Shown: positions 1 through 64,000 of the stretch, piece by piece
Position numbering within the stretch: the stretch's first letter is position 1
Layout of the letters: every line of letters begins with the position of its first letter
From: Gammaproteobacteria bacterium
Lineage (GTDB): Bacteria; Pseudomonadota; Gammaproteobacteria; Pseudomonadales; Azotimanducaceae
Direction of reading: 5' to 3'
Assembly (NCBI GenBank): GCA_028821515.1
Contig: JAPPGA010000055.1
Span: 62,001-126,000 of the forward strand
Length of the DNA: 64,000 nt
Position numbers and translations under genes: made by a program
Notes under the pieces: generated by a model
What the model saw: only the letters and a program-made list of their open reading frames with translations
What the model was told of the DNA's origin: nothing
The model's database searches: none

Positions 1-2703
1 GTTACCACGGTGGCTTCACCGAGCCTGGTGCTGGTTACCGCCGGCAAGACCTACGCCGACATGCGGGAGGCCCTGGCAAGACTGGGCCTGGAATCGGATG
101 CGCAACTCGTTCGCGCCGGCATACGGCTCGTGAAGCTCGGCATGACCTGGCCGCTCGACAACGCACTGGTCCACGAATTCTGCAGCGGGGCACGGCGCGT
201 GCTCGTGATCGAGGAGAAGCGATCGTTTATCGAAGATCAGCTCCGGTCGATTCTTTTCGGCAGACCCGTCGAAATACTCGGAAAGCGAAGCCCCCCCGGA
301 CCTGCGTGCGACGAGGATGGAAAAGCCCAGGACGGGACACTGCTACCCGCCACGGGCGAACTCGATGTACCCGCCATTGCGACTGCCATTCGCGCGCTAC
401 TGCCAGCCGAAACGGATGCCAGCTACCTGGAAGAGATCGCACACCTGGCCAGAACCCTGCCCGGCGATGCGGGGCACTCGAAGGACACGCGCAAACCGGT
501 GTTCTGCGCCGGCTGCCCGCACAATGCCTCGACCCGCGTACCTGAAGGCAGCCGCGCGGCCGCCGGTATCGGCTGCCACTACATGGCGCAGTGGATGGAT
601 CGCAACACCGGAACGCCCACGCACATGGGCGCCGAGGGCGCGAACTGGATCGGCCAGGCCCCGTTCACCGACGAGAATCACATCTTTGCCAACATCGGCG
701 ACGGCACCTTCTTCCACTCCGGCATCCTGGCGATCCGCGCGGCTGTCGCCTCCGGCGCGAATATCACGTACAAGGTGCTCCTCAACGACGCCGTGGCCAT
801 GACGGGCGGTCAGCCAGTGGATGGTCCCCTGACGGTGGATGACGTCGTCGCGCAGGTCCGTGCGGAAGGCGTTGCCGCGGTTCGCGTGGTGAGCGACGGC
901 CCCGCCCGCCACCGCAGAGCCGGATTCCGGGTCGCCCCGCGGGATTCGCTGGACGCAGTGCAGCGCGAACTGAGAGCGACGCCGGGTTGCACGGTCCTGG
1001 TCTACGAACAGACCTGCGCCGCCGAACTGCGGCGCCGCCGCAAGCGGGGCCTGGTCGCGGACCCGGATATCCGCGTCGTCATCAATGACGCCGTCTGCGA
1101 GGGCTGCGGCGATTGCTCCGTGCAATCGAACTGCGTCGCCGTGGAGCCACTCCAAACCGAGTTCGGCGTGAAGCGCACCATAAATCAGACCGCATGCAAC
1201 AAGGACCTTTCCTGTATCGACGGATTCTGTCCCGCCCTGGTGTCCCTGGCCGGCGCGAGACTCAAGTCTCCGGACAAGGCGGACCACAAGCCGCTGGTAC
1301 CGCTACCCGTCGCCAGTTCGCCTGCCGCCAGCGTACTCATCGCCGGCGTTGGCGGCACGGGTGTCGTCACCGTTTCCCAGATACTCGGCACCGCCGCGCA
1401 CCTGGACGGCAACCATGTCTCGACGCTCGACATGACCGGACTCGCACAGAAGGGCGGCGCCGTCGTCAGCCACGTGCGCATCTCCCCCGCAGGGACGCGG
1501 CATCCACCTACCCGAATTCCGGCGATGGGTGCTGATACGTTGATTGGGGCCGACGCCGTCACCGCGGCCAGCATCGATGTACTCGGCCTGACCTCGCCGA
1601 GAACCAGCGTCATCCTCAATAGCCACCTCGCCCCGACCGCCGAGTTCGTGCTGCGGCAGCGCCAGTGCCTCGATTTCGGGAAACTCGAGAAGCGGCTGAA
1701 ACGCCGTGTCAGGCGCCTGGTGACCGTGGATGCCAATGCAGCGGCGAAAACCCTGTTCGGGTCAAGCACCTCCGCCAATGTCTTCCTGCTCGGCTATGCC
1801 TTCCAGGCGGGCGGGATTCCCGTTTCCCTCACCGCGCTCAAGCGCGCGATCACGCTGAACGGCGTTGCCGTCGAACAGAATCTGGCGGCATTTCACCATG
1901 GCCGGAACGCAGCACACCGGAGGGAATCGTCGCGGGCCGGATCAGCGGTCCGCCCGTCCGCATCCGGGGCGATGCAGCTACCCCGATCAACAGGCCTCGA
2001 CGATCGCATCGCCACGCGCAGCGCGTTCCTGAGCGAGTACCAGGACCAGGCGCTGGCAGCGCGTTACGAAGACCTGGTCAAACGAATCCGGACCCTGGAA
2101 TCACGCGTGAAGCCGGGGAGCAGGGCCCTGGCGGAGGCTGCCGCCGAGAGCTACTTCAGGCTGCTTGCGGTCAAGGACGAGTACGAGGTGGCGCGTCTTT
2201 TCACCTCGGAATCGACCGGCGCCGGGAGTGACTTCGCCGCCAAGCTGGACGCGCGATTCGAGCCCGGATTCAAGACGACCTTCTACTTCGCGCCGCCCGT
2301 CTTCACACGCAAAGGACCCACGGGGCGCCCGGCGAAAATCGCGGTCGGCGGGTGGATCATGCCGTTGCTGCGCATCCTGGCAAGATTGAGACGATGTCGC
2401 GGCAGTGTATTCGACCCGTTCCGTTACAGCGCCGAGCGCCGCCTCGAGCGCAAACTACTGACCGGCTTCGAGGCGGACATCCAAACGATCCTCGCCCGCC
2501 TTGACGCCACCAATTTCGACGCAGCAGTCGCCCTGGCGCGGCTGCCCGCTGCAATCAAGGGCTTTGGCCCCGTCAAGGAAGCGTCCGCAGAAGCCGCCCT
2601 CCAGCGCCGAAGCCTGTACCTGGCACAGTTGCACGCTCCCCCGGGCCTGTCACGGCCCCGGGAGTGTTCACGCGAGGCGAGCCCCGAAGAAGCAATCGCG
2701 TAG
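1..2703 (+). CDS. Indolepyruvate ferredoxin oxidoreductase family protein, 5' end cut by window edge
   Basis: Frame is open to base 1. Contains CxxC ferredoxin-like motifs (CAGCPHNAS, CEGCGDCS), a TPP-enzyme region (IGDGTFFHSG) and a C-terminal gamma-type domain (GVGGTGVVTVSQILG). Confidence 0.9.
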   Translation, partial: VTTVASPSLVLVTAGKTYADMREALARLGLESDAQLVRAGIRLVKLGMTWPLDNALVHEFCSGARRVLVIEEKRSFIEDQLRSILFGRPVEILGKRSPPGPACDEDGKAQDGTLLPATGELDVPAIATAIRALLPAETDASYLEEIAHLARTLPGDAGHSKDTRKPVFCAGCPHNASTRVPEGSRAAAGIGCHYMAQWMDRNTGTPTHMGAEGANWIGQAPFTDENHIFANIGDGTFFHSGILAIRAAVASGANITYKVLLNDAVAMTGGQPVDGPLTVDDVVAQVRAEGVAAVRVVSDGPARHRRAGFRVAPRDSLDAVQRELRATPGCTVLVYEQTCAAELRRRRKRGLVADPDIRVVINDAVCEGCGDCSVQSNCVAVEPLQTEFGVKRTINQTACNKDLSCIDGFCPALVSLAGARLKSPDKADHKPLVPLPVASSPAASVLIAGVGGTGVVTVSQILGTAAHLDGNHVSTLDMTGLAQKGGAVVSHVRISPAGTRHPPTRIPAMGADTLIGADAVTAASIDVLGLTSPRTSVILNSHLAPTAEFVLRQRQCLDFGKLEKRLKRRVRRLVTVDANAAAKTLFGSSTSANVFLLGYAFQAGGIPVSLTALKRAITLNGVAVEQNLAAFHHGRNAAHRRESSRAGSAVRPSASGAMQLPRSTGLDDRIATRSAFLSEYQDQALAARYEDLVKRIRTLESRVKPGSRALAEAAAESYFRLLAVKDEYEVARLFTSESTGAGSDFAAKLDARFEPGFKTTFYFAPPVFTRKGPTGRPAKIAVGGWIMPLLRILARLRRCRGSVFDPFRYSAERRLERKLLTGFEADIQTILARLDATNFDAAVALARLPAAIKGFGPVKEASAEAALQRRSLYLAQLHAPPGLSRPRECSREASPEEAIA

Positions 2704-2830
2704 CACCGACACCGCCCTACGCTGCCATGCGGCGGCAGAAATGCCGGCACTTTCTCACGCGCCAGACCTTAAGCGCCAGGCGCGTCAGCGGTCGGGAAGG
2801 CCCCGGGCTGAAGGCTCCCGGGCACCGGGG

Positions 2831-3100
2831 TCAGGTCCCCAGCTGTTCCGCGCCCTGGGGCGCACGCACCGACGCCAGCTTTCTCCGACCGTCGAGAACC
2901 GCCTCACGACGGCTTTCCATCCGGCCGTGAAGCTGGCTGATGCACGTGCTGCCGGTGGTGACGAAGAGGAATGGAAGAAGAGCGTGTACCAGGCAGGCCA
3001 CGCCCCCCGCCAGCATGGTGATGCCAAAACCCGCTGCCTTGACGAGGTGCTGCGGGTAGGTTTCCCCGGCCTCTCTCAGATGCTCGGTCAATGGATTCAT
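2831..3100 (-). CDS. Small membrane-associated protein, DUF6356-like
   Basis: 89 aa ORF with GETYPQHLVKAAGFGITMLAGGVACLVHALLPFLFVTTGS...LHGRM, matching the remembered DUF6356 pattern. Confidence 0.7.
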   Translation of the reverse strand: MNPLTEHLREAGETYPQHLVKAAGFGITMLAGGVACLVHALLPFLFVTTGSTCISQLHGRMESRREAVLDGRRKLASVRAPQGAEQLGT

Positions 3101-3261
3101 TCACACACCCGGGAGCTTGTCTCCGATTTGGAACCATATCCTAGAAAACAAGGAAATTGATTCCAAAATGCACGTATAGTTCCCATCGTGCACAGAATAA
3201 TTTTCTATATTTCCCCTCTTTACGAGAATGCCGACAATGGCATTAACCAAAGGAGTATCGA

Positions 3262-3723
3262 ATGGACCGTATCGACCTGAGAATCCTCGACCTGCTTCAG
3301 CACGATGCCACTCTTTCCACGTCGGATATCGCAGACGCCGTCGGACTGAGCACGACCCCGTGTTGGCGCCGGATCCAGAACCTGGACAAGGATGGCGTAA
3401 TCTCGCGGCGAGTGGCGCTTCTCGACCGCGACCACCTTAACGTCAGCGTCGACGCCTTCGTCGCCATTCGCACCGATCAGCACAACAAGCGCTGGCTGGA
3501 TGCCTTCGCAAAGTCCGTGGCCGCGTTGCCCGAAGTCATCGAGCTATACCGCATGAGCGGCGAGGTCGATTACCTGATGCGCGTCGTGGTTCCGGACCTC
3601 GCCGCCTACGACAGCTTTTACCTGCGCCTGATCCGGGAGGCAAGCCTGTACGACGTGAGCTCCAGCTTCGCGATGGAGCGCATCAAGTACACCACCGCCC
3701 TGCCGCTTACATATGCCACCTAG
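3262..3723 (+). CDS. Lrp/AsnC family transcriptional regulator
   Basis: N-terminal HTH (MDRIDLRILDLLQHDATLSTSDIADAVGLSTTPCWRRIQNLDKDGVI) and C-terminal RAM-like domain. AGGAG-type RBS just upstream. Confidence 0.93.
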   Translation: MDRIDLRILDLLQHDATLSTSDIADAVGLSTTPCWRRIQNLDKDGVISRRVALLDRDHLNVSVDAFVAIRTDQHNKRWLDAFAKSVAALPEVIELYRMSGEVDYLMRVVVPDLAAYDSFYLRLIREASLYDVSSSFAMERIKYTTALPLTYAT

Positions 3724-3741
3724 TGTCGTGTCACACGACAC
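3723..3741. terminator. Stem-loop between convergent genes, possible bidirectional terminator
   Basis: GTGTCGTG-TCA-CACGACAC is a perfect 8 bp stem starting at the last base of the Lrp stop codon. No clear T-tract. Confidence 0.4.
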
Positions 3742-3771
3742 CAGCCGCCAGCGCCTGGCAGCCGCCCGGTT

Positions 3772-4587
3772 CTAACTCGGCGTGCCGCCCTTCACGACGA
3801 TGCGATGCATGATGCGTTGCTCGTCATAATCCCGGACGGCGTAGTGCATCACCGAGCGGTTGTCCCATAGCACCAAGTCATCCAGCTCCCATCTATGCCG
3901 GTAGGTGAACTCAGGCCGGGTCGCGTGGCTGAATAGCCGGTACAGCAGCGCCTCGCTCTCCGCATCGGGCAAGCCGAGGATATACCTGGTGAAGTTCCCA
4001 TTGACGTAGAGAGCCTTGCGGCCGGTCTCCTCGTGTGTGCGCACGACCGGGTGCACCGAGTCCTCGACATCCGGGCCAAACACCTTGCCGGTGTGGAACG
4101 CCCGCAGCTCGGCAATACGTTCCCGGGTCTCATCGTCGAGCGTCGCATACGCGAGGTGCTGGTTGGCGAATGCCGTATCGCCTCCTGAAGAAGGCAGGCG
4201 CCTCGCGTGCAGGGCGGTGATGATCGGCGGCGTGGGGTGCCAGGTCATGTCGGAGTGCCACCCCCCACCAAACGGATGCACCCCACGGAAGAATGTGAAC
4301 TTGCGATCAGCCTTGCTCCCGATCCACTGAACGTGGTCGGTGTCCCGGTGTTTGGTCGCCGGATGCGTCAGGAGTTCGCCCCAGTGCCTGCCAAAGGCCT
4401 CCAGGTCGAGCGCGGACAGCCGCTGGCCGGGGATCAGCAGCAGGTGATACTCGAGAAGTAGTTCCCGCAACTCGTCGATGATTCCCGCGCTGGTGTTTCG
4501 CGCGAGATCCAGGCCTTCTACGCGCGCCCCCATGGCAACGCTCACGGGCGTGGATGGGAAGTTCAGTTCGCGAGCCGTTTCCGCCAT
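3772..4587 (-). CDS. TauD/TfdA family Fe(II)/2-oxoglutarate dioxygenase
   Basis: Motifs GGWHSDMTWHPTPP (HxD) and distal H/R (LVLWDNRSVMHYAVRDYDEQRIMHRIVVKG). Start chosen at MAETARELNF. Confidence 0.9.
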   Translation of the reverse strand: MAETARELNFPSTPVSVAMGARVEGLDLARNTSAGIIDELRELLLEYHLLLIPGQRLSALDLEAFGRHWGELLTHPATKHRDTDHVQWIGSKADRKFTFFRGVHPFGGGWHSDMTWHPTPPIITALHARRLPSSGGDTAFANQHLAYATLDDETRERIAELRAFHTGKVFGPDVEDSVHPVVRTHEETGRKALYVNGNFTRYILGLPDAESEALLYRLFSHATRPEFTYRHRWELDDLVLWDNRSVMHYAVRDYDEQRIMHRIVVKGGTPS

Positions 4588-4757
4588 GGTCAATCCTCGA
4601 TGCTGTTCCTGCAACATCGTGCTGGGTCTTGCACGGACCGTCAAGCGCGCGCACGGAGAACGCCTTACACCCCCGACGGCGTATGCGAAACCACCCGGCC
4701 GGGTCGAACCTGCTATGCTGCGGCCACCTCGCTTGGAACCTGGGCGACCTTCCCCCG

Positions 4758-5720
4758 ATGGCTATTTCGCTAGGCGTGCATCTTGGCCAACAGAATATTC
4801 CGATGCCGGAACTACGAGCCCTCTGGCGCAAGCTCGATGCACACGGCGTGGACTGGATTTCCTTGCGGGACCATCTCTACGAAGCACCGTTTGAAGGCGG
4901 CGGCGAGCCCCACTTCGAAGCACTGGCCGCCTTGGGTGCCCTGGCAGCGGAAACCACAAATGCCCGTATCGGTTGCCTCGTGTTTTACATCGGTTACCGC
5001 AACCCTGCGCTCCTGGCGAAGGCGGCGATAACGCTCGACCACATTTCCGGCGGGCGTTTCGAATTGGGAATCGGCGCCGGATGGCACGTCTGGGAAGCCT
5101 ACGCGTACGGCTATCCGTTCCCGGACATCGGCACTCGGCTGGACATGCTGGACGAAGCGGCCGAGGTGATTCACCGGATGTTCACCCAGGATCGGACGAC
5201 CTTTTCGGGCAGGCACTTCCAGGTCGACGACGCCTCCTGCCTGCCCAAACCCGCGGGACGGCGACTGCCGATCTGGATCGGTGGCCTCGGAGAACGGCGC
5301 ACGCTCGAAATCGCGGCGCGGCGCGCGGATGGATGGAATGCCGCGTATGTCAATCCCGAGGAGTATCGGCGCCTGAACAGCGTGCTCGATCACTGGTGCG
5401 AAGTGAACAAGCGTGATCCATCCGATATCCGTCGCGGCGCCAACGTGGCGTTCGCGCTGGCGATGAACGACTCCGGCGCCAGGATCGAGCGGCGAAGGCT
5501 CCTGGCGCTGGACAGCGGCCAGCGACTCGACGACGGGGCGCTGACCGGAACGCCCGATACCGCCGTGGAACAGGTGATGCGCTACGTTGAAGCCGGGGCA
5601 CAGGACATCAACGTCCTGCTGCAACCTCCCTGGGACGAGGATGCGCTGAACGCCTATCTCGAGGACGTAATACCCGCGGTACACCGGGAAACCGGGGCTG
5701 CGCCGCGCAACGTCCGGTAG
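4758..5720 (+). CDS. LLM class (luciferase-like) flavin-dependent oxidoreductase
   Basis: MAISLGVHLGQQN...ISGGRFELGIGAGWHVWEAYAYGYPFPDIGTRLDML; the track start at 4554 is an upstream extension. Confidence 0.88.
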   Translation: MAISLGVHLGQQNIPMPELRALWRKLDAHGVDWISLRDHLYEAPFEGGGEPHFEALAALGALAAETTNARIGCLVFYIGYRNPALLAKAAITLDHISGGRFELGIGAGWHVWEAYAYGYPFPDIGTRLDMLDEAAEVIHRMFTQDRTTFSGRHFQVDDASCLPKPAGRRLPIWIGGLGERRTLEIAARRADGWNAAYVNPEEYRRLNSVLDHWCEVNKRDPSDIRRGANVAFALAMNDSGARIERRRLLALDSGQRLDDGALTGTPDTAVEQVMRYVEAGAQDINVLLQPPWDEDALNAYLEDVIPAVHRETGAAPRNVR

Positions 5721-5732
5721 CCGCGCCTGAAC

Positions 5733-6194
5733 TTACGGTCTGACCGAACCGTCAGTGTGGGTGCGCTTGCTGTTCCATGGAGGTGCAGCCGGGAGGCGAA
5801 ACGGCAGCAGAGAGGGCCGCCTCGCCCCGGCCGGGTCCTCGGCGGTTTTCAGCCCACCGTTGCCTTTCAGGCGGCAACTGAAATTGGCCAGCACCGGGAT
5901 CATGGAGAACGCGGCAGCCACCAGGTACATCGACTCGTGTCCATGCCTGATCCAGTCTCCGCGCAGGTGCGGCACCATCTGGAAGAAGAGCGCGAAGTAA
6001 CAGAACATGGCGACAGTCGCACCTATGGCACCAAGCCATGCGACCAGGGGGCTGACCCTTGACCGCATTGACAGGAGCGCTACCAGCGCGCCGTATCCGT
6101 AAATGAGCGACCAGAGACCCGAATCGTCCTTGCTCAAGTAGCTCAAGGCAAGAACGATCAGCGCCACGCCAATCATCCCATTCACGTACCGCAT
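5733..6194 (-). CDS. Hypothetical inner-membrane protein
   Basis: Several hydrophobic segments (MIGVALIVLALSYL, LIYGYGALVALL, VAWLGAIGATVAMFCYFALFF). Start at MRYVNGMIG inferred. Confidence 0.6.
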   Translation of the reverse strand: MRYVNGMIGVALIVLALSYLSKDDSGLWSLIYGYGALVALLSMRSRVSPLVAWLGAIGATVAMFCYFALFFQMVPHLRGDWIRHGHESMYLVAAAFSMIPVLANFSCRLKGNGGLKTAEDPAGARRPSLLPFRLPAAPPWNSKRTHTDGSVRP

Positions 6195-6312
6195 ATGGCG
6201 TCCTTGCCCCTTCGCATCAGCGCTGGGACACAATACTCTTTAATCGCACGCGAATATTCAACCATTTGTTACGAATGGTGACACTCGCTGACGCTGCCAG
6301 GGGGCGCAGATG

Positions 6313-7116
6313 CTACGCCGCCGACCGCTCTGAAGCGCTCGCACGGGCCTTGCGCACGGTATCCCAGGCGGCCTTGATCTGCTGGGTGCGCTCGGTGGCG
6401 GCCCGCATCATCTCCTCGGGCAGTCCCTTCGATGCCAGCTTGTCCGGATGGTGCCGCGACATCTGCCGTCGATAGTGCCGCTTCACTTCGGCGTCCGACG
6501 CATCGGGCGATGCGCCGAGGGTCGCATAGGCGTTTTCCAGCGACATGCTCGAATCAGCATCGGGACCGGAGTGGATGCCCGATGCGATCAGGCGCTCGAG
6601 TTGCAGGTAATCCGCGCGGGACAATCCAAGGTGCGCCGCGACGTGAAGCAGGATCCGTCCTTCCTCGGCATGAATCCGGCCATCAGCAGAGGCGGCCTGG
6701 ATCTGGATTTCCACGAACATGCGGATGAGATTGGTCGCCCGGCCGCACTCGGACCGAAGTTGGTCGAGCACGTCGTCAAGGGGAAATCCCGTCCGCTTCC
6801 CTTCGTTGAACAGCGCCCGGGCGGCCGTGCGTTGCCGCCCGTCGAGACCGAGTTGATCCATCACCTGGTTGGCCAGCGCGATCTCGTCCGGGGTCACGCG
6901 TCCATCCGCTTTCGCGACATGCCCCATGACGCCGAACACAGCGGCGAAGAAAGCGAGCTGCACGCGCTCTAGCCGCGATCCCCCGGACTCCCCGACGCCG
7001 AGAGTCGCGACGGTACGGCCAAAACCCTGACCCAGGGCCGCGCCGAGCAACGCGCCTATGGGGCCACCGAGCATAAAGCCGAATGCGCCGCCCAGCAGCA
7101 GTCCCCACCAACTCAC
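6313..7116 (-). CDS. DjlA-like co-chaperone: glycine-rich N-terminus, TerB and C-terminal J domain
   Basis: J-domain LENAYATLGASPDASDAEVKRHYRRQMSRHHPDKL with HPD. TerB-like middle domain. Confidence 0.88.
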   Translation of the reverse strand: MSWWGLLLGGAFGFMLGGPIGALLGAALGQGFGRTVATLGVGESGGSRLERVQLAFFAAVFGVMGHVAKADGRVTPDEIALANQVMDQLGLDGRQRTAARALFNEGKRTGFPLDDVLDQLRSECGRATNLIRMFVEIQIQAASADGRIHAEEGRILLHVAAHLGLSRADYLQLERLIASGIHSGPDADSSMSLENAYATLGASPDASDAEVKRHYRRQMSRHHPDKLASKGLPEEMMRAATERTQQIKAAWDTVRKARASASERSAA

Positions 7117-7231
7117 GACGTCATTCCACCAATTGGCAAGGCCCGGTCCCGGCGCGCTCGTTTATCCACAGACAACCGCATCGTACACTAGTGACTTACA
7201 CACACCACGCACGAAAACCGGGGGCAGCAGC

Positions 7232-8107
7232 ATGGCATTCAGCGGCATCGAGAAAGCGAGATTCGGGGTTTCGATCTTCCCGACAGACTATGCCATCCAA
7301 CCCGTGGAACTGGCGAAAGCGGTGGAAGAGCGAGGGTTGGACTGCCTGTTCTTCCCGGAACACACGCATATTCCAACAAGCCGGGCGACGCCCTTCCCCG
7401 GTGGCGGGGACCTGCCGCAGCAATACTGGCGCGCCCACGACCCCTTCGTCGCGCTCTCCGCCTGCGCAGCGGTCACGGAGAACATTTCGCTTGGCACCGG
7501 CATCTGTCTCGTGATCGAGCGCGACCCGATCACGTTGGCAAAGGAGATCGCATCGCTGGACATGATTTCCGGCGGACGCGTGATCATCGGGATCGGTGCA
7601 GGATGGAACCGGGAAGAGATGGAGAACCACGGTGCCGTCTACAAGGACCGATGGAAGATCACCCGGGAAAAAGTGCTGGCCATGCGAGCCATCTGGACCG
7701 AGGACGAACCTGAATTCCACGGGGAGTTCATCGATTTCGACCCCATCTGGTCCTGGCCGAAACCCGTTCAGCCCGGCGGACCGCCGATCTGGATCGGGGC
7801 CAATTCCCGGTGGGTCTTCGACCGCGTCGCGGAGTACGCGGATGGCTGGATGCCCATCGGTGGTCCGGGGTCCGGAAACATGCAGCGCCTCGCAGCGGCC
7901 ATGCAGTCGAGAGGCCGCGACGTGGCAGACCTCGACCTCGCCCTGTTTGGCGCGCCCATGGATGCCGCGCAATGCGCCGGACGCATTGAACAGGGCTTCG
8001 ACCATATCGTTTTCGGCGCGCCGTCAGCGGATGCGGACACGGTACTTCCGCACCTCGACCGGGTTGCCGAGGTCGTCGCCGCTATCCGGGGCCAGGCCCC
8101 CGCCTGA
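7232..8107 (+). CDS. LLM class flavin-dependent oxidoreductase
   Basis: MAFSGIEKARFGVSIFPTDYAIQPVELAKAVEERGLDCLFFPEHTHIP...SGGRVIIGIGAGWNREEMENHG. ATG at 7232. Confidence 0.9.
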   Translation: MAFSGIEKARFGVSIFPTDYAIQPVELAKAVEERGLDCLFFPEHTHIPTSRATPFPGGGDLPQQYWRAHDPFVALSACAAVTENISLGTGICLVIERDPITLAKEIASLDMISGGRVIIGIGAGWNREEMENHGAVYKDRWKITREKVLAMRAIWTEDEPEFHGEFIDFDPIWSWPKPVQPGGPPIWIGANSRWVFDRVAEYADGWMPIGGPGSGNMQRLAAAMQSRGRDVADLDLALFGAPMDAAQCAGRIEQGFDHIVFGAPSADADTVLPHLDRVAEVVAAIRGQAPA

Positions 8108-8108
8108 G

Positions 8109-8666
8109 TCAGTCGGCCAAGCGTTCCAGGAGCGCCCGGTGTTCGGGCGCCAGTCGCAGCGACCGTGCGTGCCGCCGCGCAAGCGGTGACATCTTCGCCC
8201 AAGTCCTCTCCAGGATTTGCGCGACCTGTGCTGCTTCGCGCCGTTCCGCGAACCGGGGAAGCTCCCACTCCAGGAACACGAGGCAGGCGCAGTCCTCGAG
8301 CGCCTGTGCTTCCGGGTCCCGTCCCAGACCGCGCTTCTGCATCAACGCAGCCACTCGCGCGATGGTCGCGCCGCACACGCCGAACGACTCCAGCAAATCG
8401 CCGACGGCCTGTGCCTGCCGCTGCGCCGCATCGCGCCGCCATCGCAGGTAACCCTCGCGGCCCGGAGGAAAGTCCTTCCGAGGGTATCGCCACCGCTCGA
8501 AATGCTGCGCCCGGACCGCAATCTCGAGGTCCTCGGACGGCGGCTGGCGCACCACGCCTAGCCACGCCGTCATGCGCTCGGCATAATCGAGTTCGCGACC
8601 CGAAGGGTCATCCACGTGGCGGCGATCAATGGCGGCGATGACTTCGGTAAACGTGCAGCGTTCCAC
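8109..8666 (-). CDS. DUF4202 domain-containing protein
   Basis: FTEVIAAIDRRHVDDPSGRELDYAERMTAWL...AQHFERWRYPRKDFPPGREGYLRWRRD...LEDCACLVFLEWELPRF fits DUF4202. GTG start inferred. Confidence 0.75.
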   Translation of the reverse strand: MERCTFTEVIAAIDRRHVDDPSGRELDYAERMTAWLGVVRQPPSEDLEIAVRAQHFERWRYPRKDFPPGREGYLRWRRDAAQRQAQAVGDLLESFGVCGATIARVAALMQKRGLGRDPEAQALEDCACLVFLEWELPRFAERREAAQVAQILERTWAKMSPLARRHARSLRLAPEHRALLERLAD

Positions 8667-8669
8667 GGT

Positions 8670-9137
8670 GTGAACCCCAAGCGCCTGCTCATCGTATATC
8701 ACTCGCAGCGCGGCAGCACCGGGCGCATGGCGCAGGCCGTCTTCGACGGCGCCAGGGACCCCGAAATCGAGAACGTCGAGACCAGGCTGGTGCGCGCCGC
8801 TGACGCCCAACCCGAGGATCTCCTCTGGGCGCAAGGGCTGATCATCGGCACGCCCGAGAACTTCGGCTACATGTCCGGAGGAATGAAGGACTTCTTCGAT
8901 CGCACGTTCTATCCCGTCGAGGGGAAGATCCAGCCGCTGCCCTACGCGATCTTCATCAGCGCCGAGAATGACGGAACCGGCGCCTTGCGGGCGATTCGGC
9001 GAATCGCTCCCGGATATCCCTTCAACGAGGTGCAGGATCCCGTCATCGCAAAGGGGGAACTCACCGAGTCTCACCTGGCGCAATGCCGCGAACTGGGCAT
9101 GGCATTGGCAGCGGGTCTCGACGCGGGGATCTTCTGA
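8670..9137 (+). CDS. Flavodoxin/NAD(P)H dehydrogenase (quinone)-like flavoprotein
   Basis: KRLLIVYHSQRGSTGRMAQAV (FMN-binding loop) and IIGTPENFGYMSGGMKDFFDRTFY. Start may be GTG 8670 or ATG 8616. Confidence 0.82.
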   Translation: MNPKRLLIVYHSQRGSTGRMAQAVFDGARDPEIENVETRLVRAADAQPEDLLWAQGLIIGTPENFGYMSGGMKDFFDRTFYPVEGKIQPLPYAIFISAENDGTGALRAIRRIAPGYPFNEVQDPVIAKGELTESHLAQCRELGMALAAGLDAGIF

Positions 9138-9165
9138 AACCCGTCGGCACGACTTGTCGCGTCGG

Positions 9166-11334
9166 TCAGTCGGCCACGCCGTGTTCGGCCTCGGACTCCT
9201 CTTCCGGCGCTTCCAGGGCAGGCGGAACGTGGGGGATGTCGATGATCATCTCGGTGTGACTCCCGTGTTCCGAATCGACGCGAATCGTGCCGCCGTGCTG
9301 GCGAACGATATCGCTCGAGATGGCGAGGCCGAGGCCATTGCCCTTGTCGGTGGGCTTGGTGGTGAAGAACGGATTGAAAATCTTGTCGACGACCTCTTGC
9401 GGCATTCCCGTCCCGTTGTCGCGCACGCGAATCTCCACCGTCTGCTCCTTGCGCCGGGTCGATACGGCAAGGATGGGCTTGTAGTCGTCGCCGGAGGCGA
9501 TGCGCCGTTCGTTGGTGGCGTCGCAGGCGTTGCCAACCATGTTCAGGAAGACCCGGCCGAGATCCTGGGGAACGGCATCGATTTCGCCCGCCTCGGGGTC
9601 GAAGTCCTGCTGGATGTCGAGCTGGAAGTTCTCGTCGTTCGCTCTCGCGCTGTGGAACGCGAGGCGGACGTGCTCTTCCAGCAGGCCGTTGATGTCGGTC
9701 GGCTGCCGCTCGCCCGCCGAACTGCGCCCCATCCGCAGCATGTCCCGCACGATCCGGTCGGCGCGGTCCCCGTGCCCGCGGATGCGTTCGAAGTTGTCCT
9801 CGAGATCCTGGCAGATCTCTTCGATCAGGCCGCGCTGCTCTTCGTCCATCGACTCGTGAATCTCTTCGAGCGTCTCCTTGAGTTCCTCGATCAACTCACC
9901 CGAAGCCTCGGCGAAATTCTTCACGAAGTTCAGCGGGTTCTTGATTTCGTGCGCCACACCCGCGGTCAGTTCGCCCAGTTCCGCCAGCTTCTGCGACGCG
10001 ATGATCTGGTCCTGCGCCTCGTGCAGATCTGCCAGGGCCTTCTCGATGGCCGCATTCTTCTCCTGCAGTTCTTCCGCCAGCTTCTCCACGAGATTCAGCC
10101 GCTGAACCTCCAGGGCATGGCGGCGAAAGACCTCTAGCGCGGCAGCCATTTCGGCGACCTCATCGTCCCCGCTGATGTCGACTTCCGCCTCCAGGTCGCC
10201 GTCCGCCATGCGCCGCATGCGGTCGGACAGGCGGTCTATGCGGCGCAGTATTACGCCGCCCACGAACAACCAGGCGATCAACACCGCACCGATGATGCTG
10301 AGGACGTTGAGTCCCAACAACATGCGGCGCCCGTCGAGGATCGCGTCCGTGGATTGGCCGGTCGCCTCGTCGACACTCGCGCGCGCCGCGCCCACATAGC
10401 TCTCGACATTGGCAACGAGGTCGATCTCGAGATCGTGACTGCGCCGCTCCAGTGCCCGCTGCCGTTCAACAATCCGTAGCTCGGACATCCGCAAGTCGAA
10501 GCCGCCCTGCTCCCCTACCCCGAGTTCCGCCAGCCGCGCGAACGGCGGCGCGACGGCTTCTTCCGCAGAAGAACCCGCGAGTGCCGCGAGACTCCGGTCG
10601 ACGCCGCCAATCGCGGCTTCAAAGCGCTCCCGCAGCGGCTCGATCAGGGGTGAATAAGACATCGTGAACGCGCTCGCCAATAGCTGCGTGGCGATGCTCG
10701 CTTCGCGCCGCAAGGACGCCAGGTGCCGATAGTGATCGAACTCAGCCGTGGAGAAATGCTGCGCTTCGGGGTCTCGCGGCGCGTCGATATCGCGATACCC
10801 GGTCATCGCGTAGAACAACTGGTCATCGATCGCGGTCGTCAGGACCACGGCCAACCGGTTCTCGAGCGCGGCCAGTTCCTCGCGTACGGCCTCGCTACGC
10901 TCCGCGAGTTCAAAACCCTCCTGCACGGATTCCTTGATGGCCTCCGTATTGGCGATGAGTTCCGCCCCGAGCCCGCGAATCCGCTCGTAGGTCTCGCCCT
11001 TGTCACGCAACCCCGCCAACAACATCTCGAACGCATCCCGCTCGGCGTCCACGCGCGCGGCGACCTCCGGAAACGACGAGGCGTCGGCAGAAGTCAGCCT
11101 CGGCGCCGCTGCGACCAGGGCGCCGCTTTGCTGCACGACGGCGAACGCCGCCTCCATCTCCGGCACGCTGTATTCGTTCACCTGGCTTTGCAGATCGCCT
11201 ACGCGATTGAAGGCAAACCAGCCGACGAGACTTGCAATGGCCGTGAAGGCAACGGCACCGCCGATACCCGCATTGAGGCGGAAATGAATCCGGCGGCTAG
11301 CCCGCCGCAGCCGGCTCAAGTGCTCTCGGATCAC
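9166..11334 (-). CDS. HAMP-domain sensor histidine kinase
   Basis: TM segments, HAMP (RIDRLSDRMRRMADGDLEAEVDISGDDEVAEMAAALEVFR), H-box LTAGVAHEIKNPLNFVKNF, and ATPase motifs NACDATNE, DNGTGMP, GNGLGLAIS. Confidence 0.95.
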   Translation of the reverse strand: MIREHLSRLRRASRRIHFRLNAGIGGAVAFTAIASLVGWFAFNRVGDLQSQVNEYSVPEMEAAFAVVQQSGALVAAAPRLTSADASSFPEVAARVDAERDAFEMLLAGLRDKGETYERIRGLGAELIANTEAIKESVQEGFELAERSEAVREELAALENRLAVVLTTAIDDQLFYAMTGYRDIDAPRDPEAQHFSTAEFDHYRHLASLRREASIATQLLASAFTMSYSPLIEPLRERFEAAIGGVDRSLAALAGSSAEEAVAPPFARLAELGVGEQGGFDLRMSELRIVERQRALERRSHDLEIDLVANVESYVGAARASVDEATGQSTDAILDGRRMLLGLNVLSIIGAVLIAWLFVGGVILRRIDRLSDRMRRMADGDLEAEVDISGDDEVAEMAAALEVFRRHALEVQRLNLVEKLAEELQEKNAAIEKALADLHEAQDQIIASQKLAELGELTAGVAHEIKNPLNFVKNFAEASGELIEELKETLEEIHESMDEEQRGLIEEICQDLEDNFERIRGHGDRADRIVRDMLRMGRSSAGERQPTDINGLLEEHVRLAFHSARANDENFQLDIQQDFDPEAGEIDAVPQDLGRVFLNMVGNACDATNERRIASGDDYKPILAVSTRRKEQTVEIRVRDNGTGMPQEVVDKIFNPFFTTKPTDKGNGLGLAISSDIVRQHGGTIRVDSEHGSHTEMIIDIPHVPPALEAPEEESEAEHGVAD

Positions 11335-12617
11335 AGCGCCAGTTCCTTGAGCGTGTCGACTTCCCGATAACGGCCGCCAACATCGATCATGGTCAGGAAC
11401 ACCACATCCGATCCCTGGTTGTCATTCTCGCCATAGCGCAGTTCGAAACCATCAAGGTCGATCGGTTCCGCATCGCGCAACACCTCGACAAACGAACTCC
11501 TGGCCACTTCCGCGCCGCACCGCTCAAGCGCGGCGACAGCGAGGCGTCCCGCCAGGTAGCCCTCGAAGGAAACGAAACCGGGAACGGCGTCCGGGTCGTG
11601 GGCAGCCAGCGCCCGGCCATAACGGCCCACAACCGGCGGCGTGTCTCCCGTCGGGAACGGCACCACCTGCGTGACGATGACGCCAGCTCCCCCCTTGCCG
11701 AGTTCATTCGCCAGGGCATTGCTGCCGACGAAGGATATCGTCACGAACACCGGATCGAAGCCAGTATGCCGCGCCCACCTGATGAACGCCGCCACGGGCT
11801 GGTACGCCCCCACGAGAATCACGGCCCCCGGATCGGTTCTTCGAATATCCAGCAATCCCGTCTTCACTGCCGTCGTGTTGCGGGGATATACGCCGGTGGA
11901 CACCGGCTTCATGCTCCGGCGTTCAAGGGCCGCGCGGACCCCCCGATAGCCGGCACGCCCAAAGGAATCGTCCTGGTACATCACGGCAATGCGATCAATA
12001 CCCAGATCGCGGATGAGCCGCTCGACCATCTCCTCGGTTTCCTGGTCGTACGATGCCCGCAGGTTGACGACGTTGGTGAGCTCCGGGCTCCGCAGGAAAG
12101 CGGCACCGGTAAACGGGGCGACATAGGGAATGTTCGCTGCAGCGGCCACCGGCGTAGCGGAACGCGACGTCGGTGTGCCAACGGCGCCAATCAAGGCAAA
12201 TACGCCGTGCTCCCCGATGAGCTTCTGCGTGTTGACTACCGCCGTTTCCGGTTCGTAGGCATCGTCAAGAGACAGGAGTTCCAGTCGCCGGCCACGCACT
12301 CCGCCTTCCCGGTTCGCCTCGGCGAACGCTGCTTCTATGCCAAGGCGCATTCCGGTGCCAAGCTCCCCGGCGGGACCGGTGAATGCTGCCGACTGTCCGA
12401 ACAGGATACGGTCTTCGGTCACGCCCGGCACGGCATCGGCAGGGAATGCTCCTGCGTCGCTTGGGGTGCTGTCAGCCCGCTCCCCGCCGGCGGACACGGA
12501 TACCGCAAGCACCCCGGCCATCGACAGGACGCGAACGCTTCGCCCCCGCCTCCACCGTCGGCAAATGCGTACTTCTGTGGAAGGCAGCCGGACCTGCATC
12601 GCCGGAACCCGTGTCAT
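11331..12617 (-). CDS. ABC-type branched-chain amino acid-like periplasmic substrate-binding protein
   Basis: ILFGQSAAFTGPAGELGTGMRLGIEAAFAEANREGGVRGRRLELLSLDDAYEPETAV; type I periplasmic binding fold. No cognate permease or ATPase nearby. Confidence 0.88.
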   Translation of the reverse strand: MTRVPAMQVRLPSTEVRICRRWRRGRSVRVLSMAGVLAVSVSAGGERADSTPSDAGAFPADAVPGVTEDRILFGQSAAFTGPAGELGTGMRLGIEAAFAEANREGGVRGRRLELLSLDDAYEPETAVVNTQKLIGEHGVFALIGAVGTPTSRSATPVAAAANIPYVAPFTGAAFLRSPELTNVVNLRASYDQETEEMVERLIRDLGIDRIAVMYQDDSFGRAGYRGVRAALERRSMKPVSTGVYPRNTTAVKTGLLDIRRTDPGAVILVGAYQPVAAFIRWARHTGFDPVFVTISFVGSNALANELGKGGAGVIVTQVVPFPTGDTPPVVGRYGRALAAHDPDAVPGFVSFEGYLAGRLAVAALERCGAEVARSSFVEVLRDAEPIDLDGFELRYGENDNQGSDVVFLTMIDVGGRYREVDTLKELAL

Positions 12618-13084
12618 TCCTGATAGCGCTTTGTCAACGTCAGCCGGTTGCAGTCGTTCTCGCGCCGGTACTCGACCTCATCCATCAGCGTCTTTACGAA
12701 AAAGACCCCCAGGCCGCCGATGCTACGCGCCTCGAGCGAAGCTTCAACGTCCGGCGTGGCAGCCTCCTGGAGCGGATCGAAAGGCTGGCCATCGTCGATG
12801 ATGTCGATAACGACATGCTCGCGGTTCGACTCCACCCTCACCTCGAATTCATGATCATCGTCATCATCGTAGGCGTAGTTGATGACGTTCATCACGACCT
12901 CTTCAAGCGCAAGCTTGATGTGATAGGACATCTGTTCGGGCCACTGCTCTGCCTGCCCGAACTCGTCCACTGCCCGGTCGAGGCGAGCCATCTCATCGGT
13001 ATTGTTGAGCAGACGAAACGTCGCTTTCGCGGTGCTGTCGTTCGCGTCGGGCCGATCTTGGCCAACCGGTTCGTCGGAACTCAC
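12614..13084 (-). CDS. RsbW-like ATP-binding protein (HATPase_c_2, anti-sigma factor type)
   Basis: ALEEVVMNVINYAYDDDDDHEFEVRVESN...VIDIIDDGQPFDPLQE...GGLGVFFVKTLMDEVEYRRENDCNRLTLTK. Confidence 0.88.
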   Translation of the reverse strand: MSSDEPVGQDRPDANDSTAKATFRLLNNTDEMARLDRAVDEFGQAEQWPEQMSYHIKLALEEVVMNVINYAYDDDDDHEFEVRVESNREHVVIDIIDDGQPFDPLQEAATPDVEASLEARSIGGLGVFFVKTLMDEVEYRRENDCNRLTLTKRYQE

Positions 13085-14244
13085 GATCCATCCTCACTAC
13101 GCATCAGCGTCACGCACGTAATGTCATCGAACTGCGGCGCATCGCCGGCAAACGCCTTGACCGCGTCGAACACGGCCTCATTCGCTTCCCGGACGGAACG
13201 CGGAGGGCCGCCGCTGAAGACTTCCTGCAACCGGTCCGGTCCGAATTCCTCGTCTTCGGCATCGATCGCCTCGGTCACGCCGTCCGTGAACAGCACCACC
13301 AGTTCGCCCCGCGCCAGCGTGACGCTGCTCTGCTCGAACTCATACTCGGGCATGACACCGAGCGCGACGCCGTCCGTCGTAGGCAGGTATTCAGAGGTGC
13401 CGTCGGCGCGCACTAGGAGGGGCGGATTGTGGCCACCGTTCGCGTACGTGAAATCGCCGGTCCGCGGGTTGAATACCGCATAGAACACCGTGACGAACAT
13501 GAGGGACTCGTTGTCTTCCTCCAGCAGGCCGTTGACCGACGTCAGAACGAGGTCGGGTTCCTCTGCGCCAATGGCCGAACCCTTCAACAGCGTGCGGCTC
13601 GACATCATGAACAAAGCCGCGGGAACGCCCTTGCCGGAGACATCCGCGATAGCGATCCCCACACGGCCCTCCTCAAGGCGCACGAAGTCGAAAAAGTCGC
13701 CCCCGACCTCGCGCGCCGGCTCCATGTTGGCGAAGGTCTCGTAACCCGCGCCCTTCGGAAAAGCCTTGGGCAATATCGACTGTTGCATCTGGCTCGCCAC
13801 GCCGAGTTCGTTCCTGATCGCAACCAGTTGGTCCCGGGACTCAAGGGCGTCGCGCCACACCGCCATATGCACCAGGGTCCGATCGATGGTGATCCGGAGG
13901 TCGTCGAAGTCGATGGGTTTCGTGATGAAGTCGAATGCGCCACGGTTCATGGCCGTGCGGATGTTCTTCATGTCGCCATACGCCGAGACGATCACGGAAC
14001 GGATGTTGGGGTCGACCTTCGAGACCTGGTCCAGCAGGGTTAGCCCATCCATCTGCGGCATGTTGATATCGGAAAGGACCATCTCGATATCGGGCTGCTC
14101 GTTCAGCCTTTCGAGGGCTTCGACGCCGTTGTGCGCGAACACGAACTCGTACTGTCCGGCGCGGACGTACCTGCGCATGCGTTGCCGCATGAGATGTTCG
14201 AGATCGGGTTCGTCGTCAACAACGAGGATCTTGTGTTCTGCCAT
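13081..14244 (-). CDS. Response regulator with SpoIIE/PP2C-type phosphatase output domain
   Basis: REC domain (DDEPDLEHLM...VLSDINMPQMDGLTLL...KPIDF) followed by PP2C motifs (ANMEPAREVGGDFFDFV, GIAIADVSGKGVPAALFM, GELVVLFTDGVTEA). Confidence 0.94.
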   Translation of the reverse strand: MAEHKILVVDDEPDLEHLMRQRMRRYVRAGQYEFVFAHNGVEALERLNEQPDIEMVLSDINMPQMDGLTLLDQVSKVDPNIRSVIVSAYGDMKNIRTAMNRGAFDFITKPIDFDDLRITIDRTLVHMAVWRDALESRDQLVAIRNELGVASQMQQSILPKAFPKGAGYETFANMEPAREVGGDFFDFVRLEEGRVGIAIADVSGKGVPAALFMMSSRTLLKGSAIGAEEPDLVLTSVNGLLEEDNESLMFVTVFYAVFNPRTGDFTYANGGHNPPLLVRADGTSEYLPTTDGVALGVMPEYEFEQSSVTLARGELVVLFTDGVTEAIDAEDEEFGPDRLQEVFSGGPPRSVREANEAVFDAVKAFAGDAPQFDDITCVTLMRSEDGS

Positions 14245-14337
14245 CGCTTCTACCGCGTTCCTGGTGCAGGCTCCAAAATACCGATGCGACGGGCGAGGGC
14301 GTCACTCGATCCGCTCCGCATACTTCGACCCCTATCC

Positions 14338-14343
14338 TATAAT
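14338..14343 (+). promoter_or_regulatory. Candidate -10 element upstream of the ATP-grasp gene
   Basis: Perfect TATAAT in cctaTCCTATAATAGac just before the CDS; no convincing -35 at standard spacing. Confidence 0.3.
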
Positions 14344-14378
14344 AGACTTTGCACGCACGCCTTCCCGCCGACCAGTCG

Positions 14379-15809
14379 ATGCATTGCGACTACCAACTCG
14401 ACAAAGCAATACACGACGAGGTGTTCGAGGCGGTCGGCGTGCCGCGTCCGCATTGCCGTAAGCTGTACGAAGCCCTGGGCGACCTCTCCATCGAGGAACT
14501 TCTGAGCGTTCAGGAACATGTCACCGCGGCCTTCTCGAATGAGGGGATAACCTTCACGTTGTATGGCGACAACGAGGAGATCGAGCGCATCATTCCGATC
14601 GACTGCATCCCCCGAATCCTCTCGGGCGCAGATTGGAAGCTGATCGAGTCCGGTCTCAGCCAGCGCATCCTTGCCCTGAACCGTTTCCTGGAAGACGTTT
14701 ACGGCAAGGCGCGGATCGTGGCCGACGGCGTCATCCCGGCAGAGGTCGTGCGCGGCTGCCCGCAATACCGGATCGAGATGCGGGGCGTGTCCGTTCCAGG
14801 AGGCGTGTGGGTTGCCGTCTGCGGCACCGACATCGTGCGCACCAACGATGGCTTCCAGGTACTCGAAGACAACCTGCGCGTACCCTCCGGCGTTTCCTAC
14901 ATGATCGCCAATCGAAAGGCCGTGAAGGCAAGCCTGCGGCGCCTTTACCGAAGCTACCGCGTGCGCGAGGTCGAGAACTACGGACGCCTGCTGTTCGAGA
15001 CCCTGAACGAACTGGCGCCGAACGGCCGATCCAGTCCCACGATAGTGCTGCTCACCCCCGGCGTGTACAACGCCGCATTCTACGAGCACATGTTTCTCGC
15101 TGACGAGATCGGGGCGGAACTGGTGGAGGGGCGCGACCTCATGGTGAATGACGGGTTCGTGTACATGCGCACCACCCACGGATTGCGGCGGGTGGATGTC
15201 ATCTACCGCCGCGTGGACGATGATTTTCTCGATCCGCTCGAGTTTCGTGAAGACTCGCTGCTGGGCGTGCCGGGCCTGATGCACGCGTACAAACTCGGCA
15301 ACGTGACACTTGCCAACGCGCCGGGTACCGGCGTTGCCGACGACAAGAGCGTATACGCCTACGTGCCGGACATGATCCGCTACTACCTGGGCGAAGAACC
15401 TGTTCTTGCAAACGTTCCGACGCGCCTGTGCCGATGGCCGGAGGATCTCGAATACACCCTGGACAACCTGGAAAACCTGGTGGTGAAACGCGTTGGCGAG
15501 TCCGGCGGCTACGGCATGCTGGTCGGGCCCGAATCGACCCGGTCCGAACGCGAGGACTATGCCCGCGTACTGCGCGCCAACCCGGCGGACTTCGTCTCCC
15601 AACCCGTGCTGCCCCTGTCCCAGTCACCCTGCCTGATCGACAGCAAGCTGGAGCCCCGGCACGTGGATCTTCGCCCGTTTGTCCTGCAGGGTGGCCATAC
15701 CCGGATCGTCCCGGGCGCGTTCTGCCGCGTAGCGCTTCGCCGGGGCGGGCTGGTCGTGAACTCCAGCCAGGGAGGCGGAGGCAAGGACTGTTGGGTTCTG
15801 AAGGACTAG
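14379..15809 (+). CDS. Circularly permuted ATP-grasp protein
   Basis: FNEGITFTLYGD-type and VKRVGESGGYGMLVGPEST motifs, plus LSQSPCLIDSKLEPRHVDLRPFVLQGGHTRIVPGAFCRVALRRGGLVVNSSQGGGGKDCWVL. Start at MHCDYQLDKAIHDEV. Confidence 0.9.
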   Translation: MHCDYQLDKAIHDEVFEAVGVPRPHCRKLYEALGDLSIEELLSVQEHVTAAFSNEGITFTLYGDNEEIERIIPIDCIPRILSGADWKLIESGLSQRILALNRFLEDVYGKARIVADGVIPAEVVRGCPQYRIEMRGVSVPGGVWVAVCGTDIVRTNDGFQVLEDNLRVPSGVSYMIANRKAVKASLRRLYRSYRVREVENYGRLLFETLNELAPNGRSSPTIVLLTPGVYNAAFYEHMFLADEIGAELVEGRDLMVNDGFVYMRTTHGLRRVDVIYRRVDDDFLDPLEFREDSLLGVPGLMHAYKLGNVTLANAPGTGVADDKSVYAYVPDMIRYYLGEEPVLANVPTRLCRWPEDLEYTLDNLENLVVKRVGESGGYGMLVGPESTRSEREDYARVLRANPADFVSQPVLPLSQSPCLIDSKLEPRHVDLRPFVLQGGHTRIVPGAFCRVALRRGGLVVNSSQGGGGKDCWVLKD

Positions 15810-15913
15810 TGTTCCGTCAAGCCCAAATATGCGAGTGTAGCTGCGAGGGATTTTTGGTTCCTGGCGAGGCGCGACGACGCCGTGTGGCAGGCACCACACA
15901 AGGAGGAGCAACG

Positions 15914-16030
15914 GAGCCTTCAGCCGGGGAGCGCGAGGGGGTACCCCTCGCATGAAAAGAGCCTTCAGCCCCGGGAGTGCGAGGGTGTCCCTCGCAAGAG
16001 AGAGTGCGCGAGGGGGTACCCCTCGCATGA
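15914..16030. repeat. Tandem ~45 bp repeat units inside the element, each with a GC hairpin
   Basis: GAGCCTTCAGCC..GGGAG.GCGAGGGGGTACCCCTCGC at 15914 and 15959, with a partial third unit ending near 16030. Hairpins: GCGAGGGG-GTA-CCCCTCGC, TGCGAGGG-TGT-CCCTCGCA, GCGAGGGG-GTA-CCCCTCGC. Confidence 0.85.
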
Positions 16031-16104
16031 AGACCACCAGGGGCCAAAAAGTGCCCCACGGCCGGCGCCTCCGGCTCCGCCCGTGGCCCGGCCCCGCTCG
16101 TCGA

Positions 16105-16160
16105 CCATGGAACAAACGCCCCCGGTCGCTAACGCTCCGCGGACACGTTTGTTCCATGGT
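16105..16160. repeat. 15 bp perfect inverted repeat (long hairpin) inside the element
   Basis: ACCATGGAACAAACG (16105-16119) and CGTTTGTTCCATGGT (16146-16160) are exact reverse complements. Confidence 0.9.
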
Positions 16161-16206
16161 AGTGCCGCAGATACCCGTAGATTTGGGTTTGACGGAGCAC
16201 TAGTGC

Positions 16207-17172
16207 ATGTTGTCGCGCAGTGCGCAGGGACTGTACTGGATGGGGAGGACCCTGGAGCGTGCCGAGCACCTGTGCCGGCTACTGCGCAACCAGGTCGAGT
16301 CACTGGTTGACCGGCCGGTCCGGGACATCCACTTCGGCTGGAGCCGGATCTACGGCAGTCTTCACCGCCAACCGCCGGTCGGCAACCTGGAGCCCGGTGG
16401 CGACGAGGACTTCACGCTTGCCGACTCCTACACCCTTGCGGACGATCTCACTTTCGAGCGCCTGAACCCCGCCTCGGTCTGGAGCTGCTTCTATCTTGGC
16501 CGCGAAAATGCACGGCAGATGCGCCACTGCATCAGCTCCGACATGTGGTCGAGTCTGAACCTCGCTTACCTTCGCCTCCAGGGACAGCGCATCGAAGATA
16601 TCTGGAGGACCTCCCCGGAGGACTTCTACACGCAGACCTGCCGGGACATCCATGCCTTCGGCGGCGTGGCGGAAGCCACCATGTACCGCGACGAGGGATG
16701 GCGCTTCATCCGCCTGGGCCGCTTCATCGAACGCGCCCAACTCGCCTCATCGCTGTTCCTCGCACACATGGCGGCCGCCAAGGCGCAGGAAGAGTCGCTC
16801 GACTCCGATTCGACGAGCCTGTTGCACGTATACCGGGCATTCGCGGCATACAAACAGCAGCACAGTGTCGAGATCGAACCGGACCGTGTGATGACCCTGG
16901 TCGTCACGGACCCCAGGCTGCCGAGTTCCCTGTGCCGGTCACTCGACACCGTGGCCCAGGAACTCGAGGCCATCGGACCGGGGCCTGTCACGCAGGACAG
17001 TGCCGCCGCCGCGAGGCTTGCCGGGCGCCTGTGCGCGCTCATTCGATATGACTGGCCAGACGTCGAAGACCACGAAGCATTGCTTCGCAAGGCGAACCGA
17101 TACTGCCGCGACCTGCACGATCTCATCACGGCCGCGTACATGGAGTATCCGATCGAGGACCATACCCCCTGA
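16207..17172 (+). CDS. Alpha-E domain-containing protein
   Basis: MLSRSAQGLYWMGRTLERAEHLCRLLRNQ...WRFIRLGRFIERAQLASSLF; typical partner of circularly permuted ATP-grasp genes. Confidence 0.9.
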   Translation: MLSRSAQGLYWMGRTLERAEHLCRLLRNQVESLVDRPVRDIHFGWSRIYGSLHRQPPVGNLEPGGDEDFTLADSYTLADDLTFERLNPASVWSCFYLGRENARQMRHCISSDMWSSLNLAYLRLQGQRIEDIWRTSPEDFYTQTCRDIHAFGGVAEATMYRDEGWRFIRLGRFIERAQLASSLFLAHMAAAKAQEESLDSDSTSLLHVYRAFAAYKQQHSVEIEPDRVMTLVVTDPRLPSSLCRSLDTVAQELEAIGPGPVTQDSAAAARLAGRLCALIRYDWPDVEDHEALLRKANRYCRDLHDLITAAYMEYPIEDHTP

Positions 17173-17180
17173 GGCACGCG

Positions 17181-18053
17181 ATGAACGGTGTCCGCTACCA
17201 CGTGGAGCACGTCTCCTGCTACCGCTACGAAGCACCCGTGCAGAGCTGCGTCATGACGCTATGCCTGCGCCCGAGGGAGGATGCGGGTCAATCGCTGCAA
17301 GGGTTCGAAATCGCTACGGAACCCACGGCGCTGCTGAACGCGCAAACGGACTGCTACGGCAACACCCATCATGTCTTCAATCTCCACCAACAGCACGACG
17401 AGTTACGCATCGAGGTGCACTCGGACGTCCGATCCCCGGTGCCCGATCCCCTGCCGCTGGCGCTCCCGCGCGATGCCTGGCGCGAAGCCAGGTCCTGGGC
17501 GAACTCGTTCGATCACTGGGACTTCGCGTCCCCCAGCGCGCTGACCCGCCCCACTCCCACACTGGACGCGTTCATCGATCACCACCAGGTCGTCCCGGTG
17601 GCAGATCCGCTCACTGATCTGCTGCGGTTATCGAGTACGTTGAATCGCGTGTTCCGCTACGAACCTGGAACCACGACCACGGAGTCCACTACGCAGCACA
17701 TTCTCGAAACCGGCGGCGGTGTCTGCCAGGACTACGCCCACGTGATGATCGCCATCGCCCGGTCCTGGGGCATTCCGTCCCGCTACGTCTCGGGTTACCT
17801 GGCCGAAGCCACCCTCAACCCCGAGACATCCGTCGGCACCCATGCCTGGGTCGAGTGCCTGTTGCCCGAAATTGGCTGGCTCGGGTTCGATCCGACCAAC
17901 AACGCCCTCGCCGACGAGCTGTACATCCGTGTCGGGATCGGCCGGGATTTCCGCGATGTCTCACCCACCCGGGGCGTGCGCCACGGCGGCGGGGAAACTG
18001 AACTCGAAGTCGAAGTTAGGGTGCAGCCCCTGGAAGGGGATTGCGTGCCTTAG
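17181..18053 (+). CDS. Transglutaminase-like family protein
   Basis: YHVEHVSCYRYEAPVQSCVMTLCLRPRE N-terminus. Catalytic Cys in GGGVCQDYAHVMIAIARSWGIPSRYVSGYL, His in GTHAWVECLLPEIGWLGFDPTNN. Confidence 0.93.
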   Translation: MNGVRYHVEHVSCYRYEAPVQSCVMTLCLRPREDAGQSLQGFEIATEPTALLNAQTDCYGNTHHVFNLHQQHDELRIEVHSDVRSPVPDPLPLALPRDAWREARSWANSFDHWDFASPSALTRPTPTLDAFIDHHQVVPVADPLTDLLRLSSTLNRVFRYEPGTTTTESTTQHILETGGGVCQDYAHVMIAIARSWGIPSRYVSGYLAEATLNPETSVGTHAWVECLLPEIGWLGFDPTNNALADELYIRVGIGRDFRDVSPTRGVRHGGGETELEVEVRVQPLEGDCVP

Positions 18054-19237
18054 TCCGGAGTGCGTATCGGTGCCGGCACCAGCGAGGAAATCTCGGGCTC
18101 CGCAAAACCGAACTCCCGAAGGACTTCCCGCGTGTCACAGCCTGAATCCGGCGCAGCCCGCTCGAAGGTCTCCGGCTGGGGGAACTTCGACAGGTTGATC
18201 GGCGACCGGATGAGCCGCACATCCCCGAGTTCGGGATGTGGCGCCGGCTTCGTCATCTTCAGGAACTTTGCCTGGGGATCCTCGTACGCCTGGGAGATGT
18301 CGTTGACGGGTCCGCAGGGGACACCGACCGGATTCAGGCGCTCGATCAGCTCTTCCACGGTCAGGTCCGAGATCGCCGCCTCGATGTCGCGCGTCAGCGC
18401 TGCCTTGTTGCGCGAGCGATCCTGGAACGTCGCATACGACTCGTCTTCCAACAGGTGCTCCGCGCCGACAGCGCGGCAAAAACTCGTCCACATGCGGACC
18501 GAGGAGGCCGCGATGTTCACGAGGCCATTGCGGCACGAATACGTTCCCATCGGCGTCGCCACGGGATGATGGTTGCCCTGCTGTTTCGGCACCTCTCCGA
18601 GCATCGTGTAGCGCGCACCCTGGAAATCTATCTTGTTCAGCATCGCCTCTAGCAGCGATGTGTGCACCCACTGCCCCTCGCCGGTCCGCTCGCGGTGCAG
18701 CACCGCCAACAGGATGCCCTGGCCGAGAAACATGCCCGCCGCCGTGTCGCTGATGGCGATGCCGACGCGCATCGGACCGCTTTCCGGGGTTCCCGTGATG
18801 GACATCAGGCCGCACATGCCCTGCACGATCTGGTCCACGCCGGGCCGCGAACTGTATGGACCTTCCTGTCCGAACCCCGAGATGCTGGCATAGATGATCG
18901 ACTCGTTCGCGGCCTTGACGGACTCGTAGTCGACCCCCAGTCGATGCTTCACCTCGGCGCGGAAGTTCTCGACGACGATGTCCGCGCTCGCCACCAGGCG
19001 CATGAACGCCGCATGGCCTTCCTCGCTCTTGAGGTCGAGCACGATGCCGCGCTTGTTCCTGTGCAGGTTCTGCTCGTCCGCCCCGTGACGCGCCCCGATG
19101 AGCCTGCTGTTCCCTCCCGGGGGCTCGATCTTGATGACGTTGGCGCCCCAGTCGGCGAGCAACCGCACGGCAGTGGGACCCGCCCGTGCGTGGGTGAGGT
19201 CGAGGACCGTGTACCGGCTTAAGGGGAGCTCGTGCAT
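18050..19237 (-). CDS. CaiB/BaiF (family III) CoA-transferase
   Basis: YTVLDLTHARAGPTAVRLLADWGANVIKIEPPGG...NRNKRGIVLDLKSEEGHAAF. Confidence 0.93.
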   Translation of the reverse strand: MHELPLSRYTVLDLTHARAGPTAVRLLADWGANVIKIEPPGGNSRLIGARHGADEQNLHRNKRGIVLDLKSEEGHAAFMRLVASADIVVENFRAEVKHRLGVDYESVKAANESIIYASISGFGQEGPYSSRPGVDQIVQGMCGLMSITGTPESGPMRVGIAISDTAAGMFLGQGILLAVLHRERTGEGQWVHTSLLEAMLNKIDFQGARYTMLGEVPKQQGNHHPVATPMGTYSCRNGLVNIAASSVRMWTSFCRAVGAEHLLEDESYATFQDRSRNKAALTRDIEAAISDLTVEELIERLNPVGVPCGPVNDISQAYEDPQAKFLKMTKPAPHPELGDVRLIRSPINLSKFPQPETFERAAPDSGCDTREVLREFGFAEPEISSLVPAPIRTPD

Positions 19238-19271
19238 CGGGTTTTGGTTCGCGTTCCGGCCTGGCCGGACA

Positions 19272-20474
19272 TCATACCCGACCGAATATCACCTCATTGC
19301 CCCGCGACGGTTGGGCGGGGACATTCTGCGAAAGACTGAGCGAACACGCGGCAAAGCCCGCGCCGACCAGGAACACTGCGGACGGCGAGACGATCCACAC
19401 CATCCCCAGCACCGCCGGGATGATCACGGCGGCGATGTGATTGATCGTAAATGACACCCCTGCGGTGGAAGCGATATCCGCCGGATCCGCGATCTTCTGG
19501 AGATAGGTCTTGATCGCGATGGCCAGCGCGAAAAACATGTGATCCGCGACATACAGCCCGGCGGCCAGGTAGGCGTTGTCTACGAACGCGTACGCCACGA
19601 ATACGCAGATGAGGCCGACGTACTCGAAGGTCAGCGCCCGCCGCTCGCCGATGCGCCCGATCAGTGCGCCGATGCGCTCCGCGAACAACCAGTTGAATAC
19701 GTGGTTGATGAGGAACAGCGCCGCGATGTTCGCCGCGCTGTAGTCGAACTTCTCCACCATGAGGAAGCCGGCGAAGACGATGAAGATCTGGCGTCGCGCG
19801 CCGGACAGGAACGTCAGTCCATAGTAGAGCCAGTAGCGTCGCCGCAGGACGATGTTTTTCCTTTGCGGCGTCTTCGAGGCGAATTGCGGGAAGGAAGCGA
19901 GCACGGCTGCGAGGAAGAGCACGCCGCCGCCCGCCATCACGTAGATCCACACATAGTCGATTCCGATGGACAGTGCGGCCCACACGACCGCAAAACAGAC
20001 GAGCGATGACATGGACCCGACGGCGATCAGCTTGCCGAGAATGCGCGGCGCTTCCTCCTTCGACAGCCACTGCAGTGACAGTGACTGCTTCACCGTCTCG
20101 AAATAATGGAAGCCGATCGACATCAGAACCGCCGTGCAGTACAGACCGTACTCGAAAGGGAAGAAGCCGGTCAGCGCCGTGCCGAGGCCAAACAGCGCGA
20201 TGGAGATGACCGCGAACCTCTGCTCCCGCAGCACCAGCAGCACGAACACGGCGGTAAAAGCCAGGAACCCCGGAACCTCCCGCAAGCTCTGCAGGATGCC
20301 GATCTCGATGCCCGTGAACCCGGCGCGCTCGATGACGAAGTTGTTCAGCAGTGCCTGCCAGGCCGCGAAGCCGAGCGGTATCGCGATGCTGGCGACGACG
20401 AGGAAGAACCTTGGGGTGCGGAGATGTTCCGGAATCATGCCGGCCCCGGGAGAATCCCGTGTCCCTCCAATCAC
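19272..20474 (-). CDS. MFS transporter
   Basis: About a dozen hydrophobic helices, ~400 aa. GTG start overlaps the upstream gene's stop by 4 bp. Confidence 0.85.
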   Translation of the reverse strand: MIGGTRDSPGAGMIPEHLRTPRFFLVVASIAIPLGFAAWQALLNNFVIERAGFTGIEIGILQSLREVPGFLAFTAVFVLLVLREQRFAVISIALFGLGTALTGFFPFEYGLYCTAVLMSIGFHYFETVKQSLSLQWLSKEEAPRILGKLIAVGSMSSLVCFAVVWAALSIGIDYVWIYVMAGGGVLFLAAVLASFPQFASKTPQRKNIVLRRRYWLYYGLTFLSGARRQIFIVFAGFLMVEKFDYSAANIAALFLINHVFNWLFAERIGALIGRIGERRALTFEYVGLICVFVAYAFVDNAYLAAGLYVADHMFFALAIAIKTYLQKIADPADIASTAGVSFTINHIAAVIIPAVLGMVWIVSPSAVFLVGAGFAACSLSLSQNVPAQPSRGNEVIFGRV

Positions 20475-21424
20475 TTGGTGAGGCTCGTGTAGACGCGGTC
20501 GACGAAACCGAGCGACGCCGACTCCGGTCCATAGGTCTCGTCAAACTCCGCGGTGACCCTGGCAGCGATCACCTCCTCCCTGGTCTTGCCCTGGTCGATA
20601 AGGCCGGCCACCCGAGAACGAACCGTCTCCAGCATGCCGACATAGGCTTCGACAGCGGCACGGTCCGCAAGCTGGCCATGGCCGGGAATCACCACGGCGT
20701 CTTCGGGAAGTTCATCCAGAACCGTACGGCAGAATTCAATCATGCCGTCGATGTCGCCGCCGCTGTCGACATCGACGAAGGGATAGCCGGTGGTGACGAA
20801 CACGTCACCGAAGTGCACGGCATTCTCCCCGCGAAAGACCACCGCGGTGTCGCCGGTGGTGTGGGCCGGGCCAGCATGAATGAGATCGATCTGTTGGCCA
20901 TTGAAATGCAACTGCATGCGGCGGGTATAGGTGATCGACGGCAACGCCTCCTCGGGGTAGGGATCCTGGCGGACCTTCGCGATTACGAGGTTGATCAGTC
21001 CGCCCCGGGCCATGTCGTGGCGCGCGTTGGCGTGCGCCAGAATGCGCGTTCCAGCGGGCCCCAGGGCCAGGTTGCCCTGGGCGTGGTCGAAGTGCCAATG
21101 CGTATTGATCACGTAGTTGATCTCGCCGCCGGTACCCCTCGCCCGTCCGAGCGCTTCGATGGCGGCACGCATCTTCGGCACCATTTCAGGAAACTGGTCA
21201 TCGACGATGAGCACGCCATCCGTACCGATGGAGACGGCGACGTTGCCGCCCAGCCCAAACAGCGCATAGAGGCCGTCGCCCACCTGTTCGGTAGTGACCT
21301 CGGCGGTCTCGAAGTCCCAGCCGAAACGTTCGAGGAGTACGTCGAGCGACATCGCATCGTCCGCGCCGCTCGAGACTGCGAACCACGCAAGGGCCGACAC
21401 GAGCATCGTCTTCGCCAGGCGCAC
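20471..21424 (-). CDS. MBL-fold metallo-hydrolase
   Basis: HxHxDH motif in NTHWHFDHAQGN, plus HAGPAHTTGDTAVVF. Start near VRLAKTMLVSALAW (signal-like). Confidence 0.88.
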   Translation of the reverse strand: MRLAKTMLVSALAWFAVSSGADDAMSLDVLLERFGWDFETAEVTTEQVGDGLYALFGLGGNVAVSIGTDGVLIVDDQFPEMVPKMRAAIEALGRARGTGGEINYVINTHWHFDHAQGNLALGPAGTRILAHANARHDMARGGLINLVIAKVRQDPYPEEALPSITYTRRMQLHFNGQQIDLIHAGPAHTTGDTAVVFRGENAVHFGDVFVTTGYPFVDVDSGGDIDGMIEFCRTVLDELPEDAVVIPGHGQLADRAAVEAYVGMLETVRSRVAGLIDQGKTREEVIAARVTAEFDETYGPESASLGFVDRVYTSLTK

Positions 21425-21438
21425 GGTTGGGACTTCCG

Positions 21439-22626
21439 TCAGTCCGGCAGTCCGAGAATGCGTTTCGCGATGATGTTGAGCTGTATCTCGGACGTCCCGC
21501 CCTCGATGCTGTTGGCCCTCGAGCGCAGCCACTCGCGGGTCGTGGCGAGTTCCCTGTCGGCGAATCCATCGCCCGACCAGCCGAGTGCCTGAACACCGAG
21601 AATCGACGCGAGTATTTCGTACCGGTCCTTGTTCTGCTCGGTGCCGTAGTACTTGAAGAACGACGAAGTGAAGGTCGGCGCCCGGCCGCTTCTGCTCTCC
21701 TCGCCGCCGCGGCGCATCGAGAGGCCGAAAGCGCGGTCGTTCATGGAGTGCTCGATCACTCGCGCGCGCAGCCCGTCATCGTCGATGCGGCCCTCCACAT
21801 GGCCCGCATACCGCTTCGCGAGGGCCTGCATTGAGCGCGCCCGGGAGCCGCCGCTCAAGCCCCCGCCCATGCCGCCACCGATAGACGTTCTTTCATACTG
21901 GAGCAGGCGTTTGGCGACGGTCCAGCCCTTGCCCGGCGTGCTGACGACATTTCGCTTCGGCACCCGCACATCGTCCATGAACGTCTGGCAGAACGGGGAT
22001 GCACCGCTTATCAGCCGTATCGGACTGACCGTGACCCCCGGTGACTCCATGTCGAACAGGATGAACGTGATGCCGTCATGTTTCGGCACGTCCGGGTCGG
22101 TGCGAACCAGGCAGAACATCCAGTCAGCCTGGTCGGCGTTGGAGGTCCAGATCTTCGAGCCGTTGATGACGTAGTCGTCGCCGTCTTCCACCGCCCGTGT
22201 CTGAAGCCCGGCGAGATCCGAGCCGAATCCGGGCTCGCTGTATCCCTGGCACCACCAGATCTCGCCGCGCACGATTCTCGGAATGTGCTCACGGCACTGC
22301 TCCGGCGAGCCGAACTCAAGCAGCGCGGGACCGATCATGCTGGTCCCCATTCCGCCGCCCAGCGCAAGCCGCGCGTTGATGCGGTCGAGTTCTTCCTGCA
22401 ATACCGCCGCCTGTTCCTTCGACAGTCCGCCGCCGCCGTATTCGGCCGGCCACATGGGCGTCGTCCACCCGCGATCCGCCATCCGGTCCAGCCACAGCTT
22501 GGTGTCCGGGTTCTTGTACGTGGCGCGGCGGCCGAAGGCGGGTAACTCGTCCGCCGGCATGGGCGTGCGCATGCTCGCCGGACAGTTCTCCTCCAGCCAC
22601 GCCCGCGTTTCTTCCCTGAAGCTCAT
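21439..22626 (-). CDS. Acyl-CoA dehydrogenase family protein
   Basis: WPAEYGGGGLSKEQAAVLQEEL, WCQGYSEPGFGSDLAGLQTRA, NGSKIWTSNADQADWMFCLVRT, and C-terminal GGTSEIQLNIIAKRILGLP. Confidence 0.95.
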   Translation of the reverse strand: MSFREETRAWLEENCPASMRTPMPADELPAFGRRATYKNPDTKLWLDRMADRGWTTPMWPAEYGGGGLSKEQAAVLQEELDRINARLALGGGMGTSMIGPALLEFGSPEQCREHIPRIVRGEIWWCQGYSEPGFGSDLAGLQTRAVEDGDDYVINGSKIWTSNADQADWMFCLVRTDPDVPKHDGITFILFDMESPGVTVSPIRLISGASPFCQTFMDDVRVPKRNVVSTPGKGWTVAKRLLQYERTSIGGGMGGGLSGGSRARSMQALAKRYAGHVEGRIDDDGLRARVIEHSMNDRAFGLSMRRGGEESRSGRAPTFTSSFFKYYGTEQNKDRYEILASILGVQALGWSGDGFADRELATTREWLRSRANSIEGGTSEIQLNIIAKRILGLPD

Positions 22627-22652
22627 ATCAGCACTCGCCTTCTACCTTCCTT

Positions 22653-23828
22653 CTACTTTCCTTCTAGTTCCCTGCCTCTCGCCAACACCAGAGCCGGCGA
22701 CCCAAGCGCAGCGATGTCGTCAAGCGGATCCCCGTCCACGAACACCATGTCCGCAGCATGGTTGTGGGCTAAGCGTCCAGTCACGCCGCGCAAGCCCAGC
22801 GCGTCCGCGCAATCTGACGTGGCGCTACGCAGCACCTCCACCGTGGTCAGCCCGGCGAAGTGTGCGAACACCGGCAACGCCCTTGCGAGGTCCCGATGTC
22901 GTACGCCCGGGATGCCGGCATCCGTCGACGCGATCAGCCGGACCCCGGCCGAGCGCATGTCGGCGAACGTCCGTTTCACCGCCTTTTCGAATTTGCCGTC
23001 ACCACCGACGAAACGTTTCCAGCCCGCGCTTATTGTAGGAGAAACCCGGATTCCCCGGCGCGCGATTTCTGCCGCGACGTCCGGATCGTATCCGCTCCGG
23101 CGCCCGTCGTCGCCGATCCAGGAGCAGTGTTCGATGGTCGAGACCCCTGCGTTCGCAGCATGCGCGATCCCCTCGGTCCCGTGGCAGTGCGCGGCTACGT
23201 CGAGGCCCCTGGCATTGGCATGACGCACGATGGCGCTCGTCGACGGGGCGTCGAACTGTGCGGCTCTCGGCGAAGAACCCTTCGTCAACATGCCGCCCGT
23301 CGCCATGACCTTGATGAGGTCGACCCCATGCTCCACCTGGCGTTCAATCACTCCGGCCGCCGCGTCCGCATCGCTCGCCTCGCCGCCCCAGAAATGGCAG
23401 TGGCCTCCCACCGACGTCACCGGCTGCCCGGCGCACAACATCCTCGGCCCTACCAGTTCGCCGGCGTCGATGCGGTCCCGCAAATCGATTTCGAGCCATT
23501 TTCCCCCGCCGAGATCGCGCGCCGTGGTGATCCCGGCGCGCACCATCTCGTCCGCCCGCTCGACCATTGCCCGCCGGACTTCTTCGTCGGGTACGGCGAG
23601 CTGTTCTTCGGGTGTCCGCAGACCCGGGTCCAGCGTCATGTGCACGTGCGCGTCGATCAGGCCGGGAACGAGCGTCAGCCCCGACATGTCTCGGGTGTCG
23701 GCGCTGGGTCCGTTCTCCTCCACGGCGACAATGACCCCGTTCTCGACGGCAACCGAGCCGATGCCGAGATAGTCGTCGGCGACGCCATCCCAGATGCGCA
23801 CATTCCGAAATGCAGTCCTTTGCGACAC
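22653..23828 (-). CDS. Amidohydrolase family protein
   Basis: LTLVPGLIDAHVHMTLDP, AHCHGTEGIAHAANAGVSTIEHC, STDAGIPGVRH. Confidence 0.93.
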   Translation of the reverse strand: MSQRTAFRNVRIWDGVADDYLGIGSVAVENGVIVAVEENGPSADTRDMSGLTLVPGLIDAHVHMTLDPGLRTPEEQLAVPDEEVRRAMVERADEMVRAGITTARDLGGGKWLEIDLRDRIDAGELVGPRMLCAGQPVTSVGGHCHFWGGEASDADAAAGVIERQVEHGVDLIKVMATGGMLTKGSSPRAAQFDAPSTSAIVRHANARGLDVAAHCHGTEGIAHAANAGVSTIEHCSWIGDDGRRSGYDPDVAAEIARRGIRVSPTISAGWKRFVGGDGKFEKAVKRTFADMRSAGVRLIASTDAGIPGVRHRDLARALPVFAHFAGLTTVEVLRSATSDCADALGLRGVTGRLAHNHAADMVFVDGDPLDDIAALGSPALVLARGRELEGK

Positions 23829-23834
23829 TTCCGG

Positions 23835-24923
23835 TCAGCGCACCGTCAGCCGCGCAACCGCGGCCTCGTTGAGTTCGATGCCGAGTCCCGGGGCATCGCC
23901 AAGCTGTGCGATGCCGTTTTTCGGCAAGACCGATTCCCCGTACAGGTCGGCCACGTCGTCCAGGGGACCCGAGAACTCGATGGAGAATTCGTGCGGCCGG
24001 GTGGCGTTCTGCACAGTCGCGTAAACATGCAGCGATGCCATGGAATTGATCCCCGCCTGGGGACTGTGGGGCATGACGGGCTTGTCGAGCACGGTCGCCA
24101 TCTCGTAGATCCGCTTGACCTCGCTCGGACCGCCGGCATTGAGGATGTCAGGCTGCAGTATGTCCGGGTTGCCGAGCAGCACCAGGTGATGGAACCACCA
24201 GCGGAAGGCATCCTGCTCGCCGGCCGAGACGGCGACATCCAGGGCGTCGCTCACCTGCTTCAGCCCCGGCAGGTCGTAATGGGGAATCGGCTCCTCGAAA
24301 TGGTCGATACCGAGTGCCTCGAAACGCCGGCCCTGCTGGATGGCGGTGGACACCGAGTAGCCGCAGTTGGCATCGAATCCGAGGTACTCGCCACCGGACA
24401 GGTATTCCCGCACCAGCTTGAACATGCGGTAGTCCTTCTCCGGGTCGATATCCTGGCGCCAGCCGCGCCAGTCCATGCGTATCTTGAATGCGCGGAATCC
24501 CTGCTCCCGACCGTTTTTCACAAGGTGGAGCATCTCTTCCGGTTCCATCCGCCACCCCGACCCCGTGCTCCAGTACAGGGGTATCTCCAGTCTTCGGGCA
24601 CCGCCCATCAACATGTGCACCGGCATCGCCGCGTCCTTGCCCAGCAGATCCCACAGCGCGACGTCGACCGCGCCGACGGCCCAGCCCGGCAGCTTATAGA
24701 AACGATCGCCCCTTCCCAGGGCAAAGGTCTCCCAGTGCCGATCGATCGCGCGCGGATCCTCACCGATGAGCGCCGGCCTTATCGCGCTCTCGAGATAGGC
24801 GTCGAATACGGCGTTGTGACGGCCCGGGACTTCCGCATGGCCTTCCACACCGGCATCGGTCTGCACGCGCAGCAGCCCTTTGCCGATGTCGAGAGGTGTG
24901 TGCGTGATATCGGTAACTTTCAT
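23835..24923 (-). CDS. Mandelate racemase/muconate lactonizing enzyme (enolase superfamily)
   Basis: MKVTDITHTPLDIGKGLLRVQTDAGVEGHAEV, FKIRMDWRG, GFDANCGYSVSTAIQQGRRFEALGIDHFEEPIPHYD. Confidence 0.92.
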   Translation of the reverse strand: MKVTDITHTPLDIGKGLLRVQTDAGVEGHAEVPGRHNAVFDAYLESAIRPALIGEDPRAIDRHWETFALGRGDRFYKLPGWAVGAVDVALWDLLGKDAAMPVHMLMGGARRLEIPLYWSTGSGWRMEPEEMLHLVKNGREQGFRAFKIRMDWRGWRQDIDPEKDYRMFKLVREYLSGGEYLGFDANCGYSVSTAIQQGRRFEALGIDHFEEPIPHYDLPGLKQVSDALDVAVSAGEQDAFRWWFHHLVLLGNPDILQPDILNAGGPSEVKRIYEMATVLDKPVMPHSPQAGINSMASLHVYATVQNATRPHEFSIEFSGPLDDVADLYGESVLPKNGIAQLGDAPGLGIELNEAAVARLTVR

Positions 24924-25063
24924 GATCGAGGGGTTGGCTTGCCAGGCCGGCAGAGGTGGACCGCTGAATCCGGCCACTATACCTCACGCCGGGTGCGCGG
25001 TTGATCATTGGCCGTTCCGGGATATTCAATGACCGCACCGGCTTTCATTACGGGGAATCTGAG

Positions 25064-25882
25064 ATGGATTTTGGACTCGCGGGTAAACGTGGCGTCGTGG
25101 TCGGTGGCAGCCGCGGAATCGGGAAGGCGATCGCATTGGAACTCGCTCGCGAGGGCGTCGATCTCGTCATCAGCGCACGGACCGAGGATGAACTTGCGCG
25201 AACCGCGCGGGAGATCTCCGCGGCAACCGGGCGTCGCGTGTTGCCGATGCCGCTTGACGCGAAGGACCGCGGCCGCGTCGAATCAGTTATCGACGATGCC
25301 GCCCGGGAACTCGGCGGGCTCAACATCCTCATCAACAGCGGTTCCCGGCCAGGGGGCTCACCCACGGCAACCGGCCGAATCGACACCATCGTCGACGAGG
25401 ACTTCCTCGACGACTTCGATACGAAGTACATGGGCGCCTTGCGTTGCGCTCGCGCGGCGATCCCTCACCTCAAGGCCTCCGGATGGGGCAGGATCGTCAA
25501 CATCAGCGGCCTCAACGCGCGCACCGCCGGCAACATGAGCGGCGGCGCCAGGAACGCATCCCTCGTGCACCTCACCCGCACCCTCGCCCTGCAGTTGGGA
25601 CGCGACGGCATCACCGTCAACTGCATCCATCCAGGGGCCACACGCACGGAACGCACCGCGGTGGTGCTCGAAGCGAGAGCGAAAGAGGCTGGCCTTACAC
25701 CCGCGCAGGTGGAAGCCCGCGACTTCGGCTGGGACAACCCGCGAAGTAACTCCATCGGACGCATGGTGGACGCGGCCGAGATCGGCTACCTCACGGTGTT
25801 CCTCTGCTCCGAGAAGGCCTGGGCCGTCAACGGCGAAGTGATCGCCGCCGATGGTGGCGGCAGCAGGTCGGTGTACTACTGA
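25064..25882 (+). CDS. SDR family oxidoreductase
   Basis: MDFGLAGKRGVVVGGSRGIGKAIALELA glycine-rich motif; ends ...CSEKAWAVNGEVIAADGGGSRSVYY. The usual YxxxK position is replaced (NASLVHLTR). Confidence 0.9.
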   Translation: MDFGLAGKRGVVVGGSRGIGKAIALELAREGVDLVISARTEDELARTAREISAATGRRVLPMPLDAKDRGRVESVIDDAARELGGLNILINSGSRPGGSPTATGRIDTIVDEDFLDDFDTKYMGALRCARAAIPHLKASGWGRIVNISGLNARTAGNMSGGARNASLVHLTRTLALQLGRDGITVNCIHPGATRTERTAVVLEARAKEAGLTPAQVEARDFGWDNPRSNSIGRMVDAAEIGYLTVFLCSEKAWAVNGEVIAADGGGSRSVYY

Positions 25883-25893
25883 TTCGTGCCGCT

Positions 25894-26676
25894 CTATTGG
25901 CGCGCGAGTCGAATATCCGGCGCACAAGACCGGTGGGTGGACCGGAACGGATTGATGTCTATCCCTCCCCGGCGCAGGAATCGCCCATAAACGGTCAGGC
26001 GCTCGCAACCGCATCGCTCCATGATGTCGACGAATATCTGCTCAATGACAGTCTCGTGAAAGGCACGGTGGCGCCGGTAGGAAACGAGGTACCGGAGTAG
26101 CTGCCGGCGACCGATTTCCGGGCCCCGGTAGGAGATGAGTACCGATGCCCAGTCGGGCCACCCGGTAACCGGACACAGGGAAGCGAACAGGTCCGTGTAC
26201 ACCGACCGTTCCACGAGTCGATCCCCGCACGCGTCACCCAGCAGGCCGGCGTCGCGTTCGTACGTCCCGATCTCGACGCGCTCGTCGTCGAGCGACTGGC
26301 CCGGCATGGTGTCGTGGAGCCCAGGACCGCTCAACACCGGCATGGACACGTCCGCACACGCCCCGAACAGGGCGGACAGATCTGCCCGAATAGCCGCGAG
26401 GATATCGGCTTCCTTCGGGAAAATCGCCTGGGAGAAAGCGTTGAGATACTCTTTGAGCGACTTGCTCTCGACCGTCGCGGGCGTTGCGCAGGGCACCCGG
26501 ATCCGCAATGCGCCAACCGCCGGTACACCGCCCTCCCTCAGCCAGGACAGCTCGTAACAGTTCCAGACATCTTCTCCGACAAAAGGCAGCGGCGGGTGCA
26601 GACCCAGCGTCCGCCGCTGTTTCGAGCGGTCAATGGTCCGGAGCAGCGCGGGAGTCGATGTGCCGGCACGGAGCAT
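25894..26676 (-). CDS. queF: NADPH-dependent 7-cyano-7-deazaguanine reductase
   Basis: EDVWNCYELSWL, ESKSLKEYLNAFSQ, SLCPVTGWPDWASVLISYRGPEI, SYRRHRAFHETVIEQIFVDI, GRFLRRGGIDINPFRST; long-form QueF. Confidence 0.92.
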   Translation of the reverse strand: MLRAGTSTPALLRTIDRSKQRRTLGLHPPLPFVGEDVWNCYELSWLREGGVPAVGALRIRVPCATPATVESKSLKEYLNAFSQAIFPKEADILAAIRADLSALFGACADVSMPVLSGPGLHDTMPGQSLDDERVEIGTYERDAGLLGDACGDRLVERSVYTDLFASLCPVTGWPDWASVLISYRGPEIGRRQLLRYLVSYRRHRAFHETVIEQIFVDIMERCGCERLTVYGRFLRRGGIDINPFRSTHRSCAPDIRLARQ

Positions 26677-26692
26677 AGGAAAAAAGGCGCCT

Positions 26693-27883
26693 TCACGCGT
26701 CCGGACCGGCCGTCACGACGGACAGGCCGCGCCGCGCACCAGGTACCGCACCAATGACCACACCATCCGCATAGTCGAAAGCGTCCACCACGATGCCCGC
26801 GCCGTCGCGCCCCAGGACAGTCGGGCGCACGGCATCGAGGCGCCCTTCATCGACGATCCAGATCTCGGCGCCGACCTGTTCGGCTGCCTCCGGCAGCGTA
26901 AAGGTATTCGCGAGTGAGGGACCTTCGATCTCGATATCGACGAAGGTGCCCGGAGGCAGTTCGGGAACCTCGTCGAAGGACAGGAACACCCGCGCGAAAC
27001 GCGTCCGCTCGTCGAGTTCCGCCGAAACGCGTTCCACCGAAGCCGGCAAGACCGTAACACCCGCACGAACCGAAGCCCGTCGCCCGACTGCGGGCGATAT
27101 GCGGCGCAGGTCGTCCTGGCCGACAAAACCCACGGCTTCCACCGCATCCAGCGCGAACGCCTTCCCGAACGACTGGCCCTTCGTGAGCAACTGTCCAGCC
27201 TCCGCCACCGCCTCCGTGACGCGGCCGGCGAACGGCAGCGAAAAGCGCGTGCGGGACAGTTCGAGCGCAGCCACCTTCGCCCGCGCCCGGGCCGAGGCGA
27301 CCCGCGCCCTCGCCTGTTCGATCTGGGGAACGTGCGCGACGAGCGGCGGCACCGCTTCGCCGGGATGCAGGATGGCATAGTTGAGACGCGCGGCATCGCC
27401 TTCGGCCTGCTGAAGCAGAAGCGTCGACTCGGCTGACTCGACATCTGCCTGCGCCTGTTCCACCGCCAGTTCGAAATCGCTTGGGTCGATGACGAGCAGT
27501 TCCTCGCCGGCGGCAAACGATCCGCCAGCCCTCAGGTTGGGTGAAACGACCGCCACGCGGCCGGTGATCTGCGGGCTCAGCCCGACATGGTTACGCACGT
27601 TCACCGACCCGGTCGTGACGACCGTGAGCGCCCTGTTCGCCGATGTCGGCTGAATCACGCGGACCACGGGTGGCGGCGCTGACCGACCGAAGCTGGTCGA
27701 TCCTTCGGCTCCCAGCACGTCCTCCTTCGAAGGGGCGCGCGAAAAGAACAGGGCCGCAAGGACCACTGCCGCCACGGCCAGTATCTGGACCGGACCGACG
27801 GCGCTACGGCGAACGCCGGGCGGTCGATCGCCAGCACCCGCTCCAGAACGACGCCGATTGAACCTGTTGCCGAGCAAAGCCAT
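26693..27883 (-). CDS. RND efflux periplasmic adaptor (HlyD-like membrane fusion protein)
   Basis: GSVNVRNHVGLSPQITGRVAVVSPNLRAGGSFAAGEELLVIDPSDFELAVEQAQADVESAES. Confidence 0.9.
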   Translation of the reverse strand: MALLGNRFNRRRSGAGAGDRPPGVRRSAVGPVQILAVAAVVLAALFFSRAPSKEDVLGAEGSTSFGRSAPPPVVRVIQPTSANRALTVVTTGSVNVRNHVGLSPQITGRVAVVSPNLRAGGSFAAGEELLVIDPSDFELAVEQAQADVESAESTLLLQQAEGDAARLNYAILHPGEAVPPLVAHVPQIEQARARVASARARAKVAALELSRTRFSLPFAGRVTEAVAEAGQLLTKGQSFGKAFALDAVEAVGFVGQDDLRRISPAVGRRASVRAGVTVLPASVERVSAELDERTRFARVFLSFDEVPELPPGTFVDIEIEGPSLANTFTLPEAAEQVGAEIWIVDEGRLDAVRPTVLGRDGAGIVVDAFDYADGVVIGAVPGARRGLSVVTAGPDA

Positions 27884-28017
27884 TCGTTGTCCGAACCCAC
27901 AACCAGACGAAGCGGATTATCGCAACGCCCGGGCAGCGATCACACCCCAAGTGTCGACAAATCCACAGGGACTTGGTCAGATAGGCGAATCTCCTGGCGT
28001 GAAGGGTGCCAGCACGC

Positions 28018-29229
28018 ATGACAGCCGGACCGGCAATACCCGGCGGCGGCAATGCCATCACCGTCGATTGGATACAGCAAGCGCTCCTGGCGGGGAGTGC
28101 GGTGGACGTTCCGCGAATCAGGAGCGTTGAAGTCGAGTCGATCGGAACCGGGCTTGGCCTCCTCGCCGACCTTTTCCGCTGCCACCTGACCTATGGCGAT
28201 GCCGACGGCGAGTCGCAAGGCGACGCTGCGGGGTGGCCAAGACTGCCCGAGAGCGTCGTCGTGAAGCTTCCCAGTTCAGAACTGAAGAGCAGGCGCCTGT
28301 GCAAGCGTTTCTACCTGTACAAGCGCGAGTGCGACTACTACCGCAGTCTCGCACCGAACGTCCCGTTACGAACGCCGACGCTGCTCTACGGCGACTATGA
28401 ACCCCGAACCGACCGGTTCGTCCTTGTCCTCGAAGACCTGCGCGCCATGGCGACCGCTGACCAGATTGTCGGTGCCAGCGCCGAGCAGGCGAAACGCGCC
28501 ATCCGCGGGATTGCGAGGCTGCATGGCCACTACTGGAACAAGGTCGACCAGCCGGAACTGTCAGGTGCCCGCCGGGAACTGAGCCCCAAGTACAGGCCCC
28601 TGGTGCAGATCGTCTATCTCTCGAACCTGCTGCCAACGCTCCGCCATTTCGGTGAAGTCTTCTCGGCGGAAATGCGGCGGTTCGCCGAAGCCTACGGCCC
28701 GCGCGTGGCTGAGCACATGGGCGTCCTCGCCGCTGGCCCCCTGACGTTCTGCCACGGAGATTATCGACTCGACAACATGTTCTTCGGCGAGGGAGAGGAG
28801 TTCGCCGTCATCGACTGGCAGGTCAGTGCGATCCAGAGCTGTCTGTATGACGTCGCCTATTTTCTTGCGACCAGCGTGGCGAGCGACATCCGCCGCGAAG
28901 TCGAGCGCGACGCGCTTGGGGAGTATCACGACATCGTCCGCACCCTGGGAGCCAAGGACCTCACGTTCGAAGGCTGCTGGGAACTGTATCGCCAGAACAT
29001 CGCCGGTCGCCTCATAACGGCCGTCATCACGTGCGGGGGGCTGGACCTGAACGACGAACGGAGCTACGAACTTGCCGAGATCAGCCTGCGCCGAACCCTG
29101 ACAGCGATCGAGGACCTGGAGGCTTTCGAGTTGATTCCGGCCCGGCGCCGTGACCTCAGTTCCGCCACCGTCTTCTCCACCCTGTCGCGGGTCGGATACA
29201 ACCTTTCGAGGGCGTTCTACCGGCCCTGA
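28018..29229 (+). CDS. Phosphotransferase (APH/ecdysteroid kinase-like)
   Basis: FCHGDYRLDNMFFGEGEEFAVIDWQ (HxDxxxxN plus DxD-type motifs). Confidence 0.85.
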   Translation: MTAGPAIPGGGNAITVDWIQQALLAGSAVDVPRIRSVEVESIGTGLGLLADLFRCHLTYGDADGESQGDAAGWPRLPESVVVKLPSSELKSRRLCKRFYLYKRECDYYRSLAPNVPLRTPTLLYGDYEPRTDRFVLVLEDLRAMATADQIVGASAEQAKRAIRGIARLHGHYWNKVDQPELSGARRELSPKYRPLVQIVYLSNLLPTLRHFGEVFSAEMRRFAEAYGPRVAEHMGVLAAGPLTFCHGDYRLDNMFFGEGEEFAVIDWQVSAIQSCLYDVAYFLATSVASDIRREVERDALGEYHDIVRTLGAKDLTFEGCWELYRQNIAGRLITAVITCGGLDLNDERSYELAEISLRRTLTAIEDLEAFELIPARRRDLSSATVFSTLSRVGYNLSRAFYRP

Positions 29230-29244
29230 GTCCGTCGCCTGCGT

Positions 29245-32200
29245 TTACGCTGCGGAACTCTCCCCTGATGGATGTACCAATGGCCCCGGGGGAGGATGGC
29301 CTTCGGTGACGCCTGTTCCATGGAAGTCTTCCCGAATGATCACCAGCGCCGGAACCAGGAACAGGATGACGACGCTTGCGAACACGATGCCGGTCGCGAG
29401 GCTCACAGCCATCGGGATCAGGAACTGCGCCTGGGTGCTCGTCTCGAACAGCATCGGGGTCAGGCCGAGGGCGGTCGTGGCTGTGGTCAGGAAGACGGCG
29501 CGAAAACGCAGCCGCGCGGCGGTGACCACGCACTCGATCGCCGATGCCCCGGTTTCCCGGCGCAGCCTGTTGTAGCGGTCCACCAGCACCAGCGAGTCGT
29601 TCACCACGACGCCGGCCAGCGCCACCATACCGAAGATCGATATGAACGACAGGTCGTGGCCCAGTATGAAGTGCCCGATCAGCGCGCCCCCGGCGCCGAA
29701 CGGCACCGCCGCCAGGATGATGAACGGCTGCACGTAGCTTCGAAGCTGCGAAGCCAGCAGGACGAATATCACCATCAGCGCCACGAGGGTCAGGTATCCC
29801 AGCGCACCCAGGTCGCGGGACTGTTCCATGCCAAAACCCGCCTGCGCGATCTGCAATCCCGGATAGCGACGTGCCAGCTCGGGCAGCACGTCCCGTTGAA
29901 TCCTCGCATTGACGTCGGTCGGCGTCGCCAACTTGGTGTCCACCTCACCGGTGACCGTGACAACGCGCAGACCGTTGACCCGATTGATGGACGAGTAGCC
30001 TCGGGACTCGGTGACCCGCGCGACCGCCGAGAGCGGCGCTTCGGCGCCGTCCGCCAGCCGCACCCTGACGTTGAAGAAGTCCTGCGCGCTCTGCCGTTGT
30101 TCCGGGGGATACCGCACCATGACCTTCAGTTCCTGGCGTCCCCGCTGTATGCGATGCACCTCGGCGCCGAAAAAGTTGCCGCGCAGTTGCCGCGCGACAT
30201 CGGCCGGGGTGAGGCCGGCGGCCTCGCCGGCGGGTGTCAGTTCGATATCGTACTGCCGCTTGCCGGGGCTGTCGGAGTCCTGGATTTCGTACATTGACGG
30301 ATACCGCCGATAAGCTTCCTTGAGGTCGTCTACCGCCGCCGACAGCGTCGCGTCGTCCTGGTGGGCCAGTTCGTACTCCACGTCCGTCCCGCCGGGGCCG
30401 GCAAACTCCGCCGAAAACGTCAACCGTTCCGCGCCGGGCACGTCGCCTACTTTCGCGCGCCACAGCCGTTCCAGTTCCGTCGCCGCCAGCGTGCGCAGCG
30501 GTTCACGATGCAGTTGTACCTGCACTGCGGCGACGTGGCTCGCAACCATCATCGCCTGGGTGCCACCCGGCCCGGTGAACTCGCCTGGCCGGCCGCCCAC
30601 GGTAACGCTCAATGCGCGCATCGACGTACCACCCACATCTTCGTTGACGGCGTGCGCGGCGGCGGCGATCGTTTCCGCGGCGGCGCGCGTCACGGCGAAC
30701 GGCGTTCCCACCGGGAACTCGATGTCCGCCCGCATCCCGTCCGATTCCAGCGTTGGGAAGAACAGGAATCTCACCGTCCCGCTCAGCATCAGGGAAGCCG
30801 CGGCAGCGAGCAGCAGGAATCCGCCGAGGAGCGTCATGTAGCGACGACGGACCGCGCGTTCGATGACGGGCACCAGCCAGTTGTCACGAAAACGCCGAAC
30901 CGCGTCGGCTACCCCTGTCTGAAATGCGTCGAGCGGCCAGCGGCTCCAGGTTCCCGGATGCGCCAGGTGCGCGGGCAGGATGAGAAACGCTTCGATGAGC
31001 GACATGGCAAGTACCGTGACCACCACCAGCGGGACCACGCCGAGAATCTGGCCGAACGTTCCCGTGACGAAGGACAGCGGCGCGAACGCCGCCATCGTCG
31101 TCAGAACGCCTACGAGCACCGGACTCTGCACCCCGCGCGTGCCCGCGATGGACGCTTCCGGCCCGACGTTGCCGGCGTCCCATTGGGAGGAAATGTTCTC
31201 CCCCACGACCACCGCATCGTCGACCACGATGCCGATCACCATGATCAGGGCGAACAGCGACACCATGTTGATGTTCACGTCGAGAAAGTCGAAGAAAAGG
31301 AACGCGCCGAGGAAAGAGATCGGCACGCCCATCGCCACCCACAGCGCAAGCCGCAGGTCCAGCATGACCACCAGGAACAGGAACACCAGCGCGAAACCGA
31401 GCAGGCCGTTGCGCACCAGCAGGCTGATGCGGTCCTTGAGGATCTCCGTCTGGTCCTCCCACACCGCTATGTCGATACCGGGAGGCGGTTGATAGCCGGC
31501 GAGCAGTTCCTTGATATCTTCCGCGATCACCAGCGCATCCTCGGCCTCGGACTTGCGAACCTGCACGAACACGCTCTGCCGGCCGTTGTACTCGTGAATG
31601 AGGTCCACGTCCGCGAAGCCGTCCCGAATCGTGGCGAGATCGCGTAGCCGGAGCACCGCTCCGTCAGGAGCCGAGCGGATAACGATGTCCTCGAATTCCT
31701 CCCCACGCTCCCGCTTGGCGTTGGTGCGCAACAGCAGGTCGCCACCCTCCGTGCGCAACTCGCCGGACGACAGGTTGAGTGACGCGCGACCCACGGCCTG
31801 GGCCACCTGTTGAATGCTCAGGTTGTGACGGCGCAGCGCCTCCTCGCGCACTTCGATGGATATCTCGTAGTCCCGGGCGCCGACCAGCGAGACCAGCGAA
31901 ACGGAAGGCAGGGCAAGCAGTTGCTCTTCGAGCGCTTCGGCGCCGCGCCTCAATTCAGCTTCTGACAACTCGGAAGACACCACCATGGTCATGACGTCGC
32001 TGATGGTCTCGGCACGAACGACGCTCGGCTGTTCCGCGTCCTCCGGGGGAAAGTCGGAGATCCGCTGCACGGCCGATTCGACATCGTCGTGGACGCGCGC
32101 AGCGTCGACGAAGTCCTTGAGTTCGACGGTCACCCTGCCGACGTTCTCGGAGGCCTCCGAAAGGACGCGCTCGACGCCATCTATCCCGAATACCGCTTCC

Positions 32201-32442
32201 TCCACGCGCCGGGTGATGCCCTCCTCCACTTCGGAAGGCGTCGCGCCCGGATAGGTCACGCGGACCGTGATCAGCTGCGGATCGACCGTCGGAAATATCT
32301 GCGCCGTCAGCTGCGACCCGGCGAAGAACCCGCCGACGAGCATGAGCAGCATGATCAGGTTCGCCGCCACGGTGTTGTTGGCGAACCACTCGATCAAGCC
32401 GCCGTCGCGCGGCGCCGCACCCCCGACATACGCGTCACTCAA
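29245..32442 (-). CDS. RND efflux pump permease (AcrB/HAE1-like)
   Basis: 1065 aa with duplicated 6-TM organisation; PQLITVRVTYPGATPSEVEEGITRRVE, SLFALIMVIGIVVDDAVVVGENI, LIGHFILGHDLSFISIFGMVALAGVVVNDSLVLVD. Confidence 0.96.
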   Translation of the reverse strand: MSDAYVGGAAPRDGGLIEWFANNTVAANLIMLLMLVGGFFAGSQLTAQIFPTVDPQLITVRVTYPGATPSEVEEGITRRVEEAVFGIDGVERVLSEASENVGRVTVELKDFVDAARVHDDVESAVQRISDFPPEDAEQPSVVRAETISDVMTMVVSSELSEAELRRGAEALEEQLLALPSVSLVSLVGARDYEISIEVREEALRRHNLSIQQVAQAVGRASLNLSSGELRTEGGDLLLRTNAKRERGEEFEDIVIRSAPDGAVLRLRDLATIRDGFADVDLIHEYNGRQSVFVQVRKSEAEDALVIAEDIKELLAGYQPPPGIDIAVWEDQTEILKDRISLLVRNGLLGFALVFLFLVVMLDLRLALWVAMGVPISFLGAFLFFDFLDVNINMVSLFALIMVIGIVVDDAVVVGENISSQWDAGNVGPEASIAGTRGVQSPVLVGVLTTMAAFAPLSFVTGTFGQILGVVPLVVVTVLAMSLIEAFLILPAHLAHPGTWSRWPLDAFQTGVADAVRRFRDNWLVPVIERAVRRRYMTLLGGFLLLAAAASLMLSGTVRFLFFPTLESDGMRADIEFPVGTPFAVTRAAAETIAAAAHAVNEDVGGTSMRALSVTVGGRPGEFTGPGGTQAMMVASHVAAVQVQLHREPLRTLAATELERLWRAKVGDVPGAERLTFSAEFAGPGGTDVEYELAHQDDATLSAAVDDLKEAYRRYPSMYEIQDSDSPGKRQYDIELTPAGEAAGLTPADVARQLRGNFFGAEVHRIQRGRQELKVMVRYPPEQRQSAQDFFNVRVRLADGAEAPLSAVARVTESRGYSSINRVNGLRVVTVTGEVDTKLATPTDVNARIQRDVLPELARRYPGLQIAQAGFGMEQSRDLGALGYLTLVALMVIFVLLASQLRSYVQPFIILAAVPFGAGGALIGHFILGHDLSFISIFGMVALAGVVVNDSLVLVDRYNRLRRETGASAIECVVTAARLRFRAVFLTTATTALGLTPMLFETSTQAQFLIPMAVSLATGIVFASVVILFLVPALVIIREDFHGTGVTEGHPPPGPLVHPSGESSAA

Positions 32443-32581
32443 GACCCAATCCTCGCGAAGAATCCATGCTGCGCACGGCGCTGGCGGCCGTCACGCACTG
32501 TTCGAGAAAACCCATCGGCTGTCGGCCGACCGCTCAAAGGGGCGCATTATGAACAGTCTCCGGGGGCCTGTCTCATGCAGC

Positions 32582-33361
32582 TTATGAACCAGTATCCGTC
32601 CCGGCCAAGTCCGGCAGCGAACAGGCGTTTACGACCTCCCCGGACGCTTGCTCCACCACCGATGTGTCAACCAGCCTGAACTGCCGCCGCAATGTCGCGG
32701 GCATCGTGACGGTCTTCGGCACCCGGCGGCCGTAACGCTCGAGGATGTCGAAACGCGCCGGCGAAGCCTTGCCGTCGTCTCGGAGGACATCGTAGTCGCA
32801 CCTTTCCGTACCGTCGTCGGCTACCGCATGTTCCCGCAGTACCATCGCGTAGGTCTTGCGCCCATTGTTCAGCACAGGTTCGGCATCGCACTGCGCCGTC
32901 ACCCAAAAGAAGGACATGATGTCAACGCCCTCCGGCGCCGGCTGGTCGTCCTGCACCTCGCCGTCCCGCAGCTGGCGCAGCACGTCCCCGGCAACATGGA
33001 TGACGCGGCTCCTGTTCTTCCGTGAGCGTTCGTGCATGCGAAACTCTTCCGGTACGGCCCGCGCCTCTTCGATACGGCCGTGGACGGCGAAACGCGCTTC
33101 CCACGGCACGACTCGGGACCAGACGTCGGTCGTCTGCATGGTTCCGCAGACGCGGTATCCACCGCCCCCGGTCTCGGCATGGATTCGGGCTTCGCCTACA
33201 CGAACACCCCGAATGAACACGTCGTATTCCAGTTCAAGCGTCAGGGTGTCCGCGGGCGTCGGCGGCTCGGCGCAAAGCCATCCCGCGGAACCCAGCATCG
33301 CAGCGAGGAGGATGTGCCTCGGCCACCCCCGCAAAGTCTGTGACGCGTATGGTCGCTTCAT
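32582..33361 (-). CDS. DUF3108-like secreted/periplasmic protein
   Basis: Signal-like N-terminus (MKRPYASQTLRGWPRHILLAAMLGSAGWLCA); LELEYDVFIRGVRVGEARIHAE...ERYGRRVPKTVTM. Confidence 0.65.
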   Translation of the reverse strand: MKRPYASQTLRGWPRHILLAAMLGSAGWLCAEPPTPADTLTLELEYDVFIRGVRVGEARIHAETGGGGYRVCGTMQTTDVWSRVVPWEARFAVHGRIEEARAVPEEFRMHERSRKNRSRVIHVAGDVLRQLRDGEVQDDQPAPEGVDIMSFFWVTAQCDAEPVLNNGRKTYAMVLREHAVADDGTERCDYDVLRDDGKASPARFDILERYGRRVPKTVTMPATLRRQFRLVDTSVVEQASGEVVNACSLPDLAGTDTGS

Positions 33362-33397
33362 ATATATTCGGACTCCAGAAACTATGGGGGGGTTCTC

Positions 33398-34612
33398 ATG
33401 TCGCATCGTGCAAAGGTGCTCACGACAGGGGCGATGGCTTCGCTCCTCCTGTTCCTCGGGTCAACCGGCAACGCTGACGACAGGGCCGAGTTTCAGCGCG
33501 TCTACCAAGACTATCAACAACACATCGAAGCAAAGGAAACCTCCGAGGCCCTGGACGCCGCGTCACAAGCCTACACCCTCGGTTCGAAGCTCTTCGGGAA
33601 GAAGAACATCAATACGGCGAACCTTGCCGTCAACTACGCGGTCCTGCTGAACGACTCCGGGGAGTACAGGCAGTCCGGAAGGGTCCTCCGGGGGAAGCTC
33701 TCAGTCCTCGAGGACCACTACGGCACGGATGCGATCGAACTTGTGCCGGCCCTGGTTCAGCTTGGCCGGGTGAAGTTCGACCCCCGCAGGCCCAGGGAGG
33801 CGCTCGAGCACTTCAGTCGCGCGTCCTGGCTGGCGGGCAACCACGAAAACGATCTGTATCGCGCCCAGCAGTGCTACGAAATCGCGCGGGAACTGCTGAA
33901 CCGGGGAGGCATCCGCTTTGCCGAGCAATTCATCCAGAGTGCCCATGCAATCTACGAGAAGAAGTTGCAGGAAAACGACCTTCGGCTTGGACTCACATCC
34001 TTCCACATGGGCATGTGGGCCGCTGGCAGGCGCCAGTTTGAGAAGGCCGCCGAGCATTTCGATGACTCGCTGACCGCCTTCAGAACGGACGAAGCGCCGA
34101 TGCGGCAGATGGAGAAGACGATCCGAATCCGTCTCGTCGAGTTGTACGAGAACATGGAACAGCCCGAACGCGCGACCGAACACTGCCTTGCCCTCGGCGA
34201 GCGGGAGCCATGGTCGGTGGCACCCGCGCCCATCTACAGCGCGAGACCGGAGTATTCCAAGGAGGCCATAGACGACAAGCTATCCGGCGAAGTGTCGCTC
34301 AAGTTCACCATCGACGAGCAGGGTTACGTACGGAATGCAACGGTCACGGAATCGTCCGAGAAAGCGCTCAACGACATTGCGATCACCATGATCCGGAAGT
34401 ACCGCTACCCCCCGCGATTCGAGGGAGGCAAGCCCGTCGTGACCGACGGTGTCGCGTACGTCGCTACGCTCGCCGCCGAAGCGCCGCAGGCGGGGCCCCC
34501 GCCCCAGGCTCGGGATCGGCGAGGACGCAGGGGGGATCTTCCTCGCGCACGCGGATTCCCGGGAAGTCGCGACCCACGCCAGAACGACTATCCGGGCGGA
34601 GTCGACGACTGA
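33398..34612 (+). CDS. TPR-repeat protein with C-terminal TonB domain
   Basis: Signal-like N-terminus, TPR-like helices, then IDDKLSGEVSLKFTIDEQGYVRNATVTESSEKALNDIAITMIRKYRYPPRFEGGKPV (TonB C-terminal). Confidence 0.8.
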   Translation: MSHRAKVLTTGAMASLLLFLGSTGNADDRAEFQRVYQDYQQHIEAKETSEALDAASQAYTLGSKLFGKKNINTANLAVNYAVLLNDSGEYRQSGRVLRGKLSVLEDHYGTDAIELVPALVQLGRVKFDPRRPREALEHFSRASWLAGNHENDLYRAQQCYEIARELLNRGGIRFAEQFIQSAHAIYEKKLQENDLRLGLTSFHMGMWAAGRRQFEKAAEHFDDSLTAFRTDEAPMRQMEKTIRIRLVELYENMEQPERATEHCLALGEREPWSVAPAPIYSARPEYSKEAIDDKLSGEVSLKFTIDEQGYVRNATVTESSEKALNDIAITMIRKYRYPPRFEGGKPVVTDGVAYVATLAAEAPQAGPPPQARDRRGRRGDLPRARGFPGSRDPRQNDYPGGVDD

Positions 34613-34636
34613 CAGGCCTTTCGGGGCGGTCCCGCC

Positions 34637-35572
34637 CTATGATTCTGCTGCCGGGGGAGACGACCCTTCACTCCCTCCGTCACTGTCGTCCTCCTCGGAC
34701 GCGTCGACACCCAGGTCTTCAAGAGGCATGTCAAGCTGTTCCGCGATGTAGGACGAGATTCCGAACACACCCTCGAAACGGCTGGATGTCGCCGCGTAAT
34801 CGTCATCCGGGAGGGCGAACAGCGCCAATTCGTGCGCGCCCGCGCCGTCCACCACGACAAACGCCGTGCTCGGCTCTTCAGGCAGTTCGGCATCGACGAG
34901 GTCGAGGACATTCAGTCTCCGAAGCCGGTCGACAAACGTGTTCGTTTCGTCCTGGTCGAGTTCGACGCCCTCGCTGGTCCACGCGCCGTCGGTCCAGGCC
35001 AGGGTCCACTCGGCACTTGAGGTCTTGCGGCTGACGGATTGCACTTCACCCTCGGGTTGCAGCAGCGACTTTTGCAGCCAGTCGGACTGTTTCACGCCCG
35101 CTTCGTAGTTCGAGAAACCGATGGCATACACCGGCCCGCCGTCCACGTGGCGCGCATGCACCCTGCCGAAAGTGGGCGATGTCCCGAGGTATATGTCCGC
35201 CAGCGTCTCTTCGCCGGCACCGATTGTCACGTGGCGCTGGTGCGTTTCTTCGACCACCTCGAACCGCCGCATGGCCGACTCGCTGGTCGCCACCGGCCAG
35301 CCGGGACCTGGATCCGACAGTTTCTGCAGGACGCCATCGATCTTGCCGCCGTCGGCCGGCAGCCCGTTCGACAGCGTCCACTCGCGGTCTGCGCGGGTGA
35401 CCGTCACGGTGCTTTCGGCATCGGCCACGGTCATCGTGTCCGCGTTGCCGGCGTCGAAACTGAGGAACACCGGCGGCGCGTCCCCGGGACGCGCCTGCAG
35501 CCCCCACACCAGGGCGACAGCGATCAGTTGCACGAGCAGGACGCCTGCCAGGATTGCCTGCCGGTTCACGAT
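34637..35572 (-). CDS. DUF4340 domain-containing protein
   Basis: One N-terminal TM then repeats typical of DUF4340 (W.LSNGLPADGGKIDGVLQKL); follows the GldFG-like gene. Start uncertain (35572-35620). Confidence 0.75.
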   Translation of the reverse strand: MVNRQAILAGVLLVQLIAVALVWGLQARPGDAPPVFLSFDAGNADTMTVADAESTVTVTRADREWTLSNGLPADGGKIDGVLQKLSDPGPGWPVATSESAMRRFEVVEETHQRHVTIGAGEETLADIYLGTSPTFGRVHARHVDGGPVYAIGFSNYEAGVKQSDWLQKSLLQPEGEVQSVSRKTSSAEWTLAWTDGAWTSEGVELDQDETNTFVDRLRRLNVLDLVDAELPEEPSTAFVVVDGAGAHELALFALPDDDYAATSSRFEGVFGISSYIAEQLDMPLEDLGVDASEEDDSDGGSEGSSPPAAES

Positions 35573-38532
35573 GCCGCCCCAAGCCATGCGGTCTGCCGGC
35601 GCCGGCGCCGCGCTCGCCATGCAACATGGAGGACAAATGCGCCGAACACGGCCAATACGGCGACGGCATAGTTGGCATATTCCCAGACCCGCTGCGCGTT
35701 CTCGTCAATCGGGGCCAGGGTGCGGTTGAAATGGCCACGGCCGCGGATCGACAGGAGGGCCTGGTCCTCCACGGCCCAGTCCACGAGATTGGCGATGAAC
35801 TGGACGGAGTTCGCATACCGCGTGCCATCGGGTGAACCGATCATGGCCAGCGTCTGGTCCGCAAGGAACGAACTGGATCCGATGACGACGAGCCTGGCTG
35901 ACTCCGGCGACCGCCCGATCACGCTCGTCACGGCACCGATCTCGTCTTCGGTATCGGCGCCCGCTTCTCCTTCCCCGCCGTCGCCTGCCGCCGCCTCGTC
36001 TTCGTCGGCCGGATCTTCGGCAAGCAGCGGCGATTCCTCGAAGAACGAGTCGAAACGTCCCTCGATCATTCCCGCCAACGTCACGACTCCGACGTCGCCG
36101 GTCGGGACGAACGGTGTTTCGGCGTTCTCTCCCACGCTTGGCATCACGTCCGTCGACGTGGAACGCCATGCCCCGGTTGAACTCTCGAGCAGCGCCGTCA
36201 CCGTGCGGTCCGCGTTCGCTTCTTCGTCGATATCGACCGGGGACCCCCAGGCGAATGTCAACTGCGGCAGTTCCGACGTGGGCATGAAGTCCTGGTTGAG
36301 GCCCCCGTCTCGGACGTCCACGAAGTACGGATAGTCGAGCATGACGAGGTCCGGGAAGCTGAAACCGCCCACCTGTCGTGTGACCGGCACCGGGAAAGCC
36401 GAGTTTGCAGCATCCATGACGAAGGACTTGTCGATCGCGATGCCGTGGTGCGCGAGCCAGTCATCCAGCCCGCTATTCCTGGCCATCGCCGTGAGCGATT
36501 GCCGGGAGAGAAGCACTTCGAACGCGCCGACCGCAACGACTACCGTGCCCCCTCGCATGAGGAACTGGTCGATCGCGAAGACTTCCTTCTCGCCAAGCGC
36601 GCCAGGATCGACCACCAGCAGCACGCCCGCGCCCGCCCCCACGTCGCCGTCGTCGAGGCTCTCTGTCGCGATGTCGAAGTCCACCGCCAGGAAACTGCGC
36701 AGGTTTTCGAACTGATCCCCCGGCGGGGCCGGCATCTGCTGCTGCATGTAGGGATTCGGTGCAGGCGGCAGGTGCACAGCCACCTTCTTCAGCACGCCCT
36801 CCGCATACCGCTTCAGTCCCTCGAGGAGGCCACGCCTCAGGCCGTCGGCATCGAGCGATTCCGGGATGGGTACCTGCACCACCGTCTCGCCATCGGAAAG
36901 CGTCAGGTAGTAGTAAAACGTATTGAGATCAAACAGGCTCGCCGCCATGGGCGTAAACCCGTACCGCTCCTCGATCTCCGACGCGAGCGCGCCATCGCCG
37001 GCATCCGGGTCGTGTATCGAGGACGTGAACTTTCCGTCCGACTCGGCGATCAACTCGTCGAGCACGACATCCAGCTCGCCCTTGAGGTCCACGAGCGCAG
37101 CCGGCAGCCGCTCGTTACGGGAGATGTATCCGGTAAACGCGACGGGTTCGCTGATGGCGTCGAACACGTCGCCACCTCCCCTGAAACCGTACAGCACCTT
37201 CTTGATGGCCCGCGTGAGGTCGTATTCGGGGTTGCGCAACCGGACGTCGAGGTCCGATTCGCCGGTCACCTTGACTTCGATCAGGTCGCGAAAGTCGAGC
37301 ACTTCGTACTCGTCCCCGTACTGGACCAGGACGTCGAAGTAGGAACTCACGAGACTCGACTGGTAACGGTCCGCAACCTGGAACGGCACCGGCCGGATGC
37401 CGTACTTCGAGTTCGCCTCGTCCTCCACATCCGGCGCGGTAGCGGGATCAACCAGTTCGAGACGCAGGCGACCCTCCGCCGCGACTTCGTATTCCGTCAG
37501 CAGGTCGCGCATCTCCGGCACGAGGGGCGCCAGCAGGGGATGCGTCTTGTTGCTGAAATATCCCCGCACCAGCAAGGGTTCCTGAAGCTGCGAAAGGTAG
37601 GAACGGGTGGCGTCGGAAATCGAAAACTGCCTGCCCTCGGTGACATCCCATCGTAGCGCCCCGAAACCCGCGAGCCAGAAGTTGGCGGCGATGAGGTTGA
37701 GAGCAACCAGCGCAGTCAGCCGCTGGGCGTTACGGTGCCGCCCTTCCGGGCCGTCGTCAGCCCAGCCGTGGCTTTCGATGGCGTAGACATTCAGCGCCAG
37801 GAAGACCCCGACGATCGACACGTAGTAGTAGAGGTCGCCCAGGTCGAGAACCCCCCGCGTTATGGACTCGAAGCGCGATCCCGCCCCGAGTGCGCGCAGG
37901 ACATCTCCGACTTCGTTGTCAAACAGCTCCGCGATAAACGGGCTTCCCACGAGGTAGAACGCGCCGCAGGAGAACGTGGCGAGGATCAGCGCGACAATCT
38001 GGTTGTCGGTCTTCGCGCTGACAAAGAGGCCGATGGAGAGGTAAGCCGCGCCGAGCAGGAGTGCCGCAACATAGCCGGCGAAAACCGGGCCCCAGTCCAG
38101 GTCTCCGAGGAACGCGACCGTGATGGCCAGCGGCAGGGTCAGCGCCAGGGCCACCGCCAGCAGCGCCCAGCAGGCGAGGAACTTGCCGGCGGCGAACTGC
38201 CAGGCGCTCGCCGGCACGGTGACCACGAACTCGAGCGTGCCGATGCGGCGCTCTTCGCTCCACATGCGCATCGTCAGCGCGGCGGCCAGGAACACGAGCA
38301 GGATCGGCAACCATTCGAACATCGGGCGTACGTCCGCGATGTTGCGTGCGAAAAATGCCTCGCCCCAGAAGAACACGAACAGCGTTACGCCCAGGTACGC
38401 GAGCAGGAACAGGTACCCGATGGGCGAACCGAAGAAGAGCGCCAGTTCCTTGCGGACGATCGCGCCCACCGTATCCCACGGCCAGCGTGCCAGGCTCTTT
38501 CCATCCACGTCGTTATCAGACATCGGTGCCAC
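35566..38532 (-). CDS. Fused ABC-2 permease (GldF-like) and GldG-like protein
   Basis: N-terminal ABC-2 permease (VRKELALFFGSPIGYLFLLAYLGVTLFVFF) fused to a GldG-type domain (GRQFSISDATRSYLSQLQEPLLVRGYFSNK...). Confidence 0.9.
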   Translation of the reverse strand: MAPMSDNDVDGKSLARWPWDTVGAIVRKELALFFGSPIGYLFLLAYLGVTLFVFFWGEAFFARNIADVRPMFEWLPILLVFLAAALTMRMWSEERRIGTLEFVVTVPASAWQFAAGKFLACWALLAVALALTLPLAITVAFLGDLDWGPVFAGYVAALLLGAAYLSIGLFVSAKTDNQIVALILATFSCGAFYLVGSPFIAELFDNEVGDVLRALGAGSRFESITRGVLDLGDLYYYVSIVGVFLALNVYAIESHGWADDGPEGRHRNAQRLTALVALNLIAANFWLAGFGALRWDVTEGRQFSISDATRSYLSQLQEPLLVRGYFSNKTHPLLAPLVPEMRDLLTEYEVAAEGRLRLELVDPATAPDVEDEANSKYGIRPVPFQVADRYQSSLVSSYFDVLVQYGDEYEVLDFRDLIEVKVTGESDLDVRLRNPEYDLTRAIKKVLYGFRGGGDVFDAISEPVAFTGYISRNERLPAALVDLKGELDVVLDELIAESDGKFTSSIHDPDAGDGALASEIEERYGFTPMAASLFDLNTFYYYLTLSDGETVVQVPIPESLDADGLRRGLLEGLKRYAEGVLKKVAVHLPPAPNPYMQQQMPAPPGDQFENLRSFLAVDFDIATESLDDGDVGAGAGVLLVVDPGALGEKEVFAIDQFLMRGGTVVVAVGAFEVLLSRQSLTAMARNSGLDDWLAHHGIAIDKSFVMDAANSAFPVPVTRQVGGFSFPDLVMLDYPYFVDVRDGGLNQDFMPTSELPQLTFAWGSPVDIDEEANADRTVTALLESSTGAWRSTSTDVMPSVGENAETPFVPTGDVGVVTLAGMIEGRFDSFFEESPLLAEDPADEDEAAAGDGGEGEAGADTEDEIGAVTSVIGRSPESARLVVIGSSSFLADQTLAMIGSPDGTRYANSVQFIANLVDWAVEDQALLSIRGRGHFNRTLAPIDENAQRVWEYANYAVAVLAVFGAFVLHVAWRARRRRRQTAWLGAAS

Positions 38533-39421
38533 TCACACGGCGGAACACGGTCTCCAGGTCGCGTTTCTCCCGTTGCAGCGCATGAAACGCGATCCCCGAC
38601 CGGACCAGGCGTGCCGCAACTTCAGCGGAGAGGTCGTCGCCTGGCGTGCGGTCGAAGGTGAGGAACCAGCCGCCGTCCGCCGTATCGAGGTCGACCCGCT
38701 CGCCAACCGCTTCCGCCAGGGCCTCGCGGTCGGCGTCCGTACCCACGTACAGGCGTTCGCTTCGCTGCAGGTCGGCAAGTTTCTCGTCCAGTGCGAGTTC
38801 CCCTGCCCGGAGAATCATCACCCGGTCACACACGGCATCCACTTCCTGCATGATGTGGGTAGAAAGGATCACCGTGGCGGACTCCGCCAGGCGGCGGATC
38901 AGGTCCCGCATCTCCTGCGTCTGCGCCGGATCGAGGCCGCTGGTAGGTTCGTCCAGGATCAGGAACCGGGGTGCGTGCAGAATCGCCTGTGCCACGCCGA
39001 CACGCTGCTTGAAACCCCTGGACAAGGTGTCGATAACGGCAAGCGCGTGTTGGTTCAGGCCCGTCGCCTCCACTACCCGGCTAACGGCAGAAGAACGCTC
39101 AGACGCGGGCACGCCCCGAACCGTGGCCGCGAACTCAAGGTAGTCGACCACGGTCATTTCCGAATACAGCGGCACCGTTTCCGGCAGGTAGCCCACCTTG
39201 CGCTGGACCTCCGCTGCATGTTCGGTCACATCCTGCCCGTCTATTTCCGCCGATCCCGAACTCGGTTCGAGGAAACCCGTCAACAGCTTCATGACCGTCG
39301 TCTTGCCGGCGCCGTTGTGCCCGAGCAGACCGACGATTTCACCCTGTCCTATGGTGAAACTCACCGAATCCGCCGCCACGTTTTCGCCGAAGCGCCGCGT
39401 CAGCTCCCGTGCCTCAATCAC
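38516..39421 (-). CDS. ABC transporter ATP-binding protein (GldA-like)
   Basis: Walker A LLGHNGAGKTTVMK, LSRGFKQRVGVAQAILHAPRFLILDEPTSGLDP. Confidence 0.95.
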   Translation of the reverse strand: MIEARELTRRFGENVAADSVSFTIGQGEIVGLLGHNGAGKTTVMKLLTGFLEPSSGSAEIDGQDVTEHAAEVQRKVGYLPETVPLYSEMTVVDYLEFAATVRGVPASERSSAVSRVVEATGLNQHALAVIDTLSRGFKQRVGVAQAILHAPRFLILDEPTSGLDPAQTQEMRDLIRRLAESATVILSTHIMQEVDAVCDRVMILRAGELALDEKLADLQRSERLYVGTDADREALAEAVGERVDLDTADGGWFLTFDRTPGDDLSAEVAARLVRSGIAFHALQREKRDLETVFRRVSGTDV

Positions 39422-39612
39422 CCCTCGATTCTTCCCGCCTGGTAGAAGCGGCGCATATTCTTAGAAGGTTGCCCGCGAATTTCAACCCGAGATTGGCTAC
39501 TTGCCGACACCGCCCTTCGCGCGGCCACCGCGGAACTGGCGCCAGACTTCGCCGGCGGAGCCGCGGTTTTGCCGTAGTACCATCCAAAAACCCAACCCAA
39601 GGGATCACGAGA

Positions 39613-40464
39613 GTGCGGGACGTAGCAGGAAAGGTCGCATTCGTTACCGGCGGCGCCAGCGGGATCGGGCTGGCGATGGTGCGGTCGTTTTGCGCCGCCG
39701 GCATGAAGGTTGCGATCGCGGACATCGAAAAGCGGGCGCTCGATGCGGCCGTAGCGTCCTTCGCGCACAGCAACGCCCACGTGATCGGGTTGCGCGTGGA
39801 TGTCACCGACCGGGACGCAATGGCCCACGCCGCCGACGAGACGGAGCGCGCCTTCGGCAAGGTACACGTGGTCTGCAACAATGCCGGCGTCGGTATCGCC
39901 GGGCCCATCGAGGAAGTGTCCTACGACGATTGGGACTGGGTCATGGGCGTCAACCTGCACGGCGTGATAAACGGCGTGCAGACCTTCGTCCCGCGCATCG
40001 TCGCGCACGGCGAAGGCGGCCACATCGTGAACACGGCCTCCCTTGCGGGACACGTAGCGGTACCGGGCCTTTCCGTCTACAACACCACCAAGTTTGCCGT
40101 CGTCGGACTGTCCGAGACGATGCGGGCCGAACTTGCATCGCGAAATATCGGCGTATCCGTGCTCTGTCCCGGCTTCGTCGACACCAACATCTTTACCTCG
40201 GAGCGCAACCGCCCGGATGCGCTCCGGGCGCAGCCGGGTTCCGATCCTCAGCCGATGAATCTCGAAGCCTACGCGAAGTTCCTCGACGGCATGCTCGACC
40301 CATCCATCGTGGGGGACATGGCGCTCCACGCGATCCAGCAGGACGAAGCGTACATATTCACGCATCCCGACATCGCCGCTGGCGCATCCGGCCGACTGGA
40401 AAGCATCCAGGCCTCGGTCGCGCGCTGGCGACAGTACCTTGAAGAGCGGGGATTTCCCGAGTAG
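39613..40464 (+). CDS. SDR family oxidoreductase
   Basis: GKVAFVTGGASGIGLAMVRSF, VCNNAGVGIAGP, SVYNTTKFAVVGLSETM. GTG start at 39613 inferred. Confidence 0.92.
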   Translation: MRDVAGKVAFVTGGASGIGLAMVRSFCAAGMKVAIADIEKRALDAAVASFAHSNAHVIGLRVDVTDRDAMAHAADETERAFGKVHVVCNNAGVGIAGPIEEVSYDDWDWVMGVNLHGVINGVQTFVPRIVAHGEGGHIVNTASLAGHVAVPGLSVYNTTKFAVVGLSETMRAELASRNIGVSVLCPGFVDTNIFTSERNRPDALRAQPGSDPQPMNLEAYAKFLDGMLDPSIVGDMALHAIQQDEAYIFTHPDIAAGASGRLESIQASVARWRQYLEERGFPE

Positions 40465-40523
40465 CTCGCGGCTCGATCTGGAGTCGGTCGACGAATCGCC
40501 CGTTGGGACCGCTCAGCGCGACG

Positions 40524-41093
40524 CTACCGCCCCGTCGGCTCGATGCTCCTGCCCGGCCTCAGCGCCCGGACCACCCGTGACCCCATGCTGATCAGCGCCA
40601 CGAGCGTGCTTTTCGGGAGGGTCAGCATCTGCCCGTACCAGTTGTTCATCGTGTCGATGAACGCCATCATGTCCGCGAGGCGCGTCATGGCGACACCACT
40701 CACGTCGGGATCGGCCTCGGCTTCGGCGATGCACTCCTTGAGGGCCAGGCGGACCGGGTCTATTTCACGCGCCTTGCGGCCCTCGGCGATGCGCGTGACG
40801 ATCTCCCACAGATCCGTCTCCGCCTCGAAATAGTCACGCCGGTCCGCGCGAACGGAAACGCGGCGCACCAGCTTCCAGCCGACCAGTTCGCGCAGGGAGT
40901 TGCTGACGTTCGATCGCGCGATACCAAGCTGGCGCGAAATCTCTTCCGCCGTCAGCGCGTGCTCCGACAGGTAAAGCAATGCGTGAATCTGGGCGATCGA
41001 ACGATTGATGCCCCAGTGCGTCCCCATGTCGCCCCAGCGCAGGATGAAATTCTCCACCGCCACCGGCAAACGAGTTTCAGGTGTTTCGGGCAT
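40524..41093 (-). CDS. GbsR/MarR family transcriptional regulator
   Basis: MGTHWGINRSIAQIHALLYLSEHALTAEEISRQLGIARSNVSNSLRELVGWKLVRRV. Start at MPETPETRL. Confidence 0.85.
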   Translation of the reverse strand: MPETPETRLPVAVENFILRWGDMGTHWGINRSIAQIHALLYLSEHALTAEEISRQLGIARSNVSNSLRELVGWKLVRRVSVRADRRDYFEAETDLWEIVTRIAEGRKAREIDPVRLALKECIAEAEADPDVSGVAMTRLADMMAFIDTMNNWYGQMLTLPKSTLVALISMGSRVVRALRPGRSIEPTGR

Positions 41094-41109
41094 ATCAGAA
41101 ATATCTGAT
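41094..41109. promoter_or_regulatory. Palindrome at the 5' end of the GbsR-type regulator, candidate operator
   Basis: ATCAGA-AATA-TCTGAT abuts the inferred start codon (41093) in the regulator/thiolase divergent region. Confidence 0.4.
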
Positions 41110-41208
41110 GCAAAAGACACGAAGTCAAACGGGTCCCGAACGGGTCCGAACGGGCCGGAGCCTCCCTTCACGTATCATGCCGTTCGCAAGGCAGCGGGTA
41201 GCAATTCC

Positions 41209-42678
41209 ATGAGAATGAGCGAGACGACTCCGGTCGTAGTGGGTGTTGCCCAGGTCGAGCAGTACGTCGACGACCCGGCGGCGGTAGAGGAGCCCCTGGA
41301 CCTGATGATCCGGGCAACACGAGCCGCGGCCCTTGATGCCGGCGCCCCCGCGCTCCTGACGGGAGCCAGCGCGGTGCGCGTGATTCGCGGCATGTGGCCT
41401 TACGAGAACCCTGCCCGGGCGGTCGCCGAAGCCATCGGCAATCCCGGTGCCGAGACCGGTGTTTCGTTCTGGGGCGGCACCGTCGTCCACCACCTGCTCC
41501 GCACGTCAGCACTCGAAATACAGTCCGGTACGCAACGGATCGTCATTCTTACCGGGGCCGAGTGCGGCGACACCCAGGCAAAGGCGCGCCGCGCCGGCGT
41601 GGAGCTCCAATGGCGGGAAGCGCCGGGGTCACCCGACCGGACCATCGGTACCGAGTTACGGATGCGCCACCGCGCCGAGGCATCGCGCGGGATCGTGAAC
41701 CCGGTGCAGATGTACCCCATCTTCGAGAACGCGATCCGGCACGCGCGGGGCGAAGGGCTCGACGCCCACCTCGAACGCATTTCCCGCCTGTGGGCTGGCT
41801 TCAGCCTTGTCGCGGCGGAAAACCCGCACGCCTGGATGCGCGAGCCGAAAGGCGCGGTCGAGATCCGCACTCCGGGCCCGGACAATCGACCCGTCTCCGT
41901 TCCCTATCCCAAGCTCATGAATTCCAATGAGAAAGTTGACCAGGGGGCGGCTTTGATCCTCACTTCCACCGAGGTGGCGCGACGCCTCGGCATTCCCCCC
42001 TCGAAGTGGATCTTCCCCTGGGTATCCACCGAAGCGCACGATACCCATGCCGTGTCGCATCGCGACAACCTTCATACCTCACCGGGACTGCGCATCGCCG
42101 GCAACCGCTGTATCGAGATGGCCGGCCTCGATGTCGACGACATCCAGCACATGGATATCTATAGCTGTTTCCCGTCCGCCGTCCAGGTGGCCACAGCGGA
42201 ACTCGGCATCGACGAGGAGCGGCCGCTGACGGTGACCGGCGGCATGGCGTTCGCAGGCGGCCCGCTGAACAACTACGCGATGCACGGCATCGCCCGCATG
42301 ACCGAGGTGCTGCGCGGCACCCCGGGCGAGGTCGGCCTCGTAACCGGCAATGGCGGATTCCTGACCAAGCACGCGTTCTGCCTGTTCGCCTCGGAGCGGC
42401 CTGCGCGGGCATTCCGCCACGAAACGCCGCAGGACCGGGTGGACGCCATGCCGACGCGCGAACTCGCGGAGTCGGCCGCAGGTCCGGTGGAGATCGAATC
42501 GTATACCGTCATGTTCGGGCGCGGTGGGCCCGATATCGGCCTGGCCGCCTGCAGGCTCCCCGATGGCCGAAGGGCCTGGGCAAACACCAGGGACGCCGAG
42601 GTACTCGGGGCAATGGTCACGGAAGAGTTCTGCGGCCGCCAGGCGCGCATCGACACGGGCGGCACCGTCATCTTCTGA
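41209..42678 (+). CDS. Thiolase / acetyl-CoA acetyltransferase family protein
   Basis: MRMSETTPVVVGVAQVEQYVDDP, ILTGAECGDTQAKARRAG, DIQHMDIYSCFPSAVQVATAELGI, VTGNGGFLTKHAFCLFASE. Confidence 0.88.
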   Translation: MRMSETTPVVVGVAQVEQYVDDPAAVEEPLDLMIRATRAAALDAGAPALLTGASAVRVIRGMWPYENPARAVAEAIGNPGAETGVSFWGGTVVHHLLRTSALEIQSGTQRIVILTGAECGDTQAKARRAGVELQWREAPGSPDRTIGTELRMRHRAEASRGIVNPVQMYPIFENAIRHARGEGLDAHLERISRLWAGFSLVAAENPHAWMREPKGAVEIRTPGPDNRPVSVPYPKLMNSNEKVDQGAALILTSTEVARRLGIPPSKWIFPWVSTEAHDTHAVSHRDNLHTSPGLRIAGNRCIEMAGLDVDDIQHMDIYSCFPSAVQVATAELGIDEERPLTVTGGMAFAGGPLNNYAMHGIARMTEVLRGTPGEVGLVTGNGGFLTKHAFCLFASERPARAFRHETPQDRVDAMPTRELAESAAGPVEIESYTVMFGRGGPDIGLAACRLPDGRRAWANTRDAEVLGAMVTEEFCGRQARIDTGGTVIF

Positions 42679-43097
42679 TGTCCGCACCGGCCAAAAGCAG
42701 CGCGGGGTTGCACCTGCGCCTGCTCGCCATGCTCTACGACGCCCTCGTCGTACTCGCCATGTGGGTCCTGACCCTCGTCGTCCTGGTGGCGGCGACGGGC
42801 GCCGCGGTCACGGGCTTCTGGGTCCAGGTTCTGCTCCTGGCGGAAGCGTACGCCTTCTTTCTTTTCTTCTGGGTGCGGCGTGGCCAGACCTTGGGCATGC
42901 TGGCCTGGCGCCTGCGCGTGTCGGACGGCAACGCACCCATCGGCCTGCGGCAGGCGCACCTCAGGATCGCCGGAGGAATCCTGAGCCTTGCCTGCCTCGG
43001 TCTCGGCCACATCTGGATGCTGTTCGACCGCCAGGGCCGGACATGGCCCGACATCCTATCGGCCAGCAGCATCGAACGCACCGGCGCGAAGCGGTAA
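42678..43097 (+). CDS. RDD family membrane protein
   Basis: LHLRLLAMLYDALVVLAMWVLTLVVLV...RGQTLGMLAWRLRVSDGNAPIGLRQAHLR. Start overlaps the thiolase stop (TGATG). Confidence 0.88.
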   Translation: MSAPAKSSAGLHLRLLAMLYDALVVLAMWVLTLVVLVAATGAAVTGFWVQVLLLAEAYAFFLFFWVRRGQTLGMLAWRLRVSDGNAPIGLRQAHLRIAGGILSLACLGLGHIWMLFDRQGRTWPDILSASSIERTGAKR

Positions 43098-43138
43098 CAT
43101 AGGCGTTCGAGACGCGGACAATCGGCAGGGGTCGGGAC

Positions 43139-44347
43139 ATGCGAATCGCGGTTTTGGGGGGAGACGGGTTCATCGGGTGGCCAGCGACGCTGCACCTCTC
43201 GAATCTCGGCTTCGAGGTGTTCATCGCCGACAACCTGAGCCGGCGGTGGATCGATACGGAACTGGGCGTGCAGTCGTTGACGCCGATGGACTCCATCCAG
43301 GAGCGCCGGCGCGTCTGGCGGGAAGTCACCGGGCACGACATCGGCTTCGAACGCATCGATGTCGCCACCGACTACTCGGGCCTGAAGAACTGGCTCGCCG
43401 AGGTGCGTCCCGACGCCATCGTGCACCTGGCGAAGCAGCGCGCGGCCCCCTATTCAATGAAGAGCGACCGGCACAAGAACTACACGGTCTCGAACAACGT
43501 CAACGCCACCCACCAGGTGCTTAACGCGCTCGTCGAACTCTCCCTCGACGCGCACCTGGTTCACATCGGCACCATGGGCGTGTACGGCTACGCGAACGTC
43601 GGCGCGACGATTCCCGAAGGCTATCTTCCCGTCGACATCCGTCTCGATGACGGCAGCACCGCTCCCCTGGAGATCCTCTATCCGGCCAATCCAGGCAGCA
43701 TCTACCACATGACCAAGTGCCTGGATCAGCTCATGTTCCAGTTCTACGCAAAGAACGACGGGCTGCGCATCACCGACCTGCACCAGGGGATCGTCTGGGG
43801 TACCCACACCGACCAGACCCGGCGCCACGTGCAACTCATCAACCGTTTCGACTATGACGGCGACTACGGGACCGTGCTCAACCGCTTCCTGATCCAGGCC
43901 GCCATTGGTTACCCGTTGACGGTGCACGGTACCGGCGGCCAGACGCGGGCGTTCATTCACATCCAGGACTGCGTGCGCTGCATAGAACTCGCGCTCAGGA
44001 ATCCGCCAGAGCGCGGCGCGCGTACACAGATTTTCAACCAGATGACCGAAACCCATCGTCTGCGCGACCTCGCTCGCATGATCCAGGACCTGACCGGCGC
44101 TGAAATCGCGTGGTTGCCGAACCCCAGGAACGAGGCGGCGGAAAACGAACTCGTCGTCAGCAACGAACACCTGCTCGATCTTGGCCTGCAACCGACAACG
44201 CTGAGAGAAGGGCTGCTGGAAGAGCTCGTCGATGTGGCGAAGAAGTACGCGCACCGGATCGACCGCAGCCGGATCCTCAGCACGGCCGCATGGACCAAGG
44301 AACGGGCCGAGCACCTCGCCAGCACCAATGGCGACACGATCGACTAG
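43139..44347 (+). CDS. NAD-dependent epimerase/dehydratase, UDP-sulfoquinovose synthase (SQD1/SqdB)-like
   Basis: MRIAVLGGDGFIGWPATLHLSNLGFEVFIADNLSRRW, KQRAAPYSM, HIGTMGVYG, PGSIYHMTKCLD, DLHQGIVWG, NRFDYDGDYGTVLNRFLIQAAIGYPLTVHGTGGQTRAFIHIQDCVRCIELAL follow the SQD1 pattern. Confidence 0.82.
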   Translation: MRIAVLGGDGFIGWPATLHLSNLGFEVFIADNLSRRWIDTELGVQSLTPMDSIQERRRVWREVTGHDIGFERIDVATDYSGLKNWLAEVRPDAIVHLAKQRAAPYSMKSDRHKNYTVSNNVNATHQVLNALVELSLDAHLVHIGTMGVYGYANVGATIPEGYLPVDIRLDDGSTAPLEILYPANPGSIYHMTKCLDQLMFQFYAKNDGLRITDLHQGIVWGTHTDQTRRHVQLINRFDYDGDYGTVLNRFLIQAAIGYPLTVHGTGGQTRAFIHIQDCVRCIELALRNPPERGARTQIFNQMTETHRLRDLARMIQDLTGAEIAWLPNPRNEAAENELVVSNEHLLDLGLQPTTLREGLLEELVDVAKKYAHRIDRSRILSTAAWTKERAEHLASTNGDTID

Positions 44348-44404
44348 TCCGGGAACCTCCCGATTCATCCGTAGCTGCGGATCCTTTGAGCCAGGACACC
44401 GGCC

Positions 44405-45196
44405 GTGTTCGCCTATGCGACCCTGGTGACCAACGCGGACTACGCGCTGGGTGCGACGGCCCTGGCGCGTTCGCTGAAGCGCGTCTCGGCCGCCTGCCCC
44501 CTGCTCGTGATGGCGAAGCCCGGAACGCCCGGACTCGACGAACTCGAAGCCGAAGGCTGCATCGTCCGGGAAACCGGGAAGCCGGCGATGTCAACGGCCT
44601 TCCAGGCGCGCCACAGCCGCGCGTCGCAGCATGCCAGGAGCCCGTTCACCAAGGGCGAAAAGCCCGCATTCCACGATCCCATCGACAACTTCATGAAGCT
44701 CGAACTCTGGCGCCTCACCGAGTACGAGCGGATCGTCTTCATCGACGCCGACGCCATCGCCGTGCGCAACATCGACAAGCTCTTCGGCTACCCCGAATTC
44801 TCGGCCGCTCCCAACCTCTACGAGTCCCTTGCGGACATGCACCGGATGAACTCCGGGGTTTTCGTCGCCCAGCCCAGTGAGAACACCTACGAGAGAATGC
44901 TCGAACGGCTGGACACCCCCGACGTGTTCTGGCGGCGCACCGATCAGACCTTCCTCGAGTCGTACTACCCCGACTGGCATGGACTGCCCTACACCTACAA
45001 CGTATTGCAGTACATCTTCTTCAATCAGCCTGATCTCTGGCATTGGCCGAGCGTCAAGGTGGTTCACTACCAGTACGAGAAGCCCTGGCAGAGAGATCAT
45101 CCCAAGCGCGACCTGCTCGCACCGCTGATCGACCTGTGGTACCGGGTGCTCGAGGGTCGGCCGATTCCGGAAGACATTCGCGCGCCCGAGCAGTGA
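44405..45196 (+). CDS. Glycogenin-like GT8 glycosyltransferase, possibly SqdD-like
   Basis: MFAYATLVTNADYALGATALARSLKRV, ERIVFIDADAIAVRNIDKLF, MNSGVFVAQPS, DQTFLESYY. GTG start. Confidence 0.82.
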   Translation: MFAYATLVTNADYALGATALARSLKRVSAACPLLVMAKPGTPGLDELEAEGCIVRETGKPAMSTAFQARHSRASQHARSPFTKGEKPAFHDPIDNFMKLELWRLTEYERIVFIDADAIAVRNIDKLFGYPEFSAAPNLYESLADMHRMNSGVFVAQPSENTYERMLERLDTPDVFWRRTDQTFLESYYPDWHGLPYTYNVLQYIFFNQPDLWHWPSVKVVHYQYEKPWQRDHPKRDLLAPLIDLWYRVLEGRPIPEDIRAPEQ

Positions 45197-46095
45197 TGAG
45201 AGTCGCGCTGACAGGCGCCACCGGGATTGTCGGCCGCTTCATCGCCGCCCGCCTCGCCGCCGAAGGCTGCGGCATCGTGGCGCTGGCCCGTCCCGAAAGC
45301 GACCGAACCGGTTTCGACTTCCCGGTAACCTGGATCGAGGGCAACCTGAACACCGAGGCGGCGCTGGACACGCTGGTGGAAGGCGCCGACGCGCTCGTGC
45401 ACTCCGCCTACGATCACTTGCCCGGTCACTATCGCGGCGGCGAGGGCAACGATGTCGAAGGTTATTGGCATACCAACCTGTTGGGCAGCCTGCGCCTGGT
45501 GCACGCCGCGAAGACCAACAACGTCGGCCGCGTCGTCGTCCTGTCCAGCCGGGCGGTCTTCGGTGGCCCGGTCAGCACGCGCGTCGGCGACAGGCATCCG
45601 ACGTCTCCCGACACGCACTACGGCGCGCTCAAGGTTGCCCTGGAAGCCCTGGCCACCGTATATCCCGGAACGACCTGCATCAGGCCCACGGGGGTCTACG
45701 GGATCACGCATCCAGTTGACCGCAGCAAGTGGTTCGACATGGCGCGGGCGGTGACATCCGGACGGCCTGTATCCGTGGCGCGTACTTCAACCGAAGTCCA
45801 CGGCGACGACATGGCGGCCGCGGTCTGGCTCCTGCTCAACGCGCCCGAAGAGGATGTCTCGGGCCGAGCCTTCAACTGTTCCGACCTCGTCCTCGGCACC
45901 CGCGAGATCGCCCAGCGGATGTACGCCGCGCAGGGCGTGGCGGCCGGATCCCTCCCGTTGCCGAGGGAGATGCCACCACCGGACTACATCATGCGCTGCG
46001 ACGGACTCCGGTCCCTCGGCTGGCGTCCCGGCGGGCGGCGGCGCCTCAACGCGACCATTCGAGCCCTGCTTGACGCCGCTCAACGCCTTGACTGA
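45196..46095 (+). CDS. NAD(P)-dependent epimerase/reductase, possibly SqdC-like
   Basis: MRVALTGATGIVGRFIAARLAAEG, VVLSSRAVFG, YGALKVALEAL. ATG overlaps the glycosyltransferase stop (TGATG). Confidence 0.8.
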   Translation: MRVALTGATGIVGRFIAARLAAEGCGIVALARPESDRTGFDFPVTWIEGNLNTEAALDTLVEGADALVHSAYDHLPGHYRGGEGNDVEGYWHTNLLGSLRLVHAAKTNNVGRVVVLSSRAVFGGPVSTRVGDRHPTSPDTHYGALKVALEALATVYPGTTCIRPTGVYGITHPVDRSKWFDMARAVTSGRPVSVARTSTEVHGDDMAAAVWLLLNAPEEDVSGRAFNCSDLVLGTREIAQRMYAAQGVAAGSLPLPREMPPPDYIMRCDGLRSLGWRPGGRRRLNATIRALLDAAQRLD

Positions 46096-46195
46096 ATCGT
46101 CGGATCAACGGACGGATCCGAACTGTCCGGTCAGATCGACTTTCGGGACCGAAGTGCCAGGCGATAGCCAGGGCGAACCTGCGCCCGGATGGCCA

Positions 46196-46885
46196 CTACA
46201 GGAAGTTGTATCCGATATCCCGACAAGCCCCACGAATGGGATCGACAAGCAGCGCGTCCGTTAGCGCTCGATGCAAGGCTGGTGTCGAGGGGAACGGCGG
46301 AGATTGCGACACACGTTCGTAGAGGGTCGTCACCGGACGATTGGTGAGAGATGAGGGATAGTAGATGCCCTCAATGTTCCCATAGCAGGCGTAGAAGGCG
46401 CGCGACCAGTTCTGGGCGTATGTCTTTGGGCCACTGATGAGTTTCATCGATCCGCCAGCCTGAACACAGAACGTCCCGGACAGATCCAGCAACCGAACTT
46501 CTCGAGTTAGGGCGAAGGACACGAGCCATGGCTGGTGCCGTTCTCGGTCGACCATTCGACCGACCTGAAACACCTCGGCCAATGCAGTGGGGATATCGCT
46601 GGCGAGATAGATGATTCCGCGCGCTTGATCGAACGGTCGGCCCGACCTGTCCCGCTTGTGATGATCGAATCGCGCATCCGCCGGACCGAAGTGTCGGAGC
46701 GACTTCCATGTGCAGGCGTACGGGCCGCCTCGAAAGTAGATGCGGTGAAGGATCGTCCCTGCCGGAACAAGGAAGACAGGTGGCGTCAGTCGTTGGAGGA
46801 TTCGTCGATCGGGCGAGTGAGGCAGCTTCGCCCCGCGGCTCGGAGAAACGCTCATGTCGATACAAGCATACGGCGCGCGCCTCAC
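46196..46885 (-). CDS. RES family NAD+ phosphorylase-type toxin
   Basis: HRIYFRGGPYACTWKSLRHFGPADARFDHH...GIIYLASDIPTALAEVFQVGR...RLLDLSG...IEGIYYPSSLTNRPVTTLYER. Start could be 46855. Confidence 0.83.
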   Translation of the reverse strand: MRRAPYACIDMSVSPSRGAKLPHSPDRRILQRLTPPVFLVPAGTILHRIYFRGGPYACTWKSLRHFGPADARFDHHKRDRSGRPFDQARGIIYLASDIPTALAEVFQVGRMVDRERHQPWLVSFALTREVRLLDLSGTFCVQAGGSMKLISGPKTYAQNWSRAFYACYGNIEGIYYPSSLTNRPVTTLYERVSQSPPFPSTPALHRALTDALLVDPIRGACRDIGYNFL

Positions 46886-46937
46886 CTGGTATGCGGGCTA
46901 CTTTCGCAACCTCGTGCAGGTTATTGGCGCGAATGCG

Positions 46938-47702
46938 CTACAGATCAGCGGTAATCGGCAGCAGCCTGTCCAGTTCGTACCCGGCATTGAGCCAATCGAG
47001 CGGCGATACGATCCGGTCCGTGTCCCCCTCCAGGAAAAGGTCAGGATTGGGCATGTGATACCAGTTGTAGACAGCCACCGGATGCGCGCTTGGATCGAGG
47101 ACCCTGTTGACCCGCATGATGTTTGGCACGAGACCCATGTTGGTGAACTGAAAATCTGGAATGTGGCGCATTCCGTCCAGCAGGAAGCTGTAGAGCGACC
47201 GATTCACGACCATCTGTCGAATACGGCTCTGGGCCACGCCCAATCGTTCGCTTGCTCTCCTGCTCGAGAGGCTGCGAACAACAATTGCTGCGTACTTGAC
47301 CACTGTGTCGGCCATCGGGTCTGGACCGGTTGCCCGATCAAGGCGCAGGCCGCCTTCCAGCAATACGCGTTGTTCCCCTTTCGTCAACCCGCTTGTAGCA
47401 GGTTCATATGCGGTCGGGACCATGCTCCCCAGCACGGCTTTCAGAGCTTCGTTCAAGGCTTCCGGCGTATCTTCCAAACCTCGGCTCTTCATGAACTCCA
47501 TCGCCGACCGCTCTGCCATCCAACTCATCTCCTCACGCTCTGTAGCGGCGTTAACATGCGTTAGTATATCGCTGCAGGAACCACCTTCAAGCTCGGCGTT
47601 GATACGCATGCTCACCCATACACCGTTTCCGGTGGCACGTTGTTTTCCGACGAATCGCCTGGCGGAACTCGAGGCGGAAAAGTGACGAAATACCCTAACC
47701 AC
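46938..47702 (-). CDS. Putative antitoxin/DNA-binding partner of the RES toxin (Xre/MbcA-ParS-like C-terminus)
   Basis: Directly upstream of the RES gene on the same strand; HTH-like RRASERLGVAQSRIRQMV and ParS-like C-terminus IVSPLDWLNAGYELDRLLPI. True start may be downstream (e.g. MRINAELEG). Confidence 0.65.
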   Translation of the reverse strand: MVRVFRHFSASSSARRFVGKQRATGNGVWVSMRINAELEGGSCSDILTHVNAATEREEMSWMAERSAMEFMKSRGLEDTPEALNEALKAVLGSMVPTAYEPATSGLTKGEQRVLLEGGLRLDRATGPDPMADTVVKYAAIVVRSLSSRRASERLGVAQSRIRQMVVNRSLYSFLLDGMRHIPDFQFTNMGLVPNIMRVNRVLDPSAHPVAVYNWYHMPNPDLFLEGDTDRIVSPLDWLNAGYELDRLLPITADL

Positions 47703-47829
47703 GTTCTGACGTTTGCCGTCCGCTTTGGCGCTTCACGAGAGAAATCCGCGCTTCCTCGGAGACAGTGCTTCCGAATGTGTCTGAACCGGCTCAAATATTG
47801 TCGAGAATATTGCTCGAATTTACGTGCGA

Positions 47830-47837
47830 AAACGTTT
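47830..47837. promoter_or_regulatory. Candidate LacI-type operator core upstream of the TonB-dependent receptor
   Basis: AAACGTTT palindrome within GCGAAAACGTTTCAC, ~175 bp upstream of the CDS at 48013. Confidence 0.25.
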
Positions 47838-48012
47838 CACGGGGTGTAATGTTCGCCGCAACCGTGCTGTGGCGCCATGAAGTTTGGCTGAAGCCGAGTT
47901 CAAGAGGAAAGACACGACGGTAACAATTCGAACATTGCGTTAACGTCGCCCGGCCAAACATGCCGGCGACCCACGTCGCCCCACACAATGGGAGCGCCAA
48001 GGAGGGAAAACA

Positions 48013-51000
48013 ATGGACGCAACCGAAAGCAAGCAAACACCATGGATGCAGAACCTTGTCCGCCTGGTTCTGTCGGGTTGCCTGATCGCCTTTTCGCCGC
48101 AGGTTCTTGCGCAGGAAGACGAAGCCGACGAAGCGGCCCAAGAGGAAGAGGCGCCCGCCGCCGAAGTTGAAGAAGCGGTTGTCGCGGAAGACGAAGAACC
48201 CGTAGCCGACGAACTCGTCGTCGTCACCGGCTCGCGGCTGAAGCGGGACACTTACTCCAGCATCGCGCCGCTACAGATCATCACGGCAGAAACTTCGCGG
48301 GAAGCCGGCCTGCTGGACGCCGGCGACATCCTGCGCGAATCCACCGCGACGACCGGCAACCAGGTCGACCTCACCTTCCAGGGCTACGTGCTCGACAACG
48401 GTCCGGGCGCCACCGAAGTCAGTCTTCGCGGTCTTGGCGGAAACCGCACACTCATACTGATCAACGGCCGCCGGATGGCTCCATCCGGCGTCGAGGGCGC
48501 ACCCGTCAGCCCCGACGTCGGCCTCGTTCCGGGCTCCCTCATCGGGCAATTCGACCTGTTGCTCGACGGCGCATCGTCGGTCTACGGTTCCGATGCCATC
48601 GGAGGCGTAGCGAACCTGATCCTGCGCAAGGACTTCGACGGCTTCGAGTTCAACTATTCCCCGGTAGTGCCCAAGCACGAACCCGGCTTCGAGCAGGAGA
48701 CCACCCTGACCTGGGGCAAGAACTTCGACCGCGGCTTTGTCGGCGCGGCCGTCGAACTGATGGAACTGGAGCCCATAACACTCGCGGATCGTCCATGGAC
48801 CGCCGGCTGCAATCGCCACGAAGAGATCGACCAGACCGGGCAGCGACGCCACCAGGATGTTTACTGGCAGCAGGTTTACGGCATGGAATGGGACGATTGC
48901 GCGCTAGGTTCACTTGCCCGGCGGGTGTTCGTCCCCGGAACCCGATACGGCAGCATCTACTACACGCCGGGTTACAGCAACGGCGGCTGGGGCAACTTTT
49001 CGGAATCGAACATCTTCGTTATCCGCGGGATCGACGGGGACGGCGACGGAAGGACGGACTTCAGCTTCCGCGACTACGACCTCAACGGCAGGGAACAGTT
49101 CGCCCACCTGCGCCCGGATCTTTCGCGAATCTCCGCCATGGCATACGGCGAGTACACGCTTGAGGGCGACATGAACCTCACGCCGTTTTTCGAAGTCCTC
49201 TGGACCAAGCGCGACTTCTTCAGCGACGCCGGTGCATTCCAGCTGTTTCCCGACGTCCCCGCGAACAACCCGTTCAATCTGTGCAATCCTGCAGCCGAGA
49301 ACGGTGTCGATTGCGGTCTGGCCTGGAACGCGCTCCTGAACAATCCCCACTTTGGCAGGCAATTCGCTGCCGCCTATGGCGTTCCGCCCCAGGCCTTCGG
49401 CTTCCTGTACAGTCCGCCCCTCGGTCCCATACCCACGGTACCGATCGTGTCCGTGCGTGGAGACCGAACCCAGTCCTTTGTCGACATAACCCAGCTTCGT
49501 ATGGTGGGAGGCGTAACGGGCGACCTGCCATGGCTCGATTTCGCCGGTTTCAGCAACTGGACGTTCGACTTTGGCCTAGTACACACGACATCGGACGGGG
49601 CATCGAGGCGCCCTGGCATTCGCGAGGACAAACTCAACTACGCCCTCGGTGTCTACTCCACCACTCATACGCCGTGCGAGAACGATACCGGCGAATCCCT
49701 CGCTTCGGACGTCGCGCCGGGCTGCGTACCCGTCAACATGTTCGCGCCGTCCCTGTACCCGGAGAGCGTCGTCGGCCGCTTCGGGACCTCGGGCGAGCAT
49801 GACTACGTCTTCGACGACCGCGATTTCGATACGGTCTACAACCAGACGCTGCTTTCCTTCTACATGACCGGCAACGTGTTCCAGCTTCCCTCGGACTGGA
49901 TCGTGGGGGGCATCGGTTTCGAGTACCGAATCGACGACCTCGAATCGATACCGGATCACGTCGCCCGCGACGGGCTATTCATCAGCTACTTCGCCGATGG
50001 CGGCGCCATAGGCGACAAGTACACCCGAGAGTTCTTCGGCGAACTGGAGATCCCCGTGATCGCGGGGCAGCCCGCCGCCGAGGAACTGGTGTTCAACATC
50101 TCGGCGCGATACACCGACGACGAGTTCTACGGCGGCGCCTGGACCCACTCCTACAAGATGGCGTACCGCCCGATCAACTCGCTGCTGCTCCGCGCCACGA
50201 CCGGCACCTCCTACCGCGCGCCGAACCTGCGGGAACTATTCATCGTGCCGCAGACCGGGTTTCTCAGCGTGAGCGATCCGTGCCTGATCCCCGGACGCGC
50301 CCTCGACGAACTGACCGGGGCATACGTTCCCGAGAACGACAACCGCGAGCAGACCGTGCTCGACAACTGCCGCGCGAACGGCGTCGATCCGACCGTCGCC
50401 CACAATAACGGATTCAATGTCTACAGCGTGGAAGTCGGGGCGGGCGGGACGACGGGCCTGGGCGAGGAACGGTCGGAGTCCCTGTCCGCCGGTTTCGCAT
50501 TCGAACAGCCGTTTACCAACGCCTTCGACCTGTCCATCGGCATGAACTACTACGAGATCGACGTCACCGATTCGATCATCGAGCCTTCGCCCGGGTATAT
50601 CGTCTTCGACTGCTACTTCTCGCCCAGCGGCGTCAGCGCGTTCTGCCCCCGGATCCAGCGCGAAGCGGATCCGGCTCGGCCGTTGATCGACTACGTCGAC
50701 CGGAGCTTCATCAACCGCGACAGCGAAATCCATCGCGGCGTGGACCTGAACGTCGCCTTCGAGGACACCGTGACTGTCTTCGACCGGGCCATCGACCTCA
50801 CGATCGACCTCACCATGCACCGCCAGATCGAGGCCTCCGACCTCTTCACCAACGACCAGGGCATCGAGGACTTCGACGACGACTACGACGAGTGGGGCTA
50901 TCCGGAACTGCAAGGGCAACTTGCAGTCCGGGCGGACTACGGCAAGTGGCGCTTCGCCTGGAGCACGTTCTATGTCGGCAGCGTCCACCAGGACCCCGAC

Positions 51001-51312
51001 GGGCTCGACGACTGGGACGAGGGAATCACCGGAGGATCCGACACCTGCTACGGTCCGCCGGACGATGTCCTGTGCCGGGACGTGGGCTTCGCCGAGGAGT
51101 ACTACCTGCACAGCGTCTCCGTGGGCCGCCTCGGCGACCAGTGGCAGATCCGCGGCGGCATCCGCAACCTGTTCGACGAGGCGCCGCCGGTGGTGGACGG
51201 AACCGAGGTCCTCTCCACCAACAACTCGCCCATCGGCTACGGGTACGACTACCGCGGCAAGCGGTACTTCCTGACAGTCCGGTACCTGATCGGCGGGTTC
51301 GGTGCCATGTAA
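48013..51312 (+). CDS. TonB-dependent receptor
   Basis: Signal peptide, acidic linker, TonB-box/plug (ELVVVTGSRLKRD...GATEVSLRGLGGNRTLILINGRR), C-terminal beta-strand RYFLTVRYLIGGFGAM. Confidence 0.95.
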   Translation: MDATESKQTPWMQNLVRLVLSGCLIAFSPQVLAQEDEADEAAQEEEAPAAEVEEAVVAEDEEPVADELVVVTGSRLKRDTYSSIAPLQIITAETSREAGLLDAGDILRESTATTGNQVDLTFQGYVLDNGPGATEVSLRGLGGNRTLILINGRRMAPSGVEGAPVSPDVGLVPGSLIGQFDLLLDGASSVYGSDAIGGVANLILRKDFDGFEFNYSPVVPKHEPGFEQETTLTWGKNFDRGFVGAAVELMELEPITLADRPWTAGCNRHEEIDQTGQRRHQDVYWQQVYGMEWDDCALGSLARRVFVPGTRYGSIYYTPGYSNGGWGNFSESNIFVIRGIDGDGDGRTDFSFRDYDLNGREQFAHLRPDLSRISAMAYGEYTLEGDMNLTPFFEVLWTKRDFFSDAGAFQLFPDVPANNPFNLCNPAAENGVDCGLAWNALLNNPHFGRQFAAAYGVPPQAFGFLYSPPLGPIPTVPIVSVRGDRTQSFVDITQLRMVGGVTGDLPWLDFAGFSNWTFDFGLVHTTSDGASRRPGIREDKLNYALGVYSTTHTPCENDTGESLASDVAPGCVPVNMFAPSLYPESVVGRFGTSGEHDYVFDDRDFDTVYNQTLLSFYMTGNVFQLPSDWIVGGIGFEYRIDDLESIPDHVARDGLFISYFADGGAIGDKYTREFFGELEIPVIAGQPAAEELVFNISARYTDDEFYGGAWTHSYKMAYRPINSLLLRATTGTSYRAPNLRELFIVPQTGFLSVSDPCLIPGRALDELTGAYVPENDNREQTVLDNCRANGVDPTVAHNNGFNVYSVEVGAGGTTGLGEERSESLSAGFAFEQPFTNAFDLSIGMNYYEIDVTDSIIEPSPGYIVFDCYFSPSGVSAFCPRIQREADPARPLIDYVDRSFINRDSEIHRGVDLNVAFEDTVTVFDRAIDLTIDLTMHRQIEASDLFTNDQGIEDFDDDYDEWGYPELQGQLAVRADYGKWRFAWSTFYVGSVHQDPDGLDDWDEGITGGSDTCYGPPDDVLCRDVGFAEEYYLHSVSVGRLGDQWQIRGGIRNLFDEAPPVVDGTEVLSTNNSPIGYGYDYRGKRYFLTVRYLIGGFGAM

Positions 51313-51337
51313 GACAGCACTGGAGCGGGAGGACACC

Positions 51338-53320
51338 ATGATCGAACGGAAGCGCGCGGCCGGCTTGCGTAGCACGCTTGCGGTCGCGCTATGCCTCGCG
51401 AGCCTGGCGGTTGGCGCGACCGAGACGCCACCCGAGCCTTATCCGCTCGAATACTGGGCGCAGCGCGCCACCGTCAGCAACGTCGAGTTGTCCAGGGACG
51501 GCACCTACATGGGCGTGATGCGGATCCCGACGCGCGGTGCGAACCCGATCATCGAGGTCTACGAAACCGCCGATCTCACCAGGGAGCCATTCCGGCTGGA
51601 TGCGGATCCCATGGAGATACTCCAGTACGACTGGGTCAGCGATGAGGCGCTGGTGTTCGTATTGCGGCAGAGGGTCCGCGACCAGATCGACGGCTTTAAC
51701 CAGGGCGTGTACGAGTTCAAGGTCGCGTTGCTGGACGTAGCGAAGAAAAAGACCACCGAGCTGGGCAATCGCAACCTGAACGTAGCCCACCGCCTTCCCG
51801 ATCAGCCGAACAAGATCATCGTCGAGTACTTTTCGACCAACGACCAGGGCCCGGGCGCCAAGATCAAGGAAGGGTTCCGGTCTGTGTCCTACCACGTCAT
51901 GGACCTGAAAACCGGAAAGACACGCCTCCTGATCCGATCTCGGCCCGGACTCGGTCGGATCTTCTTCGATGCCGAGGGCAATCCCCGCTTCGGCGGCGGT
52001 TTCGACCGCAAGACGCAGAACTACGTCTGGTACACCCGACGCCCCGGCGCCTCGGGCTGGGAGGAGGTGCACCGCCAGCACGAGGACGTGTTCGGGTTCT
52101 TCTTCATCGATGGCGTCGACGACATGAAGCCCGACAGCCTCCTCGTGCACACGATGAACGGCGAGGATACTTACGGCCTGTGGTCGCTCGATCTCAACAC
52201 CAAGGCGATGGAACCCATCTACCGTCGCTCGGACGTGGATGTCGTCGGCGTTCGCACGCACAGCAACCCGTGGACCCACCTTGGGAAGGTCGTGGGCGTC
52301 GTTTACTTCAAGGACAGATATCACGTCGAGTACTTCGACGAGGTGGAGAAAGCGACCTACGCCCAACTGGAAAGCATCATCCCCTACGCACACCACGTTC
52401 GGATTCTGAGCCGCTCCCGGGATGGCAAGACCATGATCGTGAACAACGTGGGGCCGAGAGACCCGGGCAGCTACTACCTGCTGAAAGACGGCAAGCTGCA
52501 GTTCATCGAGAGCAGGAGTCCGAAGCTCCGCAGCGAGAACCTGGCCGATCTCAGGCGGATTGAGTACAAGTCGCGGGACGGCCTGACGGTCACGGGGTTC
52601 ATCACCGTCCCGCACGGTAAACCGCCGTTTCCGCTGGTGGTTATGCCGCATGGCGGTCCCTTCATACACGAGACCATCCTCTACGACGAGTGGGCACAAT
52701 TGCTGGCCAATAACGGGTATCTCGTGTTGCAGCCGCAATACCGCGGCTCCCGAGGCTACGGCATGAAGTTCTACTCCGCCGCGTTCGAGGAAGGTGGTGC
52801 CGGTGGCTACGCGATGCAGGACGACAAGGACGACGGCGCCCTTTATCTGGTCGAGGAGGGACTCGCGGATCCGGACCGGATGGCCATGTTCGGGTGGTCC
52901 TACGGGGGCTATGCCGCATTGATCGCCGCAGCCCGGACACCGCAGCTATACCAGTGTACGGTCGCAGGAGCGGCGGTCACCGACCGGGTGATGCAGCTCA
53001 ATTATTTTCGCGACAACGTTCGGGGTGCCGACAGCATCGCGTTGGTTCGCGCCTGGGACAAGAGCATATCCCCCATCGACGAGGTGGAGAATGTCAATGT
53101 GCCGATGCTGATCGTTCACGGCGATCTCGACCAGCGCGTGCCGGTGGACCATGCGAACAAGTACCTGAGGGAACTTGACAAGCACGGCAAGTCGTACAAG
53201 TACGTGGAACTGGAAGGCGCGGACCACTTCTACAACACGCTGTTCTACGACCACAAGATCACGTTCTACAACGCGATGATCGACTACCTGGAGAACGACT
53301 GCGGGCCGGAAGGGCTGTAG
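51338..53320 (+). CDS. S9 family peptidase (prolyl oligopeptidase type), secreted
   Basis: Signal peptide; PLVVMPHGGPFIHE, GWSYGGYAALIAA (GxSxGG), HGDLDQRVPVDHANK, GADHFYN. Confidence 0.95.
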   Translation: MIERKRAAGLRSTLAVALCLASLAVGATETPPEPYPLEYWAQRATVSNVELSRDGTYMGVMRIPTRGANPIIEVYETADLTREPFRLDADPMEILQYDWVSDEALVFVLRQRVRDQIDGFNQGVYEFKVALLDVAKKKTTELGNRNLNVAHRLPDQPNKIIVEYFSTNDQGPGAKIKEGFRSVSYHVMDLKTGKTRLLIRSRPGLGRIFFDAEGNPRFGGGFDRKTQNYVWYTRRPGASGWEEVHRQHEDVFGFFFIDGVDDMKPDSLLVHTMNGEDTYGLWSLDLNTKAMEPIYRRSDVDVVGVRTHSNPWTHLGKVVGVVYFKDRYHVEYFDEVEKATYAQLESIIPYAHHVRILSRSRDGKTMIVNNVGPRDPGSYYLLKDGKLQFIESRSPKLRSENLADLRRIEYKSRDGLTVTGFITVPHGKPPFPLVVMPHGGPFIHETILYDEWAQLLANNGYLVLQPQYRGSRGYGMKFYSAAFEEGGAGGYAMQDDKDDGALYLVEEGLADPDRMAMFGWSYGGYAALIAAARTPQLYQCTVAGAAVTDRVMQLNYFRDNVRGADSIALVRAWDKSISPIDEVENVNVPMLIVHGDLDQRVPVDHANKYLRELDKHGKSYKYVELEGADHFYNTLFYDHKITFYNAMIDYLENDCGPEGL

Positions 53321-53502
53321 CCGCCCAACCGGACGCTATTCCGGCTGAAGCCAGTCGCGGTTTCGCGCATTGCGGGCGCGGAGGATGGCGTTCACGTTGC
53401 CCTGGAGGATCCGAAGACGTTCTTCAGGTGTTTTCGAAGCCATCCGGCGCATGTGATGGCGCCGAAGGACCGTCCCACCGATACGCTTAAGCCCTGACAA
53501 AC

Positions 53503-55125
53503 GTGGCACGACCCGACCTCATACGACCCTTCGAACTTGCCCCCGACGAGAAGGACTGGACTGGCAGTTGGCTGGGCGAAACGATCTGGCAGGTACTGAA
53601 CGCTGCGCGGGACGGGGACACGACCAGGCTGCGCGCGATGCTCGAAGACGACGCGATGCTGGTGAAGGCAGAGTTCTGGTATACACCTCCCCTTCACTTC
53701 GCCGTGCGCGAAGGCCACCTGGATGTCACCCGCCTGCTGCTACAAGCCGGTGCCGACATCTTCCACCGGTCGTTGTACGCGCAGGAACCGCTGCTGCAGA
53801 TGGCACTCGATCGCGGTCACGACGAAGTCGCCAACCTGCTCCGCGACGAGTTGAGACTTCGGGCCTCCTCCGGAAGCCGCCACGCCATTCATGACGCGGC
53901 CGCAGCAGGCGACGCCGAAGCGGTCGAGACTCTTCTCGCGAAGGAAACCGGGCTGGCGAATCTCGGTGATCACCTTGGTCGAAGGCCCCTGCACTACGTG
54001 GTCGAAGCGGGTCACGCCGACCTCGTCGAGCGCCTCGTCGATCTCGGCGCGGACGTGGACGCGTCAGGATTCAGCAGCGACGACCGGCTCGGTGGAACCG
54101 GATTCCGGCCGGTGGTCTCGGCGCTCTGGCACCATCCTTACTGGGGGCAGCGCAACGACTACGCGATCGCCCGCCAGTTGCTTGCGCGAGGTGCCCGCTA
54201 CTCGATCACCGTCGCCGCCGCACTGGGCGACGAGGAACGCGTGCGGGAGTTGCTGGCATCGGATTCTGACCTTGCCAACGACCAGGAACCGGGCGGCAAG
54301 CGACCGCTGTCGGCCGCCGCAGAGCGCAACCACGCGGATATCGTTAAGCACCTGCTCGACGCCGGGGCAGACCCAAATCTCGACGAGGGCCCGAACTGCC
54401 CCAGGGGCTTCGCACTATGGGCGGCGGCGCATCACGGACACCTCGAAGTCGCGAAGATGCTCCTCGATGCCGGTGCCGATCCCAATGCCGACGTGGAGTC
54501 GTCGGGTACACCCGTAGGCACCTCCAACGCCGATATGCGCGCCCTGCTCTATCAACACGGCGGACGCATGCCGCTCGCCATGCACTTTCACGAGGGAAAC
54601 ATCGACACGATCGCGGCGCTTCTCGACGCGAAACCCGAGATCTTTGACGACATGCGCGTTACCGAAGGTTTCACCATGGCGATTTCGGCGGGGCACGAAG
54701 CGCTCGTCCGCCTGATGCTGGCTCGTGGCCTACGGCTACCCGCCTCGGTGACCTATTGCCAGACATATCTCTGGCGATCGCGCGACCTCGCCGGGTTGCT
54801 GCTCGACCATGGCATGGACCCCAACCTTCCCAACTGGCAGCAGGTACGGCCGCTGCACTACATGGCGGAAAAAGGCGACATCGAAACGGCCAGGCTGTTC
54901 CTCGAATACGGCGCCGATCCCCACGTCATCGACGAGGAGTACCGCACGACACCGCTCGGCTGGGCGGCACGACGCGGACAGGTCGAGTTCATCCGCTTCG
55001 CGCTGGCGAACAGCTTCGATCCGACGCCACCTGGCGTACCAACCAGGGCACGCCCGTTAGCCTGGGCCAGACGAAGGGGCCAGGAAGAAGCGGCGAGGCT
55101 ACTGGAAGACCACGCCCCCGCGTAA
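53503..55125 (+). CDS. Ankyrin repeat domain-containing protein
   Basis: Multiple ankyrin units: PLHFAVREGHLDVTRLLLQAGAD, PLHYVVEAGHADLVERLVDLGADVD, PLSAAAERNHADIVKHLLDAGADPN, and others. Confidence 0.93.
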   Translation: MARPDLIRPFELAPDEKDWTGSWLGETIWQVLNAARDGDTTRLRAMLEDDAMLVKAEFWYTPPLHFAVREGHLDVTRLLLQAGADIFHRSLYAQEPLLQMALDRGHDEVANLLRDELRLRASSGSRHAIHDAAAAGDAEAVETLLAKETGLANLGDHLGRRPLHYVVEAGHADLVERLVDLGADVDASGFSSDDRLGGTGFRPVVSALWHHPYWGQRNDYAIARQLLARGARYSITVAAALGDEERVRELLASDSDLANDQEPGGKRPLSAAAERNHADIVKHLLDAGADPNLDEGPNCPRGFALWAAAHHGHLEVAKMLLDAGADPNADVESSGTPVGTSNADMRALLYQHGGRMPLAMHFHEGNIDTIAALLDAKPEIFDDMRVTEGFTMAISAGHEALVRLMLARGLRLPASVTYCQTYLWRSRDLAGLLLDHGMDPNLPNWQQVRPLHYMAEKGDIETARLFLEYGADPHVIDEEYRTTPLGWAARRGQVEFIRFALANSFDPTPPGVPTRARPLAWARRRGQEEAARLLEDHAPA

Positions 55126-55201
55126 CCACTTACGCATGCCGCACCAGCAACGCGTTTTTTGGGAACGTCCCGCCTAACAGTCCCGAGCCGCTGCCACCTG
55201 C

Positions 55202-56368
55202 TCAGACCTGCAGTGCGGTGGACAAATCCGGCACGCCGGCCCAGCGGCCCGGATCCGTGTGCCGCATGATCGCGATGGTCTTGATCACGTCGGGATTCGC
55301 CAGGCCGTGTGGCTTCCTGCCGGTCAGGACGAAGATGATGTTCTCCGCCTGCATGACGGACGTTTCAGCGATGAACACTGCAGACATGGCGGCGACGTGC
55401 GGCGTCACGTAGCAATTCGGAAGACGCAGGAGCCGGCTGTCGGAAGGCAGCGGTTCGATCTCCGTGACGTCGAGTGCGGCGGCTTCGATTTCGCCCGCTT
55501 CCAGGGCATCGGCAAGGTCCTGCTCGTTGACGATGGGACCGCGTGCGGTGTTGACCAGCAACGCGGTGGACTTCATCCGCTTGAAGGTTTCAGCATCGAA
55601 TAGGTACTTGGACTGGTCTGTCGCCGAGCTGTGGATGGTGATGTAGTCGGCCTCGGCGGTCAGCGTCTCGAAGTCCACGAGCTGCACACCGTACAGGTCG
55701 CCGGCAAGCTGACTGACGTACGGATCATGGGCGAGAATGCGGCTGACGCCGAAACCCCGCGCGCGATTGGCGAACGCGCGACCGATGTTGCCAAAGCCCA
55801 CTATGCCGACGGTATGACCGGCCAACCGGCGCATCGACGTGGTGAACGTACCCCGCGAGTTCGGATCGTCCGCCCAGGCGCCAGCGCGCGTGCTGGTGAT
55901 GGCATCGAACAGGCGCCGGGTGAGCGACAACAGCAGCGACATCGCGTGATCCGCGACTTCCGTGGTGTTCGAACCCGGCACGTTGCACACCATCACGCCG
56001 AGTTGCGTCGCCGCTTCAAGGTCGATGGAATCCACGCCGACGCCGAAACGGCTGACCGCCTTGAGGTTCGGGCAGGACTCCATGACACGCCGCGTGGTGG
56101 GCGGCTGGATGCCCACCTGCGCACCATCGGCATCGCCGATCATCTCGATCATCTCGTCCTCGGTCCGGCAGCGGCCGATCTCGACATCGATCCCCGCCGC
56201 TTCGTAGAGCTCTCGCTGTCGCGCCCGATCCCCGCCCTGTAACACTACTCTCACCGGTTGTCCTCTCGTTATTGGATGAAGGGGCAATTTTGCCTTGATT
56301 GGGGACACAGGCGAAGCCCGTCGCACGTCTGCGCCGTCTTTCGCAAGCGTCGCTCCCTTGGAATCCAT
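55202..56368 (-). CDS. D-isomer-specific 2-hydroxyacid dehydrogenase
   Basis: RLAGHTVGIVGFGNIGRAFANRARGFGVSRILAHDPY, LLVNTARGPIVNEQDLADALE. N-terminal ~25 residues may be upstream extension. Confidence 0.92.
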   Translation of the reverse strand: MDSKGATLAKDGADVRRASPVSPIKAKLPLHPITRGQPVRVVLQGGDRARQRELYEAAGIDVEIGRCRTEDEMIEMIGDADGAQVGIQPPTTRRVMESCPNLKAVSRFGVGVDSIDLEAATQLGVMVCNVPGSNTTEVADHAMSLLLSLTRRLFDAITSTRAGAWADDPNSRGTFTTSMRRLAGHTVGIVGFGNIGRAFANRARGFGVSRILAHDPYVSQLAGDLYGVQLVDFETLTAEADYITIHSSATDQSKYLFDAETFKRMKSTALLVNTARGPIVNEQDLADALEAGEIEAAALDVTEIEPLPSDSRLLRLPNCYVTPHVAAMSAVFIAETSVMQAENIIFVLTGRKPHGLANPDVIKTIAIMRHTDPGRWAGVPDLSTALQV

Positions 56369-56483
56369 CCGGCCGCGGTCGGTAGATCAGGGCGATCCGG
56401 GCACCCCTTTCGTGTTCAAATGACGCCCCGCCGCGAAAGATCTGCCGACGTAGCGGCGGGACAAACAACAACGAGGAGGCCGT

Positions 56484-57335
56484 TTGATGGACACCGGCGA
56501 ATTCAGGGGGTTCAACGTCACGATGCGCGACTCCGGCATTGCATGGTTCCAGTTCTCGACCCCGGAACGCCTGAACGGCATGACCGCGAAGATCAAGCGC
56601 GACCTGGTGGAAGCCGTCACCCAGGCGCAGATGGACAACGCCGTGCGCGTGCTGGTGTTCACCGGCTCCGGCAGGGCTTTCTGCGCGGGCGACGACCTGA
56701 AAGGCTACCGCAACGCACAGATTCCAGGCACCCCGCTGGTTCCCGAGATCGACCACGGTCACGACAGCAGCATCGGCACTTACAACGGTCTGCGCACAAT
56801 CTCCCAGCGCGTCAATACCGCCGTGCGGTCGCTCGACAAGCTGACCATCGCCGCCATCAACGGGGTCGCGATCCAGACCGGGTTCTCCCTGGCGCTCGCG
56901 TGCGACTTCCGTATCGCGGCCCGGGGCGCACGCATGGGCAGCGCGACGTTGCGCTTCGGCCTTTTGCCGGACGAGGGCGGGCAGTACCTGCTGGTCCAAC
57001 TGCTCGGCGTTGCGAAGACGATCGAGTTCCTGATGAAGAAGAAGATCGTGGAGGCCGACGAAGCACTGGAACTCGGCCTAGTAAACGAGGTGGTGGAGCC
57101 CGACGATCTCGAGGCAGCCGCGATGAACCTCGCCACCGAACTCGCCAACGGACCACAGGTATCCATGCGGCTCCTGAAGCGCTCGGTCTACAACGCCGCC
57201 GAAATGAACTGGGAGCAGAGCCTGGACGAGATCGCCGCCAAGACCGGAATTTCCGATCACCACCCCGATACCCGGGAAGGTGTCAGAGCGTTTCACGAGA
57301 AGCGGACGCCGAAGTTCAACGACTGGCTGGAGTAG
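56484..57335 (+). CDS. Enoyl-CoA hydratase/isomerase family protein
   Basis: FTGSGRAFCAGDDLKGY, AAINGVAIQTGFSLALACDFRIAARGARMGSATLRFGLLPDEGG. Confidence 0.94.
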   Translation: MMDTGEFRGFNVTMRDSGIAWFQFSTPERLNGMTAKIKRDLVEAVTQAQMDNAVRVLVFTGSGRAFCAGDDLKGYRNAQIPGTPLVPEIDHGHDSSIGTYNGLRTISQRVNTAVRSLDKLTIAAINGVAIQTGFSLALACDFRIAARGARMGSATLRFGLLPDEGGQYLLVQLLGVAKTIEFLMKKKIVEADEALELGLVNEVVEPDDLEAAAMNLATELANGPQVSMRLLKRSVYNAAEMNWEQSLDEIAAKTGISDHHPDTREGVRAFHEKRTPKFNDWLE

Positions 57336-57467
57336 CTGACCCCCGCCGCCCATGTCCCGCCCAGCCACTCCGCGTTCATGGCGCTTCGGCCGGGAGGTAC
57401 TCCCCGCCTCAGGCAGTTTTGTCTAACGGCAATCCGCAGCATGGGGCACGCCCCGAGACTACCGGGG

Positions 57468-58343
57468 TCAGTCGTGGCGAGGACTCGCGCCTCCGCCTGA
57501 CCGCGCTGGCGCCGACGTACCCGTCTCCAGCTTCCGGCCCTGCCACGCCTCGCCGGGCAGCCGCGAAAGCAGTGCCTCCGCGACCACTCCCGCCGCTGCG
57601 ACCGCATCCCACTTGCGACCGGCCGCGAGCAGACCACTCATGTCGGATCCAAAACCGGGGTCGCGGAGCTTTGCGTCGAGATTCTGCTCGAACATCGCGC
57701 GGGTAACTGGACGTTTTTCCAACTCCATGTAGGAGCGGAACGTCTGTGCAATGCGCTGTGAATCGCTTCGGCCATCCCCCAGACCCACCATCAGGTCGAA
57801 CAGGTCGCGCCCCTTCTTGCGCTGGTACAGTGCGCGCAGCTTCGTGGCCAACAGCTCATCGAGCTCGAATGTCCGTATGCTGGCCGCTCGCTCGAACCAG
57901 CGGGACCGCACACTGAACAGACGCCTCACGTGGCCGAGGACGGCCACGTGTTCGCGCGTATTGATCTCGACCTTCAGCCGCATCCTCATTGAAGGCGGGC
58001 CTCCCGACTCGAAGCCGTAGCGGAACGTTACTCGGCCCCGCGTTTGCTTCCACCGCGGCTTGCCGAGCCACGGATTGAGCGTCGCCTGGATCGCATCCAT
58101 CACCGCGCCTGCCGGCCCCGCTTCCACCTGGACCAGGTCTATGTCCTCGGAGTAACGCGCCGCAGGCGTGAGATACAGCTTGTACAGGGCCGTCCCGCCT
58201 CGGAAGGAGAGACATCGGGCAAGCAGCGGGTGCGAGAACATCTCGACCAGCGCGCGGCTGATTACCAGATCCTGCTCGACCTGAGCATCCTCCACCCACG
58301 GCGCCGTGGCGCGCCATGCCGTCACGTAGTCACGCGGGATCAC
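57468..58343 (-). CDS. AbiEii/AbiGii-family nucleotidyltransferase toxin
   Basis: LSFRGGTALYKLYLTPAARYSEDIDLVQVE (nucleotidyltransferase motif). Overlaps the AbiEi stop by 4 bp when started at GTG 58343. Confidence 0.88.
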   Translation of the reverse strand: MIPRDYVTAWRATAPWVEDAQVEQDLVISRALVEMFSHPLLARCLSFRGGTALYKLYLTPAARYSEDIDLVQVEAGPAGAVMDAIQATLNPWLGKPRWKQTRGRVTFRYGFESGGPPSMRMRLKVEINTREHVAVLGHVRRLFSVRSRWFERAASIRTFELDELLATKLRALYQRKKGRDLFDLMVGLGDGRSDSQRIAQTFRSYMELEKRPVTRAMFEQNLDAKLRDPGFGSDMSGLLAAGRKWDAVAAAGVVAEALLSRLPGEAWQGRKLETGTSAPARSGGGASPRHD

Positions 58344-59140
58344 GCTTCCGCCTCGATGCGGGCGTTGACGAATAGCCGCCATTCACGCGCCCGGGCCACA
58401 CCCTCGACAGGCGCGGACGGCAGCAGTCTCGTGTAGTTGCGGGCGTGCTGCCGCACGTGTTCCTTGAGCAAGCCGCACTTCGCGCCCGCGCCGACGAACT
58501 CGAGCAGAAACCCGAGCCGCTGCGCCCACAGCACAGAAGCGGACCCTGCGGCGTCGACCAACAGTCCGGGATCCATCTGTTCCGACAGTTCCGACAGCAT
58601 TCCCGCCACCCGGTCGATGCCACCAGCACGGCCCATGTACCCAACGAGATCGACCGCAGTCGCTTCGACAGTCGAGGCGAGAACGGACCCCCGCGGGCTG
58701 TCGAACGTGGTCAGCGGCACGCTGGCCAATCTGGCCCGCGCAATGAAGTCCACCCCCACCGCACCGCAGCGTATCGGCCTTCGGGTCCTCTCCACCATCA
58801 CTTGAAACACCTGTGGCCGATGGTGCGCGGCACCGTGGTACTGCGCCGCCGAGAGGAGTCCCACGTAGTACCGCATACCGCGTTGATCCATCAGTGCCGG
58901 GATAAACTGGTCCGGCGGCAGGCACCCGAGCGCCCGATACTCCGGAGGCACGACCACGTAGAAGCCCCGTCCGGGACTTGCGATCTCGCCGCGGTTCGCC
59001 AGGCGCCACAACGACTGGTTCGCGGCCGCCGTCGATACGCCCAATGCCGAGCGAAACTCCGACGACGTGAAGTGGTATTGTCCGCGCGCGGCGAACTCCC
59101 CCACCAAGTCCCTCGCGCGAATTGCATTCAAGGCATACAT
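58340..59140 (-). CDS. AbiEi-family antitoxin
   Basis: FTSSEFRSALGVSTAAANQSLWRLANRGEIASPGRGFYVVVPPEYRALG...YYVGLLSAAQYHGAAHHRPQVFQVM. ATG at 59140. Confidence 0.88.
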   Translation of the reverse strand: MYALNAIRARDLVGEFAARGQYHFTSSEFRSALGVSTAAANQSLWRLANRGEIASPGRGFYVVVPPEYRALGCLPPDQFIPALMDQRGMRYYVGLLSAAQYHGAAHHRPQVFQVMVERTRRPIRCGAVGVDFIARARLASVPLTTFDSPRGSVLASTVEATAVDLVGYMGRAGGIDRVAGMLSELSEQMDPGLLVDAAGSASVLWAQRLGFLLEFVGAGAKCGLLKEHVRQHARNYTRLLPSAPVEGVARAREWRLFVNARIEAEA

Positions 59141-59146
59141 TGCACG

Positions 59147-59173
59147 CAAAATATATCACTTATCGTTATTTTG
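59147..59173. promoter_or_regulatory. Inverted repeat upstream of abiEi-like gene, candidate autoregulatory operator
   Basis: CAAAATA-N13-TATTTTG in an AT-rich patch 7 bp upstream of the ATG at 59140. Confidence 0.4.
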
Positions 59174-59328
59174 AGCGATTCAAACGTGCTTTTCGCTCTC
59201 TTCAGTCTGCGACTCTGCTGGGATTCCTTCTTCCCGCCGGTGACCCGAAGTAGCACCGCGCCATGGTCCGCTCTCCACCGTGGAGGCCGGTGGGACCAAG
59301 GGTGGAGTGTTCAGCATCGGACTGCGAC

Positions 59329-59351
59329 AAACGCATCCGGGGAGCGTTTGG
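59329..59351 (-). terminator. Candidate stem-loop downstream of the tRNA pair
   Basis: CAAACGC-ATCCGGGGA-GCGTTTG, just 3' of tRNA-Asp on the minus strand; lacks a clear T-tract. Confidence 0.3.
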
Positions 59352-59356
59352 GTATG

Positions 59357-59434
59357 TGGCGGAGCGGACGGGACTCGAACCCGCGACCCCTGGCGTGACA
59401 GGCCAGTATTCTAAACCGACTGAACTACCGCTCC
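59357..59434 (-). tRNA. tRNA-Asp (GTC)
   Basis: Reverse complement GGAGCGGTAGTTCAGTCGGTTTAGAATACTGGCCTGTCACGCCAGGGGTCGCGGGTTCGAGTCCCGTCCGCTCCGCCA; cloverleaf, GTC anticodon, encoded CCA. Confidence 0.95.
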
Positions 59435-59443
59435 GTACGGGCG

Positions 59444-59519
59444 TGGTGGGTGTTGCAGGGCTTGAACCTGCGACCTACGGCTTGTAAGGCCGTCGCTCTC
59501 CCAACTGAGCTAAACACCC
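59444..59519 (-). tRNA. tRNA-Val (TAC)
   Basis: Reverse complement GGGTGTTTAGCTCAGTTGGGAGAGCGACGGCCTTACAAGCCGTAGGTCGCAGGTTCAAGCCCTGCAACACCCACCA; TAC anticodon, encoded CCA. Confidence 0.96.
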
Positions 59520-59634
59520 CGCGCTGGCGACCGCGTATCTTACCGTTGGCCATAGGACTGTCAAATACCACGACGCAAATCCAGCGGAAGGCGACCGCGC
59601 GAACGAGGTTGGCCCACCGACAGGAGTGACCTGA

Positions 59635-59696
59635 AGGCGCGAGACGCCTGCGAAGGGCTAGGAGCCCGCGCCGTAGAACGTCACGTAGTGGCGTTC
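59635..59696. other. Three consecutive stem-loops, possible structured RNA or 5' UTR
   Basis: AGGCG-cgaga-CGCCT; GGGCT-agg-AGCCC; GAACGTCA-cgtag-TGGCGTTC (one G-U) within 62 nt. Confidence 0.4.
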
Positions 59697-59765
59697 AAGG
59701 CGGGGAATCGTAGGTGGGCTTGGGCGGGGGTGAAACACGGCGCGCCCGAAGGGCCGACGCGTTTC

Positions 59766-60236
59766 ATGGCGCTAGAATGGACGCCGGACCCGCAACCGCC
59801 ACGAGCCGACATGATCGAGGGTATCGCCTACTTGATTGCCATAGTGACTTCGGCCATCTGCGTGGGAATCCACTACGGAACGTTGCGGTTCCTGAGTTCC
59901 CGCACCCTGCATCACCGCCGCCATGGCGTCCCTGTGATGGTGGCCGGGCTGATATTCGTGCATTTTGTCGAAATCGGAGTGTTCGCGGGCGTTTTCGCTT
60001 CGCTGTCGGGTACCGCCTTTGGATCGGTGCAGGGCGCCGAGACGTTTCTCGACCACATGTACTTCTCGGGCTCTGCCTACACCACGCTCGGCATAGGCGA
60101 CCTGGTGCCGCTCGGGGCGCTGCGCGCCGTTACAGCCGCCGAAGCCATCGCGGGTCTGGTGTTCATCGCCTGGTCCGCGTCTTTCGCGTTCATCCAGATG
60201 CGACGGGCCTGGGGTGAAGAGGGGGCGACCGAGTGA
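59766..60236 (+). CDS. Two-TM ion-channel-like membrane protein (Ion_trans_2-like)
   Basis: Hydrophobic segments flanking a pore-like segment MYFSGSAYTTLGIGDLVPLGALR. Start 59766 or 59811. Confidence 0.7.
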   Translation: MALEWTPDPQPPRADMIEGIAYLIAIVTSAICVGIHYGTLRFLSSRTLHHRRHGVPVMVAGLIFVHFVEIGVFAGVFASLSGTAFGSVQGAETFLDHMYFSGSAYTTLGIGDLVPLGALRAVTAAEAIAGLVFIAWSASFAFIQMRRAWGEEGATE

Positions 60237-60282
60237 AATCCATGCCGGGGAAACTCCATCGGCGATCGAAGTGCCCTTACGC

Positions 60283-61998
60283 ATGAAATACTGGATCCAC
60301 GCCCTGCCGATCGTCGATACGCTGCGCGGCTATCGCCGGATCGACTTCGCCCACGACTCGGTGGCCGGGCTCGTGCTCGGCGTCGTGACCGTCCCCCAGG
60401 CGGTCGCCTACGCGTTCCTCGCCGGATTGCCAGCACAGGCCGGGCTCTATGCCTGCCTCGCGCCCATGGTGATCTACTCCGTTCTCGGGTCTTCGCGCCA
60501 ACTCATCGTGGGGCCCGTGGCCATCGCCGCGCTCATGGTGGCGGCGACGGTGGGGGAGCACGCCCCGGCACATTCTGACGCCTACCTCGGGATCACCACC
60601 ATCCTGTGCCTGCAGGTTGGCATTCTGCTCTGGCTGCTGCGGCTCCTCGGGATGGGCGGGATCGTCAATCTCCTGAGCCATCCCGTGATCACGGGATTCG
60701 TCAACGCGGCAGCGATCCTGATCATCATCAGCCAACTGCCTGCTTTCACCGGCATCGCGATAGGCCGCGGCGACAACGCCGCGGACCGGCTCACCCAGCT
60801 CTTCTCCAGCATCGGGAATCTCGATCCCGTGGCAGTCGCCATCGGTGTCACAAGTCTCGCCGGCGTCTGGCTTATCCGCCGTTACGCGGGCCTCGCGATG
60901 GGCGACCGCGACCATCCGATCAGTCGGACCGGGCCGATGTTCGTAGCCATCGCCGGCACCGCCACCGTTGCGATCCTTGGACTCGGCGTCGATACCGTGG
61001 GCTTCGTGCCCGCCGGACTGCCCGCTTTCGCCCTGCCCCCCTTCGATCCCCTGCTCTGGCTGGACCTCGCACCCGCAGCCGCGATGATTGCGCTGGTCAC
61101 CTACATCGAGAGTTTCTCCATCGGGACAACGCTGGCGTCGCGGGAGCGCAGCCGTATCGACGCATCGCAGGAACTCGTCGCCCTCGGCGCTGCCAACGTC
61201 GGCGCGGCGTTTACGGGCGCGTATCCCGTAGCTGGCAGCTTTTCCAAGTCGAGCGTCAACGTCGCGGCCGGCGCGCGAACACCGGTCAGCGCGCTGGTGT
61301 GCGTGGTGGTGATCGCAGCGACGCTGCTGTGGATGACGCCCCTTTTCGCGAACCTGCCGCACGCGACGCTCGCCGCGATCATCATTGTGGCTATCGTAGG
61401 GATCATCGACTTCTCGATGCTGCGGGAACAATGGCGCTTCTGCCGCGCTGACGTATTCGTGCACTTCCTGGCACTGGGGGGCGTACTCATGCTCGGCGTG
61501 GAGGCCGGACTGCTGCTCGCGGTCGGCACCGCTATCGTGCAATTGGTGCACCGTTCCAGCAGACCGCACATCGCGGTGGTCGGGAGACTTGGCGACTCGG
61601 GCCACTTTCGCAACGTCACCCGGTACGACACGGAGACGTTTCCGAATGTTGCCGCCGTCAGGCTGGACGAAAACCTCTATTTCGCCAATGCGAACCAGGT
61701 GGAGGATCGATTGCTCGCGATCATGGACCGTCACGAGGAAGCGCGCCACCTGGTACTCGTCTGCAGCGCCATCAACTTCATCGATACGACGGGCCTCGAA
61801 ATGCTGCGGCGCCTGAATCACACGCTCGCATCGCGCGACATCGCGCTGCACCTTTCCGAGGTGAAAGGCCGATTGCGCGACCGGCTCGGGTCGACGGGCC
61901 TCCCTGGCGAACTGTCCGGCAACCTCTATGTCACCACGGACGAAGCCGTACGGGAACTCGCCGCTTCACCAGCCCCGGAGGTCGAGGACAACCGGTAG
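60283..61998 (+). CDS. SulP family anion transporter with C-terminal STAS domain
   Basis: DSVAGLVLGVVTVPQAVAYAFLAGLPAQAGLYACLAPMVIYSVLGSSRQLIVGP; STAS region NFIDTTGLEMLRRLN. Confidence 0.95.
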   Translation: MKYWIHALPIVDTLRGYRRIDFAHDSVAGLVLGVVTVPQAVAYAFLAGLPAQAGLYACLAPMVIYSVLGSSRQLIVGPVAIAALMVAATVGEHAPAHSDAYLGITTILCLQVGILLWLLRLLGMGGIVNLLSHPVITGFVNAAAILIIISQLPAFTGIAIGRGDNAADRLTQLFSSIGNLDPVAVAIGVTSLAGVWLIRRYAGLAMGDRDHPISRTGPMFVAIAGTATVAILGLGVDTVGFVPAGLPAFALPPFDPLLWLDLAPAAAMIALVTYIESFSIGTTLASRERSRIDASQELVALGAANVGAAFTGAYPVAGSFSKSSVNVAAGARTPVSALVCVVVIAATLLWMTPLFANLPHATLAAIIIVAIVGIIDFSMLREQWRFCRADVFVHFLALGGVLMLGVEAGLLLAVGTAIVQLVHRSSRPHIAVVGRLGDSGHFRNVTRYDTETFPNVAAVRLDENLYFANANQVEDRLLAIMDRHEEARHLVLVCSAINFIDTTGLEMLRRLNHTLASRDIALHLSEVKGRLRDRLGSTGLPGELSGNLYVTTDEAVRELAASPAPEVEDNR

Positions 61999-62071
61999 CG
62001 CCAACTGTCTTGCCGAACTCCGGCACATTTGCCAATCTGGCGCCTGTTCCAGGGATTTTTCGGACGACACC

Positions 62072-63625
62072 ATGTATCCAGCCAACTGGGCGAAGGTCTT
62101 TCCCGACAAGGCGGCGGCGATCGACAGCTTCACGGGCGCACGCAGGACCTATGGCGAACTGAACGACCGGTCCAACCAGTTGGCGCAGTTCCTGTTCGAC
62201 AAGGGACTACGCCGTGGCGACCACATCTCGATCTTCGCCGAGAACCATCTCGCCTGGTTCGATGTCGTCTGGGCCGCGCTGCGGTCGGGGCTGTACCTGA
62301 CGACCGTCAACCGCTACCTGACCGACGAAGAGGCGGGCTACATCCTCGACAACTCCGAGTCGCAGGTGCTCGTGACAACACGCGCCCGGGCGGACGTGGC
62401 ACGCAATCTCCACGGGTTCGCGCCGGCCTGCCATACGTGGCTGATGCTTGACGGGGCCACCGAGGGTTACCAGGACTTCGAGGAAACCATCGCGGACTAC
62501 CCGGCTGAACCGCTCGCCGAGGAACCGACCGGAGGGGTGATGCTTTACAGCTCCGGGACCACCGGCCGGCCAAAGGGCATCCTGCGGCCCCTGCCGGAAG
62601 CATCCATCTCGGAAGACGTGGGACCGATCCGCGCGTTGCAGAGCATGCTCTGGGGGATCGACGAAGACACCGTTTACCTGTCTCCGGCACCCCTCTATCA
62701 CGCGGCACCGCTGAGCTTCAGCGTCGGCGTGCAATCCCTGGGCGGTACGGTGGTCTATATGCCGCGCTTTGATGCCGCGCAGGCCCTGCAAGCCATCGAG
62801 GAATACCAGGTCACGCACAGCCAGTGGGTACCCACGATGTTCTCGCGCATGCTGAAACTCGAAGAATCCGAGCGAGACCGCCACGACCTGTCTTCTCACA
62901 AGGTCGCCATCCACGCCGCCGCGCCGTGCCCGCCGAGGGTCAAGGAGCAGATGTTCGACTGGTGGGGGCCGATCATCTACGAGTACTACGCCGGGACCGA
63001 GGTCAACGGATTCACCCACGCCCGCCCGGACGACTGGCTCGAACACCCCGGTACGGTGGGCAAGCCCATCATGGGCACGATCCACATCTGCGACGACGAC
63101 GGCTTGGAACTACCCATAGGGGAGACGGGCGTCGTTTATTTCGAGATGCCGGTGACCCCGTTCGAGTACCTGAACGACCCCGAAAAGACCCGGAAAGCGC
63201 AACACCCGCAACACGCCAACTGGACAACCCTGGACGATGTCGGCTACGTCGACGCCGACGGCTTCCTCTACCTCACGGACCGCGCCACCTACATGATCAT
63301 TTCCGGCGGCGTGAACATCTATCCGCAGGAAATCGAGAACGCGCTGATCCTCCATCCCAAGGTGGTCGACGTCGCCGTCATCGGCGCACCCGACGAAGAA
63401 ATGGGCGAGGAAGTACGGGCGGTCGTGCAACCCGCACAGGGCGTTGAGACGGGTCCGGCGCTGGAAGCGGAACTCATCGCCTATGCGAGGGAGAACATCG
63501 CGCATTACAAGTGCCCCAAGGCCATCGACTTCCGGGACGAACTGCCCCGGCTGCCCACCGGCAAGCTCTACAAGCGTTACCTGAGGGACGAATACTGGGG
63601 CAGGCGCGGTTCCCGCATCGTCTGA
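62072..63625 (+). CDS. Acyl-CoA synthetase (AMP-dependent synthetase/ligase)
   Basis: MLYSSGTTGRPKGILRP, YEYYAGTEVNGFT, GYVDADGFLYLTDRATYMIISGGVNIYPQEIENAL, PRLPTGKLYKRYLRDEYW. Confidence 0.95.
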   Translation: MYPANWAKVFPDKAAAIDSFTGARRTYGELNDRSNQLAQFLFDKGLRRGDHISIFAENHLAWFDVVWAALRSGLYLTTVNRYLTDEEAGYILDNSESQVLVTTRARADVARNLHGFAPACHTWLMLDGATEGYQDFEETIADYPAEPLAEEPTGGVMLYSSGTTGRPKGILRPLPEASISEDVGPIRALQSMLWGIDEDTVYLSPAPLYHAAPLSFSVGVQSLGGTVVYMPRFDAAQALQAIEEYQVTHSQWVPTMFSRMLKLEESERDRHDLSSHKVAIHAAAPCPPRVKEQMFDWWGPIIYEYYAGTEVNGFTHARPDDWLEHPGTVGKPIMGTIHICDDDGLELPIGETGVVYFEMPVTPFEYLNDPEKTRKAQHPQHANWTTLDDVGYVDADGFLYLTDRATYMIISGGVNIYPQEIENALILHPKVVDVAVIGAPDEEMGEEVRAVVQPAQGVETGPALEAELIAYARENIAHYKCPKAIDFRDELPRLPTGKLYKRYLRDEYWGRRGSRIV

Positions 63626-63632
63626 CCCGGAC

Positions 63633-64000
63633 ATGGATACATCGTCATGGGTATTCGGTTACGGCTCGCTCATCTGGCGCGCCGACTTCCCCTGGCTGGA
63701 ACGGCAACCCGCGACGCTGTCCGGGTGGGCACGCAGGTTCTGGCAGGGCTCCCACGACCATCGCGGCGTCGCCGACGCTCCCGGAAGGGTCGTCACCCTG
63801 GTGCGGGCACCGGATGAGACATGCCTCGGCGTCGCATACCGCGTGGAATCCCGGGTATTCGACCATCTCGACCAACGCGAGAAGAACGGCTACGAACGCG
63901 CTGAAGTGAGTCTGACCCTCACGAACGGGGAAGACGTCGACGGCGTTGTCTATATCGCCCCGATCGACAACTTCGCGTTCCTGGGGGACGCGCCGCTCGC
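63633..64000 (+). CDS. ChaC-like gamma-glutamylcyclotransferase, 3' end cut by window edge
   Basis: Read manually: MDTSSWVFGYGSLIWRADFPWLERQPATLSGWARRFWQGSHDHRGVADAPGRVVTLV. Contains the GYGSLIW motif. Confidence 0.88.
   Translation, partial: MDTSSWVFGYGSLIWRADFPWLERQPATLSGWARRFWQGSHDHRGVADAPGRVVTLVRAPDETCLGVAYRVESRVFDHLDQREKNGYERAEVSLTLTNGEDVDGVVYIAPIDNFAFLGDAPL

Follow-up and report, generated by a model that had tools for sequence, protein, structure and literature searches.

A predicted sqdBDC sulfolipid operon in a non-phototrophic gammaproteobacterium

The window, a 64,000-nucleotide stretch of DNA from a gammaproteobacterium of the Azotimanducaceae, contains a complete and intact copy of the sqdBDC system known from rhizobia and purple bacteria, here in a non-phototrophic bacterium of a group in which it is unusual. 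The three genes very probably form a functional sulfolipid operon, with SQDG, an anionic, phosphorus-free and sulfur-containing membrane lipid, as the predicted product. The genes present, their order, the conservation of their active sites and their joint inheritance are all those of sqdBDC, and the reactions and product of the window operon are predicted by analogy with characterised relatives. This extends a system best known from Alphaproteobacteria to a gammaproteobacterial family, in a genome without reaction-centre genes.

The operon and its enzymes

A preliminary description of this DNA listed three ORFs, the last two overlapping as TGATG, and these are present as described (Table 1). 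The overlap of the sqdD stop and the sqdC start spans positions 45194-45198, and all three frames are open and free of stops and frameshifts. The range given for the locus began at 42678. This is where the gene for an RDD-family membrane protein (42678-43097) starts, and that gene lies outside the sulfolipid system. The products fall into the Pfam families Epimerase (SqdB and SqdC) and Glyco_transf_8 (SqdD).

Table 1 Coordinates of the operon, its neighbours and the hydrolase copies found near sqdC in other loci
Feature	Position	Strand	Remarks
sqdB (UDP-sulfoquinovose synthase, SqdB/SQD1-type)	43139-44347	+	ATG start, 402 aa
sqdD (GT8 glycosyltransferase, glycogenin-like)	44405-45196	+	GTG start, 263 aa
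sqdC (extended SDR reductase/epimerase)	45196-46095	+	ATG start, 299 aa
Thiolase-like gene and RDD gene	41218-43097		Overlapping as TGATG, upstream of sqdB
RES-domain gene and adjacent ORF	46196-47702	-	Downstream of sqdC
HAD hydrolase copy	L131:4475-5209		
HAD hydrolase copy	L132:2593-3300		
HAD hydrolase copy	L200:9064-9813		
HAD hydrolase copy	L201:7235-7966		
HAD hydrolase copy	L194:11122-11841		
HAD hydrolase copy	L063:10951-11679		

SqdB is an SQD1/SqdB-like enzyme, as first described. Its residues 2-387 match Arabidopsis SQD1 (PDB 1qrr, 1i24) with an E-value of 3e-92 and 42% identity, and the catalytic residues of the two proteins are alike. The Rossmann motif GxxGxxG appears as GGDGFIG and the YxxxK motif as YHMTK. 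In SQD1 numbering SqdB carries H96, R101, M107, N119, T145, M146, Y149, Y182, H183 and K186, among which the catalytic T145, Y182 and K186 are conserved, likewise H96, R101, M146 and H183. Loss of substrate-site residues had been named beforehand as grounds for rejecting the assignment, and the catalytic and substrate residues tested are present.

Agl3 of Sulfolobus acidocaldarius belongs to the same enzyme family and provides UDP-sulfoquinovose for glycoconjugates (PMC4388408). SqdB has equivalents of its His95, Arg101, Met145, Tyr148, Tyr182 and Lys186; exchange of His95, Arg101, Met145, Tyr182 or Lys186 for alanine leaves Agl3 inactive (PMC4388408), and the equivalents of these five are invariant in 89 close relatives of SqdB. 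The only Agl3 active-site position that differs is that of Glu147, which with Tyr148 forms the proposed acid and base pair of the dehydration step. The tyrosine is kept in SqdB and the glutamate is replaced by valine, within the motif GTMGVYG. Valine occupies this position in 108 of 108 proteobacterial-type SqdBs, that of S. meliloti among them, and judging from these sequences the dehydration step in enzymes of this type may use another acid. On the NCBIfam model for UDP-sulfoquinovose synthase (NF041015) the window SqdB scores 325 bits, below the curated cut-off of 575 bits. The SqdB of S. meliloti 4H41 likewise falls short at 336 bits, thus the cut-off misses the whole branch and is not diagnostic there.

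SqdD is a GT8 enzyme by its match to Pfam PF01501 (46.8 bits) and also matches glycogenin with an E-value of 1e-19, in keeping with its earlier description as a glycogenin-like glycosyltransferase. The DxD motif, D114-A-D116, is near-invariant among 87 homologues, as are N149-S-G-V, D180-Q181, H221 and K226. The third product had been taken for a small reductase or epimerase fitting SqdC, which agrees with its place after sqdB and sqdD in the loci examined and with its identity as an extended SDR (Pfam PF01370, 103 bits). Both its NAD site (G7/G10/G13, G-x-x-G-x-x-G) and its S117, Y142 and K146 triad are near-invariant among 86 homologues. The solved structures nearest to SqdC are NDP-sugar epimerases, every match being weak, and SqdC is approximately 33-44% identical to the alphaproteobacterial SqdCs, a level that was counted against the sulfolipid operon.

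By analogy with the characterised systems, SqdB with bound NAD+ would convert UDP-glucose and sulfite to UDP-sulfoquinovose. SqdD, as a predicted retaining and metal-dependent GT8 enzyme, would then transfer sulfoquinovose to a glycerol-type acceptor with the alpha configuration kept, consistent with the alpha-linked headgroup of SQDG. The substrate of SqdC would be a keto compound, which in the Rhodobacter model is sulfoquinovosyl-dihydroxyacetone, and SqdC would reduce it; this role is proposed because an R. sphaeroides sqdC mutant, in the 1997 work of Rossak et al., reportedly accumulates that compound. One or more acyltransferases encoded elsewhere would finish SQDG. The window genome has seven matches to the PlsC-type acyltransferase family (PF01553), which could act as SqdA, with none of them singled out for the role.

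Synteny and phylogeny

Eighty loci in the genome collection carry an SqdB that is 74-79% identical to that of the window. In every such locus with a long enough contig sqdB is followed by a GT8 gene (53-76% identity) and then by an SDR gene (33-52%), the contigs of L043 and L074 stopping too early for the order to be checked. The B-D-C order is thus kept across dozens of genomes, and the arrangement is not due to chance. The operons of Sinorhizobium meliloti and other Rhizobiaceae resemble that of the window in genes, order and strand, and the S. meliloti 4H41 proteins, encoded in the same order, share 78% (SqdB), 59% (SqdD) and 40% (SqdC) identity with their window counterparts. An S. meliloti mutant that lacks the acidic sulfolipid has been reviewed (PMC3972451). 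Among the Rhodobacterales, Marinovum and Loktanella plasmids have the same B-D-C order, and the R. sphaeroides genes have been described under the operon name sqdBDC (PMC11346425). The locus was therefore rightly called sqdB-sqdD-sqdC-like, its synteny being that of S. meliloti and R. sphaeroides. R. sphaeroides is phototrophic, whereas a search of the window genome for a photosynthetic reaction-centre gene (Photo_RC) found none, and photosynthesis was on this ground rejected as the reason for the predicted SQDG of this host.

The SqdB tree, which was built without Agl3, falls into two large groups, plant/SQD1 and proteobacterial, in agreement with earlier trees (PMC8227023, PMC6946739). The plant and cyanobacterial system is homologous at the level of SqdB and SQD1 but uses SQD2/SqdX as its glycosyltransferase, whereas the window has the GT8 enzyme SqdD beside sqdB. 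In a split matching that of PMC8227023, the window SqdB belongs to the other of the two main clades, away from the haloarchaeal branch as well as from that of plant SQD1. All SqdB copies accompanied by sqdD-sqdC form one clade (n=89, support 0.93) that includes S. meliloti and the Rhodobacterales. Phylogeny was a check set beforehand, and in this tree without Agl3 the window SqdB groups with the SqdBs of sqdBDC operons.

UDP-sulfoquinovose could alternatively be destined for a surface polysaccharide or glycoprotein rather than a lipid, with SqdD and SqdC decorating the glycan. Many of the SqdB relatives with 55-65% identity have no sqdD-sqdC pair next to them, and one of these, in Pelagovum pacificum (L149:5001-6907), lies on a 41-kb plasmid beside a phosphoadenylyl-sulfate (PAPS) reductase gene and glycosyltransferase genes, which suggests sulfoquinovose in a glycan. 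For the window, however, a glycan role is improbable, as the SqdBs that lack sqdD-sqdC do not belong to the clade that holds the window SqdB, the window has the sqdD-sqdC pair, which accompanies the sqdB of sulfolipid operons in the sampled genomes, and no polysaccharide genes were found flanking the operon.

Within the clade that bears sqdD-sqdC the SqdBs split into a gammaproteobacterial part, which includes the window, and an alphaproteobacterial part. The same split recurs in separate trees of SqdB, SqdD and SqdC and in the concatenate with a support of 0.99-1.0, and hence the three genes have travelled together. A recent transfer from rhizobia is not supported, the gammaproteobacterial copies being sister to the alphaproteobacterial copies in a tree whose alphaproteobacterial sample is mostly rhizobial. 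A search of the base composition for a foreign island at the operon found none.

A shift in the specificity of SqdD or SqdC, towards another acceptor or a keto or otherwise modified headgroup, would yield a lipid akin to SQDG but distinct from it. Within the system SqdC evolves fastest, with 40% identity to its S. meliloti counterpart against 78% for SqdB and a branch at the split of 0.71 against 0.17, and some gammaproteobacterial copies have a HAD hydrolase added. Yet SqdC is variable among the Alphaproteobacteria too while its catalytic residues are fixed, and the donor-site residues of SqdD are unchanged, making such a drift quite unlikely.

Distribution and an associated hydrolase family

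Among the 369 gammaproteobacterial genomes sampled, 29 have SqdB-family genes (E <=1e-60), as do 6 of the 195 from the host order, and sqdD-sqdC is absent beside most of the gammaproteobacterial genes. Therefore sqdB alone is a poor marker of membrane sulfolipid, and surveys of SQDG producers that are based on sqdB would gain from also requiring sqdD and sqdC. SqdD, the mark of the sqdD-bearing operon, was found in a single one of the 369 class genomes, the window's own, and in nine of 399 phylum genomes (the window's own and two other families). Sulfolipid genes outside phototrophs and rhizobia had been expected to be notable. This holds for the sqdD-bearing operon; the SqdB family is known outside these groups, as in Noc_1509 of Nitrosococcus oceani (PMC4388408), and its wider occurrence in the class speaks against calling it unusual.

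Two gammaproteobacterial MAGs (L047 and L063) carry the sqdBDC operon, and a Pseudomonadales locus, L055, has a thiolase-RDD-sqdBDC block like that of G003 in the host genus. In the host family SqdD is patchy (15 of 101 genomes, 5 of 37 genera), and it was found in neither G007 nor G008, both of them near-complete and from the host genus. Such patchiness is what might be seen if a transferred operon had lost its function and survived as a remnant, but the window has three open frames with intact active sites, and the operon is retained in five further genomes of the genus, with SqdB identities of 76-97%; a remnant is scarcely credible.

One family of HAD hydrolases lies beside sqdC or within about 4 kb of it in G929, G979, G995, G142, G085 and L063. 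Across these six gammaproteobacterial loci the copies are 34-52% identical to the one in L131, and in four of the six the gene is next to and convergent with sqdC. Among the 33 genomes searched, matches above 150 bits were otherwise confined to G927 and to one further copy in the L063 genome. The HAD protein may be a phosphatase that acts on a sulfolipid intermediate. It has been ruled out as a core part of the window operon, the family having no member in the window genome, nor in S. meliloti, at E <=1e-15. A tentative and rather doubtful proposal sees in the gammaproteobacterial sqdBDC an old and distinct branch of the Rhodobacter/rhizobium pathway, part of which uses a dedicated HAD phosphatase beside sqdC. 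If true, such an enzyme would imply that a phosphorylated intermediate, for example sulfoquinovosyl-glycerol phosphate, lies on the way from SqdD to the finished lipid.

Flanking genes and regulation

The thiolase-like and RDD genes upstream of sqdB are conserved as a pair in the family independently of sqdBDC. They were considered as operon partners and rejected; the pair stands without sqdBDC in G007, G008 and G048, and sqdBDC is located elsewhere in G085 and G142. Since the two units occur apart in relatives, neither the thiolase nor the RDD protein is part of the pathway. A clean empty site was sought in G007 and G008 but not obtained; the thiolase-RDD pair alone is shared with them, and the other neighbours differ.

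S. meliloti sqdB belongs to the Pho regulon (PMC10315480). At -41 it has a weak match to a PHO box, with 11 of 14 positions agreeing; of 89 shuffled upstream regions, 2 reach this level as well. The window operon differs in that a search upstream of sqdB, RDD and thiolase found no PHO box, including at the place before 43139 where the preliminary description had advised looking for one. This was counted against the sulfolipid operon. PhoB control via a PHO box is a regulatory habit of some members and is not defining for the enzymes.

Downstream of sqdC, the RES-domain gene and its partner ORF resemble a toxin-antitoxin pair of the RES/Xre kind, and L127 has another related RES copy near its sqdBDC locus, at 12948-13559.
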